A DNA stretch of 64,000 nt from Laceyella sediminis (GTDB taxonomy: Bacteria; Bacillota; Bacilli; Thermoactinomycetales; Thermoactinomycetaceae). Below, piece after piece: positions 1 through 64,000 of the stretch. Each line of letters starts with the position of its first letter. Positions within the stretch are counted from its first letter, which is position 1. The notes below the pieces were generated by a model. The model was given only the letters and a program-made list of their open reading frames with translations. It was not told the origin of the DNA and did not search any database. The stretch lies in the NCBI RefSeq assembly GCF_003003125.1, contig NZ_PVTZ01000002.1, positions 248,001 to 312,000 on the forward strand. The letters are read 5' to 3'. Position numbers and translations under genes: made by a program.

Positions 1-310
1 CCCGGATGATTTGGTCGCCGAGTGTGACACTACGCAAGCCGGAAGCGCAGACTTTGTTGATCGTCTCCGTACCCACTTCCCAAGACAAACCCGCATGACG
101 CGCCGCTTGCCGGGAAGGGATCTGTCCCGCTCCCCCTTGCAAAACCATGCCCATGATCACTTCTTCCACCGCTTCATCAGGAATCCCCGCCTTCGTCAAC
201 GCACCTCTGATGGCAACGCCGCCTAACTCCGCCGCGGTCACTCCTTGCAATGCTCCGCCAAACTTGCCAAACGGCGTACGCGCCCCTCCTAAAATCACGG
301 TTTCTGCCAT
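1..310 (-). CDS. Acetyl-CoA C-acyltransferase (thiolase), N-terminal part only
   Basis: Reading leftward from an ATG at 310, the minus strand is open to the window edge and gives about 103 residues starting [19 protein letters not shown]. It contains [11 protein letters not shown], the thiolase motif whose Cys is the acyl-accepting nucleophile. A G-rich stretch just upstream of the ATG can serve as ribosome-binding site. Thiolases cleave 3-ketoacyl-CoA or condense two acetyl-CoA in the cytoplasm. The divergent spacing from a possible operator at 424-451 and the neighbour fadF fit fatty-acid degradation, but acetoacetyl-CoA synthesis is equally possible from this fragment. The C-terminal two thirds, with the His and second Cys, lie outside the window. 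Confidence 0.9.
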
Positions 311-423
311 GATCGGCACCCCCCATAGGTTGATTTTCATTCTATCGAGCGTTCGTTCGGCACTCCGGCACAATGAAAACGCCTTCATTTTCAGATTACC
401 TCAACCATTCTGTTTTAACAATA

Positions 424-451
424 GTTATTCGAATTCTTCTATTCAAATAAC
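424..451. promoter_or_regulatory. Imperfect inverted repeat upstream of the thiolase gene
   Basis: The arms GTTATTCGAAT (424-434) and ATTCAAATAAC (441-451) form an 11-bp dyad with one mismatch and a 6-bp centre, about 115 bp upstream of the thiolase start. Size and place suit an operator. The binding protein is unknown and I do not match it to a named consensus. Confidence 0.4.
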
Positions 452-510
452 ATATTTAATTCTGTTTGCCGCCAAGTTGCGCGCTCTTTCCCACTGCGGT
501 TTTGCACATC

Positions 511-545
511 AAAAAGGCTGTCGGTTTGATCCCGACAGCCTTTTC
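511..545. terminator. Bidirectional intrinsic terminator downstream of fadF
   Basis: A 9-bp stem GGCTGTCGG/CCGACAGCC with a 7-nt loop is flanked by A5 on the left and T4 on the right. On the minus strand it lies 45 bp after the fadF stop and ends in a T-run. Confidence 0.85.
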
Positions 546-589
546 TAAAGCGTGTCTAACTTGATACTCCAAACGAGCCTTTGTCTTCC

Positions 590-2668
590 TTAGTGAACCC
601 CGTCCGCCACCTCAGCTGCTGAATCAAACTCCAGCGACAAGGCCAAGATTTCGGCCACATCCATCGTTTTCACTTGATCTTCCACTTCTTTGGCCTTCGT
701 ACCATCCGATAGCATGGTGAGACAGTAAGGACAAGCACTGCCGATCACCGTCGGGTTCACTTGCAACGCTTGTTCCGTACGCGCGACGTTCACCCGCACC
801 CCTTCTGTTTCTTCCATCCACATCATCCCGCCACCGGCGCCGCAACACATGCCGTTTTCGCGGTTGCGTTCCATCTCGACCACTTCCACGCCCGGAATCT
901 GGCTCAGAATGTAGCGGGGCGCGCTGAACACGCCGTTGTAACGGCCCAAATAACAGGAATCATGGTAGGTGATCCGCTCATTCACCTCTTTGGTCGGTTT
1001 GATGCGCCCTTCTTTGATCAAATCAGCCAACACTTCCGTGTGATGATACACTTCCGCCGTCAAGCCCAAATCAGGATACTCGTTTTTAAACGTGTTGTAA
1101 GCATGAGGGTCGATGGTAATGATCTTCTTCACTTGATGCTTCTCAAACAAAGCGATGTTATCAGCGGCCAATTGTTGGAACAAGAACTCATTGCCCATCC
1201 GTCTGGCCGTGTCCCCGGAGTTTTTCTCTTTGTTGCCCAAAATAGCGAACTTGACGCCTGCGTGATGCAACACCTTTACCAACGCCCGGCTGATTTTCTG
1301 GCTACGGTTGTCAAACGACCCCATCGAACCGACGAAGAAGAGATATTCGAAGTCTTTTTCTTCTTTGACCGTGGGCACTTTCACTTCTGCGTCTGCCGTC
1401 CATTTGTCGCGATCCTTGCGGTTGATGCCCCAAGGGTTGCCTTGGCGCTCGATATTGGAGAACGTCCGGGAAGCTTCGGCGTTCATCTTCCCTTCAGTCA
1501 TTACCAAGTAGCGGCGCATATCGATAATTTTGTCTACGTGTTCATTCATCACCGGGCAGGCATCCTCACAGTTGCGGCAGGTGGTACAAGCCCACAGCTC
1601 CTTTTCTGTGATGACATCGCCGATCAAGCTAACCGGATACTCACCCTGGCCAGCCAACCGCAACGAAGCTTGGTTTGCCTCTGCGAAGGCGAAGTTGGGT
1701 ACCCACGGCGTTTTGGAGGTGATCGCCGCCCCTTTCATGGTCAAGTGGTCACGCATCTTAACCATCAAATCCATCGGAGACAACAGCTTCCCTGTTCCCG
1801 CTGCAGGGCAGACATTGGTACAGCGCCCGCATTCTACGCAGGCATACAAATCAATCAATTGCTTCTGATTGAAATCTTCAATCTTTCCTACGCCGTACTC
1901 TTCAACGCTTTCATCTTCAAAATCGACCAAAGACAACTTCGCTGGTGGTTGTTGCCGCTTGAGGAAGACGTTGAGCGGAGCGACCAGCAAATGAAAGTGT
2001 TTTGACTGGGGCACATAAACCAAAAAGGAAAACAAGACCAAAGCATGAATCCACCAGAATACATAAAACAGCACTTGGCCAGCGTCTGCACCCATCCAAC
2101 CGAGAAATGGGCTAGCTAACACGGAAGAAATCGGCGTGTCCCATGACGAACCGTGCCCTAACCAAACTTTCTCAAAGGCAGCCGACAAGAGAATGGAAGC
2201 CATCAAGCTCGTCAGAAAAATAATGACTAAGCCGGATTTTAATCCGCGCTTCAACCGCGGCAATTTCTCAATGTAACGACGGTAGTAAGCGTATAGCGTC
2301 GCCAGCAATACGAGGAAGGTAGTGATTTCCTGGATCAAGGTGAACACCGGATAGGCGGGCACGGGAAGATGTTTGCCAGGCACCAATCCTTTGATGAAGA
2401 GATCAATCGCCCCAAATTGGATCACAATGAATCCATAAAACATCACCACGTGCATGATGCCGCTTTTGACATCTTTCAACAACTTCTTCTGTCCAAAGAC
2501 ATTGATCCACACTTCGTCGAGCGCTTTTTTGACATCCATGGAAAAGTCAGCGGGCTTCCCCAAGCGGACGTACATATACCGCCGATAAACCACACTGCCG
2601 AAGAGATAAAAAGCATAACCCGCAACGGCGATGAACAAAACCAGATTGATCACTTCAAACAGCGACAT
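590..2668 (-). CDS. fadF: Membrane-bound iron-sulfur oxidoreductase FadF (heterodisulfide-reductase-like)
   Basis: This 692-residue protein matches Bacillus FadF (YwjF, about 705 aa), thought to pass electrons from acyl-CoA dehydrogenase/ETF to the quinone pool during fatty-acid beta-oxidation. Several hydrophobic segments lie in residues 1-225. Two CxxCxxCxxxCP ferredoxin-type motifs follow (about residues 277-287 and 361-371, each binding a [4Fe-4S] cluster). Two CCG-type cysteine-rich domains come next, including DSCYLGRYNG and MCCGAGGG. The ATG at 2668 is preferred over upstream in-frame starts because GGGGAGAGG sits just before it and MSLFEVINLV begins the first membrane segment. A FadR-like box lies about 80 bp upstream. 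Confidence 0.9.
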   Translation of the reverse strand: MSLFEVINLVLFIAVAGYAFYLFGSVVYRRYMYVRLGKPADFSMDVKKALDEVWINVFGQKKLLKDVKSGIMHVVMFYGFIVIQFGAIDLFIKGLVPGKHLPVPAYPVFTLIQEITTFLVLLATLYAYYRRYIEKLPRLKRGLKSGLVIIFLTSLMASILLSAAFEKVWLGHGSSWDTPISSVLASPFLGWMGADAGQVLFYVFWWIHALVLFSFLVYVPQSKHFHLLVAPLNVFLKRQQPPAKLSLVDFEDESVEEYGVGKIEDFNQKQLIDLYACVECGRCTNVCPAAGTGKLLSPMDLMVKMRDHLTMKGAAITSKTPWVPNFAFAEANQASLRLAGQGEYPVSLIGDVITEKELWACTTCRNCEDACPVMNEHVDKIIDMRRYLVMTEGKMNAEASRTFSNIERQGNPWGINRKDRDKWTADAEVKVPTVKEEKDFEYLFFVGSMGSFDNRSQKISRALVKVLHHAGVKFAILGNKEKNSGDTARRMGNEFLFQQLAADNIALFEKHQVKKIITIDPHAYNTFKNEYPDLGLTAEVYHHTEVLADLIKEGRIKPTKEVNERITYHDSCYLGRYNGVFSAPRYILSQIPGVEVVEMERNRENGMCCGAGGGMMWMEETEGVRVNVARTEQALQVNPTVIGSACPYCLTMLSDGTKAKEVEDQVKTMDVAEILALSLEFDSAAEVADGVH

Positions 2669-2747
2669 TGTCCTCTCCCCTTCCACATCATCTTTATGAA
2701 TGATTGAATTCGCTTTCATACTATTTCGCTAACATTCTAACATAAAA

Positions 2748-2765
2748 TGAGTGGTTATTCATTCA
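2748..2765. promoter_or_regulatory. FadR-like operator upstream of fadF
   Basis: TGAGTGGTTATTCATTCA agrees with the Bacillus FadR (YsiA) consensus TGAATGAnTAnTCATTCA at 14 of 16 defined positions. It lies about 80 bp upstream of the fadF start, so acyl-CoA-relieved repression by a FadR homologue is likely. The match is by eye. Confidence 0.55.
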
Positions 2766-2847
2766 TTTGTCATTGTATTTTTTATATAGAGAAAATATTT
2801 CCTTACGGGAATTTTGATGCGATTGTTGTGATATGAGTATAGCTTGC

Positions 2848-2865
2848 TTGTCAAATATGTGACAA
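2848..2865. promoter_or_regulatory. Perfect 6-bp dyad TTGTCA-N6-TGACAA
   Basis: TTGTCA (2848-2853) and TGACAA (2860-2865) are perfect inverted arms around AATATG, in the intergenic space between fadF and the partition cassette. It resembles an operator for a dimeric regulator. It does not match the Rex or TnrA consensus, and I cannot name the binder. Confidence 0.35.
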
Positions 2866-2877
2866 TGCCTGAAAGAC

Positions 2878-2921
2878 AGGATTTTCACTTTTTGTTCACT
2901 TTTTATACACTTTCTATTCAC
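2878..2921. repeat. Four tandem 11-bp T-rich repeats (iteron-like)
   Basis: Units at 2889-2899 (TTTTTGTTCAC), 2900-2910 (TTTTTATACAC) and 2911-2921 (TTTCTATTCAC) follow one another without gaps. A half-conserved unit precedes them at 2878-2888. The 11-bp period keeps every unit on the same DNA face. No gene overlaps. The array is about 200 bp upstream of the par-like repeats. Confidence 0.6.
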
Positions 2922-3117
2922 CCATTTTCCTGGTTTCTCCCTTCACAGGCTTCTTACGCCAAAGTTATAAATCAATGATTCCAAGGGCTCACCTTTATTT
3001 GTGAACAAATTGAAAACGAAGGTGACTTTTACTACCTTTTCTTGTTCATATTTTGGACAAAAAGGACAATGTATGTCGTTCACAAATTATTTCACGCGCA
3101 AACCCTCCTATTTCTCT

Positions 3118-3123
3118 TATAAT
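3118..3123 (+). promoter_or_regulatory. Candidate -10 box of the partition cassette
   Basis: A consensus TATAAT directly precedes the first 43-bp repeat unit (3126). No strong -35 is visible at 17 bp. If used, transcription starts inside the repeat array, so the repeat-binding protein would repress its own operon, as known for ParR of type II partition systems. Confidence 0.45.
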
Positions 3124-3125
3124 AT

Positions 3126-3275
3126 GACTATAGTCAGGACGACAGTCCTGATTATCCGCCCCATTGCTGACAATTGTCATGACTATGGTGCACAACACTC
3201 CTCAGATTGAAGACGATAGTCCGTACAATGGTACACAAGAAAGATATTTTAAAGACAGTTGTCCTGACTGTCGTC
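3126..3275 (+). repeat. parC/centromere-like array: four units at 43-bp spacing, each with two 10-bp half-sites
   Basis: Units begin at 3126, 3169, 3212 and 3254 (steps 43, 43, 42 bp, about four helical turns). Each holds two copies of a GACnAnnGTC-like 10-mer set 12 bp apart: GACTATAGTC/GACGACAGTC, GACAATTGTC/GACTATGGTG, GACGATAGTC/TACAATGGTA and GACAGTTGTC/GACTGTCGTC. The array sits between a TATAAT and the start of an actin-like gene, exactly where type II plasmid partition loci carry the centromere bound by ParR. The order centromere-motor-adaptor supports this reading; binding itself is inferred. Confidence 0.75.
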
Positions 3276-3303
3276 AACACAACCCAGAAAGGTGGCCCAA
3301 AAA

Positions 3304-4098
3304 ATGTTAGTGGCGGTAGATGCTGGACGTGCATATGTGAAAACAATTGTGGGAACCCGCAGGTTCACATTTCCTTCCAAAGTGTCAAAAGCAAGGCAGC
3401 GCAACTTTATCCAGACACTAGAGGATGATATGGAGATCCGATATCAAGGAAAGGATTATTTTATTGGACAATTGGCTGAACGGGAGGGTTCGTTCACTCG
3501 TCAGATGATGACGGAAAGCAAAGTGAACATAGAGACCGTCCTGTTGATTTTGACGGCATTGTTCCAAGCAGGAGCATTAGGAGACGTTAAGCTGGTTACC
3601 GGAGTGCCGATCAATATGTACAGAGATGACGAACGGGCAAGGTTGCGGGCCAAGCTAGAGGGAGAGCATGAAGTGATCCTGAATGGTACATACCGCAAGA
3701 TCAACATTAAAAAAGCGGCGATTACGATTGAGGGAGGAGCCGCCTATTGGATTCACCGCCGGATGGGGACGGTGCGGATCGTAGACCCCGGAGCCCGCAC
3801 GACCAATTACGCAACGTTTAAAGATGGGATTTTCATCGACCGGGAGAGCGGAACGATCCCCAAAGGCTGGGACAATGTGCGGGAAGCCGATCCCGAAGAG
3901 ATGGCGGCCATGCTGGTGGGTCATCTGGGAGGCATGTGGGAGCCGACCGACGTGGTCGAATTAATCGGCGGCAAAGCGCAAGATCTGCTGGAACCCTTCA
4001 AACGCGTGGGCTTCATCTATTCCACCACATTTGAAGATCCGCAGTTTGCCAATGCGATAGGGTACTACGCGTTAGGAAAGGAGACCCTTGGTGAATGA
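3304..4098 (+). CDS. ParM/Alp-type actin-like ATPase (chromosomal partition cassette)
   Basis: This 264-residue protein has the actin-fold signatures in order: phosphate-1 loop VAVDAGRAYVK near the N-terminus, phosphate-2 loop IVDPGARTTNYATF around residue 160, adenosine motif ELIGGKAQDL around 220, and FANAIGYYALGK near the C-terminus as in ParM/StbA/Alp proteins. Such proteins form ATP-dependent filaments that push DNA apart. It is short against ParM (about 320 aa). The ATG at 3304 has AAAGGTGG 7-8 bp upstream; a GTG at 3292 would add four residues. It is preceded by the 43-bp repeat array and overlaps the adaptor gene by four bases (ATGA), indicating translational coupling. Confidence 0.85.
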   Translation: MLVAVDAGRAYVKTIVGTRRFTFPSKVSKARQRNFIQTLEDDMEIRYQGKDYFIGQLAEREGSFTRQMMTESKVNIETVLLILTALFQAGALGDVKLVTGVPINMYRDDERARLRAKLEGEHEVILNGTYRKINIKKAAITIEGGAAYWIHRRMGTVRIVDPGARTTNYATFKDGIFIDRESGTIPKGWDNVREADPEEMAAMLVGHLGGMWEPTDVVELIGGKAQDLLEPFKRVGFIYSTTFEDPQFANAIGYYALGKETLGE

Positions 4099-4379
4099 GC
4101 GGATACAAGAAGCGGGAACGGCGGCAAGTCTCGTTTAACACCGAAGACGCGGTGGAACTGGAGTTGTTGAGATTTATTGACCGCAAGGACATCAACTTTT
4201 CGGGGTTGGTGAAGAATCTGCTATTCGCCTACTGCATGGGACAGCTGAAAGCAGATGAACTCTCCGCTTCTCCGTTGTTGCAGGCTGGCGGTAGCAACAA
4301 CCCCCTTCCTACCCCAAAAGCGGAACGTTCCTCTTCCTTTCAACAAATCAAGGCGAGCGGCATGCCCTTTGATTTTTGA
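4095..4379 (+). CDS. ParR-like ribbon-helix-helix adaptor (predicted centromere-binding protein)
   Basis: The 94-residue product starts with a basic arm and a beta strand (RERRQVSFN) followed by two predicted helices (AVELELLRFIDRK, NFSGLVKNLLFAYCMGQL), the ribbon-helix-helix pattern of ParR/Arc-type DNA binders. After a flexible Pro/Ser-rich stretch it ends in a short tail, QQIKASGMPFDF. In ParR proteins the C-terminal tail contacts the actin-like filament. Its start overlaps the stop of the actin-like gene by four bases. The likely target is the 3126-3275 array, and it probably also represses the operon. Function is inferred from fold pattern and context. Confidence 0.65.
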   Translation: MSGYKKRERRQVSFNTEDAVELELLRFIDRKDINFSGLVKNLLFAYCMGQLKADELSASPLLQAGGSNNPLPTPKAERSSSFQQIKASGMPFDF

Positions 4380-4403
4380 TACCAACTTCAGGAGTGAAAT
4401 GCA

Positions 4404-4760
4404 GTGAATAAACCGTATTCCTTTAGCGTGCCTTATGATGTAGCGGAGAAATTAACCCCCAAGGAGCGCTTTGTTTACTATGAATTGTGCCGCTTGGCCG
4501 CGACCGAACCGACAAAAGACACCACGTTCGGCGTCACCTTGGAACCGGGAAGCCTCATCACTTCCCATTACCGCTTATCAAAAATATTGGATTACGCTTA
4601 TTCTCAGACAGCGATTATCATCGAACACCTGGCCTACAAAGATCTGGTTGAAATCACTCCCATTGCGCAAGGAGGATTCCAATCTTATTACCTCATCCGC
4701 GTTAAAAGCATGGACCAAGGGACGAAGGTACGGCCAGAAGATCGACTTTTTCCATTTTGA
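4404..4760 (+). CDS. Small winged-helix-like protein at the end of the partition cassette
   Basis: This 118-residue protein has the segment LTPKERFVYYELCRLA followed by a recognition-helix-like SHYRLSKILDYAYSQTAIIIEHLAYKDLVEI and a beta wing (GGFQSYYLIRV). The pattern resembles DnaD N-terminal or replication-initiator winged helices; no family is recognised with certainty. GTG is the start, with AGGAG nine bases upstream, 24 bp after the adaptor gene. A strong terminator follows at once, so the three genes form one unit. A regulatory or replication-linked role is a guess. Confidence 0.6.
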   Translation: MNKPYSFSVPYDVAEKLTPKERFVYYELCRLAATEPTKDTTFGVTLEPGSLITSHYRLSKILDYAYSQTAIIIEHLAYKDLVEITPIAQGGFQSYYLIRVKSMDQGTKVRPEDRLFPF

Positions 4761-4771
4761 TCCAAACATCG

Positions 4772-4813
4772 CAAAACGGTTTTCTCCACTGAACATGGAG
4801 AAAACCGTTTTTT
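4772..4813. terminator. Strong intrinsic terminator shared by the partition cassette and the kam operon
   Basis: A stem of about 16 bp (AAAACGGTTTTCTCCA/TGGAGAAAACCGTTTT) with a 7-nt loop is followed by T on the plus strand. It lies between convergent genes (4760 plus, 4815 minus) and can act in both directions. Confidence 0.9.
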
Positions 4814-4814
4814 A

Positions 4815-5579
4815 TCAACGACGGGATTCCATGCGCGCCCGCTCCCTCCGTGCAATCTCCTGCACAAAGTAGGAAGCCACATGCGGTGCCAAGGTTCCTG
4901 GCCCAAATCCAGCATCAAACCCCAACTCTAACGCCAATTCATGATGAATGCGCGGACCGCCACAGATCAAAACAAATCGCTCCCGCAATCCTTCCGCTTC
5001 CAGCAATTCCACCAGTTCTGTCAAGTTGGTCACATGCACCCCTTTTTGGGTGACCACTTGCGAGACCAGCAACACATCCGCCTGCAATTCCAACGCTTTG
5101 CTGATCAATTCCTCATTCTCTATTTGGCTCCCTAAATTGTATGCCTCGATTTCAGGATACCGTTCCAAGCCATACTCCCCGTTGTACCCCTTCATGTTCA
5201 TGATCGCATCGATGCCCACGGTATGGGCGTCGGTGCCTGTGCAAGCGCCGATGACCACCAGTTTGCGCCCGATTTGCTCGCGGATAAACTGGTTGATCTC
5301 ATAAAAGTCCATCACTTTACTTGTCACCTTGGGCACTTGAATCCGGCTGTAATCGACATCCACCTGGCATTTGCCGTAAACAATGAAAAAGGTGTACCCT
5401 TCACCCAAGTCTTTCATGTGATACACTTGCGGTTCATCGATTGCCATCTTGGCGACCAATTGCCGCGCCGCTTCCCGAGCTTCTTCTCCCGCCGGAACGG
5501 GCAGCGTGAAACTGAGTTGAATCACCCCGTCATTCATGGTGTCCCCATAAGGTTTAACTCTGGTAAAGTCCACACTCAT
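4815..5579 (-). CDS. kamE: Lysine 5,6-aminomutase beta subunit (cobalamin-binding)
   Basis: KamE carries the adenosylcobalamin domain of lysine 5,6-aminomutase, which moves the terminal amino group of D-lysine or L-beta-lysine to carbon 5, giving 2,5- or 3,5-diaminohexanoate. The B12 motif is visible as TDAHTVG (about residues 116-122; the His ligates cobalt), followed by the Rossmann-like part with LLVSQ and ICGGPRIHH. Length 254 aa fits the family (about 260). The ATG at 5579 has GGGAGGG upstream and overlaps the end of kamD by 26 bases, so the two subunits are translationally coupled. It is the last gene of the operon. Confidence 0.93.
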   Translation of the reverse strand: MSVDFTRVKPYGDTMNDGVIQLSFTLPVPAGEEAREAARQLVAKMAIDEPQVYHMKDLGEGYTFFIVYGKCQVDVDYSRIQVPKVTSKVMDFYEINQFIREQIGRKLVVIGACTGTDAHTVGIDAIMNMKGYNGEYGLERYPEIEAYNLGSQIENEELISKALELQADVLLVSQVVTQKGVHVTNLTELVELLEAEGLRERFVLICGGPRIHHELALELGFDAGFGPGTLAPHVASYFVQEIARRERARMESRR

Positions 5580-7158
5580 TCCCGTTTCCCTCCCGCTCCG
5601 GCAATCCCAATCTTCTGCGGAGTTCCTCCTCCAACGGATTGTAATAATCGATTTCTTTTTCCACCACGCCGCGCAAACCCTTGCCGCCGACCCGCGACCT
5701 TTTCACATCGGCGAACACGCCCTGCTCCAAAGCCGTGAACAACCCGCTTTCGCACACTTGCTGAAGCAAGTCCCCCGCCTGCTTCAGCACCTCGGTCGCC
5801 CGCTGCTCGATCCGTCCCCCTGGACGGAACAACAGCTCTTCACCCAGACGACGCCCATTGTTGAAAATGTATTGCGCGCTCTCCAAAGCCAATTGGCGGT
5901 CATGCATGTGCGGGGTGTGCATCGCTTCCGTCATCATCCCCAATAATTGGATGCCTTGCCCCGTCAGGATGCTCACCAGATTAAACAAAGCATCCTGTAC
6001 GTGCCCTTTGAAAATGTTACCGGTCATGTGCTTGGTTGGCGGCATGTATTTAAGTGGGGCGTCGGGGAAGAGCTCGCGCGCCAATTGCGCTTGGGCGATC
6101 TCCAGCAGCAAACCGTCCTCCAAGTCGGGGTTCATCTCAAATGCATGCCCCAATCCCATCTGCTCAGGCGGCAGTCCGGACAAGAGAGCTAGCTGTTCAT
6201 TAATGAATTGGGAGGCTGTCACTGTATGGGCCGCTTCAACCGCGTCTGCCGTGGTCAAATAATTGTCTTCCCCGGTATTGATGATAATCCCGGCATAGCT
6301 GTTGATCATGCGGGAAAACGCTTGATCGATCAGGGTTCGTTGCATGTTGATGTCACGGAAAAGAATGCCGTACAGCGCATCGTTCAGCATCACATCCAAC
6401 CGCTCAAGCGCTCCCATCGCCGCGATCTCCGGCATGCACAACCCAGAACAATAGTTGCACAGCCGAATATACCGTCCCACTTCCTCACCTACTTCATCCA
6501 GCGCCCGCCGCATGATCCGAAAATTCTCCTGTGTGGCAAACGTTCCGCCAAACCCCTCACGGGTTGCCCCATAAGGCACATAATCCAACAAGCTTTGGCC
6601 TGTGCTCCGGATCACGGCGATAATATCGGCCCCTTGCCGCGCCGCCGTTCGGGCCTGCACCACATCTTCATAAATGTCTCCGGTGGCAACGATAACATAG
6701 AGATAAGGTTGCCGCCCTTCGCCGATGCGCTCAATCCACTCTTCCCGTTCCCGCCGCCGCGCTTGGATCAAGTCCAGTGCCTCACGGGCCAATCGCTCCC
6801 CTTCACGCTGAATCTCCTCGTGTGGGAGAGGGGGCACTTGCAACAAATGGAGTTCCCCCCGCGCCACTTTCTCCGCCACTTCCTGCGCTGAGAGACGATG
6901 CGCCAACATCGCCTGAATCACCCAAAAGGCCGCCCCGGAAGAGATCTTCCCTTCTGTCAGCAATTGTTCGACGATCACATTGGGGAGCGGCACGCCCTCA
7001 TGGTCAATGCCGTCAATCCCCAACAACCGCAGCACAGTCCGCTCCACCGCTACTGTTGTGCGGGTGGAGATGTACTGGTCCACATCTGCTGCAATCACTC
7101 GTGCCGCTTCCCGGGCCCGATCGATATCAGCCTGATTCAGCCGCAGTTTTCCCTTCAT
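5554..7158 (-). CDS. kamD: Lysine 5,6-aminomutase alpha subunit
   Basis: This 534-residue protein matches KamD, the large TIM-barrel subunit that holds substrate, PLP and the adenosyl group in the B12-dependent lysine 5,6-aminomutase. Family-like stretches include DIIAVIRSTGQSLLDYVPYG, ATQENFRIMRRALDEVGEE and YSGLCMPEIAAMGALERLD. ATG at 7158 (MKGKLRLNQADIDRAREAA) has a G-rich ribosome-binding site and overlaps the end of kamC by 32 bases; an upstream in-frame start at 7197 would intrude further. It works with KamE, whose gene overlaps its 3' end. Confidence 0.92.
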   Translation of the reverse strand: MKGKLRLNQADIDRAREAARVIAADVDQYISTRTTVAVERTVLRLLGIDGIDHEGVPLPNVIVEQLLTEGKISSGAAFWVIQAMLAHRLSAQEVAEKVARGELHLLQVPPLPHEEIQREGERLAREALDLIQARRREREEWIERIGEGRQPYLYVIVATGDIYEDVVQARTAARQGADIIAVIRSTGQSLLDYVPYGATREGFGGTFATQENFRIMRRALDEVGEEVGRYIRLCNYCSGLCMPEIAAMGALERLDVMLNDALYGILFRDINMQRTLIDQAFSRMINSYAGIIINTGEDNYLTTADAVEAAHTVTASQFINEQLALLSGLPPEQMGLGHAFEMNPDLEDGLLLEIAQAQLARELFPDAPLKYMPPTKHMTGNIFKGHVQDALFNLVSILTGQGIQLLGMMTEAMHTPHMHDRQLALESAQYIFNNGRRLGEELLFRPGGRIEQRATEVLKQAGDLLQQVCESGLFTALEQGVFADVKRSRVGGKGLRGVVEKEIDYYNPLEEELRRRLGLPEREGNGNECGLYQS

Positions 7159-8770
7159 CTTCCCCACTCCCCAATCGTCGTTCCGCATCCGCCACAATCT
7201 CTTCCGGCAACCCTAAGAGCAGGGCCAGGCGGAGAGCGTCGGCATCAAGCGCTTCCTCCCGTTGCACCGGAATGAGTCGATAATCCATATGGCGGTGCAA
7301 CCGCTCCCGCCACGCCCCTTCACTCCCCAGCCCTTCCCGTTCTAAATCCGTCCATGACAAGCCGGCCACTCGGTAACGGCGGATGCCGGGCAACTGATTC
7401 ACCTCATGATAATGCGTCACATGCACGGCCCAATCATTCCCTTCGCTCAACCGGCTTGTGATCGCTCGCGCTAAGGCCGCTCCTTCCCGCGGATTGGTCC
7501 CCCTGCCGATCTCATCCAACAGAAGCAATCCCTCTCCCGGTTGGTTCAGCCACTGCGTCAAACGCACCACTTCCGCCCCAAAGCGGCTTAAGCCTTGCTT
7601 TGTGGACTGCCCGTCGCCCAGCGTGCTCGCAATCCAGTGCATCAAGGGCAGCCGGCAAGCGGTGGCGGGCACAAACAATCCATAATGAGCCAAGACGGCA
7701 ATCAGCCCTACCGTTTTTAAGGCGACAGTCTTGCCTCCCATGTTGGGGCCAGTGATTACTGTGACACCACGGCCCACTTCCAGATCAATCGGCGTCACGC
7801 TTCTCCCTTCCGCGGCCACGTCTTGCGCGATGCCCGGATGGATGGCTCCCTCAAGGAGGAACCGGTCTCCATCCCACTCCGGCCGCACACCGGCCCACTT
7901 CTGTCCAGCATGATAGCGGGACCATTGCAAATCGAAGTGCGTCACCTGTTGCATCCAGTACCGCAAACGGGGATACACGCGCCTAAATTCTTCGGTCAAC
8001 TGGACGCATACCGCCTGTTCCCGCGCTTCCACTTGCTCTTGCAACCTCGCCATCTCTTGATCAGCGACTTCTGGCAAGCGAAACGTGACATCATATGCCG
8101 TTTCTGCCTCGCACACGACCCGCCGATCCTGGCGCAACGTTTCTTCTAAAGGCGTGTGGCGCGGAACCGTCCAAGTTCCTAAACGGTTCCGGCGGATACC
8201 ATACGCTTCCTCGATCTCCCGCTTGCATTGTTCTACGCGCTCTCGCTCCTTGATTTCCATGCGGCGCCATTGTTGCCGCAAGCGGCGCAAATCATCATCA
8301 TACGCATCATCAATCCAAAAAGCGGCTGTCCGATTAGTACCCGGATTGAGTCGCGCCAAGCACTGTTCCAAAAGCGGAACATCTTCCTCCGGCATCAGGG
8401 AAACGACTGTGCACCGATGCTCCCGCATGAGGTGGTGTAGTTGGCCGAATTGCCACAAAAATTGTTTCATGTGGAACCAATCAGTCAGCCCCAACACCTC
8501 ATCCGCACCCAATTTGTCCAATTGCCCTTCGATGTCCGGCATCTTCTTCAAGCAATGCGAGACCAGTGCTTGGCAACGAGGATGGGCCGCTAGCCACAAG
8601 TTGATTTCATCCTGTTCACGAAGCACTTGTTCCCACTCGCGCTCTTCACCCGGACGAAAAGGACGCGCCCGCCGTTTGGCCCGCTTACCCATCGGCGTGA
8701 GAGGCTGCCACAAGTTCCAACAATACGCCACATCCAACTCCGCCCATGTCGTTTCATCCCAATGGATCAC
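7127..8770 (-). CDS. kamC: MutS-like ATPase KamC, predicted lysine 5,6-aminomutase reactivase subunit
   Basis: The C-terminal half is a MutS-family ABC ATPase: Walker A GPNMGGKT (residues 341-348), Walker B with GLLLLDEIGRGT, and a His in HVTHYHE. The N-terminal half is helical with no mismatch-recognition domain, so it is not a repair MutS. In lysine-fermentation clusters a MutS-like protein next to kamDE is annotated KamC, thought to help remove damaged cofactor from the aminomutase. GTG at 8770 is chosen because GGAGGAAGGAGGGG directly precedes it; it overlaps kamB by 17 bases. The reactivation role rests on family annotation and context. Confidence 0.85.
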   Translation of the reverse strand: MIHWDETTWAELDVAYCWNLWQPLTPMGKRAKRRARPFRPGEEREWEQVLREQDEINLWLAAHPRCQALVSHCLKKMPDIEGQLDKLGADEVLGLTDWFHMKQFLWQFGQLHHLMREHRCTVVSLMPEEDVPLLEQCLARLNPGTNRTAAFWIDDAYDDDLRRLRQQWRRMEIKERERVEQCKREIEEAYGIRRNRLGTWTVPRHTPLEETLRQDRRVVCEAETAYDVTFRLPEVADQEMARLQEQVEAREQAVCVQLTEEFRRVYPRLRYWMQQVTHFDLQWSRYHAGQKWAGVRPEWDGDRFLLEGAIHPGIAQDVAAEGRSVTPIDLEVGRGVTVITGPNMGGKTVALKTVGLIAVLAHYGLFVPATACRLPLMHWIASTLGDGQSTKQGLSRFGAEVVRLTQWLNQPGEGLLLLDEIGRGTNPREGAALARAITSRLSEGNDWAVHVTHYHEVNQLPGIRRYRVAGLSWTDLEREGLGSEGAWRERLHRHMDYRLIPVQREEALDADALRLALLLGLPEEIVADAERRLGSGEDEGKTAAESG

Positions 8771-9779
8771 GATCCCCTCCTTCCTCCAAGGGATCTCGCC
8801 ATACATCAAAGACCGGCACCGGCTTGCACAGCTCGGCCACACGCGCCTTCAGCTCCTGCGGCGGAAACACATGGCCTTCCGGCGACACAGGATTGACCGC
8901 CACCCCTCGCAACACCGCTGACCGCACCGTTTCAATGCGCCCGCCCCGCTCTAAATAACGCCGCAAAAGAACGGGATCGGCGAAGATGCGGGTCCAATCA
9001 GATACAATCAGTCGCGGGTAGCACCCTTGCTGCATCATGTGGCGCAACATGCGATCTGTCAATGCACCTGACAGCGCCACCGCCTCCGCCTTCAGGATTT
9101 CGGTATTCAGGGCTTCCTGCTCCATCAAGGTCAATGCCGCGCAAGATTTCCATGTACCTTCCCGCTTGCGATACACCCCACGATGAACCAACAGGGGCGT
9201 AAGCGCCTCACGATCGGGTTCTGGACAGACGGGCAATGAAAAGAGGCGCAACCACTCTGCTGTCTTAGACACCAATGCGCTCATCGACGCGCCCAGGCTG
9301 GCGCCCACCACCAAAATCACGGAGTCGGTGACCCAAGGGCTAGCTGCCATGCGCCGGTCATAAGCGCCGTCCACCACAACCCTTCGTACTCCGGCTCGCT
9401 GCAAGCCGTCGATCACCCGGTGCGCCTCTTCCCGCGTATGGACACCGGCCAGCTTCACTTGGGTTGGCCGCGTTGTTTGCGCGATCCACACCTCTCCCAA
9501 CGTGGTCGTAATCCCGGTCCCTTCCCAAACCGCGAAATGACCGGGCTTTTGATCAATGATCGCACCCGTCGTCGCCACCCAGACCCCTTCAGGAATCTTC
9601 AGCTGCGGCTTCGGCCTTCCGCTCCACGCATCCCGTTCCTCCCCGTCAATGCCGATGCTGCACACACCCAGCGGGCCACACAGGGACCACTGTTCCATAA
9701 AGGCGCTTAGAACCGTGGTTTTCCCCGCGTTTTTCGCCACACCGACAATCGCGGTGCTCTCACATGTTTTCTCTTTCAC
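8754..9779 (-). CDS. kamB: KamB, predicted lysine 5,6-aminomutase reactivase subunit (P-loop protein)
   Basis: About 341 residues with a P-loop GVAKNAGKTT near the N-terminus, then GVCSIGIDGEERDAW and a C-terminal substrate-like half (RLIVSDWTRIFADPVLLRRYL). Proteins of this type sit between kamA and kamC in lysine-degradation clusters and are annotated KamB. The start is uncertain: GTG 9779 has AGAGGG about 12 bp upstream, while TTG 9791 directly abuts that motif. It begins about 20 bp after the kamA stop and overlaps kamC, so it is in the same transcript. Confidence 0.78.
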   Translation of the reverse strand: MKEKTCESTAIVGVAKNAGKTTVLSAFMEQWSLCGPLGVCSIGIDGEERDAWSGRPKPQLKIPEGVWVATTGAIIDQKPGHFAVWEGTGITTTLGEVWIAQTTRPTQVKLAGVHTREEAHRVIDGLQRAGVRRVVVDGAYDRRMAASPWVTDSVILVVGASLGASMSALVSKTAEWLRLFSLPVCPEPDREALTPLLVHRGVYRKREGTWKSCAALTLMEQEALNTEILKAEAVALSGALTDRMLRHMMQQGCYPRLIVSDWTRIFADPVLLRRYLERGGRIETVRSAVLRGVAVNPVSPEGHVFPPQELKARVAELCKPVPVFDVWRDPLEEGGDRDPLG

Positions 9780-9800
9780 CCGCCACCACAACCCTCTTGC

Positions 9801-11072
9801 TCATCTTTTTTCCAGCACTTCCCCCTGTTTCCGCCGTAGCTCGCGGGTCAATTGTTTGGGCTCCAAGTTGATCCGTTGGTCGCTCAACAGCGCGGCTACA
9901 CCCAATTGATCCCCGGCCTGCTGGCAATACTCGCAATTCTCTGAGTCGTGCGGATGGTAATGCTCCGGCTCCGGATAACTGGTGATGACCCCTTCAAAGT
10001 TGCGCAACACGGTTTTAGACGGCGTCTGTGCGATGACGTAGTTGGGACTGAGCGGTATTTTGCCGCCGCCTCCTGGTGCGTCCACCACAAACGTAGGAAT
10101 GGCGTATCCCGAAGTGTGGCCGCGCAAATACTCGATGATCTCCAGCCCTTTGGACACGGGGGCCCGGAAATGGCCAATCCCTTCTGAAAGGTCACATTGA
10201 TAGATGTAATAAGGCCTTACGCGCGTCTTAACCAATTCATGCATCAGTTTTTTCATCACATGGGGGCAATCATTGATTCCGGCTAGAATGACAGCTTGAT
10301 TCCCGACCGGCACACCCGCGTCAGCCAACATCTCACAAGCCCGGCGCGCTTCTGGCGTCAACTCCTTGGGGTGATTGAAATGCGTGTTAAGCCAGACCGG
10401 ATGGTATTTCTTCAAAATGGCACACAACTCTTTCGTGATGCGTTGCGGAAACACAACCGGTGCCCGCGTGCCGATCCGGATGATTTCTACATGGGGGATC
10501 TCCCGCAGGTTTTTCAGCAGATATTCCAAGATCCGGTCATTGACCAACAAGCCGTCCCCTCCGGAGAGTAGCACATCGCGGACAGTCGGCGTGTTGCGGA
10601 TGTATTCGATACAAGCGTCCATCTGCTTTTTGGGGACGCCCATCCCGATTTGGCCCGAAAAGCGGCGGCGCGTACAATAACGGCAATACATGGAGCATTG
10701 GTTGGTGATCAAGAAGAGAACGCGGTCAGGGTAGCGATGGGTCAGCCCTTTCACTGGGGAATCCGTGTCTTCCAACAACGGATCGGCCATGTCGTACGAT
10801 GTGCGATACAACTCGGAAGAAATCGGCACCGATTGCATCCGAATCGGATCTTTGGGGTCGTCTGGGTCCATGAGCAAGGCGTAATAGGGAGTGATATTAA
10901 GCGGAATCGTCTCTTTAGAGATGTCAACTCCCTTGATTTCTTCCGGCGTCAGATTGATCACTTTGCTCAGGTCGTCATAATTGCGAATCGTGTGGGTCAA
11001 TTGCCATAGCCAATCGTTCCACTGTTCTTCCGTCACATCTTTCCACAGTTCAATCTCGCGCCAATCACGCAT
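9801..11072 (-). CDS. kamA: L-lysine 2,3-aminomutase (radical SAM, PLP)
   Basis: KamA interconverts L-lysine and L-beta-lysine using S-adenosylmethionine, a [4Fe-4S] cluster and PLP. The radical-SAM motif is CSMYCRYC (C126, C130, C133), followed by SGGDGLLV. The PLP-lysine region is DAPGGGGKIPLSPNY. A C-terminal cysteine/histidine cluster (HYHPHDSENCEYC) is the zinc-binding end seen in lysine 2,3-aminomutases. At 423 aa it is of usual length. It follows kdd by 63 bp and precedes kamB by about 20 bp. Beta-lysine can feed the KamDE step or serve as an osmolyte; the operon favours the former. Confidence 0.95.
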   Translation of the reverse strand: MRDWREIELWKDVTEEQWNDWLWQLTHTIRNYDDLSKVINLTPEEIKGVDISKETIPLNITPYYALLMDPDDPKDPIRMQSVPISSELYRTSYDMADPLLEDTDSPVKGLTHRYPDRVLFLITNQCSMYCRYCTRRRFSGQIGMGVPKKQMDACIEYIRNTPTVRDVLLSGGDGLLVNDRILEYLLKNLREIPHVEIIRIGTRAPVVFPQRITKELCAILKKYHPVWLNTHFNHPKELTPEARRACEMLADAGVPVGNQAVILAGINDCPHVMKKLMHELVKTRVRPYYIYQCDLSEGIGHFRAPVSKGLEIIEYLRGHTSGYAIPTFVVDAPGGGGKIPLSPNYVIAQTPSKTVLRNFEGVITSYPEPEHYHPHDSENCEYCQQAGDQLGVAALLSDQRINLEPKQLTRELRRKQGEVLEKR

Positions 11073-11135
11073 CTACTTCCATCCCCTTTCATTTGTCCGT
11101 TCTCCCTCGCGTCACACCCGCAATCTGACAAGCGA

Positions 11136-12185
11136 TCACCCTATCTGCGAAGAAAACCGTTGGCAAAACCAATCATAAAGCGCCGGACATTCCCTTAGGC
11201 TCTCCAACGCCAAGGCGGCATGTCCCGGAACATATCCATTGCCGATCATCATCTGTACGTCTTTTCCCACTCCTTCGGCTCCTAAGGCCGCCGTCGTGAA
11301 CTGGACGGCCATGCTGAAAAACACCACCACGCCACCTTCTTGCGTCGCCAATATCGCCGGTAACTCCGAGCGGGGCACATTGACGCAATTGATGGTCACA
11401 TCGGCCAACCGGCCCTGGGTAAGCGTGGATACCGTCTCCAGCACTTGCAAGGGGTCAGTCGCATCCAAACATGCGACATGGTGGGCCAATCCCATCGACT
11501 CGATGCGGCGGCACGCTTCAGGGTTTGCTTCCAAAGCAATCACACATCCCTGTTGCCCCACCTTTTTCCAAGCTTGGTACAAGGACAACAATCCCGACTT
11601 TCCGCCCGCTCCCATGATCACCACCGTATTGGTCGGTTGAACCAAACGAGCAGTCTGCGCCGGTGCGCCACATACATCAAGCGCAGCCAAAGCGACCGGC
11701 TCGGGCATGTCAGACGGCAACACGGCATATGGGGCGCTGGCGAACAACACTGCTTTGCCGGCCACTTCCAATTGTCCTGTTTCTAGTGATAGCTCCCTCA
11801 CTTCTTCCAACCATAACGGAGTCAGCGTCAAAGAAACCAACGAGGCGATTTTGGCGCCCGGGGCAAGCGTTTGGTCAGGAAACGCCGAACCCACTTCCGC
11901 CACTGTACCGATCAACATTCCACCCGAACCGGTGACGGGGTTGTGCATCTTTCCCCGCTCTTTTACGATTTCAACAATACGCCGTTTGATCCGTTCGGGA
12001 TCGCCCTCTGCCTCGGTTTTCAACTGTTGAAATGAAGCCGAATCGATATTTAACCGCTCTACGTTAATCAGCAGTTCATTCTCCCAAATCTCAGGTGTGG
12101 CATCCAACTTCCAAGCCGGTTGAGGCAACACACCCGCCGGTTCCAATACCCGGTGCAAACCATAGTGGTGACCCGCTTTTCGCAA
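11136..12185 (-). CDS. kdd: L-erythro-3,5-diaminohexanoate dehydrogenase
   Basis: Kdd oxidatively deaminates 3,5-diaminohexanoate, the KamDE product from beta-lysine, to 5-amino-3-oxohexanoate with NAD(P). The 349-residue protein has a medium-chain-dehydrogenase-like nucleotide fold (VVIMGAGGKSGLLSLYQAWKKVG, then VIALEANPEACRRIES) and the family-like N-terminal stretch KMHNPVTGSGGMLIGTV. The TTG start at 12185 has GGGGGAGAAGG just upstream. It is the first gene after the sigma-54 promoter at 12224-12239 and leads the operon kdd-kamA-B-C-D-E. Confidence 0.88.
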   Translation of the reverse strand: MRKAGHHYGLHRVLEPAGVLPQPAWKLDATPEIWENELLINVERLNIDSASFQQLKTEAEGDPERIKRRIVEIVKERGKMHNPVTGSGGMLIGTVAEVGSAFPDQTLAPGAKIASLVSLTLTPLWLEEVRELSLETGQLEVAGKAVLFASAPYAVLPSDMPEPVALAALDVCGAPAQTARLVQPTNTVVIMGAGGKSGLLSLYQAWKKVGQQGCVIALEANPEACRRIESMGLAHHVACLDATDPLQVLETVSTLTQGRLADVTINCVNVPRSELPAILATQEGGVVVFFSMAVQFTTAALGAEGVGKDVQMMIGNGYVPGHAALALESLRECPALYDWFCQRFSSQIG

Positions 12186-12223
12186 ACCTTCTCCCCCTTC
12201 CGCCGGTTTCCATTCTTATATCA

Positions 12224-12239
12224 TGCAATTTTCATGCCA
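12224..12239 (-). promoter_or_regulatory. Sigma-54 (-24/-12) promoter of the kdd-kam operon
   Basis: On the minus strand TGGCATGAAAATTGCA matches the sigma-54 consensus TGGCACGNNNNTTGCW at all defined positions except one (T for C in the -24 element). The GG of -24 lies at 12238-12237 and the GC of -12 at 12226-12225, with correct 10-bp separation. Predicted transcription starts near 12213, leaving a leader of about 28 nt to the kdd TTG. A GAFTGA-type activator gene lies just upstream. Confidence 0.88.
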
Positions 12240-12283
12240 CTGCGGCGGAGCCCATATTTCCACGCTTCTTTCCGCCTCCCCAC

Positions 12284-12309
12284 AAAAAAACTGCCCAAAT
12301 ATGGGCAGT
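12284..12309 (-). terminator. Intrinsic terminator downstream of the sigma-54 activator gene
   Basis: The minus strand forms ACTGCCC-ATATTT-GGGCAGT followed by seven T. It separates the activator transcript from the kdd-kam promoter. Confidence 0.85.
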
Positions 12310-12381
12310 CAGCTTGTAACACGAGAAAAAACGGGCAGTCCATCTAGGGCGTATCTGGCAAATCAAGTAGGGAGATGCAAC

Positions 12382-12396
12382 GGAAAAACCTTTTCC
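12382..12396. promoter_or_regulatory. Candidate upstream activator site for the sigma-54 activator
   Basis: GGAAAAACCTTTTCC is a 6-bp perfect dyad with a 3-bp centre, about 150 bp upstream of the -24/-12 promoter, a normal distance for enhancer binding. A second dyad, GACACG/CGTGTC, is at 12463-12481. Either or neither may be bound. Confidence 0.35.
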
Positions 12397-12494
12397 AAAT
12401 GAGCGCCTCGTCACACGTGAAGCGAATAGGAAACGGTTTTGAAGCCGCTGGCCCATGCACCAGACACGTCTAGTTCGTGTCCGCTATAAAGAAG

Positions 12495-13898
12495 TCAGCC
12501 GCGTTTCCTTTCATTTAGCTTTTTCAATTTGTACTGTAGCGTCTGGCGTGGAATGCCCAACCGTTTGGCCGCTTGCAATACATTGCCGCCAGCTTCCTCC
12601 ATGGCCTCACGAATCAACCGCGCCTCCACGTCCCACAACATTTCGCGCAGGCAACCTCCACTCCCTTTCATCCGAATCACCTGGGTCGGTACAATTGCTT
12701 GGAAATGACGGGGGAGATGCACAAGCCGTAACTCCTCTTCCAATGCCAGATTCAAAGCCCCTTCCACTGTATGCTCCAACTCCCGCACATTGCCTGGCCA
12801 ATCATATCGGACAAACGCTTCCATCACTTCATCGGCGATGCGCTTCACCGGCGAATGCCACTGCCCTTTTAACTTTCTGAAGAAATAGTGGGTTAAGCAA
12901 GTGATGTCTTCCGGCCGTTCGCGCAAGGGAGGGAGATGGATCCCCACCACATGAATCCGGTAATAAAGATCCCGGCGCAACCGCCCTTCCTTAATGCTTA
13001 ACAAAGGGTCCTCGTTGGTGGCCACAATCACCCGGACATCAAACGAACGCAACTCGGTTCCGCCCACGCGCCGCACTTGCCCATCCTCCAACACCCGCAA
13101 CAATTTGGCCTGCAAATCAATCGGCATCGCATGGATTTCATCCAAAAAGAGGGTACCTCCGTCCGCCAGCTCTACCAAGCCGGGACGGTCTTCCGCTCCG
13201 GTGAAAGCACCGCGCGCCGTGCCAAACAGGATGCCCTCCAACAGAGAAGCAGGAATAGCAGCGCAATTCTGAACGATAAACGGTTGATCGCGCCGCGACG
13301 AATCACGGTGAATCGCCTGCACAAACAACTCCTTACCCGTACCCGTCTCCCCGATTACCAAGACGGGAGAATGCGTGCGGGCGGCCCGTCGGGCACGCTC
13401 AATCTCTTTGAGCATCAACGGGTTCTGGGTCACAATGTCATCAAAGGAGTAAAAACGTTTAACCTCCTGCTCGCGTGACCCCCGCGGATGCCGTATGCGC
13501 TCCTGCAAATGAAGCACTTGATCCGACAATTCTTTCATGCGGGTCAGGTCTTTGGATATCTCTGCTGCCCCGACCACTTTCCCTTTGGATCTAAGCGGAA
13601 TCGTGCGATTGATGGTTGTCACCCGCTTACCTTTGCGGTTCATGAACGTTTGCTCCCTCTCTTCCAGCGCTTGCCCCGTTTTTAGCACACTCAACAAGGT
13701 GCTACTCTTATGGGTCAAGGATGGAAACGCTTCCAACACATGCATGCCGATTACTTCATCCGCAGGCATGCCATCCATTTGCGAAGCGACTTTATTGTAG
13801 TAAATGGTGTTGCCCTCCGCATTGACGATATGGACCCCTTCGTCCAAACATTCAAGAAATTCAACGATCATGTCCTGCTTTATCCCGGGGGTAATCAT
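12495..13898 (-). CDS. RocR-like sigma-54-dependent activator (PAS, AAA+, Fis-type HTH)
   Basis: About 467 residues. An N-terminal PAS domain (LECLDEGVHIVNAEGN) is followed by an AAA+ domain with Walker A GETGTGKE (about 183-190), the sigma-54 contact loop GAFTGA (about 230-235) and Walker B GGTLFLDEIHA. A C-terminal Fis-type helix-turn-helix follows (NVLQAAKRLGIPRQTLQYKLKKL). Such proteins bind upstream sites and open sigma-54 promoters; RocR controls arginine use in Bacillus. Here the perfect -24/-12 promoter of the lysine operon lies just downstream, so lysine or a catabolite is the likely signal. ATG 13898 follows AAAGGAG at 14 bp; TTG 13901 is an alternative, and the frame stays open to 13982. 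Confidence 0.85.
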   Translation of the reverse strand: MITPGIKQDMIVEFLECLDEGVHIVNAEGNTIYYNKVASQMDGMPADEVIGMHVLEAFPSLTHKSSTLLSVLKTGQALEEREQTFMNRKGKRVTTINRTIPLRSKGKVVGAAEISKDLTRMKELSDQVLHLQERIRHPRGSREQEVKRFYSFDDIVTQNPLMLKEIERARRAARTHSPVLVIGETGTGKELFVQAIHRDSSRRDQPFIVQNCAAIPASLLEGILFGTARGAFTGAEDRPGLVELADGGTLFLDEIHAMPIDLQAKLLRVLEDGQVRRVGGTELRSFDVRVIVATNEDPLLSIKEGRLRRDLYYRIHVVGIHLPPLRERPEDITCLTHYFFRKLKGQWHSPVKRIADEVMEAFVRYDWPGNVRELEHTVEGALNLALEEELRLVHLPRHFQAIVPTQVIRMKGSGGCLREMLWDVEARLIREAMEEAGGNVLQAAKRLGIPRQTLQYKLKKLNERKRG

Positions 13899-14036
13899 CA
13901 AATGAGACAACTCTCCTTTCCTCCGCTTCCGATCCAACTGCCGAAAAATGGTCACTCGTTGACAAAAATTCATCATATCCATTCTAACGAAGGACTCTGT
14001 TATTTGTCCAGGAACACCCCAATTCTATAAAAAAAG

Positions 14037-14065
14037 AAAAGATGCCTTAATCCTTGGCATCTTTT
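14037..14065 (-). terminator. Terminator overlapping the kinase stop codon
   Basis: AAAAGATGCC/GGCATCTTTT forms a 10-bp stem whose loop contains the TAA stop of the kinase gene. On the minus strand it is followed by CTTTTTTT. Confidence 0.85.
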
Positions 14066-15516
14066 CGCATAAATTCGGGGAGTTCCCCTTTTAATTCTAA
14101 CACCGCTTCTGCCGCGCCGATGCGCTTTTTCTTGCCATTCACCCATTTGGATTGGTACATTTCGATTTTGACAATCCCATTGATCGTCGTCTGCAACCAG
14201 GCTGCGGGAAAACGCACAGGAAAACGAACATCGGACCATTTTTCGTTTGGCGTTTTCTTGAACCGGACATACACACCCGGGTCCACTAAGCGGGAATTGG
14301 TTTGGTCAACCACAAAAATATCATAATGAAACTCACTGTCTAATTCATTATTCACTTTTAATGACACAATATAATTGCCGTCTTTCCCAGTCACTTTCAC
14401 ATCACGGAAATATTCGCTTTGCTTACGAGACTCTTTGGGTATTTCTTTCCACCATTTATAATTCCTTTTGGTGTTGTCAGGCAATGAACCACTACCTTGT
14501 TTCGGGTTTTCCGCCTGCTGCTTGGCCGGATCAGGAAGAGGTGCGGAATTCCCTTCCAAGTTGCCCAATTGAAACCCGATGAACACCAATGACACCGCCG
14601 CCAAGCCAGCGACCGCCCACCAACGTTTGCCCCGATTGCGCGTGGTTGTCCTTCTCGGACGGATGTCATACGTTTCCACATAGGCATCCACTTGCCGGAT
14701 CGACGCCAATACCTCCTCCAGCGCCTCTTTCATCTGCCGTGCCGATTGATAGCGCTGTTCGGGGTCTTTGGCCAACGCTCTGTGAATCACCTCCACCAAT
14801 TGCTCTGGAATCTCACTGTTAAGCGATTTGAGATCAGGCACAGGATCATGGATATGCTTCAATGCGATGGAGACAGAATTCCCGCCATTAAACGGCACTC
14901 GTCCCGTCAGCATTTCATACAAAACCACACCGAGCGAATATAAGTCGGAGGCGGCGCTCACTTTGGTTCCTGACGCCTGTTCCGGAGAAAAATAATGAAC
15001 CGATCCCATGACATACCCCGTCTGCGTAATCGCTGACACCCGGGGAAAGTAAGAGATGCCAAAGTCGGTCACTTTATACTGGTTGCCCGGCGCCACCAAG
15101 ATATTATGGGGCTTGATGTCGCGGTGAATGATTCCCTTTTGGTGGGCATGGTGAATTCCTTCACAAATCTGGATAGCGATTTCAATCGTTTCCTCCGCCC
15201 CAAATCGGCCTTTTTTCTTGATCATATCCATCAAGGTTGGGCCTTTGACATACTCCATAACCATAAAATATATCGAATCCTCACGCCCTACATCGTACAC
15301 ATTGACGATATTGGCGTGTGACATGCTTGCCGCTGCTTTTGCCTCACGAATAAATCGGCGAACTGCATCTTGATCATGGCTGAAAGATTGGTTCATCACC
15401 TTGATCGCCACGTACCGGTCCAACAGCGAGTCTCTCCCTTTGTAGACGACAGCCATGCCGCCGCCACCGATGCGCTCAAGAACCTGGTACCTTCCAGCCA
15501 GCACTGTTCCTTCCAT
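14047..15516 (-). CDS. PrkC-like membrane Ser/Thr protein kinase without PASTA repeats
   Basis: 489 residues. The kinase domain (about 1-270) shows the Gly-rich loop GGGGMAVVYKG, catalytic loop HRDIKPHNILV, DFGISYF and SPEQASG. A basic linker and one membrane segment (WWAVAGLAAVSLVFIGFQLG, about 308-327) follow. The last ~160 residues, predicted outside the cell, carry no PASTA repeats. They form a Lys/Trp-rich beta-type domain (for example YIVSLKVNNELDSEFHYDIFVV) that I do not recognise. PrkC senses peptidoglycan through PASTA, so the ligand here probably differs. The canonical prkC-prpC context (rpe, rsgA) is absent. Start ATG 15516, with no terminator between it and the region before argS. 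Confidence 0.82.
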   Translation of the reverse strand: MEGTVLAGRYQVLERIGGGGMAVVYKGRDSLLDRYVAIKVMNQSFSHDQDAVRRFIREAKAAASMSHANIVNVYDVGREDSIYFMVMEYVKGPTLMDMIKKKGRFGAEETIEIAIQICEGIHHAHQKGIIHRDIKPHNILVAPGNQYKVTDFGISYFPRVSAITQTGYVMGSVHYFSPEQASGTKVSAASDLYSLGVVLYEMLTGRVPFNGGNSVSIALKHIHDPVPDLKSLNSEIPEQLVEVIHRALAKDPEQRYQSARQMKEALEEVLASIRQVDAYVETYDIRPRRTTTRNRGKRWWAVAGLAAVSLVFIGFQLGNLEGNSAPLPDPAKQQAENPKQGSGSLPDNTKRNYKWWKEIPKESRKQSEYFRDVKVTGKDGNYIVSLKVNNELDSEFHYDIFVVDQTNSRLVDPGVYVRFKKTPNEKWSDVRFPVRFPAAWLQTTINGIVKIEMYQSKWVNGKKKRIGAAEAVLELKGELPEFMRKDAKD

Positions 15517-15734
15517 CGGACATTCTCCTTGTGTTCATTACGTTCATGTTCTCAGCGTAACCACTGTCCGGTTTGCTGTTTAATCAATTACTTTTTCCTT
15601 TGGTTTCCCATCTACTAACAATCTTTCCTGCACTTCTATTATCAATCTAGAATCTCCTAATGGATGTTACATTTTTTCGAAAATGATAGAGAGGGAAAAA
15701 AGGTGTCCGTCAACATCATATCAGTTTTTGCTCA

Positions 15735-15775
15735 AAAGAAAATCCCCCACCACTCCCAGATGGAAATGATGAGGG
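15735..15775 (-). terminator. Probable terminator downstream of argS
   Basis: On the minus strand CCCTCATCA pairs with TGGTGGGGG (two G-U pairs), followed by ATTTTCTTTT. It lies 14 bp after the argS stop. Confidence 0.65.
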
Positions 15776-15788
15776 CTGGATGAGTTGC

Positions 15789-17459
15789 TCACATCCGCTC
15801 CGGCGCCGACACGCCGATCAGGGACAACCCGTTTCGCAAAACTTGGCGCACACCCGCAAACAGGGCCAGCCGCGCCTGAGACAATTCCGCATCATCGGTG
15901 ATCACGCGATGTTCGTTGTAATAGCTGTGGAATAGGGTCGCCAAATCATACAGATACCGCACAACCCGGTGTGGCGCCAACTGTTGGGCGCTGACGGCCA
16001 CTTCTTCCGCAAACTCGCCCAGCTTCTGAATCAGGTCCAATTCCTGTTCCAAGGTGAGGCGCGCCAATACGTTCGCATCCCAGGAAGGCGCCATCCCTTT
16101 CTCCTCGGCCAGGCGGAATACGCTGGCGATCCGGGCCGACGCATATTGCACATAATACACGGGATTGGTATTGGACTGTGACACTGCCAAATCCATATCA
16201 AAATCAAGGTGCGCATCTGGGCTTCTCATCACAAAAAAGTAACGAGCTGCATCCACGCCTACTTCGTCCATCAATTCTTCCATGGTCACCGCTTTACCCG
16301 TGCGCTTCGACATCTTAACCAGTTCGCCGCCTTGATAAAGCTTCACCATCTGGGTGATAACCACTTCCAACTGATCTGCGTCATGCCCCAAGGAGTTGAG
16401 CGCCGCTTTCATCCGCGGTATATAGCCATGGTGATCGGCTCCCCAGATGTTGATCAATCGGTCATGGCCGCGCTTTAACTTGTCACGGTGATAGGCGATG
16501 TCCGGTGTGAGGTAGGTGAATGACCCATCCTGTTTAATCAAGACGCGGTCTTTATCATCGCCAAATGCTGTCGAGCGGAGCCACAACGCCCCATCCGACT
16601 CATAGGTGTACCCTTTTTCTTTCAGCTCAGCAATCGTTTGCTCAATTGCGTCCGCTTGGTACAAGGACAATTCGCTGAACCAAACATCAAATTTAACCCG
16701 GTATTTCTCCAAGTCGGCTTTGATCTTGGCCAACAGCTTCTGCTTGCCCACTTCTTTCACGTAAGCCAAACGCTCTTCTCGCTCCATATGTAAGAGTCGG
16801 TCCCCTTCCTCCCGAACCAACTCTGCAGCGATGTCGATAATCTCCTGACCGCGGTAACCGTCTTCAGGGAAAACCGCATCTTGGCCCAACGCCTCCAAAA
16901 CCCGTGCTTCCAATGAAAGGGCCAGCATATTCATCTGGTTACCGGCATCATTGATGTAATATTCCCTGGTTACGTCGTAACCGGCGGCTTCCAAGATGTT
17001 GCTGAGGGCATCGCCCACTGCGGAACCGCGGGCATGCCCCAAATGCAGATGGCCGGTCGGGTTGGCGCTACAAAACTCCACATTTACCTTCTCTCCCCGC
17101 CCGGTGTTGGAATGGCCGTAAGCCGTTCCTTTTTGCTTGATCTCTTCCAACACGCGCACCAAGAAGGAACGGTCCATAAAAAAGTTGATAAAGCCGGGGC
17201 CAGCTATTTGCACATCGCGGATGTTGCCGGCACCGCGATCAAGCTCGGCCACGACTTGTGCCGCGATCTCGCGCGGGTTTTTGCGGGCGATGCGGGTTAA
17301 TTGCATCGCAATGTTGGTAGCGAAGTCTCCGTGTGCTTTTTCCTTTGGCACTTCCAACGCAACCTCTGGCACGCTCTCTTCCGCCACCAGCCCGGTGCGG
17401 ATGACTGCTTGCCTGATCTCTTGTTTCAATGTTTCCTTCATCTGTTCAAGCGGATTCAT
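15789..17459 (-). CDS. argS: Arginine-tRNA ligase
   Basis: Class I aminoacyl-tRNA synthetase that charges tRNA-Arg with arginine in the cytoplasm. The HIGH-type motif appears as [11 protein letters not shown] in the segment [16 protein letters not shown], the KMSKR-type loop as [16 protein letters not shown], and the C-terminal anticodon-binding DALR domain ends [12 protein letters not shown]-like. 556 aa is the normal length. ATG 17459 follows the ywiB stop by one base, so the two are co-transcribed, as in Bacillus subtilis. Confidence 0.97.
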
Positions 17460-17460
17460 T

Positions 17461-17886
17461 TCACTCGTCCTCCATCCACTTCAAACTCAATTGGTATTTG
17501 CCCAACTCTTGCGTGCCCATCGTCAATTCAAATGAAAACGCAATCTCTCCCCCCGTCTCCGCGCAACCGCGTCGGTAGGACAGGGTTTTCACTTCCATTT
17601 CGGTCTTGCCTGCCGGGGTGTGTACGATGCTCTCCACTTTTTTGCCCGGCCAATATGTCTGTCTGTATGATACAGGCCCTTGCCGTGAGATGGTGACATG
17701 GTCTTGATGTGATCGGACAGAGGTGAACACTTCTTCGACGGTTCCCTCATGTTCTTTGTACTTAAGTGTCCATTCTCCGTTCGCCTTGGCCTCAAACTTG
17801 CCGACCAAGTCTTGTTCGATCACTTCCGGCTCTTGTCCCGCTTCTTGCTGTATGACCGATTGGATGTGGATTTTCACTGGGATCAA
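17461..17886 (-). CDS. ywiB: DUF1934 family protein (YwiB-like beta-barrel)
   Basis: A 141-residue protein with alternating beta strands typical of the YwiB/DUF1934 family (small lipocalin-like barrel, function unknown). Recognisable stretches are [20 protein letters not shown] and a conserved-looking [20 protein letters not shown] at 17886 is preferred because GGGGGAGG lies eight bases upstream; the frame is open to 17904. Its place directly before argS is the standard Bacillus arrangement and is the main reason for the name. Confidence 0.8.
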
Positions 17887-17956
17887 AGCGCCAGCCTCCC
17901 CCAATTTTTTAATACTTGTATCTTAACACTGGTCGGGACTTTTTTGCCAGCCGAAT

Positions 17957-17993
17957 AAAAAAGCTTCCCTGCCCTGTGCGTGGGAGGGAAGAA
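17957..17993 (-). terminator. Terminator downstream of speB
   Basis: The minus strand forms CTTCCCT...AGGGAAG with extra inner pairing (CCC/GGG), followed by CTTTTTTATT. Confidence 0.85.
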
Positions 17994-18009
17994 TTTGAGT
18001 CAATGCGGT

Positions 18010-18882
18010 CTATTTGACAAACCCGAGCAGCATTTCCCGAATCAGCTTTGCCGCTACCACAGGGGTTTGTTCACTGTGGTCATACGCCGGTGCCACTTCG
18101 ACCAAATCGGCGCCGACCACATTCACTTCCGAACGGGCGATGGCATGAATCGCTGCCAACATCTCTTTGGAAGTGATGCCGCCAGGCTCCGGCGTTCCCG
18201 TGCCCGGCGCATGAGCCGGATCTAGCGCGTCGATATCGATGGTCACGTAGACGGGACGGCCAGCCAAGGACGGCAAACATTTTTCCAGCGGCGCAAGCAC
18301 ATCGAATGGATAAAAGTGAATGCCCGCTTCCTTGACATAAGCCACTTCATCTTTGGTCATGGATCGAATCCCAAACTGATACACATTTTGCCCACCGATC
18401 AATTCGGCGATTTTGCGCAAAGGCGTGGCGTGGGAATACGGTTCCCCCTCATAATCCGTACGCAAATCGGCGTGGGCGTCGATATGGATCACCGCCAAAT
18501 CGGGGTAATCTTTATACACTTCCTGCACCACCGGCCAAGTAACCAAATGCTCTCCGCCCATCCCGATCGGCATTTTCTTCTTGTCCAAGACTTGGCGGAC
18601 GAAATCCCCGATTTGCCGCAAGCTTTTCTCCGGATTGCCAAAAGCCAACGGAATGTCCCCAGCGTCATAATAAACGATCTCGGTCAGTTCCCGTTCTAAA
18701 TAGTGGCTGTACTCTTCATGCACCAAGGACGACTCCCGAATCCGCGCCGGACCAAACCGCGATCCGGGACGGAAACTAACGGTCCAGTCCATGGGCATAC
18801 CGTACAACACGGCTTGCGCCTGCTCCAAGTCATCGCTCGCACCAATGAAAACATTACCTGAATATTTCTCATCGAATCGCAT
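18010..18882 (-). CDS. speB: Agmatinase (agmatine ureohydrolase)
   Basis: Hydrolyses agmatine to putrescine and urea, feeding spermidine synthesis. Ureohydrolase metal-binding motifs are present: GGEHLVTWP, HIDAHADLR (the Asp/His ligands of the two Mn ions) and TIDIDALDPAHAPGTGTPEPGG. About 290 aa, normal size. ATG 18882 has GAGGGGG eight bases upstream, and the gene follows speE by three bases, giving the usual speE-speB operon. Confidence 0.95.
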   Translation of the reverse strand: MRFDEKYSGNVFIGASDDLEQAQAVLYGMPMDWTVSFRPGSRFGPARIRESSLVHEEYSHYLERELTEIVYYDAGDIPLAFGNPEKSLRQIGDFVRQVLDKKKMPIGMGGEHLVTWPVVQEVYKDYPDLAVIHIDAHADLRTDYEGEPYSHATPLRKIAELIGGQNVYQFGIRSMTKDEVAYVKEAGIHFYPFDVLAPLEKCLPSLAGRPVYVTIDIDALDPAHAPGTGTPEPGGITSKEMLAAIHAIARSEVNVVGADLVEVAPAYDHSEQTPVVAAKLIREMLLGFVK

Positions 18883-18885
18883 CAA

Positions 18886-19740
18886 TTATTCCCCCTCTGG
18901 CTGGAGCAATTCCAAGACGAACGCCGGCAGCGAGAACAGCGCTTTATGCAGTTCTGGACGATAATAGCGGGTGTCGAATCGATGTAGCTTGGCCTCGTCC
19001 ACTGCCAGAGGATCATATTTTTTCGATCCGATCGTGAAGCTCCACAATCCGCTGGGGTAGGTTGGAATGCTCGCCGTATACAGGCGGGTGATCGGGAAGG
19101 TACTGGAAATGTCGCGGAAAACCTGGCGGATGAGATCCCGGTTGAACCAAGGTGATTCCGTCTGCGCGACCATGATTCCGTCTTCTTTCAGCGCTTCATA
19201 AATTTCCTCATAGAAAGGCTTTTGGAACAATCCCACCGCAGGTCCAACCGGCTCCGTCGAATCAACCAAGATCACATCGTATTTCCCTTTGTTGTCCCGC
19301 ACATGCTGGATACCATCAGCAACTTGGATATCGACACGCGGATCGTCCAACCCACCGGCGATCTTGGGGAAAAATTGTTTGGACGCTGCAATCACTTTGC
19401 CGTCGATTTCTGCCAACACAGCCTGCTCGACACTCGGGTAGCGCAGGATTTCCCGAATGGCACCCCCGTCTCCTCCGCCGACCACAAGCACGCGCTTAGG
19501 ATTGGGATGGGTATTCATCGCAACGTGGGTGATCATTTCATGGTAGACAAACTCATCGCGGTCGGTGGTCATGACCATGCCGTCCAGCACCAACATGTTG
19601 CCAAACTCAGCCGTTTCAATCACATCTAACGTTTGGAACTCTGATTTATCGTGATATAACGTCTTATTGATTTTCGTCGTGATTCCATGGTTCTTCGTTT
19701 GTTTTTCTGTGTACCAGAGATCCATTTCTCTCATTTCCAT
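18886..19740 (-). CDS. speE: Spermidine synthase (polyamine aminopropyltransferase)
   Basis: Transfers the aminopropyl group of decarboxylated SAM to putrescine. The 284-residue protein has the SAM-binding core [18 protein letters not shown], the acidic substrate-site motif [13 protein letters not shown] and the N-terminal [18 protein letters not shown] 19740 has AAAGGAG nine bases upstream. First gene of speE-speB, which makes agmatine-derived putrescine and then spermidine. pbpG is transcribed away from it, as in Bacillus subtilis. Confidence 0.96.
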
Positions 19741-19780
19741 AATTGATTACTCCTTTCCTATGTACAACTCTAACTTACTA

Positions 19781-19809
19781 AGAATAATGCATGGACGAAT
19801 CAGTTACAA
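19781..19809 (-). promoter_or_regulatory. Candidate sigma-A promoter of speE-speB
   Basis: TTGTAA (19809-19804) and TATTCT (19786-19781) on the minus strand are 17 bp apart; each matches four of six consensus bases. Leader length to the ATG is about 35 nt. Confidence 0.45.
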
Positions 19810-19933
19810 TCATTTTCATCAACCATAAGACCAACCTTTTTCTCAGGTATATTCTTCCTGCGACCTTCGCATAATATTCCTGCTTCTGTTTAAGTAGAGA
19901 CGGAAGAAAACACCGGAAAAAGGAGCCGCAAAC

Positions 19934-21970
19934 ATGAGCGAACATCCACACGCCACTCCAAGCGAATCAACGAAACTACTTTTCATCCTGAAGGGCTTGT
20001 CTTTGGGCTACAAGTTATTAAAGGGCCTTATCATCACACTCGTGATTGGTGCTCTTTTATCCGGTTTGTTGCTTTTGTATCTAAAGTCGCGTCCATTGCC
20101 CATCCCTAACTTTTTCTCAACGTCCATGCTTTATGACGATACAGGGCAAGTGTTTGGACGTCTAGACGAAGGGGAAGCGCGCATCCCGGTTCGTTTGCGG
20201 GACTTGCCCCCTTCGCTCATCTCCGCCACTTTGGCCGCCGAAGATAAAGATTTTTACCGCCATCACGGTTTTTCGGTGAAAAGCATTCTCCGGGCGGTTG
20301 CTGTCAACATCAAAGAAGGGCGTATCGAGCAGGGGGCCAGCACCATCACGCAACAATTGGCGCGCAATCTCTACTTGACCCATGACCGCACGTGGGCCCG
20401 CAAGATCAAAGAAGCGCTGTTAACCGTCCAACTTGAACTCCACTACAGCAAAGACCAGATATTGGAGCTTTATTTAAACCAGATTTATTACGGACACGGC
20501 GCCTATGGCGTGGGAAGAGCCGCCAAACTTTATTTCAACAAAAAAGCGGAGCAACTCACATTGGCAGAATCAGCGTTTTTGGCGGGCATCCCCCGTGGCC
20601 CCTCTTACTATTCCCCATGGAACCATCTGGAGCGGGCCAAGCGCAGACAACGTCACATCTTGGACCTGATGGTGAAAAACGGTGAGATTTCCCTGGCGGA
20701 AGCCGAGCAAGCCAAACAACACGCGCTTGCCATCGCCCCCCAAACGAAACCCAAACAGCTAAAAGCCAATTACTTTCAGGATTATGTCATTTCAACGTTG
20801 GTGAACCAGTATGGATTGGATGAAGCTGTGGTGCGGCGGGGCGGTTTAAAAATCCACACCACGCTCAACACCCGCATGCAACAGGCAGCCGAACAAGCCC
20901 TGAGAAAACACACCGAACCCGCTCCTGGATTGCAGGGTGCTTTGATCTCCGTCGATCCCCGGACAGGGGCCATTAAAGCGATGGTTGGAGGCAAAGATTA
21001 TCTGACATCCCAATACAACCGCGTGTTCGCCAAGCGGCAACCTGGTTCGTCATTCAAACCGTTCCTGTACCTCAGCGCGTTGCAACAAGGGTTTACACCG
21101 ATCACACGCATTGAGAGCAAGCCTACTACATTCGTTTACCAAGGTGGCACTTACAAGCCATCCAATTATCGAGGTCAGTACGCTTACCGTCCGATCACCA
21201 TGAGGGAAGCGATCGCCCGCTCTGACAACATCTACGCTGTCAGCACACTGCTGTCGACCGGGATGGAACGGGAAATCGCCTTGGCCCGGAAACTCGGCAT
21301 CAAAAGCCTGCTCAAACCAACCCCCTCATTGGCTTTGGGTAGTTACACCGTCTCGCCCTACGAAATGGCCGAATCGTACGCGACGATTGCCAGCGGCGGC
21401 ATCCACCGCCCCCTGATCGGCATCACCAAGGTGGTTGACCCCTTCAACCGCACCATCATCCAAGTGCAACAACAAGCAGAGCGGGTCGCCTCTGACGCCC
21501 ACACCTTTGTCTTGACTCAGCTTATGTCTAGCGTGTTTGAACCGGGCGGGACAGGCTATCGGGTTCGCCAACAATTCACCCACCCCGCCGCGGGCAAAAC
21601 AGGAACGACGGACTGGGACGGTTGGCTGGCTGGATACACACCTGATTTGGTTACAGTCACTTGGGTCGGTTATGACCAAGGGAAACGGCTTCCCCACCAC
21701 CAAGCCCGTTATTCGCAGTACATCTGGGCCGATTATATGAAGGAAGCGACAAAGCCGTTCCTAAGCCGCCGCTTCCCCGTCCCAGAAGGAGTCAAAGGCG
21801 TTTATATTGATGAAGAGACCGGCACACTGGCGACACCGCTGTGTGAACGGGTCCGGTTCGAGTATTTCGTCAGCGGTACCGAACCGAAAATCGTCGCACC
21901 ACATCACCGTTTACCGGAGCGGGAGCCGTCACTGTGGGAACGGTTGTCTGACTGGTGGAACCGACTTTAG
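19934..21970 (+). CDS. pbpG: Bifunctional penicillin-binding protein (PBP1A family, PbpG-like)
   Basis: 678 residues: short cytoplasmic tail, one membrane anchor (about 30-50), GT51 transglycosylase domain with EDKDFYRHHG (catalytic Glu 103) and GASTITQQLARNLYL, then a transpeptidase domain. The transpeptidase has SSFK (Ser 372, Lys 375), the SxN motif SDN, and KTGTT. It polymerises and cross-links peptidoglycan outside the membrane. The position between speE and ywhD matches Bacillus subtilis pbpG (ywhE), which acts redundantly with pbpF in spores; sporulation control here is inference. AGGAG precedes the ATG. Confidence 0.92.
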   Translation: MSEHPHATPSESTKLLFILKGLSLGYKLLKGLIITLVIGALLSGLLLLYLKSRPLPIPNFFSTSMLYDDTGQVFGRLDEGEARIPVRLRDLPPSLISATLAAEDKDFYRHHGFSVKSILRAVAVNIKEGRIEQGASTITQQLARNLYLTHDRTWARKIKEALLTVQLELHYSKDQILELYLNQIYYGHGAYGVGRAAKLYFNKKAEQLTLAESAFLAGIPRGPSYYSPWNHLERAKRRQRHILDLMVKNGEISLAEAEQAKQHALAIAPQTKPKQLKANYFQDYVISTLVNQYGLDEAVVRRGGLKIHTTLNTRMQQAAEQALRKHTEPAPGLQGALISVDPRTGAIKAMVGGKDYLTSQYNRVFAKRQPGSSFKPFLYLSALQQGFTPITRIESKPTTFVYQGGTYKPSNYRGQYAYRPITMREAIARSDNIYAVSTLLSTGMEREIALARKLGIKSLLKPTPSLALGSYTVSPYEMAESYATIASGGIHRPLIGITKVVDPFNRTIIQVQQQAERVASDAHTFVLTQLMSSVFEPGGTGYRVRQQFTHPAAGKTGTTDWDGWLAGYTPDLVTVTWVGYDQGKRLPHHQARYSQYIWADYMKEATKPFLSRRFPVPEGVKGVYIDEETGTLATPLCERVRFEYFVSGTEPKIVAPHHRLPEREPSLWERLSDWWNRL

Positions 21971-22061
21971 GTCGTGTCTGATGAAGATGGACAGCTACAC
22001 GTTGGCCCACACCCAACGCTAGCATGGCGTGTGGGTCGCAATGTTGTCAATGAGCAAAAAT

Positions 22062-22090
22062 AACCCCATGTCCTTGAAAGACATGGGGTT
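22062..22090. terminator. Bidirectional terminator between pbpG and a small minus-strand gene
   Basis: AACCCCATGTC/GACATGGGGTT is an 11-bp perfect stem with a 7-nt loop. A run of A upstream gives TATTTTTGC on the minus strand, eight bases after the 22098 stop. Confidence 0.85.
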
Positions 22091-22097
22091 GTTTGCT

Positions 22098-22322
22098 TTA
22101 ACATTCGTTACTGCCGCCGACGCGTCCCTCGCCGTCTGCAAATTCACCATCATTCAGCAAAGTGATTTTGCCTGCCGCGGCCAACTCTTTCATCACTTCA
22201 TACATGCTTTCTTTTTTCCCTTCAGGAAGGGACCGCACAAATTCGTTAATCTCTTGCTCGGAAACATTGGCGCGGAAATGCGTGCCGCCATGCCTCGCAA
22301 AATGTTCATGGTTATTTGCCAT
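22098..22322 (-). CDS. Small hypothetical protein
   Basis: A 74-residue protein, MANNHEHFARHGGTHFRANVS-like at the start, charged and soluble, with a helical middle (ESMYEVMKELAAAGKI) and Gly-rich end. ATG 22322 is chosen because GGAGG stands eight bases upstream; the frame is open to 22355. It has its own terminator. I do not recognise the family. Its place between two sporulation-associated loci (pbpG, ywhD) says little about function. Confidence 0.65.
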   Translation of the reverse strand: MANNHEHFARHGGTHFRANVSEQEINEFVRSLPEGKKESMYEVMKELAAAGKITLLNDGEFADGEGRVGGSNEC

Positions 22323-22401
22323 CACTACCGCCTCCCTATCCTTTAGCTTGCGCAAAAGAGGCGAAAATTTACCATGTCATCGCGAATGCCATCACAAAAA
22401 C

Positions 22402-22433
22402 AAAAAATGGCGGACAACTGTCCGCCATTTTTT
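22402..22433. terminator. Terminator downstream of ywhD
   Basis: AAAAAATGGCGGACA/TGTCCGCCATTTTTT is a near-perfect long stem with A and T runs on both sides, working in either direction; it lies about 100 bp after the ywhD stop. Confidence 0.85.
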
Positions 22434-22530
22434 GTGTCCTAGCAAAAGATTCCGAAACCACTACTTAGTGTACTCCTGCCCCATATGAGGCGGCAATAGC
22501 GAACGAAGTTTGTTCACATTTCGTTCATTT

Positions 22531-23025
22531 TTATGACGGAAGCTGCGCTTTTAACTCCGCCTTGCTGTTTTTCCACATTTCCTCATTGTGTTTAATGAGT
22601 AATGCTTTCAACGCGGCCTTCTCCGTTTCGCCCATTTCCGACAGCTTGACTCGCCGTTTCAGCGCATCATCCATGCGGTTCACATGAAAGGCGAGATTTT
22701 TCCAACCGATGCGTTTCTCCCGGTCAATCCGCATCGGACAGGCCGCGGCACCGGCATAATACGGACCGTTTTCGTCACGATCCACCGCTACCCACACGAC
22801 CCAATACAAGGTACCCTCAGGCACTTCATCTTCATTGCTGGTAAACTTCACGCCACGCTCTACCGCGCTTTTGGCATGAATCAAACCGAGATCGATCTTA
22901 GCTTGATCCCCTTCGATCAATATGGAAGAGAGATTGCTCAAGCTGATGGTGCCTGTGTGGTAAGCCCCGTGGGTGGTTGATTTGTTGCTTAGAATGTTGA
23001 ATTGCACATCTTTTTTGTTGCCCAT
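22531..23025 (-). CDS. ywhD: YwhD family protein
   Basis: A 164-residue protein resembling Bacillus YwhD in sequence flavour (FNILSNKSTTHGAYHTGTISL, VDRDENGPYYAGAAACPMRID) and in position next to pbpG-speE-speB. Function is unknown. ATG 23025 is the first possible start: an in-frame TAA lies four codons upstream. No ribosome-binding site is adjacent; the only strong one, AGGGAGGTGA (23080-23071), is 48 nt away and separated by two hairpins. Confidence 0.8.
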   Translation of the reverse strand: MGNKKDVQFNILSNKSTTHGAYHTGTISLSNLSSILIEGDQAKIDLGLIHAKSAVERGVKFTSNEDEVPEGTLYWVVWVAVDRDENGPYYAGAAACPMRIDREKRIGWKNLAFHVNRMDDALKRRVKLSEMGETEKAALKALLIKHNEEMWKNSKAELKAQLPS

Positions 23026-23080
23026 ATGCTTTTAGCAGTTACGAAAGCGCGTTTCCCCTTTCGTAACGCTTCACCTCCCT
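23026..23080 (-). promoter_or_regulatory. ywhD leader: remote Shine-Dalgarno and two hairpins before the start codon
   Basis: Reading on the minus strand, AGGGAGGTGA (23080-23071) is followed by a perfect 10-bp hairpin GTTACGAAAG/CTTTCGTAAC (23067-23038, 10-nt loop). A small stem TGCT/AGCA comes next, then the ATG. Folding both hairpins shrinks the GGAGG-to-ATG distance from 48 to about 7 nt, the normal spacing. Confidence 0.55.
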
Positions 23081-23222
23081 TTGCCGTTCGGGTTTGACCC
23101 GTCCATCCGCCGGATCGGTTTTCCCCCTCCACTTATTTTACAAGATTCATCGCCGAAAATCCCGTTTTTGCAGAAGTGGGAACCGGGAAGGTGATGTTTG
23201 GAAGTGAGGGAAACGCCTCCTT

Positions 23223-25334
23223 TTATCCGCCGGCCAAGCCCACCACCTCATTGCAGGGAGCGGACGCGTCTGAAGCTTTCTGAGCGCCAGTTGCCTCCCC
23301 GCGCACGTTTTTTTCCCGCTTTTGCTTGTCCTTGATCGGCTCCACCTTAGGAGCTTGCATCTTGCCCGGCTTCCGTTTCCGAACAGCCTCCTCTGCCGTG
23401 CGCTTCGTCCCCTTGTTGTCCCTTTCCTGTTGATCTGCTTCCGCTGTTTCCTGTTCTTCCGTTCCCTCTTTTTGTTCTGCCTCCACAGAATCTTCCATTG
23501 GCTCGAGCGCTGACTGTGGCTTCTCAAGTGAGGCCACCATATCCGCTCCATCTTGGGCACCGGCCAACGCTCCGACTTCCGCTTTCTCCGGCTCTGCTTC
23601 AGGCGGGTATTCTTCAGATATCACCACTTCGCCCAAGGTCGTCTGCTTCAGCGGCAATTGAATATTAAACGAGGTTCCCAAGCCCGGGGTGCTGGTAACG
23701 CACATGATTCCCCCATGATCTTCAATGATGCGGGAACAGATGGCCAATCCCATTCCCGTCCCTTCGTCCTTGGTGGTGAAAAACGGCTCAAAAATGCGGG
23801 AACACAATTCCGGAGGAATGCCATTTCCGTTGTCCATTACCTGGATATGCACTTGTTCCTCGCTCTTTTGCCATGAGACCTGCACCGTCCCTTTTTCCGA
23901 CAAAGCCTCCAACCCGTTTTGCACTAAATTGATCAGCACCTGTTTCAACTGCTCGGCATCCGCCTCCATCTCCACCGGTTGATCCGGCTGATGGCCGATC
24001 AACTCATGTCCCATTAAGAGGGACTTGGGTTGCAACAGGCTGAGCACATCATTCATCAGGCGGTTCAGATTAAACCGGGTTACTTTCACCGGCTTGGCTT
24101 CACTCAAATTAAGAAATTGTTTCAACAAGTCGTTGATGCGATCGATCTCGGGCAAAATGATTGATTCCCATTTTTTCACCGCTTCCGACTCAACAGCGGA
24201 AATCTGGACAAACCCTCGAATGGATGTAAGCGGATTGCGGATTTCATGGGCCAGTCCGGCCGCCAACTGCCCGAGCGCCGATAGCTTCTCCAATCTGAGA
24301 CGGTGCTCCTCCTCCTTGTCACGCCGTTGCCGCTGGGCGAGCATCAGGCGATCCTCCGCTTGTCGGATCAATTCCGCTCCCGTCTTCGCTTCTGTGGGAT
24401 AGGAGGCCGACGCCATGCAGTAATTGAGCAGCGGATGGTTGGCCTTTAACTCGGCCAGGACAAACTCCACCGTTTCGATCAAACGCCTCAACACCGCGCC
24501 GTCCCCCATCAACCCGATGGCAAACTGGTCCCCGTCGTAGCGGGCGATCCGCGCGGAAGGAGGCAAATGCCGCTTTAACAAGTTAGCGATCTGCACCAAC
24601 AGCCGGTCGCCTGTGTCGTTCCCATCCTTCATATTGATTTGCCGAAAATCGGTCAAATCAAAGCAAACCACATGATATGACAGGGAGTGGGCGCATCGGG
24701 ACAAGCCACGGGTCACTTGCTCCTGAAACCCGTGAAAATTGTACAAGCCCGTCAGCGAATCGCGCAGATAGGTTTCTTCCAGCTCTTTCTGAAATTCCCT
24801 CAACCGTCGGTTGGACTCGTTTTTCTGGTCAATCAGGCGACGCGTTTTCTCTTTCTGTTTCTTCAATTCAAAGAACCGATCCCGCACTTGGTCGCTAATC
24901 CACGCAACCCAAACAAAAAGCAAGCCGTGGCTGACCAGCTCGATCGCCCGCAAATAACTCCATTCGGTATAAGCAGATATCAATATGTAAGTAATGAAAA
25001 AACTTATGGTTATAAGATAGTTTCTCTCATCAGATGCTCGAAATAATACATATCCTAATACAATTAAATATACCGTTAAAATAGGGATTGTCTGCGTAAA
25101 CAAGTCAAGCAATGCAATCGTGGCGACAACGGATGCCATATAGCCATAACGTGGAAAATGACTGACCCACTTCCGGTTCAGTATCAGCAGAAAACTGAGT
25201 AACGTTGTGATTAATCCCACACTAATCCAATGGAGGGACGGATGTAGGGAGAAGATTCGCTCGACAAAGTGATATAACCAACCTTTGCTCTCGATCGCCT
25301 GTATATCTAACACGTCCAATACCCACCCCTTCAT
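23223..25334 (-). CDS. Membrane GGDEF-like/histidine kinase fusion with a long charged tail
   Basis: 703 residues. Several hydrophobic helices (about 35-150) are followed by a short coiled coil (KKQKEKTRRLIDQKNESNRRL) and a GGDEF-type domain (DSLTGLYNFHGF to RYDGDQFAIGL). The GGDEF signature itself is changed to YDGDQF, so diguanylate cyclase activity is unlikely. A HisKA domain (GLAHEIRNPLTSIRGF, His acceptor) and HATPase (NLVQNGLEAL, DNGNGIPPE, GTGMGLAICSRI) follow, resembling sporulation kinases. The last ~125 residues are Glu/Lys/Ala-rich and probably disordered. No response regulator is adjacent, so the kinase is an orphan and may feed a phosphorelay; that is inference. Confidence 0.85.
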   Translation of the reverse strand: MKGWVLDVLDIQAIESKGWLYHFVERIFSLHPSLHWISVGLITTLLSFLLILNRKWVSHFPRYGYMASVVATIALLDLFTQTIPILTVYLIVLGYVLFRASDERNYLITISFFITYILISAYTEWSYLRAIELVSHGLLFVWVAWISDQVRDRFFELKKQKEKTRRLIDQKNESNRRLREFQKELEETYLRDSLTGLYNFHGFQEQVTRGLSRCAHSLSYHVVCFDLTDFRQINMKDGNDTGDRLLVQIANLLKRHLPPSARIARYDGDQFAIGLMGDGAVLRRLIETVEFVLAELKANHPLLNYCMASASYPTEAKTGAELIRQAEDRLMLAQRQRRDKEEEHRLRLEKLSALGQLAAGLAHEIRNPLTSIRGFVQISAVESEAVKKWESIILPEIDRINDLLKQFLNLSEAKPVKVTRFNLNRLMNDVLSLLQPKSLLMGHELIGHQPDQPVEMEADAEQLKQVLINLVQNGLEALSEKGTVQVSWQKSEEQVHIQVMDNGNGIPPELCSRIFEPFFTTKDEGTGMGLAICSRIIEDHGGIMCVTSTPGLGTSFNIQLPLKQTTLGEVVISEEYPPEAEPEKAEVGALAGAQDGADMVASLEKPQSALEPMEDSVEAEQKEGTEEQETAEADQQERDNKGTKRTAEEAVRKRKPGKMQAPKVEPIKDKQKREKNVRGEATGAQKASDASAPCNEVVGLAGG

Positions 25335-25557
25335 ATCACAACTTTTATGCCATAATTCAACGCATTTTTACAAGACATGCCACTTTATTAGTTATTCTCT
25401 TCCACTGTAAAATGAAAAATCCTCCCAATCTTCCCTCTTTCGACATAAGATTTAATATTTCGATCACACCTTTGACGATTTTGTGAGGTTATGATAGGCT
25501 TATTGTCAGATAAATATATCTTCTAATTGTTTGCAAGCCAAACCCAGGAGGGACGCC

Positions 25558-26940
25558 ATGAACCAAGCGGAAATCTCCCTGGCCGAGTCCATTCTTTCAG
25601 CAGTCGGCGGTGCGGAGAATATTCAGAGTATTGCGCATTGCATGACTCGTCTGCGCCTGACCTTGCGCGATGAGTCCGCGCTCCAATCGGATCAATTGCG
25701 GTCGATACCGGGCGTGCTCGGCGTGGTGGAGCAAGCCGGAGAATACCAAATCGTGTTGGGACCTGGGCTGGTTACGCGCGTGGCCACGCACTTGAGCAAA
25801 TTGAGCGGCAAGACGTCCACGCCCGTGGCGGAAGAACACCAGGCGCGGCGGCACAACTCCGCCAAGCAGCTGGTGCGCAAAATCGCCAACATCTTCATCC
25901 CATTGATTCCAGCCATTATCGCAGGCGGAATCATCATGGGATTGACCAATGTGCTCATTCATTCCTTCCCCAGCCTCAAAGAAGGTAGCACAGTCATTCC
26001 GTTGTTACAGGCCATGAGCAAGGTCATTTTCGCATACCTGTCCGTCTTTGTTGGCATCAACACGGCCAAGGAGTTTGGCGGTACACCGGCGTTAGGCGGA
26101 ATTGCGGGGGGCCTCTTCATTCTCCCCGATATCGAAAACATCCAGCTGTTCGGGGAAGCGCTGGTCCCTGGGCGCGGAGGGTTGATTGGCGTCCTGCTGG
26201 CAGCCTGGTTTATCGTCTGGCTTGAAAAAAGCATCCGTCCGTTCGTGCCCAAAAGCATTGACATCATCGTCACTCCAACCGTGGCAGTTCTGATCACCGG
26301 CTTCTCCACGTATATCGCCTTGCAACCAATCAGCGGCTTCCTGTCTGAAGCGCTTACTGGCGGCATCCAGACGCTGTTGAATCAAGGCGGTTTGTTCGCC
26401 GGCGCGATCCTCTCTGGTTTCTTTCTGCCCTTGGTGATGCTGGGCTTGCATCAAGGACTTATTCCCATTCATATGGAGCTGTTAAACGCGACCGGTATCG
26501 ACCCATTGCAACCGATTCTCGCCATGGCCGGCGCCGGGCAAGTAGGAGCGGTATTCGCTGTCTATCTCAAAACACGCAACACCACGTTGCGTAATGTGAT
26601 CAAAGGTGCCTTGCCTGTGGGCATTCTGGGCATCGGGGAGCCACTGATCTACGGCGTCACCTTGCCCTTGGGCCGCCCTTTCATCACTGCATGTTTGGGA
26701 GCTGCGGTCGGTGGCGCCTTCCAAGCGGTGTTCAAAGTGGCCTCCGTTGGAATCAGCGTGTCGGGGTTGCCGCTCACATTGCTGATCAAGCCGGATCAAA
26801 TCGTGCTATATCTGATCGGCATTGTGATCTCTTACGCGGCCGGCTTCTTCTTCACTTATTTCTTTGGCTTCAAAGAGGACATGGCCAAACCCTTCTCGTC
26901 CAACAGCCCGGCATCGAACAAAGGGGTGCCTCTGCAATAA
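25558..26940 (+). CDS. PTS sugar transporter, EIIBC component (MurNAc/trehalose/sucrose-type)
   Basis: 460 residues. The N-terminal IIB domain (about 1-85) has the phosphocysteine motif AHCMTRLRLTL; the IIC domain (about 110-450) has ten or so membrane helices with LGIGEPLIYGVTLPL and PALGGIAGGLFILP. It takes up and phosphorylates a sugar using an EIIA encoded elsewhere. Lack of EIIA and size resemble MurP (N-acetylmuramic acid) and some sucrose/trehalose permeases; substrate cannot be decided. AGGAGGG precedes the ATG. It stands alone, without a hydrolase or regulator beside it, which is unusual for this family. Confidence 0.85.
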   Translation: MNQAEISLAESILSAVGGAENIQSIAHCMTRLRLTLRDESALQSDQLRSIPGVLGVVEQAGEYQIVLGPGLVTRVATHLSKLSGKTSTPVAEEHQARRHNSAKQLVRKIANIFIPLIPAIIAGGIIMGLTNVLIHSFPSLKEGSTVIPLLQAMSKVIFAYLSVFVGINTAKEFGGTPALGGIAGGLFILPDIENIQLFGEALVPGRGGLIGVLLAAWFIVWLEKSIRPFVPKSIDIIVTPTVAVLITGFSTYIALQPISGFLSEALTGGIQTLLNQGGLFAGAILSGFFLPLVMLGLHQGLIPIHMELLNATGIDPLQPILAMAGAGQVGAVFAVYLKTRNTTLRNVIKGALPVGILGIGEPLIYGVTLPLGRPFITACLGAAVGGAFQAVFKVASVGISVSGLPLTLLIKPDQIVLYLIGIVISYAAGFFFTYFFGFKEDMAKPFSSNSPASNKGVPLQ

Positions 26941-27010
26941 GTTGGCAACGCGCGCAAGCGGACGGCGGGCCACAGCTCTCCGTCCGCCTGCGCCTCGACG
27001 CAACCCACCC

Positions 27011-27033
27011 GCGCCTTCATAGGCGTTTTTTTT
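27011..27033 (+). terminator. Terminator downstream of the PTS gene
   Basis: CGCCT-TCAT-AGGCG followed by eight T on the plus strand. The stem is short but GC-rich. A further stem GCGGACGG/CCGTCCGC lies at about 26958-26984. Confidence 0.65.
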
Positions 27034-27083
27034 CATGTTCATTTGGCCACCCAAGCGGCCCGCCGCCCAAATGAACATGAAAA
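27030..27083. repeat. 17-bp perfect inverted repeat with a 20-bp GC-rich centre
   Basis: TTTTCATGTTCATTTGG (27030-27046) is repeated inverted as CCAAATGAACATGAAAA (27067-27083). Neither strand has a T-run on its 3' side, so it is not a classic terminator, though its left arm overlaps the T-run of the PTS terminator. The 330-bp gap 26941-27270 holds these structures and no gene. Confidence 0.7.
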
Positions 27084-27270
27084 GGAGCCCGCTTTGGATC
27101 AAGACACGGACTCCCTACTTATTCTAATTGAATAATTAAGTTTAACCACCGCACGTTTCTCCTCATTCTCATGATGTTCTTGATTCGCCGCGGGGATTGC
27201 TGGTCGCCCTTGGCCTTATTTATTCTTTCGCACCGTCGCGTGACGTAACGGATAAGACCAAAGGCCCCCA

Positions 27271-27861
27271 TTATCCGAGATAATTGACCAAATGGTTAAA
27301 CCCCTTTGCCGCTTTGTCTTTGCCTTCCACTTCATTCTCCACCACATGCTTGTTCACCTTGTCCCAGCCGTAAGGCTCTTCCATCGCGATGTGATCCCGC
27401 TTCAGCAAGGCGAACTTTTGCGCCTCTTCAGCATAAGGATGGTAGACGCCTTGCGCTTCGTGCGCTTCCATCCCATAGGAAGATTGTCCAACTGCAGCCC
27501 GCGGTGGATAATGCATTTGCTCATTCAACAGGGTGTGCACCACCGTCTCCTTCAGGATGTTTTTGATCTCCTCGCTACGGTAACCGCTTTCCAAGCTCTT
27601 GATCCATTGATAGACCGGGCCGTCTTCCGGAGTGAACGTAACATTGCGCTGGGTCGGCACATACTCGCTCCGCTTCTGGATTTGCTCCTTCAACAGACGA
27701 GAGTCGCAGATCGATTGCAAGGGGAAATAGTTGTTGCGCAGGTAGGACTGGATGCAGTACTTCACCAGCATCGGGAATTGGCCTTTCGGCAGGATTTCAT
27801 ACCAATAACGAACCAGACGATCCTTTTTTCCTAGATATACGCCAACGGTAATGGACGACAT
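27271..27861 (-). CDS. Protein with N-terminal ribbon-helix-helix-like domain, function unknown
   Basis: 196 residues. The N-terminus SSITVGVYLGKKDRLVRYWY followed by EILPKGQFPMLVKYCIQSYL has the beta-helix-helix pattern of ribbon-helix-helix DNA binders and, in particular, the W-x3-LPKG-x5-VK feature seen in ParR-type adaptors. The rest is charged, Tyr/His-rich and of unknown fold. ATG 27861 has GGAGGTG about eight bases upstream. It is monocistronic. It could be the missing adaptor for the orphan actin-like protein at 54346, which has none nearby; this is speculative, and a simple transcription factor is possible. Confidence 0.6.
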   Translation of the reverse strand: MSSITVGVYLGKKDRLVRYWYEILPKGQFPMLVKYCIQSYLRNNYFPLQSICDSRLLKEQIQKRSEYVPTQRNVTFTPEDGPVYQWIKSLESGYRSEEIKNILKETVVHTLLNEQMHYPPRAAVGQSSYGMEAHEAQGVYHPYAEEAQKFALLKRDHIAMEEPYGWDKVNKHVVENEVEGKDKAAKGFNHLVNYLG

Positions 27862-28073
27862 ATAAATACACCTCCGGGATTGATCAAAAAATTTTAAATA
27901 CCTAGAATTAATATTAATGGTAACAGGTGAACTACGAAACCGTCAACGGGAATACTTTGTCGAATCCTGTTATATATGCTCGGAAACGAAAAAAACATGC
28001 TTAACGCATGTACAATCTATACGAAGGCAAAAAGCCAGGTTTTAAATTTTTATTTAATTAGGTAAAGGTATTG

Positions 28074-28836
28074 CTATCTTTTAGCAAACATTTGATAACG
28101 AATTTGATTGATTTGCTGATAAGCGGTCTTGTCTTTCAAACTTTTAAACAGTTTGATTACAGGGGAAGTATTCACTTCAAATATCCAAATCTTCCCGTTC
28201 CGATCCACGGTCAAATCGACGCCAAGTTCCTTTAAACCTGTAAAGCGTCTATTTAATGTTTTGGCTATCTCTTTAGAAACTGCATATATTTCTTTTTTTT
28301 AATGTTTTTTCTTTTTTACCAACTGTATGCGAAATGCGTTTGACCGCCTTGCTCGCTTCCAGCGGCGTTCCTCCTCGACAACGATTGGTGACCAAGCTCC
28401 CCGGAGGAGCCAATTTGGCGCAAAAACCGGTGATTAACCAGCGATTTCGCGGTTTTTGCAGATGAACGCGAAAATCGACATTTCTCCCGTCCACTTGCGC
28501 CATTCGAATCCCTTGTTGCGCCATGTAATTTCTTCTAGATATCATCTCCTGCTCAATCCATCTGAACGCCCTCTGTACTGGCAACACCCTTCTGCCGTTC
28601 AGCGTTTGGCACATAACTCCTCTTCTGGCAGGGGTTAGCTTGACCGCCCCTCTCCCGCCGCCGCCAATGTCGGGTTTGAGAAAGACGAACCGATGGCGCC
28701 GCAACATGTTAAACACTTCTTTCCTGTTGTACCTTCGGCTTTCCGGGATGTAGGGCCTGATTCGAATATTTTCCCAAAGCACCGCCGTTTTCTTCATTTT
28801 GCTGGGGACCGACTGCATCCTTGGCATTCTTCTCAT
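28074..28836 (-). pseudogene. YheC/YheD-type ATP-grasp gene with a +1 frameshift in an A8 run
   Basis: The first part (ATG 28836 with AAAGGATGG upstream) encodes an ATP-grasp core, FVFLKPDIGGGGRGAVKL and NVDFRVHLQKPRNRWLITGF, and stops at 28273. From about 28300 a second frame continues to TAG at 28074 with the expected C-terminus, KELGVDLTVDRNGKIWIFEVN, containing the Mg-binding Glu/Asn. The frames meet at an A8 tract on the minus strand (28292-28299); removing one A restores about 253 residues. YheC/YheD proteins are spore-coat-associated ATP-grasp enzymes of unknown substrate. Either a real mutation, a phase-variable tract, slippage-rescued expression or a sequencing error. Confidence 0.75.
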
Positions 28837-29025
28837 CTATCATCCATCCTTTCGCTCTCCATACTTTATTCACCTCCACCACATCGAGTCATCCTTCTTT
28901 CACCCAATTTTGCCTAATCCCCTCAACCGCGGATGGTAAAATAGTCTCATAGGCGGGCGATTGTTTTCCCAATGTTCTTGTGGGACAATGATTTTACGCT
29001 TTTTATGTCCAGGAGGGATCTGTAC

Positions 29026-29742
29026 GTGAGCGCCAAAATCTACGTAGTGGAAGATGAACGGCCAATTGCCGATATTATTAAGTTCAATTTGGAGAAAGAA
29101 GGTTACCAGGTGGATTGCATCCATGATGGTGACGAAGCGATTCAAAAAGTGCTCAACGCGCCGCCGGACTTGATGTTACTGGACTTGATGTTGCCCGGCG
29201 CCGATGGTATCGAAGTTTGTCGAAGAGTGCGGCAACACTTCCAATTTCCGATCATTATGCTGACCGCCAAAGACTCGGAATTGGACAAGGTGTTGGGATT
29301 AGAGATGGGCGCTGACGATTATGTGACCAAACCGTTTAGCAACCGCGAACTCCTAGCGCGGATCAAAGCCAATTTGCGCCGCACTCAGTCGCAACGCCAA
29401 GAAGCGACGCGGGAGGAGCCTAACAAAAGCAATCTGGTCATCGGTGATTTGACGATCGACCCACACAGTTTCATTGTCAGCAAGCAGGATCGGGTCATCG
29501 ACCTGACCCACCGCGAATTTGAATTGTTGCTCTACTTGTCCAAGCATGTCAATCAAGTGCTGACCAGAGAACATCTCCTACAATCCGTCTGGGGGTATGA
29601 TTACTTCGGTGACGTGCGCACTGTCGATGTGACCATCCGCCGTCTGCGTGAAAAGATCGAAGACGATCCGAGCGCGCCTAAGTACATCATCACGCGGCGC
29701 GGCATCGGTTACACGATTCGCGATCCCCGCGCAGATCGGTGA
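29026..29742 (+). CDS. walR: Response regulator WalR
   Basis: OmpR-type regulator controlling cell-wall hydrolases; essential in many Firmicutes. The receiver has [16 protein letters not shown] (phospho-Asp in LLDLML) and TKPFSNREL. The C-terminal winged helix ends [30 protein letters not shown]. 238 aa. GTG 29026 is the start, with AGGAGGG eight bases upstream. It overlaps or abuts walK. The five-gene wal block is in its usual order but points the opposite way from purA/dnaC. Confidence 0.97.
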
Positions 29743-29759
29743 ATGGGTGGGTAAACGCA

Positions 29760-31562
29760 ATGAAGAAATGGAAGCAATTGATGAACAGCGTGCAGTGGAA
29801 GCTGGTCGTGATATACATACTTTTGATCATCATGGCCATGCAATTGGTTGGCGTCTACTTCATCCGCCAACTAGAATCGGTTTTTATCAATGACCTGCGC
29901 GCCCAATTGAAAGAACAAGGATATGTGCTGTCCCTGATCGTCTCGCCTGAGCTGGAAGCGAAAGCTGAAAATGACCGCGACCGTGCCAAGCGGTTGCGAG
30001 CCCGCCTGTTGCAAGCGGCGCCCAACACTAGCCAGCATTTCACCATCGTGCGCGTGATTGACCAGAACAACTGGGTGATCGCGTCCAACGAGTCGAATGA
30101 AAAGATATTTAAATTGCCCAACCGCCTCACTGATCTGATGGATAAGAAGCAACCGTTCGCCAAAGTGAAGGACGCGGAAGGAAACGACTACCAAGTGTAC
30201 GTGGCCAAACTGCTGGACCGGCAACAGCGGGAGTTGGGCTCACTTTATCTGGAAGCCCCATTGAAACCGACCTATGACCGCATCTATCGCATCAGCAAGA
30301 TCTTGATCAAGATCGCGGCGGTGGCACTGGCGGTGACCGGATTCTTAGTCATCATCTTGGCCCGCACCATCACCCTGCCGATCAAAGAGATCCGAGAACA
30401 AACGAAAGCGATGGCATCAGGCGACTTTGACCGCCAAGTGGCCGTAAAGAGCGAAGACGAGATCGGCCAGTTGGCTATCTCCTTCAACGATCTGGCCGCT
30501 CATCTGCGAACAGCGATCAAGGAAAAGGAAGAGGAAACAGAGAAGCTGGAATCCGTTCTGGCCAACATGAGCGACGGTGTGATCGCAACCGATTTGCAAG
30601 GGAAAATCATTGTGAAAAACATCCCTGCAGAAAAACTGTTGGATCGCCAAATCGCGCTCGGTAGCTCGATCACGGAAGTGTTGTCCTTATCAGAGCCGTT
30701 AAAACTGCCGTTGAAGGAAGCCCGTCAAACCTTCGTCGAACACCACCATGCCGATGCGGAAACCCAGACAGTGCTGAAGATTAACTTTACGCCGATCAAG
30801 CTGAAGGGAAATGACTTGATCGGGATGGTGGCCGTGCTCGAAGACGTCACCGAACAAGAGAAACTGGACCGGCAACGGAAAGATTTCGTCGCCAATGTGT
30901 CTCATGAACTGCGGACGCCTTTGACCACCATCAAAAGTTATATCGAGGCACTGGAAGACGGAGCGGTCGAAAATCCGGAGCTGGCTGTCCGCTTCCTCAA
31001 AGTGGCCCGCCAAGAAGCTGACCGCATGACGCGCCTGATTCAAGACTTGTTGCATCTCTCGCGCCTTGACGCCCGCAAATCGAAGTTCTACAAAAAACCG
31101 CTGGCGTTGACCGAGATATTGGAAGAAACCATGGATCGCTTCCGCTTCCAATGCCAACAGAAACAGATCAGCTTCACGCTTTTCACTCACGGCTCCCTGC
31201 CCCGTGTTTACGCTGATCCGGACAAGTTGATGCAAGTATTGGACAACCTCGTGTCCAACGCCATCAAATACACCCCGGAAGGCGGTTCGGTGGCGATTGT
31301 CGCAAAGCGCAACCCAGACGGCATGGTGGAGGTGGGCATTGCCGATACCGGCATCGGCATTCCCAAGCAAGACTTGGGCCGGATTTTTGAGCGGTTTTAT
31401 CGTGTGGACAAAGCCCGTTCGCGCAGTCTGGGGGGCACCGGACTGGGGTTGGCAATCGCCCAAGAAATCGTGCATGCGCATGAAGGGACTATCGCGATTG
31501 ACAGTATCTATCAAAAAGGCACTGTCGTAACCTTCACACTGCCCCCCGTCAGTCGGAGGTGA
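29760..31562 (+). CDS. walK: Sensor histidine kinase WalK
   Basis: About 600 residues. TM1 (LVVIYILLIIMAMQLVGVYF), an extracellular Cache-like loop, TM2 (ILIKIAAVALAVTGFLVIIL), HAMP, PAS (MSDGVIATDLQGKIIVKNIPA), HisKA with FVANVSHELRTPLTTIKSY, then HATPase (NLVSNAIKYTPEGG, GTGLGLAIAQEIV). It senses wall/lipid II status and phosphorylates WalR. The ATG at 29760 is chosen; a GTG at 29739 that overlaps the walR stop is also possible and would add seven residues. Confidence 0.96.
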   Translation: MKKWKQLMNSVQWKLVVIYILLIIMAMQLVGVYFIRQLESVFINDLRAQLKEQGYVLSLIVSPELEAKAENDRDRAKRLRARLLQAAPNTSQHFTIVRVIDQNNWVIASNESNEKIFKLPNRLTDLMDKKQPFAKVKDAEGNDYQVYVAKLLDRQQRELGSLYLEAPLKPTYDRIYRISKILIKIAAVALAVTGFLVIILARTITLPIKEIREQTKAMASGDFDRQVAVKSEDEIGQLAISFNDLAAHLRTAIKEKEEETEKLESVLANMSDGVIATDLQGKIIVKNIPAEKLLDRQIALGSSITEVLSLSEPLKLPLKEARQTFVEHHHADAETQTVLKINFTPIKLKGNDLIGMVAVLEDVTEQEKLDRQRKDFVANVSHELRTPLTTIKSYIEALEDGAVENPELAVRFLKVARQEADRMTRLIQDLLHLSRLDARKSKFYKKPLALTEILEETMDRFRFQCQQKQISFTLFTHGSLPRVYADPDKLMQVLDNLVSNAIKYTPEGGSVAIVAKRNPDGMVEVGIADTGIGIPKQDLGRIFERFYRVDKARSRSLGGTGLGLAIAQEIVHAHEGTIAIDSIYQKGTVVTFTLPPVSRR

Positions 31563-31572
31563 ATAAGCCCAA

Positions 31573-32970
31573 GTGGAAGAAAAATGGGTTGAACACATCA
31601 AAACCGTCGTACTGATCTTGCTAATCACCCTCAGCTTCTGTCTCACGGGATTTTTGTGGTTTTACTCGCCCGGATACCAACAGAAGCCGATCAACAACAT
31701 GCCACCTCCTGTCTTAACTGATGACAAAACATACAACGAAAAGAAATCCACCCAGTTTGTCGCCCCTTATCAATTGATCGTCAACCTAGGCGGCCGGGCG
31801 ACATGGTTACATTCCGACAGTGAGGAATACCGCACGTTGGTCGACAGCATCAAAAACGCAGAAATCACCAAATTTGAGGCCGTGAACCAAGTCACACCCG
31901 AAGAATGGAAGAAGCGCCTGCTAGACGGGCCTTCACTCCAGTTGCAATTCCCCCGCGACATGCATTCAGAGACGGTGGATGCGTTCTTCAAAACGTCGGT
32001 CTTGGAGAAATTCTCCCTGCATCAGCCCACCGACGTCAGCCGCATCCTGCTCCATGTAAGCGGCGGTCAGCCCCAACTCTGGCTGATCTCCGATGATGCC
32101 AAAACGATCTTGCAAGCGCAATTGCAACTGGATCCGACCCACTTGCAACAAACGATGGAACAAGCCATTCAGCATGCGCAAGTGGAGCTGACACCGGTGG
32201 TGGCCAATGGCAAAGCGCCTTGGGATAAAGCGAATGAAAAACAACCATGGTCACGCATCTTTTATCTGCCGACCGCATCAGCCAAGCTTCCGGTGTGGCG
32301 TTATAAAACGGAACAGATCAAGATTGATGACATCAAAGAGTATCTGCTGACATCAACCGACGTGGAACCGATCGTCATCCACGATGAAAATCTTTACATG
32401 GCCCGGTCCCAACGGCTCGTTTATAATAAGAGGGGTTCATTGCAATACACTGAAGATGTTCCCACTTCTGAATCGACACATCCACTGGTTGAGAACCAGT
32501 TGTACGACGTCAACAACTTTGTAAAGCGGCACCGCGGTTGGACAGGCGATTATTTGCTTGATCGTGTGGAACGGGTCAAAGATGAACGGGACACCAACCA
32601 ACTCACTTTCCGCCGCATCATTGCAGGCCTGCCCGTATACTGGAACCGGCAAGACGGGCAGATGATCTATCCCGATGTGTTGCAATTCCAAGCGGGGGCC
32701 AGCGGTGGAGAAGACGGTATCAAGCAGTACGCTCGGTCAACGGTGTACATGCTCGAGGGTACCCGCGACGGCGAGGCGATGCTCCCCGGGCGGGACGAAG
32801 TGCTTCGGCAATTGAGCGAACGCAAACTCGCCTTGACCGCCATCAAACACATCTATCCTGGTTATGAGACAAACCATAACCTGAAAGATAAAACAGTCCA
32901 GTTCACCCCTGTATGGGTGGTACTCACCACGGCTGGAGAACAGTTCTTCATCGGTTCGCCAACGTCATAG
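31573..32970 (+). CDS. walH: WalK accessory protein WalH (YycH)
   Basis: 465 residues with one N-terminal membrane helix (TVVLILLITLSFCLTGFLWFY) and a large extracellular part. In Bacillus, YycH and YycI form a membrane complex with WalK and restrain its activity. The family is divergent; the identification rests on the fixed order walR-K-H-I-J and the topology. GTG start 31573 has GGAGGTGA about 12 bases upstream, 10 bp after walK. Confidence 0.88.
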   Translation: MEEKWVEHIKTVVLILLITLSFCLTGFLWFYSPGYQQKPINNMPPPVLTDDKTYNEKKSTQFVAPYQLIVNLGGRATWLHSDSEEYRTLVDSIKNAEITKFEAVNQVTPEEWKKRLLDGPSLQLQFPRDMHSETVDAFFKTSVLEKFSLHQPTDVSRILLHVSGGQPQLWLISDDAKTILQAQLQLDPTHLQQTMEQAIQHAQVELTPVVANGKAPWDKANEKQPWSRIFYLPTASAKLPVWRYKTEQIKIDDIKEYLLTSTDVEPIVIHDENLYMARSQRLVYNKRGSLQYTEDVPTSESTHPLVENQLYDVNNFVKRHRGWTGDYLLDRVERVKDERDTNQLTFRRIIAGLPVYWNRQDGQMIYPDVLQFQAGASGGEDGIKQYARSTVYMLEGTRDGEAMLPGRDEVLRQLSERKLALTAIKHIYPGYETNHNLKDKTVQFTPVWVVLTTAGEQFFIGSPTS

Positions 32971-32983
32971 GGAGGAAATCTCC

Positions 32984-33760
32984 ATGGATTGGAGTCGCGC
33001 CAAAACGATTTTGATCATCGCCTTCATCGTCTTAAATCTCTTTTTGGGACTGCAATTAAACCAACTGGTGAAACAGCAGTCCGATTATGTGGAAACGGAA
33101 GAGATCTCGCTTGCACAATTAAAACAGATCGCCAAAAAGAGCCGCATCCAGTTTCCGGAAGAGCCGGACAACACACCAACGACACTGGCGGCGTATAAAG
33201 CCACCGTCACCCCGATCCGGCTGGCCGGATGGAAGAAAAATGAGCTGAATGGTTACAGCAAAACCTACGCCACTCCCCCCACCTTCCGCAACGAGCGGGA
33301 GCTGAACCGGCTGTTGAGCAGGGAAGTGCCTCGTTTCGGCGATTATGAGCTGATGGAATCCAGCCGAGACAAACGTATCTATATGCAGCATGTCAAAGGA
33401 AGACCCATTTTGGATGCAGTGTTGGAAGTGGAGTTGGCGGCTTCCTCGATCAAAGCCATCCATGTGGTGCACTATGACTTGTCTCAATCGCCGACAGCAG
33501 AGGAGCTCATGACCTATCCAAGCGCGCTCTACCAGGTGATCACCAATCTGAACACAAAGGGCCCGGCTTCCATCACCAATCCCAAGCTCGGCTACCGTGC
33601 CGCCTATGGTGGTTCCAAAGAGGAATACATTCTCGTCCCTTATTGGCGGTTTGAAGTCGGCAACAATTGGATTTACTTAAACGCCACCAAACGCGAAGCC
33701 AAAGAAAAAATGGAAATCGTGCCCAAGCAATCTATTGAAAGCAAAGGAAAGACGCCATGA
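32984..33760 (+). CDS. walI: WalK accessory protein WalI (YycI)
   Basis: 258 residues, with an N-terminal membrane anchor (ILIIAFIVLNLFLGLQLNQL) and an extracellular YycI-type beta domain similar in layout to WalH (for example YRAAYGGSKEEYILVPYWRFEV). It partners WalH in control of WalK. ATG 32984 has GGAGG nine bases upstream. It overlaps walJ by four bases (ATGA), indicating coupled translation. Confidence 0.9.
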   Translation: MDWSRAKTILIIAFIVLNLFLGLQLNQLVKQQSDYVETEEISLAQLKQIAKKSRIQFPEEPDNTPTTLAAYKATVTPIRLAGWKKNELNGYSKTYATPPTFRNERELNRLLSREVPRFGDYELMESSRDKRIYMQHVKGRPILDAVLEVELAASSIKAIHVVHYDLSQSPTAEELMTYPSALYQVITNLNTKGPASITNPKLGYRAAYGGSKEEYILVPYWRFEVGNNWIYLNATKREAKEKMEIVPKQSIESKGKTP

Positions 33761-34554
33761 AGTTTAGTGTGTTGGCCAGCGGAAGCACTGGCAATTCCAC
33801 TTATATTGAATCCGACAGCGTCAGGGTGTTGGTAGACGCGGGATTAAGCGGCAAACAGATTGAACAGCGCTTAGAGCAGATCAATGTGGACCCATCCACC
33901 CTGTCCGCCATTTTTGTGACGCATGAGCATATCGACCATGTGCGAGGACTCGGGGTCTTAGCCCGTCGCTATCAGATCCCCATCTATATGAATGAATCTA
34001 CTTGGCGTCACCTGCCAAGCAGTGTGGGGGATATCCCCGAATCCTTGCAAAATGTCTTGGAAACGGGTGCGGCGCTAGAATTGTCCGATCTGCGCGTCGA
34101 ATCGTTTGCGATCTCGCATGACGCTGCAGAACCGGTCGCTTTCCACATCCAACATGGTGAGGATCTCCTCTCCATCGTTACTGACTTAGGCTATGTAAAC
34201 CAACGGATCATCGACCGGGTGAGCGGTTCTCACACCATCGTCTGGGAGAGCAACCATGACGTCGAAATGTTGCGCACGGGAACGTATCCGTGGAATGTGA
34301 AACGCCGCATTTTAGGCGACACCGGCCATCTTTCCAATGAGGATGCCGGGGTGGCGCTGACCGAGATTCTCAAGGGGATGGGCGAAAACATCTACCTGGC
34401 TCATTTGAGCCGGGACAACAACCTAAGCGAGTTGGCCCATCTGACCGTCAAAAACATTCTAGAAGAGACTGGCATGCAGGTAGGGCGTGATGTCCACCTG
34501 TGGCCTACGTATGACGACCGCCCCACCCCGCTAAGAGCGGTAAAGGACAAATAA
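33757..34554 (+). CDS. walJ: Metallo-beta-lactamase fold hydrolase WalJ (YycJ)
   Basis: 265 residues with the MBL metal motif THEHIDHVRG, a later DLGYVN and WESNHD, and GDTGHLSN. YycJ is a cytoplasmic predicted 5'-3' exonuclease-type MBL protein linked to wall homeostasis and DNA repair; its substrate is unsettled. It is the last gene of the wal operon, ending at a strong terminator. Confidence 0.93.
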   Translation: MKFSVLASGSTGNSTYIESDSVRVLVDAGLSGKQIEQRLEQINVDPSTLSAIFVTHEHIDHVRGLGVLARRYQIPIYMNESTWRHLPSSVGDIPESLQNVLETGAALELSDLRVESFAISHDAAEPVAFHIQHGEDLLSIVTDLGYVNQRIIDRVSGSHTIVWESNHDVEMLRTGTYPWNVKRRILGDTGHLSNEDAGVALTEILKGMGENIYLAHLSRDNNLSELAHLTVKNILEETGMQVGRDVHLWPTYDDRPTPLRAVKDK

Positions 34555-34588
34555 AGGGAGTCCCATCATGTATGGGACTCCCTTTATT
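34553..34588. terminator. Terminator of the wal operon (bidirectional)
   Basis: AAAGGGAGTCCCAT/ATGGGACTCCCTTT is a 14-bp perfect stem with a 5-nt loop. The small minus-strand gene ends inside it, so it serves both. Confidence 0.9.
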
Positions 34589-34805
34589 CTTCGGTTGGCA
34601 CCGTGATTTCCCTGTCCAGCCGCGTCGCCAACTCCGCCAACTCATCCGGTTCGATCAACCCTTTATCGACGAGGAGGTCGATTAAGGCCGATAAGAGCAA
34701 ACCCTGTTGGTAAAATGCCAATTTCAGATCAGCCACCTGCGCGCCCAAATCAACTCCAGCAAACCGTTTTAACGTATTGACAGAGGGTCGCTTTCCCTGT
34801 TTCAT
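34584..34805 (-). CDS. Small hypothetical protein, converging on walJ
   Basis: A 73-residue protein, basic at the N-terminus (MKQGKRPSVNTLKRF), then an amphipathic helical middle (YQQGLLLSALIDLLVDKGLIEPDELAELATRL) and an acidic tail. An AGGAGATGAGAGA stretch precedes the ATG at 34805. I do not recognise it. The pattern LLSALIDLLVDKGLI followed by an acidic helix recurs in small subunit-interaction domains, but nothing more can be said. Confidence 0.65.
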   Translation of the reverse strand: MKQGKRPSVNTLKRFAGVDLGAQVADLKLAFYQQGLLLSALIDLLVDKGLIEPDELAELATRLDREITVPTEE

Positions 34806-35140
34806 TCTCTCATCTCCTAATCACTTGTATTAGTTATCTTCTATTATTCTCCTCATTTTTCCTATTCTTCAAACTTGTATATGTGTGTCGTTCTCCTTAC
34901 TCCATTTTGACACAAGCAAAACAATGATTCTCCACATCAACTTCACACACCCACTATAAAATAAATATGTACACAAAAGCCTGGATTCGCCCGTTTCGAT
35001 CCAACTGTGTCAACAACCTTACGTTTCTTTGAAAACCAAACCACCCCACATAGGGATTTAGTATAATACATTTGAGTTGTTGAAATAATGAGAGCGAATC
35101 CACTCCCATACATATGGCCTTAATTCAAGGAGGGAATGCC
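34806..35140. other. 335-bp intergenic region upstream of htrA
   Basis: AT-rich with no ORF worth calling. A TATAAT at 35062-35067 lies about 75 bp upstream of the htrA start and is the likely -10 box; no good -35 is seen at 17 bp. No clear CssR-type direct repeat was identified. Confidence 0.4.
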
Positions 35141-36322
35141 ATGGGTTATTATGATGAACAGCCGGATTACAAACAGCCAAAGCGCTCCGCTAGCCCCATT
35201 TTCACTTCGATCGTATCCGCGATCATCGGGGGATTGATTGTATTGCTGTTAAGCCCATCCTTAACGCGCATGGGGCTTCTTCCGTCCGTGGATGGCAACC
35301 TGCCGCAAACCACGGTGGGCAACAAGCAAGTGACCAGCGTCAAGGTGAACTCAGACATCACCAGCGCTGTCAAAAAAGCGGCTCCGGCCGTGGTTGGGGT
35401 TATCAACTTAAAACGCTCATTTAATTTCTTTGAAACCGAAGAACTGCAACAGAGTTCCGGATCAGGTATCATTTTTGAGAAGATTGACGGCAAAGCGCGC
35501 ATTATCACCAATTATCACGTCATCCAAGGCGGTAGCCGCTTTAAGGTGATCATTCCTAACGGCAACGACAAAAACCAAGAAGTCGAAGCGCGGTTATTGG
35601 GCGGAGATCAATTGACAGACTTAGCGGTGTTGGAAATCAGCGATAAATATGTGACCGCCATCGCCGACTTGGGCAACTCCGACCAACTCACCGCCGGGGA
35701 ACCTGCTATCGCCATCGGCAACCCGTTGGGACTGGGCCAGTCGGTCACCACCGGTGTCATTAGCTCCCCCAAGCGAGCGTTTAAAGTGGATGAGCAAACT
35801 ACCACCGATGTCATCCAAACGGATGCTGCCATCAATCCCGGCAACAGCGGCGGCGCTCTGATCAACATCTCAGGCCAAGTGATTGGCATCAACACCCTCA
35901 AAATTGCCGAACAAGGGGTGGAAGGTCTCGGATTTGCCATCCCCATCAATGACGCGCGCCCGATTGTTGAAAAATTGATCAAATACGGCAAAGTGTCGCG
36001 CCCGTACTTAGGAGTACAAATGGTCGATGTCGCCGACCTCACTCAAGAAGCTCGCCAACAACTCAACCTCCCCAACAACATCACTTCCGGGGTGGCGCTA
36101 TATGAGTTGGAGCCTGGCTCCCCTGCAGATCAGGCTGGCATGGAACCGGGAGACGTCATCACCGCCCTCGATGGTCAAATCGTCAAATCGGGTTCGGATA
36201 TCAGACAATACATGTACACCAAAAAAGCCGTCAATGACAAAATGGAAGTAACCTACTTCCGCAATGGCAAAAAACAAACCGCTACGATTACTTTGGGCGA
36301 AGCGCCAAGCAACTTGAGATAA
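35141..36322 (+). CDS. htrA: Membrane-anchored HtrA/DegP-like serine protease
   Basis: 393 residues: one membrane segment (about 17-45), trypsin-like domain with catalytic triad His (TNYHVIQG), Asp (LTDLAVL) and Ser (NPGNSGGAL), then one C-terminal PDZ domain (GVALYELEPGSPADQAGMEPGDVI). It degrades or refolds misfolded proteins at the outer membrane face. ATG 35141 follows AAGGAGGG; a start at 35114 lacks one. The wal-htrA-rlmH order matches Bacillus htrC (yycK). Confidence 0.95.
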   Translation: MGYYDEQPDYKQPKRSASPIFTSIVSAIIGGLIVLLLSPSLTRMGLLPSVDGNLPQTTVGNKQVTSVKVNSDITSAVKKAAPAVVGVINLKRSFNFFETEELQQSSGSGIIFEKIDGKARIITNYHVIQGGSRFKVIIPNGNDKNQEVEARLLGGDQLTDLAVLEISDKYVTAIADLGNSDQLTAGEPAIAIGNPLGLGQSVTTGVISSPKRAFKVDEQTTTDVIQTDAAINPGNSGGALINISGQVIGINTLKIAEQGVEGLGFAIPINDARPIVEKLIKYGKVSRPYLGVQMVDVADLTQEARQQLNLPNNITSGVALYELEPGSPADQAGMEPGDVITALDGQIVKSGSDIRQYMYTKKAVNDKMEVTYFRNGKKQTATITLGEAPSNLR

Positions 36323-36330
36323 AAACGTTC

Positions 36331-36366
36331 AAGCCCCGTTTTTCACAAACGGGGCTTTTCCTTTTC
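36331..36366 (+). terminator. Terminator of htrA
   Basis: AAGCCCCGTTT/AAACGGGGCTT, 11-bp stem, followed by TTCCTTTT. Confidence 0.85.
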
Positions 36367-36384
36367 CCTGTCTTTTGATAAATT

Positions 36385-36402
36385 TGTGGATATTGTGGAT
36401 AA
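36385..36402 (+). promoter_or_regulatory. Two tandem DnaA-box-like 9-mers
   Basis: TGTGGATAT (36385-36393) is followed directly by TGTGGATAA (36394-36402). The second is a perfect DnaA box (reverse complement of TTATCCACA) and the first differs by one base. They lie about 40 bp upstream of the CxxH/CxxC gene start. Confidence 0.5.
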
Positions 36403-36442
36403 CCTATGAATAACTACTGCGCGGTAAGGAGTGAAATAGCAA

Positions 36443-36655
36443 ATGGCTTCTGCCGAAAAGAAAAAATGGTATGCATGCGACGAGCACGTCGACATTGCAC
36501 TCGATGAAATTGTGGATATGTATGAACAAGCTCCCCTTATGGAACTGATGGACAACGAGCCGAACGATCACGCAACTTGTTTTTGGTGCGGACAAACTCC
36601 CCGTTATGTTTTGCAAATCGCTAACCAAGAGGAGACAGCGGAGGAAGACGCATGA
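36443..36655 (+). CDS. CxxH/CxxC small zinc-binding-type protein
   Basis: 70 residues with YACDEHVDIALDEIVDMYEQAP (CxxH) and CFWCG (CxxC), the signature of the small BA_5709-type family found next to rlmH in Bacillales. The four ligands suggest one bound zinc. Function is unknown. Its stop overlaps the rlmH start by four bases, so the two are translationally coupled and it may act with or regulate RlmH. Confidence 0.9.
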   Translation: MASAEKKKWYACDEHVDIALDEIVDMYEQAPLMELMDNEPNDHATCFWCGQTPRYVLQIANQEETAEEDA

Positions 36656-37131
36656 AAATCCAACTCATCACCGTGGGGAAGTTAAAAGAAAAATATTTAA
36701 AACAAGCATGCGATGAATATCTAAAAAGACTTACTCCCTATGCCAAAGTGGAAATCGTGGAAGTGAATGAAGAAAAGGCGCAAGACCCTGTTCATGAAGC
36801 GGAAGTGGCGTTGATCAAACGCAAAGAAGGTGAGCGCATCTTAAAAGCCTTATCTCCCGACGCCTTCTTCATCGCTTTGGCCATTGAGGGTAAATCCCTC
36901 TCTTCTCCAGAGTTCGCCAACAAACTGGAGCGATTGGGCACCTACGGACAAAGCCATGTCGCTTTTGTCATCGGTGGTTCATACGGGATTGCACCAGAGG
37001 TGCTAAAACGGGCTGATCTGTTGCTGTCTTTTTCAGCCATGACCTTTCCCCATCAGCTGATCCGCATCTTCCTCCTAGAGCAAATCTACCGCGCCTTCAA
37101 AATCATCCGCGGCGAAACATACCATAAATGA
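36652..37131 (+). CDS. rlmH: 23S rRNA pseudouridine-1915 N3-methyltransferase
   Basis: 159-residue SPOUT methyltransferase that methylates pseudouridine 1915 in helix 69 of 23S rRNA on assembled ribosomes. Typical features: N-terminal IQLITVGKLKEKYLKQACDEYLKRL, FVIGGSYGIAPEV (SAM loop) and C-terminal LLEQIYRAFKIIRGETYHK. Normal length. Translationally coupled to the upstream CxxH/CxxC gene. Confidence 0.97.
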   Translation: MKIQLITVGKLKEKYLKQACDEYLKRLTPYAKVEIVEVNEEKAQDPVHEAEVALIKRKEGERILKALSPDAFFIALAIEGKSLSSPEFANKLERLGTYGQSHVAFVIGGSYGIAPEVLKRADLLLSFSAMTFPHQLIRIFLLEQIYRAFKIIRGETYHK

Positions 37132-37250
37132 GCTTTTCGTGGAGAACTCGTCCCTAAATGGCAACAAGCGGCCTAGGGCGTCATCTGGTGAATAAGCCAG
37201 TAGCTCCAATCCCTTTTTCTCATTAGCTTCACGCGTGACGACGCAAAATA

Positions 37251-37309
37251 AAAAACACACTGGCTGATGATGACTCCACAAGTCTCATAGCCAGTGTGTT
37301 TCTTTTTTC
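37251..37309. terminator. Terminator between convergent rlmH and purA
   Basis: AAACACACTGGCT/AGCCAGTGTGTTT is a 13-bp stem with a 23-nt loop, followed by CTTTTTT. It lies between the two stops and can serve both. Confidence 0.85.
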
Positions 37310-37331
37310 ACCAAACCCGGCGTCTGCTTTA

Positions 37332-38618
37332 TTAAGCGTATACCGGGCGTACTTGGATCGTTTGGTCACGGTCCGGACCGACAGAGAAGATCGCCAGCGG
37401 AATCCCTGTCAACTGTGACACCCGTTCTACATAGTGCTGGGCTTCCAAAGGCAAGTCATGGAAGTTGCGTACTCCTGTGATATCCTCTTTCCAACCCGGC
37501 AATTCTTCGTAGACCGGCTTGCATTTAGCCAAGATGTCGAGATTGGCAGGGTAATTTTCGATGATTTGCCCTTCATATTCATAAGCGGTGCAGATTTTGA
37601 CCGTGTCGATGCCGGTCAGCACGTCCAGCGAGTTGAGAGACAGACCAGTGATGCCGCTCACACGGCGCGCATGGCGCACTACCACACTGTCAAACCAACC
37701 CACGCGGCGTGGGCGGCCGGTTGTGGTACCGTACTCGCGTCCCACTTCTCTGATCTGATCGCCAATTTCATCAAACAGCTCAGTGGGGAATGGGCCGTCA
37801 CCAACACGGGTGGTGTACGCTTTGGCTACTCCCACTACTTGATGAATCTTGGTCGGGCCGACGCCAGAACCGATGCATACCCCACCAGCGACCGGGTTGG
37901 ACGACGTAACAAAAGGATACGTCCCTTGGTCAATATCCAACATCACGCCTTGGGCCCCTTCAAACAAGACCCGTTTTCCTTGGTCAATGGCATCGTTCAA
38001 CACCACCGATGTGTCGACGACATAGTCGCGAATCCGATCCGCATAAGCCAAATAAGGCTCATAAATCTCTTCAAAGCTAAATCCTTCTTCCCCATAAAGC
38101 CGTTCCAAGATGCGGTTTTTCTCCTCCAGGATGCGCGTCAGCTTCGCCCGGAACAATTCCTTATCCAAGAGATCGCTGATGCGGATTCCCACCCGGGCCG
38201 CCTTATCCATATAGGCCGGACCGATCCCTTTACCCGTTGTCCCGATTTTACCGGAGCCCTTGCTCGCTTCTTCAGCTAAATCCAAACGCAAATGATAAGG
38301 CATAATCACATGGGCCCGATCAGAAATGCGCAAGTTGTCGGTGACAATCCCATGTTCGTGCAGGTAGTCCAACTCCTTCACCAATGCTTCCGGATTGACT
38401 ACCATGCCATTACCCAACACGCACACTTTGTCACGATAGAAGATCCCAGACGGAATCATGTGCAGCTTATAGCGAGTTCCGCCAAACACAATGGTGTGGC
38501 CTGCGTTGTTCCCGCCTTGGTAACGCGCAACAACCTCCGCTTTCTCTGCCAAGAAATCCGTGATCTTCCCTTTTCCTTCATCTCCCCACTGGGTACCTAC
38601 AACAACCACCGTGGACAT
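37332..38618 (-). CDS. purA: Adenylosuccinate synthetase
   Basis: Joins IMP and aspartate with GTP to form adenylosuccinate, the first committed step to AMP. The 428-residue protein has [16 protein letters not shown] at the N-terminus, the NNAGHT motif, [22 protein letters not shown] and VGPDRDQTI near the end. ATG 38618 has GAGGGGG eight bases upstream. A good sigma-A promoter and two PurBox-like motifs lie just upstream. Confidence 0.98.
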
Positions 38619-38642
38619 CGTTTGTTCCCCCTCAGCGGTACA

Positions 38643-38718
38643 ATTTCCGAACATCAAATTCAAGCACCGCTTCATTTTACCAATATTACCGCGTCGTTGT
38701 CAATAAAATACGAACATT
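38643..38718 (-). promoter_or_regulatory. purA promoter with two PurR-box-like motifs
   Basis: On the minus strand TTGACA (38703-38698), an 18-bp spacer and TAAAAT (38679-38674) form a strong sigma-A promoter. On the plus strand ATTTCCGAACATC (38643-38655) and AAATACGAACATT (38706-38718) each match the PurBox AWWWCCGAACWWT at 12 of 13 positions and flank the promoter. PurR repression of purA is known in Bacillus. Here both boxes point the same way rather than as an inverted pair. Confidence 0.65.
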
Positions 38719-38738
38719 AATCTAAATATTATAAATGA

Positions 38739-40088
38739 TTATTCGTGTATAGCTGATTGCTTTATATCCAAGCTTAAAAATTTGTTGTAGTTCTTAAGGA
38801 AGAGCAATTCCACTTTGCCAACCGGTCCGCTCCGCTGTTTGCCAATGATGAGCTCAGCGATGTTTTTCTTCTCGGAATCCTCATTGTAATAATCATCCCG
38901 ATATAAAAAGGCTACCACATCGGCATCTTGTTCGATTGAGCCCGATTCCCGCAGGTCCGATAACATCGGCCGTTTGTCTTGCCGCTGTTCCACCGCCCGC
39001 GATAACTGCGACAATGCGATGACCGGCACATCGAATTCCCGCGCCATCAATTTCAACGACCGCGAGATTTCGGAAATTTCCTGTTGCCTGCTCTCGCCGC
39101 CGCGACCTGAAATCAACTGCAAGTAGTCGATCACGACCAATCCCAAGCCACGTTCCACTTTTAAGCGGCGCAGTTTGGCGCGAATGTCGTACACAGTCAC
39201 TCCCGGCGAATCGTCAATAAAGATCGGTGCTTCGCTCAATGTACTCATCGCCATTGTTAGCTTTTCCCAATCTTCCTCATTTAAATTCCCCGTTCGAAAT
39301 GCTTGGGCGTCAATGTTCCCTTCCGATGCCAACATCCGTGACACCAACTGGGAAGCCCCCATCTCCAAACTGAAGATAGCCACGGTCTGTCCACTCCGCA
39401 CTGCCGCGTTTTGTGCCAAGTTCAACGCAAAAGCCGTTTTTCCCATCGCTGGTCGGGCGGCCAGAATGATCAGCTCCGATCCCTTAAGGCCGGAAGTCAT
39501 CCGATCCAGATCGACAAATCCGGTAGGAATCCCGCTGATGCCGCCTTTGTTAAAGTGCAACGCTTCAATCTGCTCATAAGACTCCATCAACGCATCTTGA
39601 ATCGGGATAAACCCACTGCCGCGGATGCGGCGCTGAGATACTTCCAAAATCCGCCGTTCCGCTTCATTGAGCAAGTGATCCAATTCTTCGTTGCCGCCAT
39701 AACCAGACATTGCGATCTGGGATGCCGTCCTGATGAGTCGGCGCAGCACCGCTTTCTCCTCAACGATCTTGGCGTAATACTCGACATTGGCTGCGGTAGG
39801 CACGGCACTGGCCAGTTCGTTGAGATAGGTCACTCCCCCCACTTCTTCCAACAGCTTGCGGTCTTGCAACTCCGCTGTCAGGGTGACCAAATCAACGGGC
39901 TCTCCCTGTTCGCCCAATTCATTCATCACTTGAAACAGGCGTTGATGGGACTGGCGATAAAAATCATCTGGCTTTAAGCGCTCATTAACGGAAACCAATA
40001 CGCCCGGCTCCAGCAAAATGGCACCCAACACAGCTTGTTCAGCTTCGTGATTGTGCGGAGGTAGACGATCAGCAAACAAGTCACTCAT
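38739..40088 (-). CDS. dnaC: Replicative DNA helicase (DnaB family)
   Basis: 449-residue hexameric helicase that unwinds DNA at the fork; called DnaC in Bacillus. The N-terminal primase-binding domain (HNHEAEQAVLGAILLEPG) is followed by a RecA-like domain with Walker A ARPAMGKTAFALN, LVVIDYLQLISG and QLSRAVEQRQDKRPMLSDLRESG. ATG 40088 follows AAAGGGGGAG. It lies between rplI and purA, the conserved Bacillus order. Confidence 0.97.
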   Translation of the reverse strand: MSDLFADRLPPHNHEAEQAVLGAILLEPGVLVSVNERLKPDDFYRQSHQRLFQVMNELGEQGEPVDLVTLTAELQDRKLLEEVGGVTYLNELASAVPTAANVEYYAKIVEEKAVLRRLIRTASQIAMSGYGGNEELDHLLNEAERRILEVSQRRIRGSGFIPIQDALMESYEQIEALHFNKGGISGIPTGFVDLDRMTSGLKGSELIILAARPAMGKTAFALNLAQNAAVRSGQTVAIFSLEMGASQLVSRMLASEGNIDAQAFRTGNLNEEDWEKLTMAMSTLSEAPIFIDDSPGVTVYDIRAKLRRLKVERGLGLVVIDYLQLISGRGGESRQQEISEISRSLKLMAREFDVPVIALSQLSRAVEQRQDKRPMLSDLRESGSIEQDADVVAFLYRDDYYNEDSEKKNIAELIIGKQRSGPVGKVELLFLKNYNKFLSLDIKQSAIHE

Positions 40089-40110
40089 CGTTTCTCCCCC
40101 TTTGCCCCAT

Positions 40111-40144
40111 AAAAAAGCTCTCCATGCAAGTGGAGGGCTTTAAA
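40111..40144 (-). terminator. Terminator downstream of rplI
   Basis: On the minus strand AGCCCTCCA-CTTGCA-TGGAGAGCT (one mismatch) is followed by six T. It separates the rpsF-to-rplI transcript from dnaC. Confidence 0.8.
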
Positions 40145-40236
40145 TCACTTCTTTGATGCAAGGGAAGGCAGACCCGCCATCATCCTAAGGCGAGCCCACT
40201 TCCTGGTTCGCGCATGGGTGCAGGATGCGCACCGTT

Positions 40237-40683
40237 TTATTCTTCCACCACTTGCACCGACAGGATCGCCGACACTTTGGGGTGCAACTTCACGGGAACT
40301 TTGGTCACACCCAATGCGCGAATCGGCTCATCAAGCAGAATCTTTTTCTTGTCGATTTGCAATTGATGTTGCTGTTTCAGCGCTTGGCTGATTTGTTTGG
40401 AGGTGATGGAACCGAACACCCGACCACCTTGCCCGGTCTTGGTGGACAATTTCACCGTCAACGAGTCAATGCGCTGGCCCAATTCTTGCGCTTCTTTCAA
40501 TTCCGCTTCTTTGCGTTTCTCTTCTAAGCGCTTTTGCTCTTTCAACGTGTTCATGTTACCATCAGTGGCGGGAATCGCCAATTTCCGTGGAATCAGAAAG
40601 TTACGCGCGTAACCTTCGGAAACTTCTTTGACTTCCCCTTTTTTGCCTGTGCCTTTCACATCTTGTTGTAAAATGACTTTCAT
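40237..40683 (-). CDS. rplI: 50S ribosomal protein L9
   Basis: 148 residues beginning [21 protein letters not shown], the universal L9 start. It binds domain V of 23S rRNA through its N-terminal domain, with a long connecting helix (residues about 40-75) to a C-terminal domain. ATG 40683 overlaps the gdpP stop by four bases (ATGA), so translation is coupled. Confidence 0.98.
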
Positions 40684-42647
40684 TTCTCCGGCCCTCCATC
40701 CAAATTCTCTTGCAACACTTGCATTAGGCGCGATTTGACCTCGCCCAATGAACCGTTTTTCAATTGGCAAGCGGCGTTGGTCAAATGCCCTCCGCCCCCC
40801 AATTGTTCCATGATGACTTGGACATTAATTTCCCCTTGCGATCTCGCACTGATCGAGATCAACCCGTCACCACGGCGGCCTATCACAAATGAGGCGCGGA
40901 TGCCTTGCATATTCAACAAGGTGTCGGCCGCTTGCGCAATCAGCAACTGATCATACTCCGTCGTCTCGTCACCCACGGCGACAGCGATGTCTCCGCGCAC
41001 GACTTCCGTGGACTTGATAATTTCCGCCCGTTTGACGTACTGGCTCAAATCCTCTTTCAACAGCGATTGCACCATCATGAGGTCAGCGCCATGCCTGCGC
41101 AAGAAGGACGCCGCCTCAAAAGTGCGCGAACCAGCCCGGAAGGCGAAATTCTTCGTGTCTACCACAATCCCGGCCAATAAGGCCGTCGCTTCCAACGTAT
41201 CCATGGACAGCCGCTGATCTTGATATTGCAACAGCTCCGTCACCAATTCACTAGTAGAAGAGGCATAAGGCTCTAGATACACCAGCACCGGATCTTTCAC
41301 AAAATCCTCGCCGCGGCGATGGTGGTCAATCACCACGATTTTGCGGGCCCGCTCCAATAAGCGGGCATCCATCGCCAGCGACGGCTTGTGCGTATCGACC
41401 AAGATGAGAAGCGTATCCGGATCATCCACCAAGGACAGCGCCCGCTCGGGTTGGATCAACATCTCCCCCAGTTGCGAGTGGCTACGCACAGCGGCTAGCA
41501 ACCGTTCAATCGAAGCGTTCTCTTCGTCCAGCACGATGTGCGCTTCACAATCATGAATCAAAGCGAACTTGACGACGCCGATGGCCGCCCCCAACGCATC
41601 CATGTCCGGCTGCGTGTGGCCCATAACAATCACGCGCTTGCTGTCTTGAATCAAATTGCTCATCGCGTGGGAGATTACCCGGGCACGCACTCGCGTCCGT
41701 TTCTCGACCGCGTTGGTCTTGCCGCCAAAGAAAACGGTCTCTTCGCCTTGCTTCACGGCAGCTTGATCCCCACCGCGAGCCAACGCGATATCTAATGCCG
41801 CTTGGGCGTTTTGCGTCCTTTCGACCAAGGTGTCCCCGACGCTTGCGATCCCAATACTCAAGGTGATTGGAATCTTATTCTTCCTGGTCATCTCCCTGAC
41901 CACGTCCAAAATTTCAAAGCGGGATTTCATCAACCGCTCCAGTGATTGTTGCGCCGCTACAAAGAACATTTTATCTGTATCAAGCCGTTTGAGGGTAATG
42001 TCATATTCCAATGCCCACTTGGAAATCGTCCCCGCCACATTGGACAGCAACAACGTGGCCTCTTGATCAGTCAAGCCTTGTCCGGCCTCGTCAAAGTTAT
42101 CCAGATGGATGAACCCGAAAATCGCGCGTTCGTTGTGTAACTTTTGCCGCAAGCTCTCCAGCCGCGTGATGTCTCTAAAAAAATACACTCTCTCTTCGCG
42201 CTGATGGGTTACTTCATAGACGCGCCCTTCCAATTCGACCGTGCACGGAACCGCCTCCTGTGCTTCTTTCAATTGCGGAAACACATCAACCACCGGTTCC
42301 CCAATCATTCGTTCACATTTCCCCATCATGCCTGCAATGAACGGATTGTGCCACTCAATTCGACCAGACCGGTCATACAGCAAGATGCCGACTGGCATCT
42401 CATCCATCGCCGTTTGCCCTGCATTCTTGACTCGATGGTTTAGAGTCAGCACATATTCAGTGAAATCATGGCGAAAAGCCCGTTCCGCCTTGTACAAAAC
42501 CCAGGCCAGCACTACAAAAAGTACGAGGCCCACCAAGCCATAAACCCATTCATATATGGAAAGCAAAGCGATTAAGACCAGGCTAAAACACATGGCAAAT
42601 ATCATATGGTACCCATGCCATCTTTGTATAACAAACTTTGGCATCAT
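40680..42647 (-). CDS. gdpP: Cyclic-di-AMP phosphodiesterase GdpP
   Basis: 655 residues: two membrane helices at the N-terminus, a PAS-like domain, a degenerate GGDEF domain, then DHH ([29 protein letters not shown]) and DHHA1 ([13 protein letters not shown]) domains. It hydrolyses c-di-AMP to pApA and thereby affects potassium and wall homeostasis. The start is ATG 42647 or the adjacent 42644, both after GAGGGGAT. It lies between yybS and rplI as in Bacillus. Confidence 0.96.
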
Positions 42648-42775
42648 TCTATCCCCTCAAACTGTCAACCCTGCATTTCATCTCACTCTTATTTTACCCC
42701 AGTTATAGGATAGAGCAACTCCCGCCCCTCTTGATCACACCGCCAAAACTTGGATTTCCGCCAGCTTGCCGGATC

Positions 42776-43693
42776 TCACTTCTTGGCTAGGCGTCCCCGC
42801 AAGTCAATCCCCGTATCAATGAACCCCAACAACATAAACAGCGGAGAAAGCGGAACGGCCAACACCAGCGCGAGCGCGTGGCTCCCCCAGCCGACCCGAC
42901 CGCGACGGCGTTGCAGAAGAAACAGCGCAAACGAGCAACCCTGCAACACCATCAGGATTTGCATCAAATACAAGAATCCCAGTATCCAATCGCCGCCCAC
43001 CTCGTTGCCGGACTGCACAAGCGATGCGATCATCAACAACAGGTACGCGGTGAAAAAAATCCGGGGCAAGCGCCATTCATAAAACGGCGGCAAAGATTTC
43101 CGGGGAAATCCCGCACGTTCCAACAGGCGGGAAGCCACTAGAAACGTTGCAACCACCGACGGGACGATGAGCATGAACAGCAGGATCGGAAAAGCGACCG
43201 ACAAAGACAACCCTGCATCCTGCAAAGCAATCCCATTTTTCCCCATAAGGCGCACCGTTTCCGCCCATTGCTGATCCCAAACCGTGGTCAACTGCGAAAA
43301 CAACTGGAAACCGAGTTGGCCCACCAACAGGATGATCCAAGAACTAACCAACCCAGCTACCAAGCCGCCCAACACTGTATCCGTCCCTGTCGCATCTTCC
43401 TTGCGAACCAAATGCCCCATGACGCTACCAGTCAACCAAGCGAACAGGAACAAACAAATAAAAAGGGGAACCGGATAAAAGAGAAGCCAAACAATCAACA
43501 TGCCGAACGGAATCAGGGTTGTCGACCAAGGCCGCTTAGCCTTGAGCAGGAGGAATGGAAGGGGAAGAAGCCAAAGCGCAACAAACTGAAGAACAGGGAT
43601 AAATAAAGAAACGAGAAGGAAGAGAAACCCTCCGCAAGCGAGAAGGCCATCCTTCCATCCCCCTTTTGACTGTTGAGACAAACCACTTGTCAC
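42776..43693 (-). CDS. yybS: YybS family integral membrane protein (DUF2232)
   Basis: 305 residues with about eight hydrophobic segments, for example LLACGGFLFLLVSLFIPVLQFVALWLL-like stretches and IFFTAYLLLMIASLV. YybS is a conserved Firmicutes membrane protein next to gdpP, possibly a transporter S-component type; function unproven. GTG 43693 overlaps the stop of the upstream MazG-like gene by four bases. Confidence 0.85.
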   Translation of the reverse strand: MTSGLSQQSKGGWKDGLLACGGFLFLLVSLFIPVLQFVALWLLPLPFLLLKAKRPWSTTLIPFGMLIVWLLFYPVPLFICLFLFAWLTGSVMGHLVRKEDATGTDTVLGGLVAGLVSSWIILLVGQLGFQLFSQLTTVWDQQWAETVRLMGKNGIALQDAGLSLSVAFPILLFMLIVPSVVATFLVASRLLERAGFPRKSLPPFYEWRLPRIFFTAYLLLMIASLVQSGNEVGGDWILGFLYLMQILMVLQGCSFALFLLQRRRGRVGWGSHALALVLAVPLSPLFMLLGFIDTGIDLRGRLAKK

Positions 43694-44001
43694 CTCTTGT
43701 TCACGTATTCTTCCAAAGAAGACAAATCACTGTACCATTGTTCCAATTGATGCCCTTCATGGATATGCTCGCGTAATTTTTGAATTACCGCCTGATCAAG
43801 CTCGCGAAACGAAAAACCCATCCGTCTCGCCATGACATACACCGAAATAACCAAACTGGACAAACTATCTATCATCATATGCTGATTGGCATGGAAAATT
43901 CCCCGAAATAGGTTGGCAATCTGATCAAGGATTTCGGTTTTTAACCATTCGATCACTTTCACGCTCTTAGCGAATTGCACTCCCCGTTCAGGCCGACTCA
44001 T
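43690..44001 (-). CDS. MazG-like family protein
   Basis: A 103-residue all-helical protein (SRPERGVQFAKSVKVIEWLKTEIL, then FHANQHMMIDSLSSLVISVYVMARRMG) typical of the small MazG-like proteins between rpsR and yybS in Bacillales. MazG relatives are nucleotide pyrophosphohydrolases, but the full EExxE metal motif is not obvious here, so activity is doubtful. ATG 44001 has GGAG nine bases upstream. Confidence 0.75.
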   Translation of the reverse strand: MSRPERGVQFAKSVKVIEWLKTEILDQIANLFRGIFHANQHMMIDSLSSLVISVYVMARRMGFSFRELDQAVIQKLREHIHEGHQLEQWYSDLSSLEEYVNKR

Positions 44002-44080
44002 ATGGTTGCACTCCTTCAAATGTAAACAAGTTTAGGAGATGCTTCCACATTCGTCCAACTTTTTCCTTCTTTTACATACG

Positions 44081-44109
44081 AAAAACAGGGGCGACGCACA
44101 CCCCTGTTT
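44081..44109 (-). terminator. Terminator downstream of rpsR
   Basis: On the minus strand AAACAGGGG/CCCCTGTTT forms a 9-bp stem followed by TT, ending the rpsF-ssb-rpsR transcript. Confidence 0.75.
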
Positions 44110-44114
44110 GCCGA

Positions 44115-44342
44115 TCAATCGTTGCTATATGGTACCAGAGCCATTTGACGTGCTCTTTTGATTGCGCGGGTCAATTGGCGTTGGTACTTGGAGCTGGTAC
44201 CCGTTACGCGACGCGGCAGAATTTTACCGCGCTCACTGATGAACTTGCGCAACAAGTCGGTGTCTTTGTAATCGATATAATCGATTTTGTTGACTGTGAA
44301 GTAGCAGACCTTGCGGCGCTTGTTTCCACGACGACGAGCCAT
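44115..44342 (-). CDS. rpsR: 30S ribosomal protein S18
   Basis: 75 residues, [26 protein letters not shown] and [25 protein letters not shown], the S18 signature. It forms a dimer with S6 in the platform of the 30S subunit. ATG 44342 has GGAGG nine bases upstream. Last gene of rpsF-ssb-rpsR. Confidence 0.97.
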
Positions 44343-44383
44343 GAGCAATTGCCTCCTTCCTTATTTAGCAAGTAGTTTAAATG

Positions 44384-44860
44384 TCAGAAAGGCAGATCAT
44401 CATCAGAGATGTCAATGGGTTGGCCATCATCAGCAAAGGGATCATCCATCGGTTTGCGGCCAACGTTTTTGTTGTTTCCACCACCGTAGGAGTTGCCGCC
44501 AAATGAACCTCCGCCGAAATCGGAAACCGACTCGCTTCGGTTTTTCGGCTCCAAGAAACGGACGTCTTCCGCCACCACATCCGTGGTGTACACCGTGCGC
44601 CCTTCTTGGTTTTCATACTTGCCCGTCTGCAAACGGCCATCGACTCCAACCAAAGAGCCTTTTCGCAGGTAGTTGGCACAGTTCTCAGCCAGTCCACGCC
44701 ACGTGACGATGTTGATAAAGTCTGCTTCTCGTTCCCCTTGCTGGTTCGTGTAATTCCGGTTCACCGCGATGGAAAAGCGTGTGATCGCCACTCCGCTGGC
44801 TGTGTAACGCAACTCCGGATCACGGGTGAGCCGTCCGACTAAGATGACCCGATTTAACAT
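44384..44860 (-). CDS. ssb: Single-stranded DNA-binding protein
   Basis: 158 residues: OB fold ([48 protein letters not shown]), Gly/Asn-rich linker and the C-terminal acidic tip DISDDDLPF that docks partner proteins. It protects ssDNA in replication and repair. Located between rpsF and rpsR, the universal Firmicutes order. Confidence 0.98.
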
Positions 44861-44910
44861 TGATCCCCTCTCCCTTGCTAATGATCAACCTTCATCTATA
44901 TCAATCGATC

Positions 44911-45201
44911 TTATTTTTCGTCGATGTTGATGATCAGGTGACGCAAAATGTTGTCGTTAATGCGGATCACGTGATCAAGTTCGTCAACAACGCGCGCTTC
45001 ACCTTTGAATGTGTACACGGTGTACACACCTTCACGATGTTTGTCGATCTCGTAAGCGAGACGGCGTTTGCCCATTTCGTCGATGTTGGTGATTTCGCCG
45101 CCGTTTTCCGTAATGGTCGCTTGTACCTTTTCACGGGTCGCTTTTACGGTTTCCTCATCCACATCTGGACGTACGATGAACATGATTTCGTAGTTATGCA
45201 T
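44911..45201 (-). CDS. rpsF: 30S ribosomal protein S6
   Basis: 96 residues, MHNYEIMFIVRPDVDEETVKA to RHLIINIDEK, with YTFKGEARVVDELDHVIRI. Partner of S18. AAAAGGAGGTGTAGAGG precedes the ATG, an extended ribosome-binding site. First gene of the operon behind a good sigma-A promoter and a structured leader. Confidence 0.98.
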   Translation of the reverse strand: MHNYEIMFIVRPDVDEETVKATREKVQATITENGGEITNIDEMGKRRLAYEIDKHREGVYTVYTFKGEARVVDELDHVIRINDNILRHLIINIDEK

Positions 45202-45207
45202 CCTCTA

Positions 45208-45260
45208 CACCTCCTTTTGGACTTAAACGGCCCTGCTATGCGACGCAGAGCAAGGAGTAA
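45208..45260 (-). promoter_or_regulatory. Candidate S6:S18-binding leader hairpin of rpsF
   Basis: In the rpsF leader GCTCTGC pairs with GCAGGGC (one G-U) around an 8-nt loop, and the 3' arm is followed by CCG-like GGGCCGTTT. Many bacteria carry an S6:S18-binding hairpin with a CCG bulge here for autoregulation. The outer stem is not clear by eye, so the assignment is tentative. Confidence 0.4.
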
Positions 45261-45287
45261 TACGTCTGATACGTAGTACGATTAGTA

Positions 45288-45316
45288 ATTGTAACAGAAA
45301 ACGAAAAAGAAATCAA
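45288..45316 (-). promoter_or_regulatory. Sigma-A promoter of rpsF-ssb-rpsR
   Basis: TTGATT (45316-45311) and TACAAT (45293-45288) on the minus strand are exactly 17 bp apart (4/6 and 5/6 consensus matches). Leader length is about 80 nt. Confidence 0.75.
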
Positions 45317-45400
45317 TGAACCCTCACTGCAAAAAGAGCAAAAAACAGGTAGGGCGAAGAACTCGGGAAAGTGCCAAAATGATTGTGGCAGCTTTCGCTT

Positions 45401-46501
45401 CTACACGTTAAAGCGGAACGTCATGATGTCCCCGTCTTTGACGACATAATCTTTCCCTTCCAAACGCAATAATCCCTTCTCGCGGGCAACCGCTTGTGAT
45501 CCACAGGCGATCAGGTCTTCATACGCTGTAACCTCTGCGCGAATGAAGCCGCGTTCAAAGTCGGTGTGGATCACCGCGGCCGCTTGCGGCGCTTTGGTGC
45601 CCTCGCGGATGGTCCAAGCCCGCACTTCTTTCTCACCAGCGGTAAAATACGTGATCAAGCCGAGCAACTTGTAGGCGGCCGAGATCAAACGATCCAAGCC
45701 CGACTGCTCCAAGCCGAGCTCTTCTAAAAACATGGCTCGCTCTTCTCCTTCTAACTCGGCGATTTCCGCTTCCACTTGGGCACTGATCGGCACCACTTCC
45801 GCTCCTTCAGCGGCAGCGATTTCCTTCACTACCTGCACATAGGGATTTTCGTCGGGATTGGCAATGTCCTGTTCGCTCACATTGGCCGCATAGAGGACAT
45901 TTTTCATCGTCAAAAGGTTCAGGCTCTTGATCAGTTTGCGTTCTTCTTCATCCAACTCTACCATACGCGCCGGTTTTCCTTCGGCTAGAACCTGTTGCAA
46001 CCGCTCCAGGATGGCATGCTCTTGCGCCGCCACTTTGTCCCCGCTCTTTTTCTGCTTTTTCACACGCTCCAACCGTTTTTCAACGGTTTCCAAGTCCGCC
46101 AGCACCAACTCTAAGCTGATGGTTTCTATATCCGCAGCTGGGTCCACTTTGCCCGCCACATGGGTGATGTTTTCATCTTCAAAGCAACGAACCACATGAA
46201 TAATGGCGTCCACTTCGCGGATATGGGAGAGAAATTTGTTTCCCAGCCCTTCCCCCCGGCTCGCTCCTTTCACCAGGCCGGCGATGTCCACGAATTGGAA
46301 GGATGTGGGAACGGTCCGTTGCGGTTTGATCAATTCCGCCAACCGATCCAATCGCGGATCCGGCACATCGACAACCCCCACATTCGGATCAATCGTGCAA
46401 AACGGGTAGTTGGCAGACTCCGCTCCTGCTTGGGTGATCGCATTAAACAGCGTGGATTTTCCTACGTTAGGTAAACCGACAATTCCAGTAGCTAACGCCA
46501 T
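45401..46501 (-). CDS. ychF: Redox-regulated ATPase YchF (Obg-like)
   Basis: 366 residues. G-domain with [18 protein letters not shown] (P-loop), [17 protein letters not shown], a helical coiled-coil insertion, and a C-terminal TGS domain ending [18 protein letters not shown]. YchF prefers ATP over GTP and associates with ribosomes and stress responses. Position next to a DUF951 gene and rpsF is usual for Bacillales. Confidence 0.97.
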
Positions 46502-46651
46502 CTTTTGGCTCCTCCTCTAACGTCCGATTCTCACCGAACACCGTACTGATATTCGAATCCTTGTCCATTATAGCGAAAAGTGGGGCCGAGTGCCATCAGC
46601 GGGAGGACAGAGGATTTGGCCATGCGGATCATCACCTAGTGTACTCCGGAC

Positions 46652-46684
46652 AAAAAAAGCGGCCTCTCTTGCATGAGGCCGCTC
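46652..46684 (-). terminator. Terminator downstream of the DUF951 gene
   Basis: On the minus strand AGCGGCCTC/GAGGCCGCT, a 9-bp stem, is followed by seven T. Confidence 0.9.
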
Positions 46685-46688
46685 ATCC

Positions 46689-46895
46689 TTATTCTGTTTC
46701 ATCCTGTCCGCCCGCGGGCACCAATACGCGCTTCAATCTCTTTTCAAACCGGCTCCGCGGCAACAAGACGCTGTGGTCGCATCCTGTGCATTTCATGCGG
46801 ATATCGGCTCCCATACGAATGATTTTCCATGCGTTCGTTCCGCAAGGATGTGCCTTTTTCATTTCCACGACATCGCCAAGACCAAATTGCTTCAT
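46689..46895 (-). CDS. DUF951 family protein
   Basis: About 68 residues (MKQFGLGDVVEMKKAHPCGTN-like start, then IRMGADIRMKCTGCDHSVLLPRSRFEKRLKRVL). The C-x-G-x-N and CTGCDH features are typical of DUF951, an uncharacterised small protein encoded upstream of ychF in many Firmicutes. Start is ATG 46895 or TTG 46901; a GAGAG stretch precedes both. Confidence 0.88.
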   Translation of the reverse strand: MKQFGLGDVVEMKKAHPCGTNAWKIIRMGADIRMKCTGCDHSVLLPRSRFEKRLKRVLVPAGGQDETE

Positions 46896-47112
46896 TTGCA
46901 ATTCAGATCACTCTCTCTTCTGTGAATGCTACAATTATAGAAAGCCTCTGGTCAAAATTCAACCAGCTTGTATTTGATTCTTTCCCGCTATTAGCTTCCG
47001 CAATTCCTGTTACACGGCCAGACTGATATTTTCTATTATATGCTGTTTTTTAGCGACTGTTGGCTAAACTTTGGTTAACTCTCCGACCTATTTTAATAAT
47101 CTAGCAACCTAT

Positions 47113-47141
47113 GTATATTTTCCCTCTCAAATCCGTATACT
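47113..47141 (+). promoter_or_regulatory. Candidate forespore (sigma-F/G type) promoter of yyaC
   Basis: GTATA (47113-47117), a 17-bp spacer and GTATACT (47135-47141) resemble sigma-F/sigma-G elements, and yyaC is a sigma-F-controlled gene in Bacillus subtilis. The match is loose. Confidence 0.4.
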
Positions 47142-47171
47142 GTTACAGAATTGATTCTCGGAGGGTTGTCC

Positions 47172-47762
47172 ATGAACGAATATGCCTCTGTCCGCCAAGC
47201 GCATAAAACAACCTATCCTTTTCGGGTTGAACACACCCATCCTATGGCAGATGAGGAGTTTGCAAATCATCTAGCGTTTGCTTGCCGCTCTTTCGCCCCT
47301 TATCATGACATCGTTTGCGTATGCGTCGGCACCGACCGTTCAACTGGTGACGCGCTGGGCCCTCTGGTTGGAAGTGCTTTGCGCAAAGATCCCCCACCCG
47401 GCCTGCTCATATACGGTACACTGGATGACCCGGTGCACGCGCTCAATCTTGAAGAAACCTTGGAGAACATCTCATCCGCCCATCCCCATTCGCTGGTCAT
47501 TGCAGTGGACGCTTGTCTTGGCCACTTTAAAAGCGTAGGATCAATCCAGCTGGGGCTAGGGCCGTTAAAGCCTGGAGCCGGAGTGAACAAATCCTTACCG
47601 GAAGTGGGAAACATCCATATCACCGGCATAGTCAACGTATCCGGATTCATGGAATATTTCGTCTTACAAAACACCCGGTTGAGCTTGGTCATGAACATGG
47701 CCGAAATCATCTCCACTTCTATTAAAAAAGCCTGTTTAAAGATGCCCACACTCTCGGCGTAA
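47172..47762 (+). CDS. yyaC: Spore protease YyaC
   Basis: 196 residues related to the germination protease fold: VCVCVGTDRSTGDALGPLVGSAL, VIAVDACLGHFKSVGSIQLGLGPLKPGAGVNK and HITGIVNVSGF are YyaC family stretches. It is a forespore-expressed predicted protease/hydrogenase-maturation-like fold. ATG 47172 has GGAGG eight bases upstream. Position near parB matches Bacillus. Presence implies an endospore former. Confidence 0.93.
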   Translation: MNEYASVRQAHKTTYPFRVEHTHPMADEEFANHLAFACRSFAPYHDIVCVCVGTDRSTGDALGPLVGSALRKDPPPGLLIYGTLDDPVHALNLEETLENISSAHPHSLVIAVDACLGHFKSVGSIQLGLGPLKPGAGVNKSLPEVGNIHITGIVNVSGFMEYFVLQNTRLSLVMNMAEIISTSIKKACLKMPTLSA

Positions 47763-47797
47763 TCGAAACAGGATCCAAACGCTCGGTCAACAAACGC

Positions 47798-47827
47798 AGG
47801 CCGCCTGCTTTTAGCAGACGGCCTGGA
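47798..47827. terminator. Possible terminator after yyaC
   Basis: CAGGCCGCCTGC/GCAGACGGCCTG pairs with one mismatch around TTTTA. No T-run follows, so it may be factor-assisted or simply a stem-loop. Confidence 0.4.
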
Positions 47828-47926
47828 CTCGTTCACTGAAATGGTATTGACACCCCATGATCAGCCTTCGCTTCCCTGACTCTCCCTATGTCGAAAGATC
47901 ATAGCATCCTGTAGGAAGTCTGCCAA

Positions 47927-49063
47927 TCATGACAGATAACGCTGAATCTCAGCAATGGCCTTTAAAAACGATTCTATCTCGGCTGGGGTGTTGAAATAGC
48001 CGGGGCTCACCCGGATGGCCCCCGCCTCCGTGCCTAAGCTACGATGCTTCAAAGCGGCGCAATGGAACCCAGCGCGGACAGCGATGTCATAATGTTGATC
48101 TAAGATCATCGCTACCTCTTGACCATCCAAACCGACTAGATTGAAAGAGAAAAGCGGCAACGAAGGCATCTCCTCGGTGGACAGCCGCACCCCATTCAGC
48201 CGTTTCAGTCCTTCCCACAACAAACGGGTCAGCTCCATTTCATGCTGATGAATGCACTCCACACCCGTCCGCAACACAAAGTCCACGCCCGCCCCCAGTC
48301 CGGCAAGACCCGGCGTGTTGAGTGTGCCGCTCTCAAAGCCGCCTGGCCAGTCTAGCGGTTGTTCCAGCTCCTCTGAGCGGCTCCCGGTTCCTCCGAACAA
48401 AAGCGGATATATGGAAACACCTTCTGCCACATACAGCCCACCCGTGCCTTGCGGCCCATACAATCCTTTATGCCCTGGAAAAGCGAGCATATCAATGGGC
48501 CATTCATCAAGCCGGTACGGCAGCAAGCCCGCCGTCTGCGAAGCATCCACCAAGTACAGGATCCCCTTGCTTCGAGCATACTGACCGATCTCCACAACTG
48601 GCATCACTTCTCCAGTCACATTGGAACCATGGGTAGTGATGATCATTTTTGTTTGCGGTGATACCGCCTGTTGGATCGCCGTCAGCCAATCTCCTGATGC
48701 AGAAGGTTCCACCACGCTGACCCGAACTCCTTTCGTCTGGGCGAGCGCGGTAACCGGGCGGGCGACAGCATTATGTTCCCATCCAGAGATAATCACATGG
48801 TCTTCCGAAGAGAGCGTTCCTTGAATCGCTTGGTTAATGGCATGGGTCGCATGAAAACAAAAGAGAAAACGATTGGGGTCCTTCACGCCAAACAGACGTG
48901 CCAGTTTGGCTCTGGTTTTCGCGATGGTCTGCTCCGCCCTGCGCGCCAGTTGGTGGCCTCCGCGTCCGGGATTAGCCCCATAGTCCGAAATAGCAGTCTT
49001 CGCCGCTTCCGCTACCTCTGGGGGTTTGGGCCAGGTCGAAGCCGCATTGTCCAAATAAATCAC
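47927..49063 (-). CDS. Class V aminotransferase, cysteine-desulfurase type
   Basis: 378 residues. The PLP-binding Lys is in FPGHKGLYGPQG, with SGWEHNAVARP, TTHGSNVTGEVMP and DASQTAG shaping the site. A Cys in VRAGFHCAALKH near the C-terminus fits the catalytic loop of SufS/CsdB-like desulfurases, which release sulfur from cysteine as enzyme persulfide. The partner scaffold is not encoded nearby. GTG start 49063 after AGAGGAAA. The sulfur acceptor is unknown. Confidence 0.85.
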   Translation of the reverse strand: MIYLDNAASTWPKPPEVAEAAKTAISDYGANPGRGGHQLARRAEQTIAKTRAKLARLFGVKDPNRFLFCFHATHAINQAIQGTLSSEDHVIISGWEHNAVARPVTALAQTKGVRVSVVEPSASGDWLTAIQQAVSPQTKMIITTHGSNVTGEVMPVVEIGQYARSKGILYLVDASQTAGLLPYRLDEWPIDMLAFPGHKGLYGPQGTGGLYVAEGVSIYPLLFGGTGSRSEELEQPLDWPGGFESGTLNTPGLAGLGAGVDFVLRTGVECIHQHEMELTRLLWEGLKRLNGVRLSTEEMPSLPLFSFNLVGLDGQEVAMILDQHYDIAVRAGFHCAALKHRSLGTEAGAIRVSPGYFNTPAEIESFLKAIAEIQRYLS

Positions 49064-49080
49064 TTTCCTCTTCCCCCTGT

Positions 49081-49938
49081 TTATTCAATCACCCGCTCGC
49101 CATTTAACATTTCGATCAAGCGTTCCAGCTCCCGTTCGGAGTAATATTCAATTTCGATTTTCCCCTTTTTCCGCCCATGTTTAATGCGTACTGGGGTGCT
49201 AAACACTTGTTGCAACACATCTTCATACCGCTTGATGAATGGATCGGCAGTTTTCTTTTTGCGCTCTTCCTTTTTGGGCATCACTTCGTTTAACTTTTGC
49301 ACCCATTCTTCCAACTGCCGTACACTTGGCTTCTCTTTGATCACTTTTTCCGCTAGCCGTTTCAGCATATCCCGATCTTTTACCCCCAGCAGGGTACGAG
49401 CATGTCCCATCGATAATGTTCCACGTGAAACATACTCTTGCACCTCCGCCGGCAATTGCAACAATCGCAAGAAATTGGCCACATGCGGACGGCTTTTCCC
49501 AACTCGTTCTGCCAGTTCCTCTTGCGTAATCCCCAAATGATTCATCAGTTTCTGATAGGCGAAGGCAACTTCGATTGGATTCAAATCTTCCCGCTGTATG
49601 TTTTCCACCAGCGCAATTTCCATCATCTGCTCATCAGTAAAATCTCTTACGACAATGGGAACGGTCTGCAATGCAGCCAGCTTAGCCGCGCGAAAACGAC
49701 GCTCCCCAGCCACGATTTCATAACCCCGAATGCTCTTGCGGACAACCAAGGGTTGTACAATCCCATGTTGCTTAATCGATTCCATCAATTCCTGCAACGC
49801 TGCATCGTCAAAGTTCTTACGAGGTTGATACGGATTGGGGCGCAGCTCAGTGATCTCCGCCTCCGTCACCACATCTTCCTCTTTCACGTCAACTTGCGAA
49901 AACAAGGCATCCAATCCTCGGCCCAGACGTTTACTCAT
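49081..49938 (-). CDS. parB: Chromosome partition protein ParB (Spo0J)
   Basis: 285 residues. N-terminal CTP-binding ParB domain (ELRPNPYQPRKNFDD, VAGERRFRAAKLA, ENIQREDLNPIEVAFAY), central helix-turn-helix (TQEELAERVGKSRPHVANFLRLL) and a C-terminal dimer domain. It loads on parS, slides as a CTP clamp and recruits SMC. ATG 49938 overlaps the parA stop by eight bases. A perfect parS lies inside the gene, as in Bacillus subtilis. Confidence 0.97.
   Translation of the reverse strand: MSKRLGRGLDALFSQVDVKEEDVVTEAEITELRPNPYQPRKNFDDAALQELMESIKQHGIVQPLVVRKSIRGYEIVAGERRFRAAKLAALQTVPIVVRDFTDEQMMEIALVENIQREDLNPIEVAFAYQKLMNHLGITQEELAERVGKSRPHVANFLRLLQLPAEVQEYVSRGTLSMGHARTLLGVKDRDMLKRLAEKVIKEKPSVRQLEEWVQKLNEVMPKKEERKKKTADPFIKRYEDVLQQVFSTPVRIKHGRKKGKIEIEYYSERELERLIEMLNGERVIE
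49417..49432. promoter_or_regulatory. parS site inside parB
   Basis: TGTTCCACGTGAAACA is a perfect match to the consensus TGTTNCACGTGAAACA bound by ParB/Spo0J. Confidence 0.97.
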
Positions 49939-52645
49939 TCTGCATCACCACTTCTCTCGCCAATTCATTGTAACATTCTGCCCCTCGCGAACGCGCATCA
50001 TAGACGATAATCGGTTGCCCATGGCTGGGCGCCTCACTCAATCGGATGTTGCGCGGAATCACTGTGTTGTACACTTTCGTCTGGAAGTATTTTTTCACTT
50101 CTTCCATCACCTGCGAAGACAGGTTGGTTCGGGCGTCATACATGGTCAGCAAAACACCTTCAATCTCCAACCCTTTGTTCAAATGCTTTTGCACAATGCG
50201 AATGGTATTAAGGAGTTGTCCCAACCCTTCCAACGCATAAAACTCACATTGAATCGGTATCAACACCGATTGGGCGGCACTCAGCGCATTCAGGGTGATA
50301 ATCCCCAGTGAAGGGGGACAATCGATGAAGATGTAATCAAAACGGTGTTTCACGGTCTGTAACGCGTTTTTCAACCGCTTCTCCCGCGAAATAACTTGCG
50401 ACAGTTCGATTTCCACCCCGGCCAATTGAATCGTGGCCGGAATCAAAAAAAGATTTTCCAACAAAGTCGGCAGGATCGATTGCTCCGCTGGTGCTTCATC
50501 AATTAACACATCATAGATGCAGTGCTTGACATCCCCTTTGTTTATGCCCAGCCCACTTGTTGTGTTCCCTTGGGGGTCAATATCTACAATCAACACTTTC
50601 TTCCCTTGTGCCGCAATCGCTGCAGCCAAGTTCACTGACGTGGTTGTTTTGTAGGGTAGACAGACAGCGCCAGTTCCCTTATCCCTGATAAGGGCCGGTT
50701 TCTATCAGCCCCCCTCCGAACCGGACGTACACCTTTCGATGTATCCGGCTCTCCAGTTGTCCCTAAGCCGTTTTTCATATATAAGAGAACACTGACTGAG
50801 TGGTTCGTTAAAATAAGAGATCCACCCCGTCTCCCCCTTTACCGCAAGAGTTTGTTTGCTCCCCGAATTGCGCGAACCGTATTTGCGCAACACTTGTTTT
50901 ACCGATATCTTCTCTTTGCTGGCGATAGTTTTAAGCAGACTGCCATAGTGATAATAACGGAACTTGCCCAACTTGGCCCTTACATCTGCCGCATAGCGAT
51001 ACGTCTGATATAATTCCTTCATCTCCCCGGCGTACAAGCTCACCAACTCCGGGACACTAAGGTGGAGCCGTCCTGGATGACGCACCGGCTTCCCTTCGCG
51101 GCGGAAAGGACACGTAAGCTCTTGCATAGCCACATGTGGCACCAAGGGAGTAAGTCGCCCCGGTTCTCTGCAATCCGGTGCAAGTTCATATGGGCCAAAC
51201 CGCACCCGTTGCTTGTCTTGCACATGAACCAGCGTCAACGGCGCAAACGATTCAAACCGAAGTTCATTTTCCAGACAATCATGCAGGTGATCGCGAAGTG
51301 CTTGGGCCATCCGTTTCGATCCTTTGACACCTACAAACAAATATCGGTTCCACCGGATATAATGCATGTCTATTGGAGAGGATGCTGCTTGAACATATCG
51401 CCGCATGCATCGATCCAGCGCATGGAACAGCAACTGGCAAGGAAACCAAAGCCTTTTCCCATCGGCATGGACGGCAATCGGTTCGGTGCGCTCGGTCATC
51501 TGCCGGCGATCGGCATTCAACATACGCCGAACCAGCTCCAACAACCGCCCATCCTCCAGCCGCTCCCGTAACAACTCCAGCAATAAAGCCTGTTGGTTTG
51601 GATTCCAATGAACAGGAAGTGCCCCTCCTACCAACCAATCCACGCCGATCGCTTCACGTATGGCCCGCAAAGCGCCTTCTATGGTAGGCATCGGGTAGAC
51701 ACCATGCGAACCATGCCAAAAATGCGGTTCAAAGATTGCGGAAATAAGCTGAATAACTGCCCCGCGCAACAAGCGATCTTCCCATTTGGGCTGTCGCCCT
51801 GGCTTGTCCACCTTGCCAAAGTCATCGGGGGCAAATCGGTAGGTCTCCGTTCTCAATTGATGAATCATTTTTTCTATCATCGCTATGTAAGCCTGTCCGT
51901 GCAGTGCCAAATCGGCCTCCGTACCGGATGTTTCCTGCGCCTGCGTGAGCGCATATCGATAGAAATCGGGATTAAACAAATTGCGGTAAAGTCGACGAAA
52001 GCGAAAGTGCGGCTGTTCCTTCGCTTTTTGGCTTAGCAATGATAGGATGACCTCGGCTCTCTGCATTACGCATACCTCCGGCACACTATCATTTGGACAA
52101 CCTGCCCCCCTTCGCCACGTAGCAGGCTTTCCCTACCTCAGACTACTATGGGGGCTCCGTCACCATAGTGAAAACAGTGGGCTCTTCTTTAGACCCAGCC
52201 TCACCTTAGGTGATCTCCGTTTAGAACGATGAGTACAAGGGAGTGACTTAGGTTCCCGTTCGTCTCCTTTACGTATCGTCGATACGCCGAGGAAAGTTAG
52301 AGAGTGCCGAAGAGCGCGGGCAATGCTCCCGACAAACTTTCCTGTACGCTTGCCCCTTTGGGCTGGCGCACCCCGGATGGTTAAGGCAAGGAAACTGGGT
52401 TTCAAGCAGTCTAGCCTTGACCATATCACTCCTTGGTCTTGCGCATCCACTTGACATCAGCCATGCAAGCCTTGCGCGTTACTGACAGGCGATGTTCCCT
52501 GATCGGCGTTTCCCCCTCAGGTAAGTCAGTCGACCATCGGGATCTCTCTCTAATCCCGAGCTTCCTTTGAAGCGATACTCACCGCCCCTTACGGACGCAC
52601 GCCCACGCCTCCTTTTTGATTGGCAATTGCAATGATTTTGCCCAT
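49931..52645 (-). CDS. parA: Chromosome partition ATPase ParA (Soj), split by a group II intron
   Basis: Exon 1 is 52645-52601 (15 codons, MGKIIAIANQKGGVG) with AGAGGTGG before the ATG; exon 2 is 50650-49931. Joining them gives KGGVG|KTTTSVNLAAAIAAQGKKV and a 254-residue ParA of normal length, with DIDPQGNTTSGLG and IDCPPSLG following. The intron therefore lies within the deviant Walker A motif, between G15 and K16. Unspliced mRNA reads only VRP and a stop after exon 1, so functional ParA depends on splicing. Soj dimers bind DNA with ATP, are regulated by Spo0J, and influence DnaA and chromosome segregation. Stop overlaps the parB start. Confidence 0.92.
50705..52066 (-). CDS. Group II intron-encoded protein with lost RT catalytic motifs; probable splicing maturase
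   Basis: 453 residues, ATG 52066 with GGAGG eight bases upstream. The start resembles CL-type intron proteins (MQRAEVILSLLSQK...FRRLYRNLFNPDFYRYAL). WEDRLLRGAVIQLISAIFEP fits RT motif 2, and SLYAGEMKELYQTYRYAADV with LLKTIASKEKISVKQVLRKYG fits domain X. However, the usual GDIKGFFDNID block reads GALPVHWNPNQ, PQGG is missing, and YADD is replaced by WNRY. No HNH endonuclease domain follows. The frame is nevertheless open throughout, and its end overlaps domain V. It is best read as a maturase without reverse transcription; alignment is by eye. Confidence 0.85.
   Translation of the reverse strand: MQRAEVILSLLSQKAKEQPHFRFRRLYRNLFNPDFYRYALTQAQETSGTEADLALHGQAYIAMIEKMIHQLRTETYRFAPDDFGKVDKPGRQPKWEDRLLRGAVIQLISAIFEPHFWHGSHGVYPMPTIEGALRAIREAIGVDWLVGGALPVHWNPNQQALLLELLRERLEDGRLLELVRRMLNADRRQMTERTEPIAVHADGKRLWFPCQLLFHALDRCMRRYVQAASSPIDMHYIRWNRYLFVGVKGSKRMAQALRDHLHDCLENELRFESFAPLTLVHVQDKQRVRFGPYELAPDCREPGRLTPLVPHVAMQELTCPFRREGKPVRHPGRLHLSVPELVSLYAGEMKELYQTYRYAADVRAKLGKFRYYHYGSLLKTIASKEKISVKQVLRKYGSRNSGSKQTLAVKGETGWISYFNEPLSQCSLIYEKRLRDNWRAGYIERCTSGSEGG
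50718..50751 (-). ncRNA. Group II intron domain V
   Basis: The 34-nt hairpin starts GAGCCGGATACATC, has a GAAA tetraloop and ends GTCCGGTTC. The AGC triad, tetraloop and two-nucleotide bulge region are those of catalytic domain V. It also encodes the last residues of the intron protein. Confidence 0.92.
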
Positions 52646-53181
52646 TGTTCCACCTCTTCTCCCAAACATCCGCTGGCATGTTCGAGGATTCATCGCCCCG
52701 CTCCATGAACCGGGGCTTTCCTGCCTATCGTTGTAGCGAGATTGGAGTAAAGCAAAGGTGCCGCATGCCGCTATTCCCCACCCTTAAACCGTTCAAGCTC
52801 TCCATTCTCAGGCCATCCTGTTTCCTCATGAAACTTCAGCCTATTAAGCAGAAGGGGATGGCCAAACGCCTTATCCCGGAAACAAACCAATTCTCCCCAT
52901 TCAAGGCGTTTCAACCCATTTCCAGGCAAGCGACGCCGCTTCCATTCCATGCCGTTCTTCTCTTCATGCGGGGCAAAACCGGGATCGAATTCCCTTTTCC
53001 CGCTTACAACGACGTTTCAAAGCTCTTGTAAAGAAAAAGAGGCGACCGCCTCCACAGACGTCTTGGCGAAACCATCCTGTCCAACCGTCTTTGAAGCTTT
53101 GTTGCCTCGCTTTTCATTCTTTTCTCCCTTTATTTTAATAATAGTCAAGTGAGAACGAAAGGAAAAAATCATGAAATCGTT
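52646..53181. other. 536-bp gap between parA and noc with only weak small ORFs
   Basis: No convincing gene. Two minus-strand ORFs could be real or relics: 53117-53004 (37 codons, ATG with GGGAGAAAAG upstream, MKSEATKLQRRLDRMVSP...) and 52950-52771 (59 codons, MEWKRRRLPGNGLKRLEWG...). A stem GCCCCG/CGGGGC is at 52694-52716. The parA promoter should be in this stretch; a clear -35/-10 pair was not found. The plus-strand frame 52645-53031 looks like antisense. Confidence 0.35.
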
Positions 53182-54015
53182 TTAATCCCCCTGTTTCGGA
53201 ATGCGGATGATCACCTCATAAAACTCATCATGCTCCTGTTCATCCGCCTGCACCAGCAAGCCGCTCTGCTTCACCATATCCACTGATTGCCGAATCGTAT
53301 TGATGGCGATGCGTAAATCGCGAGACACTGACTTGCGCCGGCTTTTCTTCGTTTTCTCCGTGGAAGCCAGCAGTTTGCTGATTCGCTCTTCCGTCTGTTT
53401 CACATTCAAATCGTGTTCAATGATATCCGCCAACACCTGCAATTGCAGCGCCTCATCTTTGAGGGACAAGAGCGCCCGGGCATGCCGCTCGGTGATGGAT
53501 CGCTTGAGCAAGGCCGTTTGCACCTCTTCAGGTAAATGCAACAGCCGCAATTTGTTCGCAATCGTTGATTGTCCTTTACCCAAGCGCTGTGCTAAACTTT
53601 CTTGTGTCAACTGATTCAATTCCAACAATCGTTGATACGCATGTGCTTCTTCGATTGCCGTTAGATTTTCCCGTTGCAAATTCTCAATCAAGGCGGCCGA
53701 CGCCGCTTGGTTGTCAGTCATATTGCGAATGATCGCCGGGACGGTTTCCATGCCTAGCTTTCTAACTGCCCGCAGGCGCCGTTCACCCGCAATCAGTTCA
53801 TAACCCCCGTGCCCGTTCCGTCGCACAACTATCGGCTGAATAACGCCATGCGAACGAATGGACTGGCACAATTCATCAATCCGATCTTCTTGGAAGACCG
53901 TTCGAGGTTGATACGGGCTTGGCTCAATGATTTCCACTGAAATGTGCTTCACTTGGTCCAGGCTTTTGTCCTCTTTATCCACCAAACCGAATAGTCGTGT
54001 GAACGGTTGTTTCAT
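53182..54015 (-). CDS. noc: Nucleoid occlusion protein Noc
   Basis: 277 residues of the ParB/Noc family: [86 protein letters not shown]. Noc binds NBS sites, associates with membrane through its N-terminal amphipathic helix ([14 protein letters not shown]) and blocks septum formation over DNA. The N-terminal KQPFTRLFG motif and the place next to rsmG/mnmG distinguish it from Spo0J. ATG 54015 chosen; GTG codons just upstream are alternatives. Confidence 0.93.
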
Positions 54016-54129
54016 TGACACAGACACCACCTTACGGTTATCTCGAAGTAGCCCGATCTATTAATACCATTCGCTGGCAGTCACATCACACCCTGCCCGC
54101 TGGCCATTTCTCAAAAAATGTTCAGGAAA

Positions 54130-54145
54130 TGTTCCACGTGAAACA
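54130..54145. promoter_or_regulatory. parS site upstream of noc
   Basis: TGTTCCACGTGAAACA, perfect match to the ParB/Spo0J consensus, identical to the copy inside parB. It lies in the 330-bp gap 54016-54345 between noc and the second actin-like gene. Confidence 0.97.
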
Positions 54146-54270
54146 TGGCCAACCCTTCTGGTGACAAATGGTTTCATTGCATGGATAGCGCGCAAATCTG
54201 TGTGATATTCTTGTCAGTTTTTTGGCTGTTGCGTAAATTGCACATCTTTGTAGATATTGGTCTGATTCTG

Positions 54271-54300
54271 TTGACCCTTCGCCTTCACAATTGATAGAAT
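54271..54300 (+). promoter_or_regulatory. Sigma-A promoter of the second actin-like gene
   Basis: TTGACC (54271-54276), an 18-bp spacer and TAGAAT (54295-54300) each match five of six consensus bases. Leader of about 40 nt with GAGGAGG before the ATG. Confidence 0.7.
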
Positions 54301-54345
54301 CGTGGGAAGAAGGGCATTTCATTCACTTGAGGAGGATATCTGAAA

Positions 54346-55545
54346 ATGAGTGTACCTGTATACATAGGGAATGACCAAGGGTACTATGGCACCAAAGTCG
54401 TCACACGTGCCAACGGCAAGTTCTATAAGATGTTTATTCGGAACATGGTCGTTCCGAACCGCGTCGGGGAGATCACTTATAACAATGATCCACATAACAT
54501 TATGTATCGTGAACGTGAAGGTGACCGTGAATGGTTCTGCGGTAAGCTGGCCATTGAACAAGCCGGCGATGATGAACTGTTCGACTCCCATAAGCGTCGG
54601 TTATTCAGCCCTACTTGGTTCCGTGAGCAAGAATATCTGATCATGTTCCGCGTGAGCACGGGATTGATGTTGCAAGGAAGCACGGAGCCGGTAGTGTCCG
54701 TCGCTCTGCCGACTGATAGCTATATTGATTATAAAGATGAGCTGAAACGCCGTCTCATCGGTAAACATTCCTTTGAAGTGAAACAAGGCAACCTGCCATG
54801 GCGCCGGATTGAGTTTGAAATCAAGCGTGAAAATCTCTTCGTGATCAGCCAGCCGATGGCCACCCTCTTCCACATCGCCTTGGATCGGGATGGCAAACTG
54901 TTGAATGAGGACCTGTTCATTCAAAAAGTGAGCATCAACGATTTAGGATTTGGTACTTCAGACATTGAAACGTTGCACGGAGAAACCATCATCAAACGTC
55001 AAAGCTTCACCTCCCGCCATGCAATGCTCAATGTGTATGAATTGTTGGCGAAACGCTTGCTGGACTTCACTCGCCAAGCTGATCCAGATTCCAACGGAAA
55101 AGAATACCCCATCTGGAGTTTGCCTCGCGTAGTGCGTTCCGGCGAGATCAGCTTCAAAGGGAAAGTGCATGACGTTAGCGCGATCGTCCAAGAATGCATC
55201 AAAGAAGTGGGTGAAGCGTTGGTCAACGAAGTTTGGAACCGTCTCGACTACGGGGATGACATCACCTACATCATCCTAACCGGTGGGGCTTCCATTCCGT
55301 TTAAACCGTTTTACCGTGAACGCTTCGGGGACAAGCTGATCTTCGCTGAAGATTACGGCATTGAAGCTCAATTCGCCAATGGCTTCGGGCTGTGCAAGTT
55401 TGCCCAATCCAAAGCTCGTGCAGTACCAACCAAAGACATGCTGGAAGCAGCAGCCACGATTCACCAAGAATTCCATGTACCTGACTCCTTCGCGGAAGCG
55501 GCTGCAGTCACCGAGAAAAAAGTCGGCAAATCGGTAAAAAAATGA
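54346..55545 (+). CDS. Second ParM/Alp-type actin-like protein, encoded beside parS and noc
   Basis: 399 residues. Phosphate-1 loop VYIGNDQGYYGTKVV at the N-terminus, VSVALPTDSYIDYKDELKRRL (ParM-like subdomain), phosphate-2 VSINDLGFGTSDIETL, adenosine motif YIILTGGASIPFKPFYRERFG and the C-terminal QFANGFGLCKFAQ, all Alp/ParM features. A C-terminal extension of about 45 residues follows. These proteins form segregating filaments. No adaptor or centromere repeats are adjacent, so it is either driven through a distant adaptor or has a chromosomal role. It is monocistronic with its own promoter and terminator. Confidence 0.85.
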   Translation: MSVPVYIGNDQGYYGTKVVTRANGKFYKMFIRNMVVPNRVGEITYNNDPHNIMYREREGDREWFCGKLAIEQAGDDELFDSHKRRLFSPTWFREQEYLIMFRVSTGLMLQGSTEPVVSVALPTDSYIDYKDELKRRLIGKHSFEVKQGNLPWRRIEFEIKRENLFVISQPMATLFHIALDRDGKLLNEDLFIQKVSINDLGFGTSDIETLHGETIIKRQSFTSRHAMLNVYELLAKRLLDFTRQADPDSNGKEYPIWSLPRVVRSGEISFKGKVHDVSAIVQECIKEVGEALVNEVWNRLDYGDDITYIILTGGASIPFKPFYRERFGDKLIFAEDYGIEAQFANGFGLCKFAQSKARAVPTKDMLEAAATIHQEFHVPDSFAEAAAVTEKKVGKSVKK

Positions 55546-55556
55546 AACAATACACA

Positions 55557-55588
55557 ACCCCCAAGGAAACCCTTGGGGGAATGCTTTT
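55557..55588 (+). terminator. Terminator of the second actin-like gene
   Basis: CCCCCAAGG/CCTTGGGGG, 9-bp stem with a 4-nt loop, followed by AATGCTTTT. Confidence 0.85.
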
Positions 55589-55707
55589 AAAACCCATTTT
55601 TATAAAATAACCCTAGCGATTGCTTGAAAAAAAAGCGATAATAAAAACAGGAGAACTTGTCAGAGCGTAGGGATTCACCACCTGGCTACGAAAAAGGAGG
55701 GGGAGAA

Positions 55708-57174
55708 ATGACACAACATGAATCCCAGTACGACTTGATCATCATCGGCACGGAACCTTCCGATCACGAAAGCGTCCGAAAATTGCAAGAGAGCGGAAAA
55801 ACGGCTTACTACATTCAATTGACTCCCAACATGATTACCACCCTGGTAAGCCAATCGTTAACAAATAGGGAGTCAAGTGACGAACCCTCCTCTGCTAGCG
55901 AACATGCAGATGCGGATCTCAAATTGACATTGCACCAAACCACCTTACATACACCCACTGGGGAAACAACCACGCACACCATCCATGTCGCTAGGGGCGA
56001 GGTGAAACAAGAAGAAGAGGAGATATCCATCTCTTATTCTGAGGAAACGGCTTACCAGGAATCGGCGCATTACCAGACCCACCCCTTAGAGGAAGATGCG
56101 GAACAGGCCGATGAGGAATGGGAAGTGCTGGAAGCGCAAGAAGTTGAATACGCTAGTCCATATAGCTTTTTTCAAGAAACCCCGCCCGCTTCAACTCGCA
56201 AAAAAGGATTGCGACGAAAAAATCGGATTCCCTTCCAAGCGGAACAAGAAGAGAAAGAAGAACACGCGGTTTATCCGGTGGAACGGATCGCCTTGGAAGA
56301 TGACGAACCGGAGCAAGAACAGGAAGCCTTCTCTTATTCGCCTTGGGGGGAACCTTCTTCTATGCCCAACTTGTTTACACCCTTGGCTTTTGAACCGGAT
56401 TCCGCCCAACAACCTGACAATGACGAATCAAAAGAAGAGGAACCGATCCAACCTATTTATCGCGAACGGGACTTGAAACTACGGAAACGCCTTGCAGCTA
56501 ACAAACGCATCCAATACATGGATCATGACGGGCCAGAACAGCAAGACAATGGGCAGCAAGCCAACCACCAACCCATGGGCCCATTTTCATTTGAATCGCA
56601 GGCTCCCATGCATCACTCACCTTTCCGTGAATCATCCTCTTATCGGGAATCAGTCTCTTACCAAGAGTCTTCCTCTTTCCAAGAGGCCGCTCAAGGGATT
56701 CAATATGAAGCGGAAGATACGCAATCGCAACCATTGGAGCCATTTTCCTCTCGCAGGCGGAACCGCCAGAAAAAAGCCCGCTTCCAGCAGAAAATCGAGT
56801 CGCTCGTGGACCATCGGGCCAACAAAGCCCCCATACAACAAAACACGGCGCCTTTTTGGGAAGAGCAACCACAACAACAAACCAATCATCAGTCTCCTTT
56901 TTTCGCCTTTGAGGACGGTCCATTATTTGAAAACACACAACCAACCATGCAACCATTCAGCCGTGACTCTTCTCAAGACGAAGAGCCGGAAATGGATGCC
57001 AGCCTGAAACGGGATGACATTGAATTTGAAGATGCCTATGGCGGCTACAACTCTTGGGAAGAATTCTTAACCCCCCATTCCGAAAACAGCCGCAAACGGC
57101 AAGAAATGGACAAAATAGAAAAAAGGAAGCTCGCTTTGCGCGGCCTCCACAGTTTAATTAACAATTTAGGGTAA
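55708..57174 (+). CDS. Large Glu/Ser/Gln-rich low-complexity protein of unknown function
   Basis: 488 residues, ATG 55708 with AAGGAGGGGG upstream. The first ~60 residues look folded (YDLIIIGTEPSDHESVRKLQESGKTAYYIQLTP, a beta-alpha-beta start). The middle is acidic and repetitive, with short SYRESVSYQESSSFQEA-type repeats around residues 310-330, and probably disordered. Basic patches (RKKGLRRKNR, RRRNRQKKARFQ) alternate with acidic ones. The C-terminus KLALRGLHSLINNLG is a hydrophobic/basic short motif. No family is recognised; a coat/scaffold or nucleoid-associated role would fit the composition, but this is a guess. Confidence 0.75.
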   Translation: MTQHESQYDLIIIGTEPSDHESVRKLQESGKTAYYIQLTPNMITTLVSQSLTNRESSDEPSSASEHADADLKLTLHQTTLHTPTGETTTHTIHVARGEVKQEEEEISISYSEETAYQESAHYQTHPLEEDAEQADEEWEVLEAQEVEYASPYSFFQETPPASTRKKGLRRKNRIPFQAEQEEKEEHAVYPVERIALEDDEPEQEQEAFSYSPWGEPSSMPNLFTPLAFEPDSAQQPDNDESKEEEPIQPIYRERDLKLRKRLAANKRIQYMDHDGPEQQDNGQQANHQPMGPFSFESQAPMHHSPFRESSSYRESVSYQESSSFQEAAQGIQYEAEDTQSQPLEPFSSRRRNRQKKARFQQKIESLVDHRANKAPIQQNTAPFWEEQPQQQTNHQSPFFAFEDGPLFENTQPTMQPFSRDSSQDEEPEMDASLKRDDIEFEDAYGGYNSWEEFLTPHSENSRKRQEMDKIEKRKLALRGLHSLINNLG

Positions 57175-57177
57175 TGC

Positions 57178-57230
57178 GAAAAGCCGAATGCGCACTCCAC
57201 CATCATTGAGTCATTCGGCTTTATTTTTTC
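57178..57230. terminator. Terminator between the low-complexity gene and rsmG
   Basis: AAAGCCGAATG/CATTCGGCTTT forms an 11-bp stem with a 21-nt loop, followed by ATTTTTT on the plus strand. It separates convergent genes. Confidence 0.85.
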
Positions 57231-57241
57231 TCGCAGGTTCG

Positions 57242-57964
57242 TCATACCAACGGCTGTTTTGTCGGTGTCCCCGCTTTGCGCGGATACGCCTTGGGCGTGT
57301 GATCCCTTTTCTGCATAATGATGAGATTGCGCGTCCCCATCGCTTCAGGAAGAACCAGTTCTTTGCGTTGGCATGTGGTTTTACCCAGCACATGCAATGC
57401 CCGCTTCGCCTCTTTCATCTCCTCTTCTGCCGACGGCCCTTTCATTGACACAAACGTTCCGCCCACTTTCACAAACGGTAAACAGTACTCCGCCAACACA
57501 TTGAGGCGGGCGACTGCCCTGGCAGTGGCCATGTCATAAGCCTCTCGGAACCCTTTTTGTTTGGCCATCTCTTCCGCCCGGCCATGCACGCAAGTGACAT
57601 GATCCAGCTCCAACAGATCCGCCACTTCCTGCAAGAACCCCACCCTTTTCTTCAATGAATCCAACAACGTCAGTTTTAGTTCCGGAAAAGCGATTTTTAG
57701 CGGAATCCCTGGGAATCCGGCTCCGGTACCTACATCGATCAACGAAGTCACTCGGCTTACATCCACCACTTGCGCCAAGGTGAGCGAATCATAAAAGTGC
57801 TTCACATACACCTCCCGCACATCCGTGATGGAGGTGAGATTCATCACTTCATTGATTTTGATCAAATGCTCATAATACAGCGCAAACTGTTGCAGCTGGC
57901 GCTCCGACAACAAAAGGCCCCACGGCGCAACCTGTTCCCGGAGCCATTCGCCTAGCTCATGCAT
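57242..57964 (-). CDS. rsmG: 16S rRNA (guanine-527-N7)-methyltransferase
   Basis: 240 residues. SAM-binding core SLIDVGTGAGFPGIPLKIAFP, then LLDSLKKRVGFLQEV and ATARAVARLNVLAEYCLPFVK. Methylates G527 of 16S rRNA; loss causes streptomycin resistance. AGGAGGG stands six bases before ATG 57964. Follows mnmG as in most Firmicutes. Confidence 0.97.
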   Translation of the reverse strand: MHELGEWLREQVAPWGLLLSERQLQQFALYYEHLIKINEVMNLTSITDVREVYVKHFYDSLTLAQVVDVSRVTSLIDVGTGAGFPGIPLKIAFPELKLTLLDSLKKRVGFLQEVADLLELDHVTCVHGRAEEMAKQKGFREAYDMATARAVARLNVLAEYCLPFVKVGGTFVSMKGPSAEEEMKEAKRALHVLGKTTCQRKELVLPEAMGTRNLIIMQKRDHTPKAYPRKAGTPTKQPLV

Positions 57965-58046
57965 AAACGCCCTCCTTAAAAACCGACCGCCCGCTCGCGA
58001 CCCGTTTTGAATTCCGTGCTATGTGTGCTACTCATTCAGGTCCCGG

Positions 58047-59942
58047 TCATGAATCTTGTTTCAAATATGCTTTGCCGCCTTGTTCAATATGAACCATCAA
58101 AATGGAGATGTCAGCAGGATTGACGCCGGAGATGCGGGACGCCTGGCCCAAGGAAAGCGGGCGCACTTTCTCCAGCTTCTCGCGCGCTTCCGAGGAAATA
58201 CCAGCAATCTTGCTATAATCGACCCAAGCCGGAATCCGCTTCTCATCCATTCGTTTCATCTTCTCCACTTGTTGCAACGCTTTTTTGATATATCCTTCAT
58301 ACTTCAATTGGATCTCCACTTGTTCTTCCACATCGGCCGGCAGCGGCTCCGGTGGCGGCGACATCTGCGCAATCTCCTTATACCCCAGCTCCGGACGCTT
58401 GATCAACGTCGCCAGCTCAACGGCATTATTGATTTCCGTCGTTCCCATGGAAACCAAAATGGATTGCACTTCAGGCGTCGGACGCACTTTCGTTTCACGC
58501 AATCGCTCGATTTCCCGGGCAATTGCTTGTCGTTTGCTGTTGAAGCGGGCATAGCGCTCCTCGCTGATCAGCCCGATTTCATAGCCAATGTCGGTCAATC
58601 GCAAATCAGCGTTGTCATGGCGAAGCAGCAAGCGATATTCGGCACGGGACGTGAGCAAGCGGTACGGCTCATTGGTTCCTTTGGTCACCAAATCATCAAT
58701 CAGCACACCGATATACGCCTGGGAACGATCAAGGATCACCGGCTCTTTGCCTTGCACTTTACGTGCGGCGTTGATTCCGGCCATAATCCCTTGCGCCGCC
58801 GCTTCTTCATATCCCGACGTGCCATTCAATTGGCCAGCGGTGAACAGATTTTCCACCCGTTTGGTTTCCAGCGAAGGCCACAATTGCGTAGGGACGATGG
58901 AATCATACTCAATCGCATACCCCGTACGCATCATCTCTACTTTTTCCATCCCTTCAATCGTGCGCAGGATCGACAATTGAACATCTTCCGGCAAACTGGT
59001 GGAGAGCCCTTGCACGTACATCTCCATCGTCTCCCTGCCCTCCGGCTCGATAAAGATCTGATGCCGCCCCTTGTCAGCGAAGCGCACGATCTTATCTTCA
59101 ATCGACGGGCAATAGCGCGGTCCCGTTCCTTCAATCACACCTGAATACATGGGCGCCCGATGCAAATTGTCACGGATAAATTGGTGCGTGCGCTCATTGG
59201 TGTGAGTCAACCAACAAGGAAGCTGGTCGGTGATGAACTCGGTCGTCTCATATGAGAAAGCCCGCGGCTCCTTATCCCCCGGTTGCTCCTCCATCTTGCT
59301 CGTATCAATGGTGTTTTTGTTCACGCGCGGAGGCGTTCCCGTTTTAAAGCGCACCATGTCAAACCCTAGTTCCAACAGATGATGCGCCAACTCAACTGCA
59401 GGCTGTTGATTGTTGGGGCCACTTTCATAAGAAAGATCCCCGATAATGACTCTCCCCCGCAGATATGTGCCAGTAGTCAACACGACCGCTTTGGCAAAAT
59501 ACTTCGCACCGGTGCGGGTTACCACCCCATGGCACACACCCTTGTCCACGATCAGTCGCTCCACCAGCCCTTGATGCACTGTCAAATTGGGCGTCGTTTC
59601 CAAGGTTTTCTTCATTTCACGCTGGTACAACACCTTGTCCGCCTGCGCCCGCAACGCGTACACAGCAGGGCCTTTACCCGTGTTCAGCATGCGCATTTGG
59701 ATATGGGTCTTATCAATCACCTTTCCCATTTCCCCACCTAGCGCATCGATTTCCCGCACCACATGCCCTTTCGCTGGCCCCCCGATGGACGGATTGCAAG
59801 GCATGTACGCAATCGTATCCAGGCTGATTGTCAACAACAAGGTGGAACACCCCATGCGGGCGGCAGCCAAAGCGGATTCACATCCGGCATGGCCTGCTCC
59901 CACCACGACCACATCATAATGCCCAGCATCATAGGTCGTCAT
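58047..59942 (-). CDS. mnmG: tRNA uridine-5-carboxymethylaminomethyl modification enzyme MnmG
   Basis: 631 residues, FAD-binding [22 protein letters not shown] at the N-terminus, [22 protein letters not shown] and the tRNA-binding helical C-terminal domain ending [17 protein letters not shown]. With MnmE it installs the (carboxymethyl)aminomethyl group on wobble uridine 34. ATG 59942 is chosen because GGGGTGA lies just upstream and [10 protein letters not shown] precedes the FAD fold; the open frame to 60047 overlaps mnmE. Confidence 0.97.
58510..58523. promoter_or_regulatory. Near-consensus Noc-binding site (NBS) inside mnmG
   Basis: ATTTCCCGGGCAAT matches the NBS consensus ATTTCCCGGGAAAT at 13 of 14 positions. 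It lies within codons of mnmG, so chance is possible. Confidence 0.4.
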
Positions 59943-59959
59943 CTTTGTCACCCCATTCT

Positions 59960-61336
59960 CTATTTTCCTAAGCAGAACTGCGAAAATATTTGATCGATCA
60001 AATCCTCCGCCACGGCATCCCCAATCACTTCGCCCAAGTATTGCCAAGCGTTCTTCAGGTCAATCTCCACCATATCCAGCGGCATCCCCGCTTCGATTCC
60101 CTGAATCACTTCATCCACGCTTTCCTTGGCTTGGTTTAGCAAGTGGATGTGCCGCGCGTTGCTCACATACGTTCCCTCTCCCATGTCCATCTTGCCCAAG
60201 TGGAAGAGTTGGGAAATCGCCTCTTCCAAATCTTCGATGCCCCGCTCTTCTTTCAACGAGGTGGTGATCAGCGGCTTGTCGCCGATCAGCTGCTTGACCT
60301 CCTCCAAATCCAATTGACCCGGCAAATCCATTTTATTGACAATGACCACTGCCGTATGGCGCCCAATCAGCTCCAACAGCCGCCGATCCTCCTCGGCAAG
60401 CGGTTCGGCAAAGTTAAGTACCAGCAACACCAGATCGGCTTGTTGCAATGCTTGACGCGAACGTTCTACCCCGATCTTCTCCACCACATCCTCCGTCTCG
60501 CGAATGCCGGCAGTGTCCAATAAACGCAAAGGAATCCCCCGCACATTCACATACTCTTCGATGACGTCGCGGGTGGTGCCCGGTATATCCGTCACAATGG
60601 CCTTATTCTCTTGAGTCAGTGCATTCATCAACGAAGATTTCCCCACATTGGGGCGCCCGATGATCGCCGTTTGAATCCCTTCGCGATAGATTTTTCCCTG
60701 TTTGGCGGTGGAGAGCAATTTATCGATTTGGCTAGATATGTAGCGGCATCGCCCCTCCAAAAATTGAGAGGTCATCTCTTCCGCATCATACTCGGGATAA
60801 TCAACATTCACTGCTAAATGAGCCAACGTCTCCAGAATTTCGCTACGCAGTTTGTTGATCAACCGGGAAAGCCGCCCTTCCGCCTGAGACAGGGCAATTT
60901 TGGCCGCCCGATCCGTCTTGGACCGGATCAGGTCGATCACCGCCTCCGCTTGCGAAAGGTCGATCCGGCCATTCAAAAAGGCGCGTTTTGTAAATTCACC
61001 CGGTTCAGCCAACCGGGCGCCAGCCGCAAATAACGCTTCCAACGTTTTTTGCACAGGAACCATCCCGCCGTGGCAACTCACTTCCACCACATCTTCGCGG
61101 GTGAAGGTGCGCGGTGCACGCATCACCGTCACCAGCACTTCATCTATCCGTTCCTCTGTCCGCGGATGCACGACATGCCCATAATGCACCGTATGCGTCT
61201 CCACTTCAGCCAATTTCTTTTTCCCTTTATAGAGTTGGTCGACAATCGACACCGCCTCGGGACCACTCACCCGTATGACGGCGATCCCTCCCTCGCCCGC
61301 CGGTGTCGCGACCGCTGCGATTGTATCCGTCTCCAT
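59960..61336 (-). CDS. mnmE: tRNA modification GTPase MnmE
   Basis: 458 residues: N-terminal tetrahydrofolate-binding domain ([22 protein letters not shown]), helical domain, and an inserted G domain with [30 protein letters not shown] and NKMD, ending in the C-terminal FCLGK typical of MnmE (catalytic Cys). Partner of MnmG. AGAGGTGA precedes ATG 61336. Confidence 0.98.
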
Positions 61337-61411
61337 TGTGTCACCTCTAAGATTTTCCTAATAGTTAATCTTAGCATAGCCTGAAACGGCAAGCAAAACA
61401 GATTAGTAAAC

Positions 61412-61437
61412 AAAAAAACTCCCCGATTTGGGGAGAG
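61412..61437 (-). terminator. Terminator downstream of jag
   Basis: On the minus strand CTCCCC-AAATC-GGGGAG followed by seven T, about 105 bp after the jag stop. Confidence 0.8.
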
Positions 61438-61541
61438 ACGAACTTTCGTAAACAGTGGCGTGAGCCCGATTATTGCGCTTTTCGTTTTACACGGCGTCAT
61501 GAGTGGAAAGCAGCTATTTTATCGACAAAGCTCTCCGTGAT

Positions 61542-62177
61542 TCAGCTTTGACTGTTCCACTCAATGACCACGCGGCGCTCAGGTTCGACGCCGACGCTCC
61601 GCGTGTCGATGCCCGCATGATTCTGGGCGATCAGATGCACCAGTTTCCGCTCATGCGCAGGCATCGGTGAAAGCTCCACAGAACCTTTTTTCGCTTGTGC
61701 TTCCGCCACCGCCTTTTCGGTGACGCCCACCAAGAGGTCCAAACGGCGTTTCCGATACCCGCCAGCATCCAATTGGAACCAAACCGGGGTTTCCGCCCCC
61801 CGGTTGGCCACCGTATGCGTCAACAATTGCAAAGCCTCGATCGTTTGGCCCCTGCGTCCAATGAGCGGCCCCAGCTCTTTCCCGACCAACTCCAACACCA
61901 CGGCATCCTGCTCATCGAGTGGTGTGTGGACATGCACTTTCGCCTCTACTCCGAGCTTAGCGACCAACTCCGTCAGGAAGCGCACCCCTTTTTGGACGGG
62001 ATCCTCCATAAGCGTGACTTCCACCACGGCTTGGCGCCGACCGATGATACCAAGCAATCCTTTATTCGGTTCAGACAGCACCCGATAGGAAATCTGGTCG
62101 CGGGAAGTCCGTAATTGGGCGCAGGCCTGGTCGAGCGCCTCTTCGATTGTTTCTGCTTCGACGGTCACTTTCGTCAA
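61542..62177 (-). CDS. jag: RNA-binding protein Jag/KhpB (SpoIIIJ-associated)
   Basis: 211 residues: N-terminal Jag domain (VTVEAETIEEALDQACAQL), KH domain with LIGRRGQTIEALQLLTHTVANR and R3H domain (MPAHERKLVHLIAQNHAGIDTRSVG). Binds RNA and affects cell elongation; sits with YidC. TTG start at 62177 has GGAGGGG eight bases upstream and overlaps the yidC stop. Confidence 0.95.
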   Translation of the reverse strand: MTKVTVEAETIEEALDQACAQLRTSRDQISYRVLSEPNKGLLGIIGRRQAVVEVTLMEDPVQKGVRFLTELVAKLGVEAKVHVHTPLDEQDAVVLELVGKELGPLIGRRGQTIEALQLLTHTVANRGAETPVWFQLDAGGYRKRRLDLLVGVTEKAVAEAQAKKGSVELSPMPAHERKLVHLIAQNHAGIDTRSVGVEPERRVVIEWNSQS

Positions 62178-62935
62178 CGAGCAGTCCCCTCCGATACATT
62201 GCCCTTCACTTTTTTCTTATTGAAGAAGATCAAATACTGGAGAATCGTGAAAATGTTCCCATACACCCAGTACAGGGAGAGTGCCGACGGAAACTGATAC
62301 GCCAATAAAAAGATCATGATCGGCATGATCCAGAGCATCACCTTGGTTTGTGGGTTATCCGCTGCACCGGTAGCGATAAATTGCAAATACGTAGTAAACG
62401 CCGCCAACAGAGGCAAAATATAATAAGGGTCTGGTTGTCCCAATTCAAGATAGAGGAAATCAGATGTGAAGATATGCTCATTTCCCATGATCGCTTGGTA
62501 AAACGCAAACAAAATAGGGATTTGGATCAGCATGGGAAAACAACCCGCCATAGGATTGATATTGTGCTTTTGGAACAGCTTCATTGTCTCTTCCTGCAAC
62601 TTCTGCTGGTTGTTTTTATATTTCTCTCTGATTTTTACGATGTGCGGTTGCAATTCTTGCATCGCTTTAGAGCTTTGTTGCTGTTTCCATGTGAGCGGGA
62701 ACACGATCAAGCGCACAAGGAAGGTAACCACCAAGATCGACCAGCCATAGTTGCCGAGCAACACCTTAAACCAGTCCAACAAATCAGACATGGGAATGAC
62801 TAAGAACTTCTGCCACAAACTTGGATTTTCATAATCAATCTTATATTGTTGTTGGTTTGGCGTGCAGCCAGTCAGCATGACAACAGCCATCACAAACAGC
62901 ATCAGGATGGCGATGCTACGCTTATGTTTCAACAC
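62174..62935 (-). CDS. yidC: Membrane protein insertase YidC (SpoIIIJ)
   Basis: 253-residue lipoprotein-type insertase: signal with lipobox LTGC, then five membrane segments, including FLVIPMSDLLDWFKVLLGNYGWSILVVTFLVR-like positions and the conserved helices LIQIPILFAFYQAIM and VMLWIMPIMIFLLAYQFPSALSLYW. It inserts and folds membrane proteins; in Bacillus SpoIIIJ is also needed in the forespore. No Jag-like C-terminal tail is present, as expected. Confidence 0.96.
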   Translation of the reverse strand: MLKHKRSIAILMLFVMAVVMLTGCTPNQQQYKIDYENPSLWQKFLVIPMSDLLDWFKVLLGNYGWSILVVTFLVRLIVFPLTWKQQQSSKAMQELQPHIVKIREKYKNNQQKLQEETMKLFQKHNINPMAGCFPMLIQIPILFAFYQAIMGNEHIFTSDFLYLELGQPDPYYILPLLAAFTTYLQFIATGAADNPQTKVMLWIMPIMIFLLAYQFPSALSLYWVYGNIFTILQYLIFFNKKKVKGNVSEGTAR

Positions 62936-62966
62936 GGGAGTGCCCCCCTCATCTCTTCCATATTTA

Positions 62967-63218
62967 TTATTGGTCCGTCCGTTTCTCCGTCCGCTTCACG
63001 GATTTCTCTGGTACATAATCAAATCCGCCAGGATGAAAGGGATGACATTTGAGCAACCTTTTCAATGTGAGCCACCCCCCCACGACAACACCGTGGCGCT
63101 GAATCGCGATCAGTGCATACTCGGAGCAGGTAGGCACAAAACGGCAGGTAGGCTGCGGCTTCAAAGGTGAGATAAACCGACGATAAAATGTTATTAGGCC
63201 TAGGGCGAACGCTTTCAT
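62967..63218 (-). CDS. yidD: Membrane protein insertion efficiency factor YidD
   Basis: 83 residues, [20 protein letters not shown] followed by [21 protein letters not shown] and [13 protein letters not shown], the DUF37/YidD signature. Membrane-associated helper near YidC. ATG 63218 has GGAG six bases upstream. Confidence 0.96.
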
Positions 63219-63231
63219 CCCGATCTCCTCT

Positions 63232-63597
63232 TTATTTTGAAAGTGGATGCGGCGGCTTTTTCGCAAAGGCTTTTCCTTTGTTCAGCACATGGTAAAGGCT
63301 TGACCTCACTTGATGGTAATCCATGTCCTTGGCAGGGTTGCGGGCAATAACCACGAAGTCGGTGTGCGGTTGCAAATGGGAAGTCCAAGCCCGCATCGCT
63401 TCTTTGATCAACCGCTTCACTCGATTGCGCACTACTGCGTTTCCCACTTTTTTGCTGACGGAAACACCGATGCGCGGAAGCCCTTCATCCTTGCGTGCGT
63501 ACATCACAACGACAAATTGGCGGTTCGCCACCGAATGTCCCGCTCGAAAAACCCTTGTAAAATCGTTTCGCCTCTTTAGACGATATTCCTGTTGCAA
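63232..63597 (-). CDS. rnpA: Ribonuclease P protein component
   Basis: 121 residues, [46 protein letters not shown] (the RNR basic motif) and [13 protein letters not shown]. Assists the RNA subunit in tRNA 5' maturation. TTG start 63597 is chosen because GAAGGAG lies eight bases before it; the open frame to 63633 lacks a better start. Confidence 0.95.
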
Positions 63598-63689
63598 AGA
63601 GACGGCTCCTTCCCAAACAAAAGTACCAATCAATCACCATTATAGAGCAAAAGCGGGCGAATTAAACAGAGGGGATATAAGAAGATAGG

Positions 63690-63716
63690 AAAAAAGGCCA
63701 CATCAGTGAGTGGCCA
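63690..63716 (-). terminator. Stem-loop with T-run between rpmH and rnpA
   Basis: On the minus strand GGCCAC/GTGGCC with an 8-nt loop is followed by six T, two bases after the rpmH stop. It may attenuate read-through into rnpA. Confidence 0.7.
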
Positions 63717-63717
63717 A

Positions 63718-63852
63718 TTAAGCGGATAATACTTTTCTTCCTTTTCTTCTGCGGCGCGCCAATACCTTGCGACCATTTTTGGTTGCCATGCGAGCACGGA
63801 AACCATGGACATTCTTGCGCTTGCGCTTGCTTGGTTGATAAGTGCGTTTCAT
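63718..63852 (-). CDS. rpmH: 50S ribosomal protein L34
   Basis: 44 residues, [20 protein letters not shown] and onward to [18 protein letters not shown], the invariant L34 sequence; too short to stand out among longer overlapping frames. L34 binds 23S rRNA. First gene left of oriC in Firmicutes, read away from the origin. Only a weak ribosome-binding site (AGGTCG) precedes the ATG. Confidence 0.98.
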
Positions 63853-64000
63853 ATAGACGACCTGGTCTTATCAGCCCACTATCTGGTGAAGCAACCATGT
63901 TGGTAACCAGATAGGGAATCCATCAACCAGGAACCCTCCCTTCTGTAACTTACTTGGATTACATACCGATGGGCAATCTCTCTCATTATAGCTAGGTGAA
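63853..64000 (-). promoter_or_regulatory. rpmH leader and -10 box, edge of the oriC region
   Basis: On the minus strand TATAAT at 63990-63985 is a perfect -10; the -35 lies beyond the window. The ~130-nt leader contains a 9-bp hairpin CTATCTGGT/ACCAGATAG (63914-63879) with inner pairing ACCA/TGGT. No full DnaA box was seen in this short piece. Confidence 0.5.

Follow-up and report, generated by a model that had tools for sequence, protein, structure and literature searches.

Chromosome-encoded ParMs (cParMR/cParCMR) have been described in Desulfitobacterium and Clostridium botulinum by Ali et al. 2025 (PMC12270681), whose main text reports that a palindromic-repeat cparC lies upstream in C. 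botulinum and is bound by ParR. These systems resemble the Laceyella locus analysed here in that a chromosomal parM and an adjacent parR are conserved across species; they differ in belonging to other lineages and in the size of the actin, the Dh-cParM1 chain comprising 369 aa as compared to 264 aa in our protein. By word search, the main text of that study mentions neither Thermoactinomyces, Laceyella nor dnaA, and oriC occurs in a reference title only (PMC12270681). In filamentous cyanobacteria, FcmB/FcmC is likewise a chromosomal ParM-derived actin encoded next to a ParR-like gene, and it is presented as serving as a cytoskeleton in Nostoc (PMC12645912). The Laceyella cassette differs from FcmB/FcmC by retaining parC and by a ParM that falls far under the FcmB cut-off; CorM (PDB 9rmi) is named here as a further system of this kind. 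The AlfA system of Bacillus is plasmid-borne, with AlfB as adaptor and parN as centromere, and the AlfA subfamily is characterised by an actin devoid of subdomain IIB. Finally, the ParMR pairs of Alicyclobacillus plasmids, of a B. subtilis plasmid and of phage vB_BcoS-136 belong to the same ParM family as ours, and their adaptors share a VSFN...NFSGLVK-like core but differ in their tails; no perfect 10-bp palindrome was found in four plasmid/phage upstream regions.

In the open-licence PMC literature, we found nothing on ParM in Laceyella or on actin-like proteins in Thermoactinomycetaceae, nothing on chromosomal ParM in papers on Thermoactinomyces chromosome segregation (judged by title and start of abstract), and no paper on CorMR with actin. 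Among the papers listed on ParMRC, oriC and related subjects, only Ali et al. concerns chromosomal ParMs by title. Chromosomal ParMs as such were already published in 2025; next to these sources, the link to the origin and the change of centromere motif reported below look new.

Layout of the cassette and its repeat array

The window, the whole stretch of 64,000 nucleotides that was analysed, corresponds to bases 248001-312000 of contig C2 of a 3.39-Mb Laceyella draft genome (Thermoactinomycetaceae). In it, a repeat array is followed by genes for an actin-like protein, an adaptor and a small third protein, with a divergent hdr-like gene on one side and a convergent kamE on the other:

590-2719, minus strand: hdr-like gene (iron-sulfur/CCG-domain), from Pfam
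3118-3123, plus strand: TATAAT, a -10-like box lying 2 bp ahead of the first half-site and without a clear -35 box, read from the sequence
3126-3275, no strand assigned: parC-like centromere/operator, four units with eight 10-bp half-sites, from shuffles, genome-wide uniqueness and spacing in orthologues
3304-4098, plus strand: parM-like actin ATPase, 264 aa, compact (AlfA-like length), from Pfam, PHROG and a PDB-chain profile
4095-4379, plus strand: parR-like adaptor, 94 aa, overlapping the actin gene by 4 bp, from a 6-sequence alignment and hhalign
4404-4760, plus strand: third gene, predicted small winged-helix DNA-binding protein, 118 aa, from AlphaFold2 and fold matches
4773-4811, plus strand: hairpin with T-run, operon end before the convergent kamE, from RNA folding
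4815-5579, minus strand: kamE (ornithine/lysine aminomutase small-subunit-like), from Pfam

The half-sites start at 3126/3138, 3169/3181, 3212/3224 and 3254/3266, confirming the four units at 43, 43 and 42 bp with half-sites 12 bp apart that the initial annotation had read. Of the GACnAnnGTC-like motif proposed there, the palindrome stands: GACnnnnGTC with at most one mismatch describes seven of the eight half-sites, the eighth (TACAATGGTA, at 3224) having two mismatches, whereas the inner A is present in only six. The 260 bp upstream of parM contain 7 one-mismatch GACnnnnGTC sites (1.15 expected), three 12-bp pairs (0.01 expected) and four 41-44-bp pairs (0.02 expected), and none of 1000 dinucleotide shuffles reached any one of these counts. 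Searched across the 3.39-Mb genome, the exact 22-mer GACN4GTCNNGACN4GTC has two occurrences, both inside the array, and the reversed control pattern has none. Of nine genomes, five contain this double site; in these it is confined to the cassette, and none of the nine has it at any other place. The reversed control was found once (per strand) in three. No parS-like scatter of further centromere copies was thus observed at zero mismatches across the nine genomes, the search being one for exact matches. The proposal that all adaptor dimers would lie on one face of the DNA holds only approximately: by arithmetic at 10.5 bp per turn, 12 bp leave an offset of ~50 degrees between half-sites and 43 bp one of ~34 degrees between units.

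In all seven close orthologues defined below and in a remnant copy in genome G017, 1-2 bp separate the end of the TATAAT box from the first half-site (by eye). Because the box abuts the first half-site, bound adaptor should cover the promoter, and autorepression is predicted. The operon would end at the hairpin (-22 kcal/mol, z -7.2), whose stability was equalled by none of 200 shuffles; the box was missed by the promoter/pattern scanner, as was the hairpin by the pattern scanner. A separate 11-bp tandem array (TTCACTTTTTA x 3.5) occupies 2884-2921, between the hdr-like gene and parC.

The actin was well described as a short actin-like ATPase, with 264 aa and matches to Pfam ALP_N (2.5e-27) and to the PHROG family 'partition protein' (8e-45). 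Compared to solved chains, a profile of five orthologues matched ParM 6izr (2.8e-12), pCBH ParM (1.2e-11), Dh-cParM1 (2.9e-10) and, more distantly, AlfA (2.6e-7, two chains, 6f95 and 6bqw), as well as the Cbc-ParM and CorM chains. The protein aligns collinearly with AlfA over residues 43-244 without a gap the size of a subdomain, which suggests a compact actin; its length, too, agrees with the AlfA subfamily. Similarity to FcmB and CorM is weak, the curated FcmB family model giving 28.9 bits against a cut-off of 300.

In an alignment of six orthologues, the adaptor consists of a conserved core at ~9-47 (consensus RRQVSFN...NFSGLVK.LLFAY), a variable linker and a conserved tail, IKASG(M/I)PFD, at 85-93. 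A conserved core, a free linker and a conserved tail are the layout expected of a ParR. The core matched the adaptors of two Alicyclobacillus plasmids, a B. subtilis plasmid and a Bacillus phage in hhalign (E 2e-9, probability 96). PHROG returned weak families of unknown function (best 2.2e-4), Pfam yielded no usable match and the PDB none. The AlphaFold2 model is poor (59.8), with helices at 16-28 and 35-47 only. ParRs are described as typically ribbon-helix-helix proteins that bind repeats upstream of parM (PMC9426499). For our adaptor, this fold is tentatively assigned from the profile match to plasmid/phage adaptors; of the earlier description as a ribbon-helix-helix adaptor with a short tail, the tail is seen as a conserved sequence, next to a conserved core, and the fold is modelled at low confidence.

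By sequence, the locus thus combines a ParM/Alp-family ATPase with a repeat array at the operon promoter, two defining features of type II partition systems. Its classification as a chromosomal type II (ParMRC-like) cassette stands as to class; carriage on a plasmid, a further feature of the type, is lacking, as in the published cParMRs.

Distribution of the cassette and two chromosomal ParM groups

Among 23 Thermoactinomycetaceae genomes, the Laceyella genome included, 18 have some ParM match, and seven ParMs (own included) are 83-100% identical. In these seven close orthologues, parM, parR and the third gene are collinear and phased half-sites lie upstream of parM, G007 having three units only. 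Six are located between the same two neighbours; G007 lies elsewhere and has no kamE match. The search for the same cassette in related chromosomes, which had been suggested as a check, thus recovered parC-parM-parR-third gene in 7/23 family genomes, six of them in one slot, and an actin gene without repeats and adaptor was not seen among the seven. Chromosomal parM and parR conserved across the species of a lineage, the pattern described by Ali et al. 2025, are found here too. Between genera, ParM is 83-90%, the adaptor 60-69% and the third gene 47-54% identical, as compared to 80-82% for the hdr-like protein, 77-83% for KamE and 73-78% for KamD (one terminal piece 64%). ParM is hence conserved at least as well as the neighbours, and the third gene least. 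Beside the aminomutase genes, a MutS domain V protein (7130-8842) diverges much faster than its neighbours, with only 40-43% identity between genera.

Between two Laceyella, parM has a dN of 0.0 and a dS of 0.136; at similar dS, the dN of the same pair is 0.013 for kamE and 0.008 for the hdr-like gene. Compared to four other genera (G004 left out), dN is 0.07-0.11 and dS at least 1.7 or saturated. Judged by these substitution rates, parM is under purifying selection.

In a survey of the slot, 34 genomes were found to have kamE, and 30 loci were inspected with 1.5 kb flanks. parMR was present in eight and the third gene alone in one (G010); at five loci (G013, G020, G021, G030, G032), the hdr-like gene was found within 1.5 kb and no par gene was detected. 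In G017, of the same genus as G018, the copy at L042 ~9000-10400 has decayed: parM and parR are broken, three half-sites of two parC units are left, and ~2.7 kb of other sequence separates the intact third gene from kamE.

Across the order, 32/42 genomes have a ParM match, and two groups can be distinguished. The O group comprises the seven close orthologues and five sister ParMs at 49-53% identity (G011a, G022, G033a, G028o, G029o). Its node is supported at 80/84 in a first tree and at 92/98 in a second, with plasmid and phage outgroups and seven distant rows left out, neither value earning the tool's star. Present in 12/42 genomes, it is not essential across the order; G028o and G029o occupy the same slot as the window cassette, inverted. 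The M group, which is widely conserved, consists of 17 rows (L029, L030-L032, L035, L049, L051, L052, L054, L057-L064). G036a (L053), of doubtful membership, was counted with the M group in the repeat tests; its adaptor ends in FA. The M-group adaptor is short, with the tail IR.SGLPFG in the members read (G030 and G037, and, by eye from DNA, G028m, G016b, G001 and G032). Genome G036 carries four ParM-like matches (L053, L065, L068, C6:22586) with 28-51% identity.

The two groups differ upstream of parM. A motif-free repeat score (G006, near-identical, and G002 and G003, near copies, left out) was high in 10/11 O-group regions (reached by at most 2/200 shuffles), the exception being G007 (116/200), and in only 1/16 M-group regions (G010). 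Pairs of the GAC motif at 12 or 41-44 bp were absent from 18/18 M-group regions, G036a included. Most M-group members have therefore kept a paralogous actin and adaptor without detectable repeats, and this group may have a cytoskeletal role resembling that of FcmBC. Having two old ParM groups in one order, of which one has a centromere and the other does not, allows segregation and cytoskeletal use to be compared.

In the sister ParMs of the O group, the palindrome is TTGTATATACAA, instead of the GACnnnnGTC type. Its GTATA cores lie at -107, -95, -64 and -52 relative to parM in both G011a and G028o (12/31/12 bp) and at -106, -94 and -63 in G029o (12/31 bp), so that the 12/31-bp spacing is kept in three of the five members. 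When TGTATATACA was searched with two mismatches, 12-bp and 41-44-bp pairs were detected in G011a, G022 and G029o (reached by 0-5/1000 shuffles). The same search gave two sites 31 bp apart in G028o, without a 12-bp or 41-44-bp pair, and a single unpaired site in G033a, in which neither motif is convincing. The adaptor strand residues differ as well, RRQVSFN being replaced by HRLVSFN and similar in the sister group. The spacing was held while the motif and the strand residues changed, as expected of a working adaptor-centromere structure. The two motif types constitute a natural experiment on the ParR-parC superstructure, in which spacing is perhaps more important than letters.

Proximity to the origin and candidate functions

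The cassette resides on a 383-kb contig that also holds dnaA and two ParB-family genes, and is thus not plasmid-borne; the orthologous cassette of G016 is on a 2.71-Mb contig. The window parC lies ~61 kb from dnaA. In the 11 O-group members, out of 12, in which the distance is measurable (parM and dnaA of G033a being on different contigs), parM lies 30.3-71.1 kb from dnaA: 57.8-71.1 kb in nine, 33.3 kb in G022, and 30.3 kb in G011a, on the other side of dnaA. The broken copy of G017 is at 62.1 kb. By contrast, M-group parMs lie mid-chromosome, 954-1098 kb away, in 4/4 measurable members, only these four of the 17 sharing a contig with dnaA. The kamE slot is itself close to dnaA even where no O-group parM is present (~73 kb in G030, 82 kb in G037), and the eight slot members together with G007 therefore count as about one inherited position. 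G007, where a similar regulator gene is seen nearby by eye, probably lost the kam genes beside its cassette. More independent evidence comes from G011a, located after an asparagine-synthase-like gene, from G022, flanked by rlmH-like and htrA-like genes, and perhaps from G033a, near walRK-like genes and so perhaps in another neighbourhood (all by eye), although short-range relocation around the origin would look the same.

That the cassette provides partition hardware is near certain, and this hardware looks like a complete ParMRC; its cellular job we infer. Its position, uniqueness and conservation and its coexistence with two ParB-family genes, ~11-16 kb from dnaA in this genome, lead us to favour, with somewhat better than even confidence, the view that this is a true chromosomal ParMRC, passed on vertically, which works on the origin region alongside ParABS. 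ParB-family genes were found in 8/8 genomes examined, so that ParMRC would be an auxiliary system. ParR-type dimers would bind pairwise to the eight parC half-sites and build a compact segrosome, with the conserved C-terminal tails (IKASGMPFD) facing the actin. ATP-bound ParM filaments would then grow from, or be capped by, the ParR-parC complex, and may act on sister origin regions by pushing them apart, pulling them or anchoring them, either along the hypha or into the forespore, thermoactinomycetes being mycelial and spore-forming. This auxiliary segregation or anchoring would take place beside the ParAB-type system, and the same ParR-parC complex, by covering the start of the operon promoter, would repress the operon. 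An actin machine used by plasmids for sharing between daughter cells may here move or anchor the chromosome itself. The second segregation system suggested by the initial annotation is compatible with these data and, as a hypothesis, gains from the origin proximity and the coexisting ParB-family genes. A wider version of the favoured reading is held tentatively, a little short of even confidence: in the mycelial Bacilli of the Thermoactinomycetales, an actin segrosome of the oriC region would move or anchor the origin next to ParABS, its adaptor and centromere letters having co-evolved at a fixed 43-bp/12-bp geometry, and the second, parC-less chromosomal ParMR of this order would have been freed for a cytoskeletal task.

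Alternatively, the cassette could be an ancient plasmid locus kept for incompatibility or selfish reasons, titrating or mis-pairing plasmids of the same specificity without moving the chromosome, or a locus that in the past helped to stabilise an integrated element. Plasmids are the usual setting of ParMRC, relatives occur on plasmids and phages, presence is patchy (a decayed copy in G017, a lost one in G010), and the origin proximity may simply have come with a slot that lies near the origin. A plasmid source in the distant past is possible. Over the records listed, plasmid ParMs matched at 25-34% identity (16 records) and phage ParMs at 26-34% (17 records). However, the third gene has no match in plasmid records, nor has the 194-bp parC in 72,556 of them, and the adaptor has a single match at chance level (E 0.8). 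Five neighbours scanned for domains gave four metabolic or repair-type proteins and one without a match, none being of mobile-element type. Together with purifying selection and the location of G011a and G022 near the origin outside the slot, these data make this explanation unlikely. As a recent event, the plasmid capture considered in the initial annotation finds no support, in view of the equal G+C of parM and window (0.513 each), the single slot shared across genera and the lack of plasmid matches for the third gene and parC.

It is distinctly improbable that ParMR has been repurposed as a cytoskeleton for hyphal shape, as FcmBC, with the repeats serving only as an autorepression operator. 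Nostoc provides a reported precedent (PMC12645912), the host is mycelial, and the actin has weak similarity to FcmB and CorM. Yet autorepression by itself should scarcely require an array of eight half-sites, phased across 150 bp and maintained even where the motif changed, the FcmB model scores 28.9 against 300 bits, and the repeat-less paralogue group fits such a role better. An action in trans on a resident plasmid or episome with matching sites is formally possible, and the main text of Ali et al. leaves it standing for their systems (PMC12270681). We consider it very improbable here: the exact double site is limited to the cassette in 5/9 genomes, degenerate copies being possible, and parC matches no plasmid record. 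Finally, a decaying relic or chance array without present function, for which the G017 copy could be cited, is hardly credible in view of the shuffle tests, the cross-genus conservation and a dN far below dS. Since the thermophiles that carry this conserved, origin-proximal ParMRC can be cultured and its centromere is intact and unique, the question of what chromosomal ParMs do becomes directly testable.

The third gene

The third protein had been described as winged-helix-like, which is borne out by an AlphaFold2 winged helix (mean pLDDT 83.4) and by winged-helix structural matches. Neither Pfam nor the PDB returned a strong match; Pfam TrmB was detected in 4/8 family members (best 2.9e-4), the window protein not being one of them. 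N-terminal structures of plasmid initiators are among the best fold matches (4pql, 4pt7, 5kbj; Z 8.0-9.1), tied with many winged helices, and Pfam gives TrmB, not RepA_N, so that a RepA-type initiator remnant is a weak candidate.

The third gene adjoins parMR in 7/7 close orthologues. In G010, an intact copy (~51% identical; L069 9184-9555) stands alone in the slot, with no parM, parR or GACnnnnGTC site near it, and this genome keeps an M-group parM elsewhere. No copy was detected next to the five sister-group cassettes; genome-wide, three of these genomes gave weak matches (E 0.08 or worse) and two none. Since G010 and G017 keep an intact copy although they have no working parMR, and none was detected beside the sister-group cassettes, the third gene is probably, judging from this distribution, a separately selected passenger regulator in the operon and not a core part of partition, and we doubt that it is an obligate fourth component. 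Of the four-part cassette put forward initially, its small third gene being called unusual, the linkage is thus seen in the close orthologues, but the third gene outlives parMR in two genomes. Longer winged-helix paralogues (180-273 aa) were observed at five loci (L070-L074) in as many genomes, each, by eye, beside a peptidase-like gene and a gene that we take to be EcsC-like; one such paralogue is in the window's own genome (G000:C10:43926).
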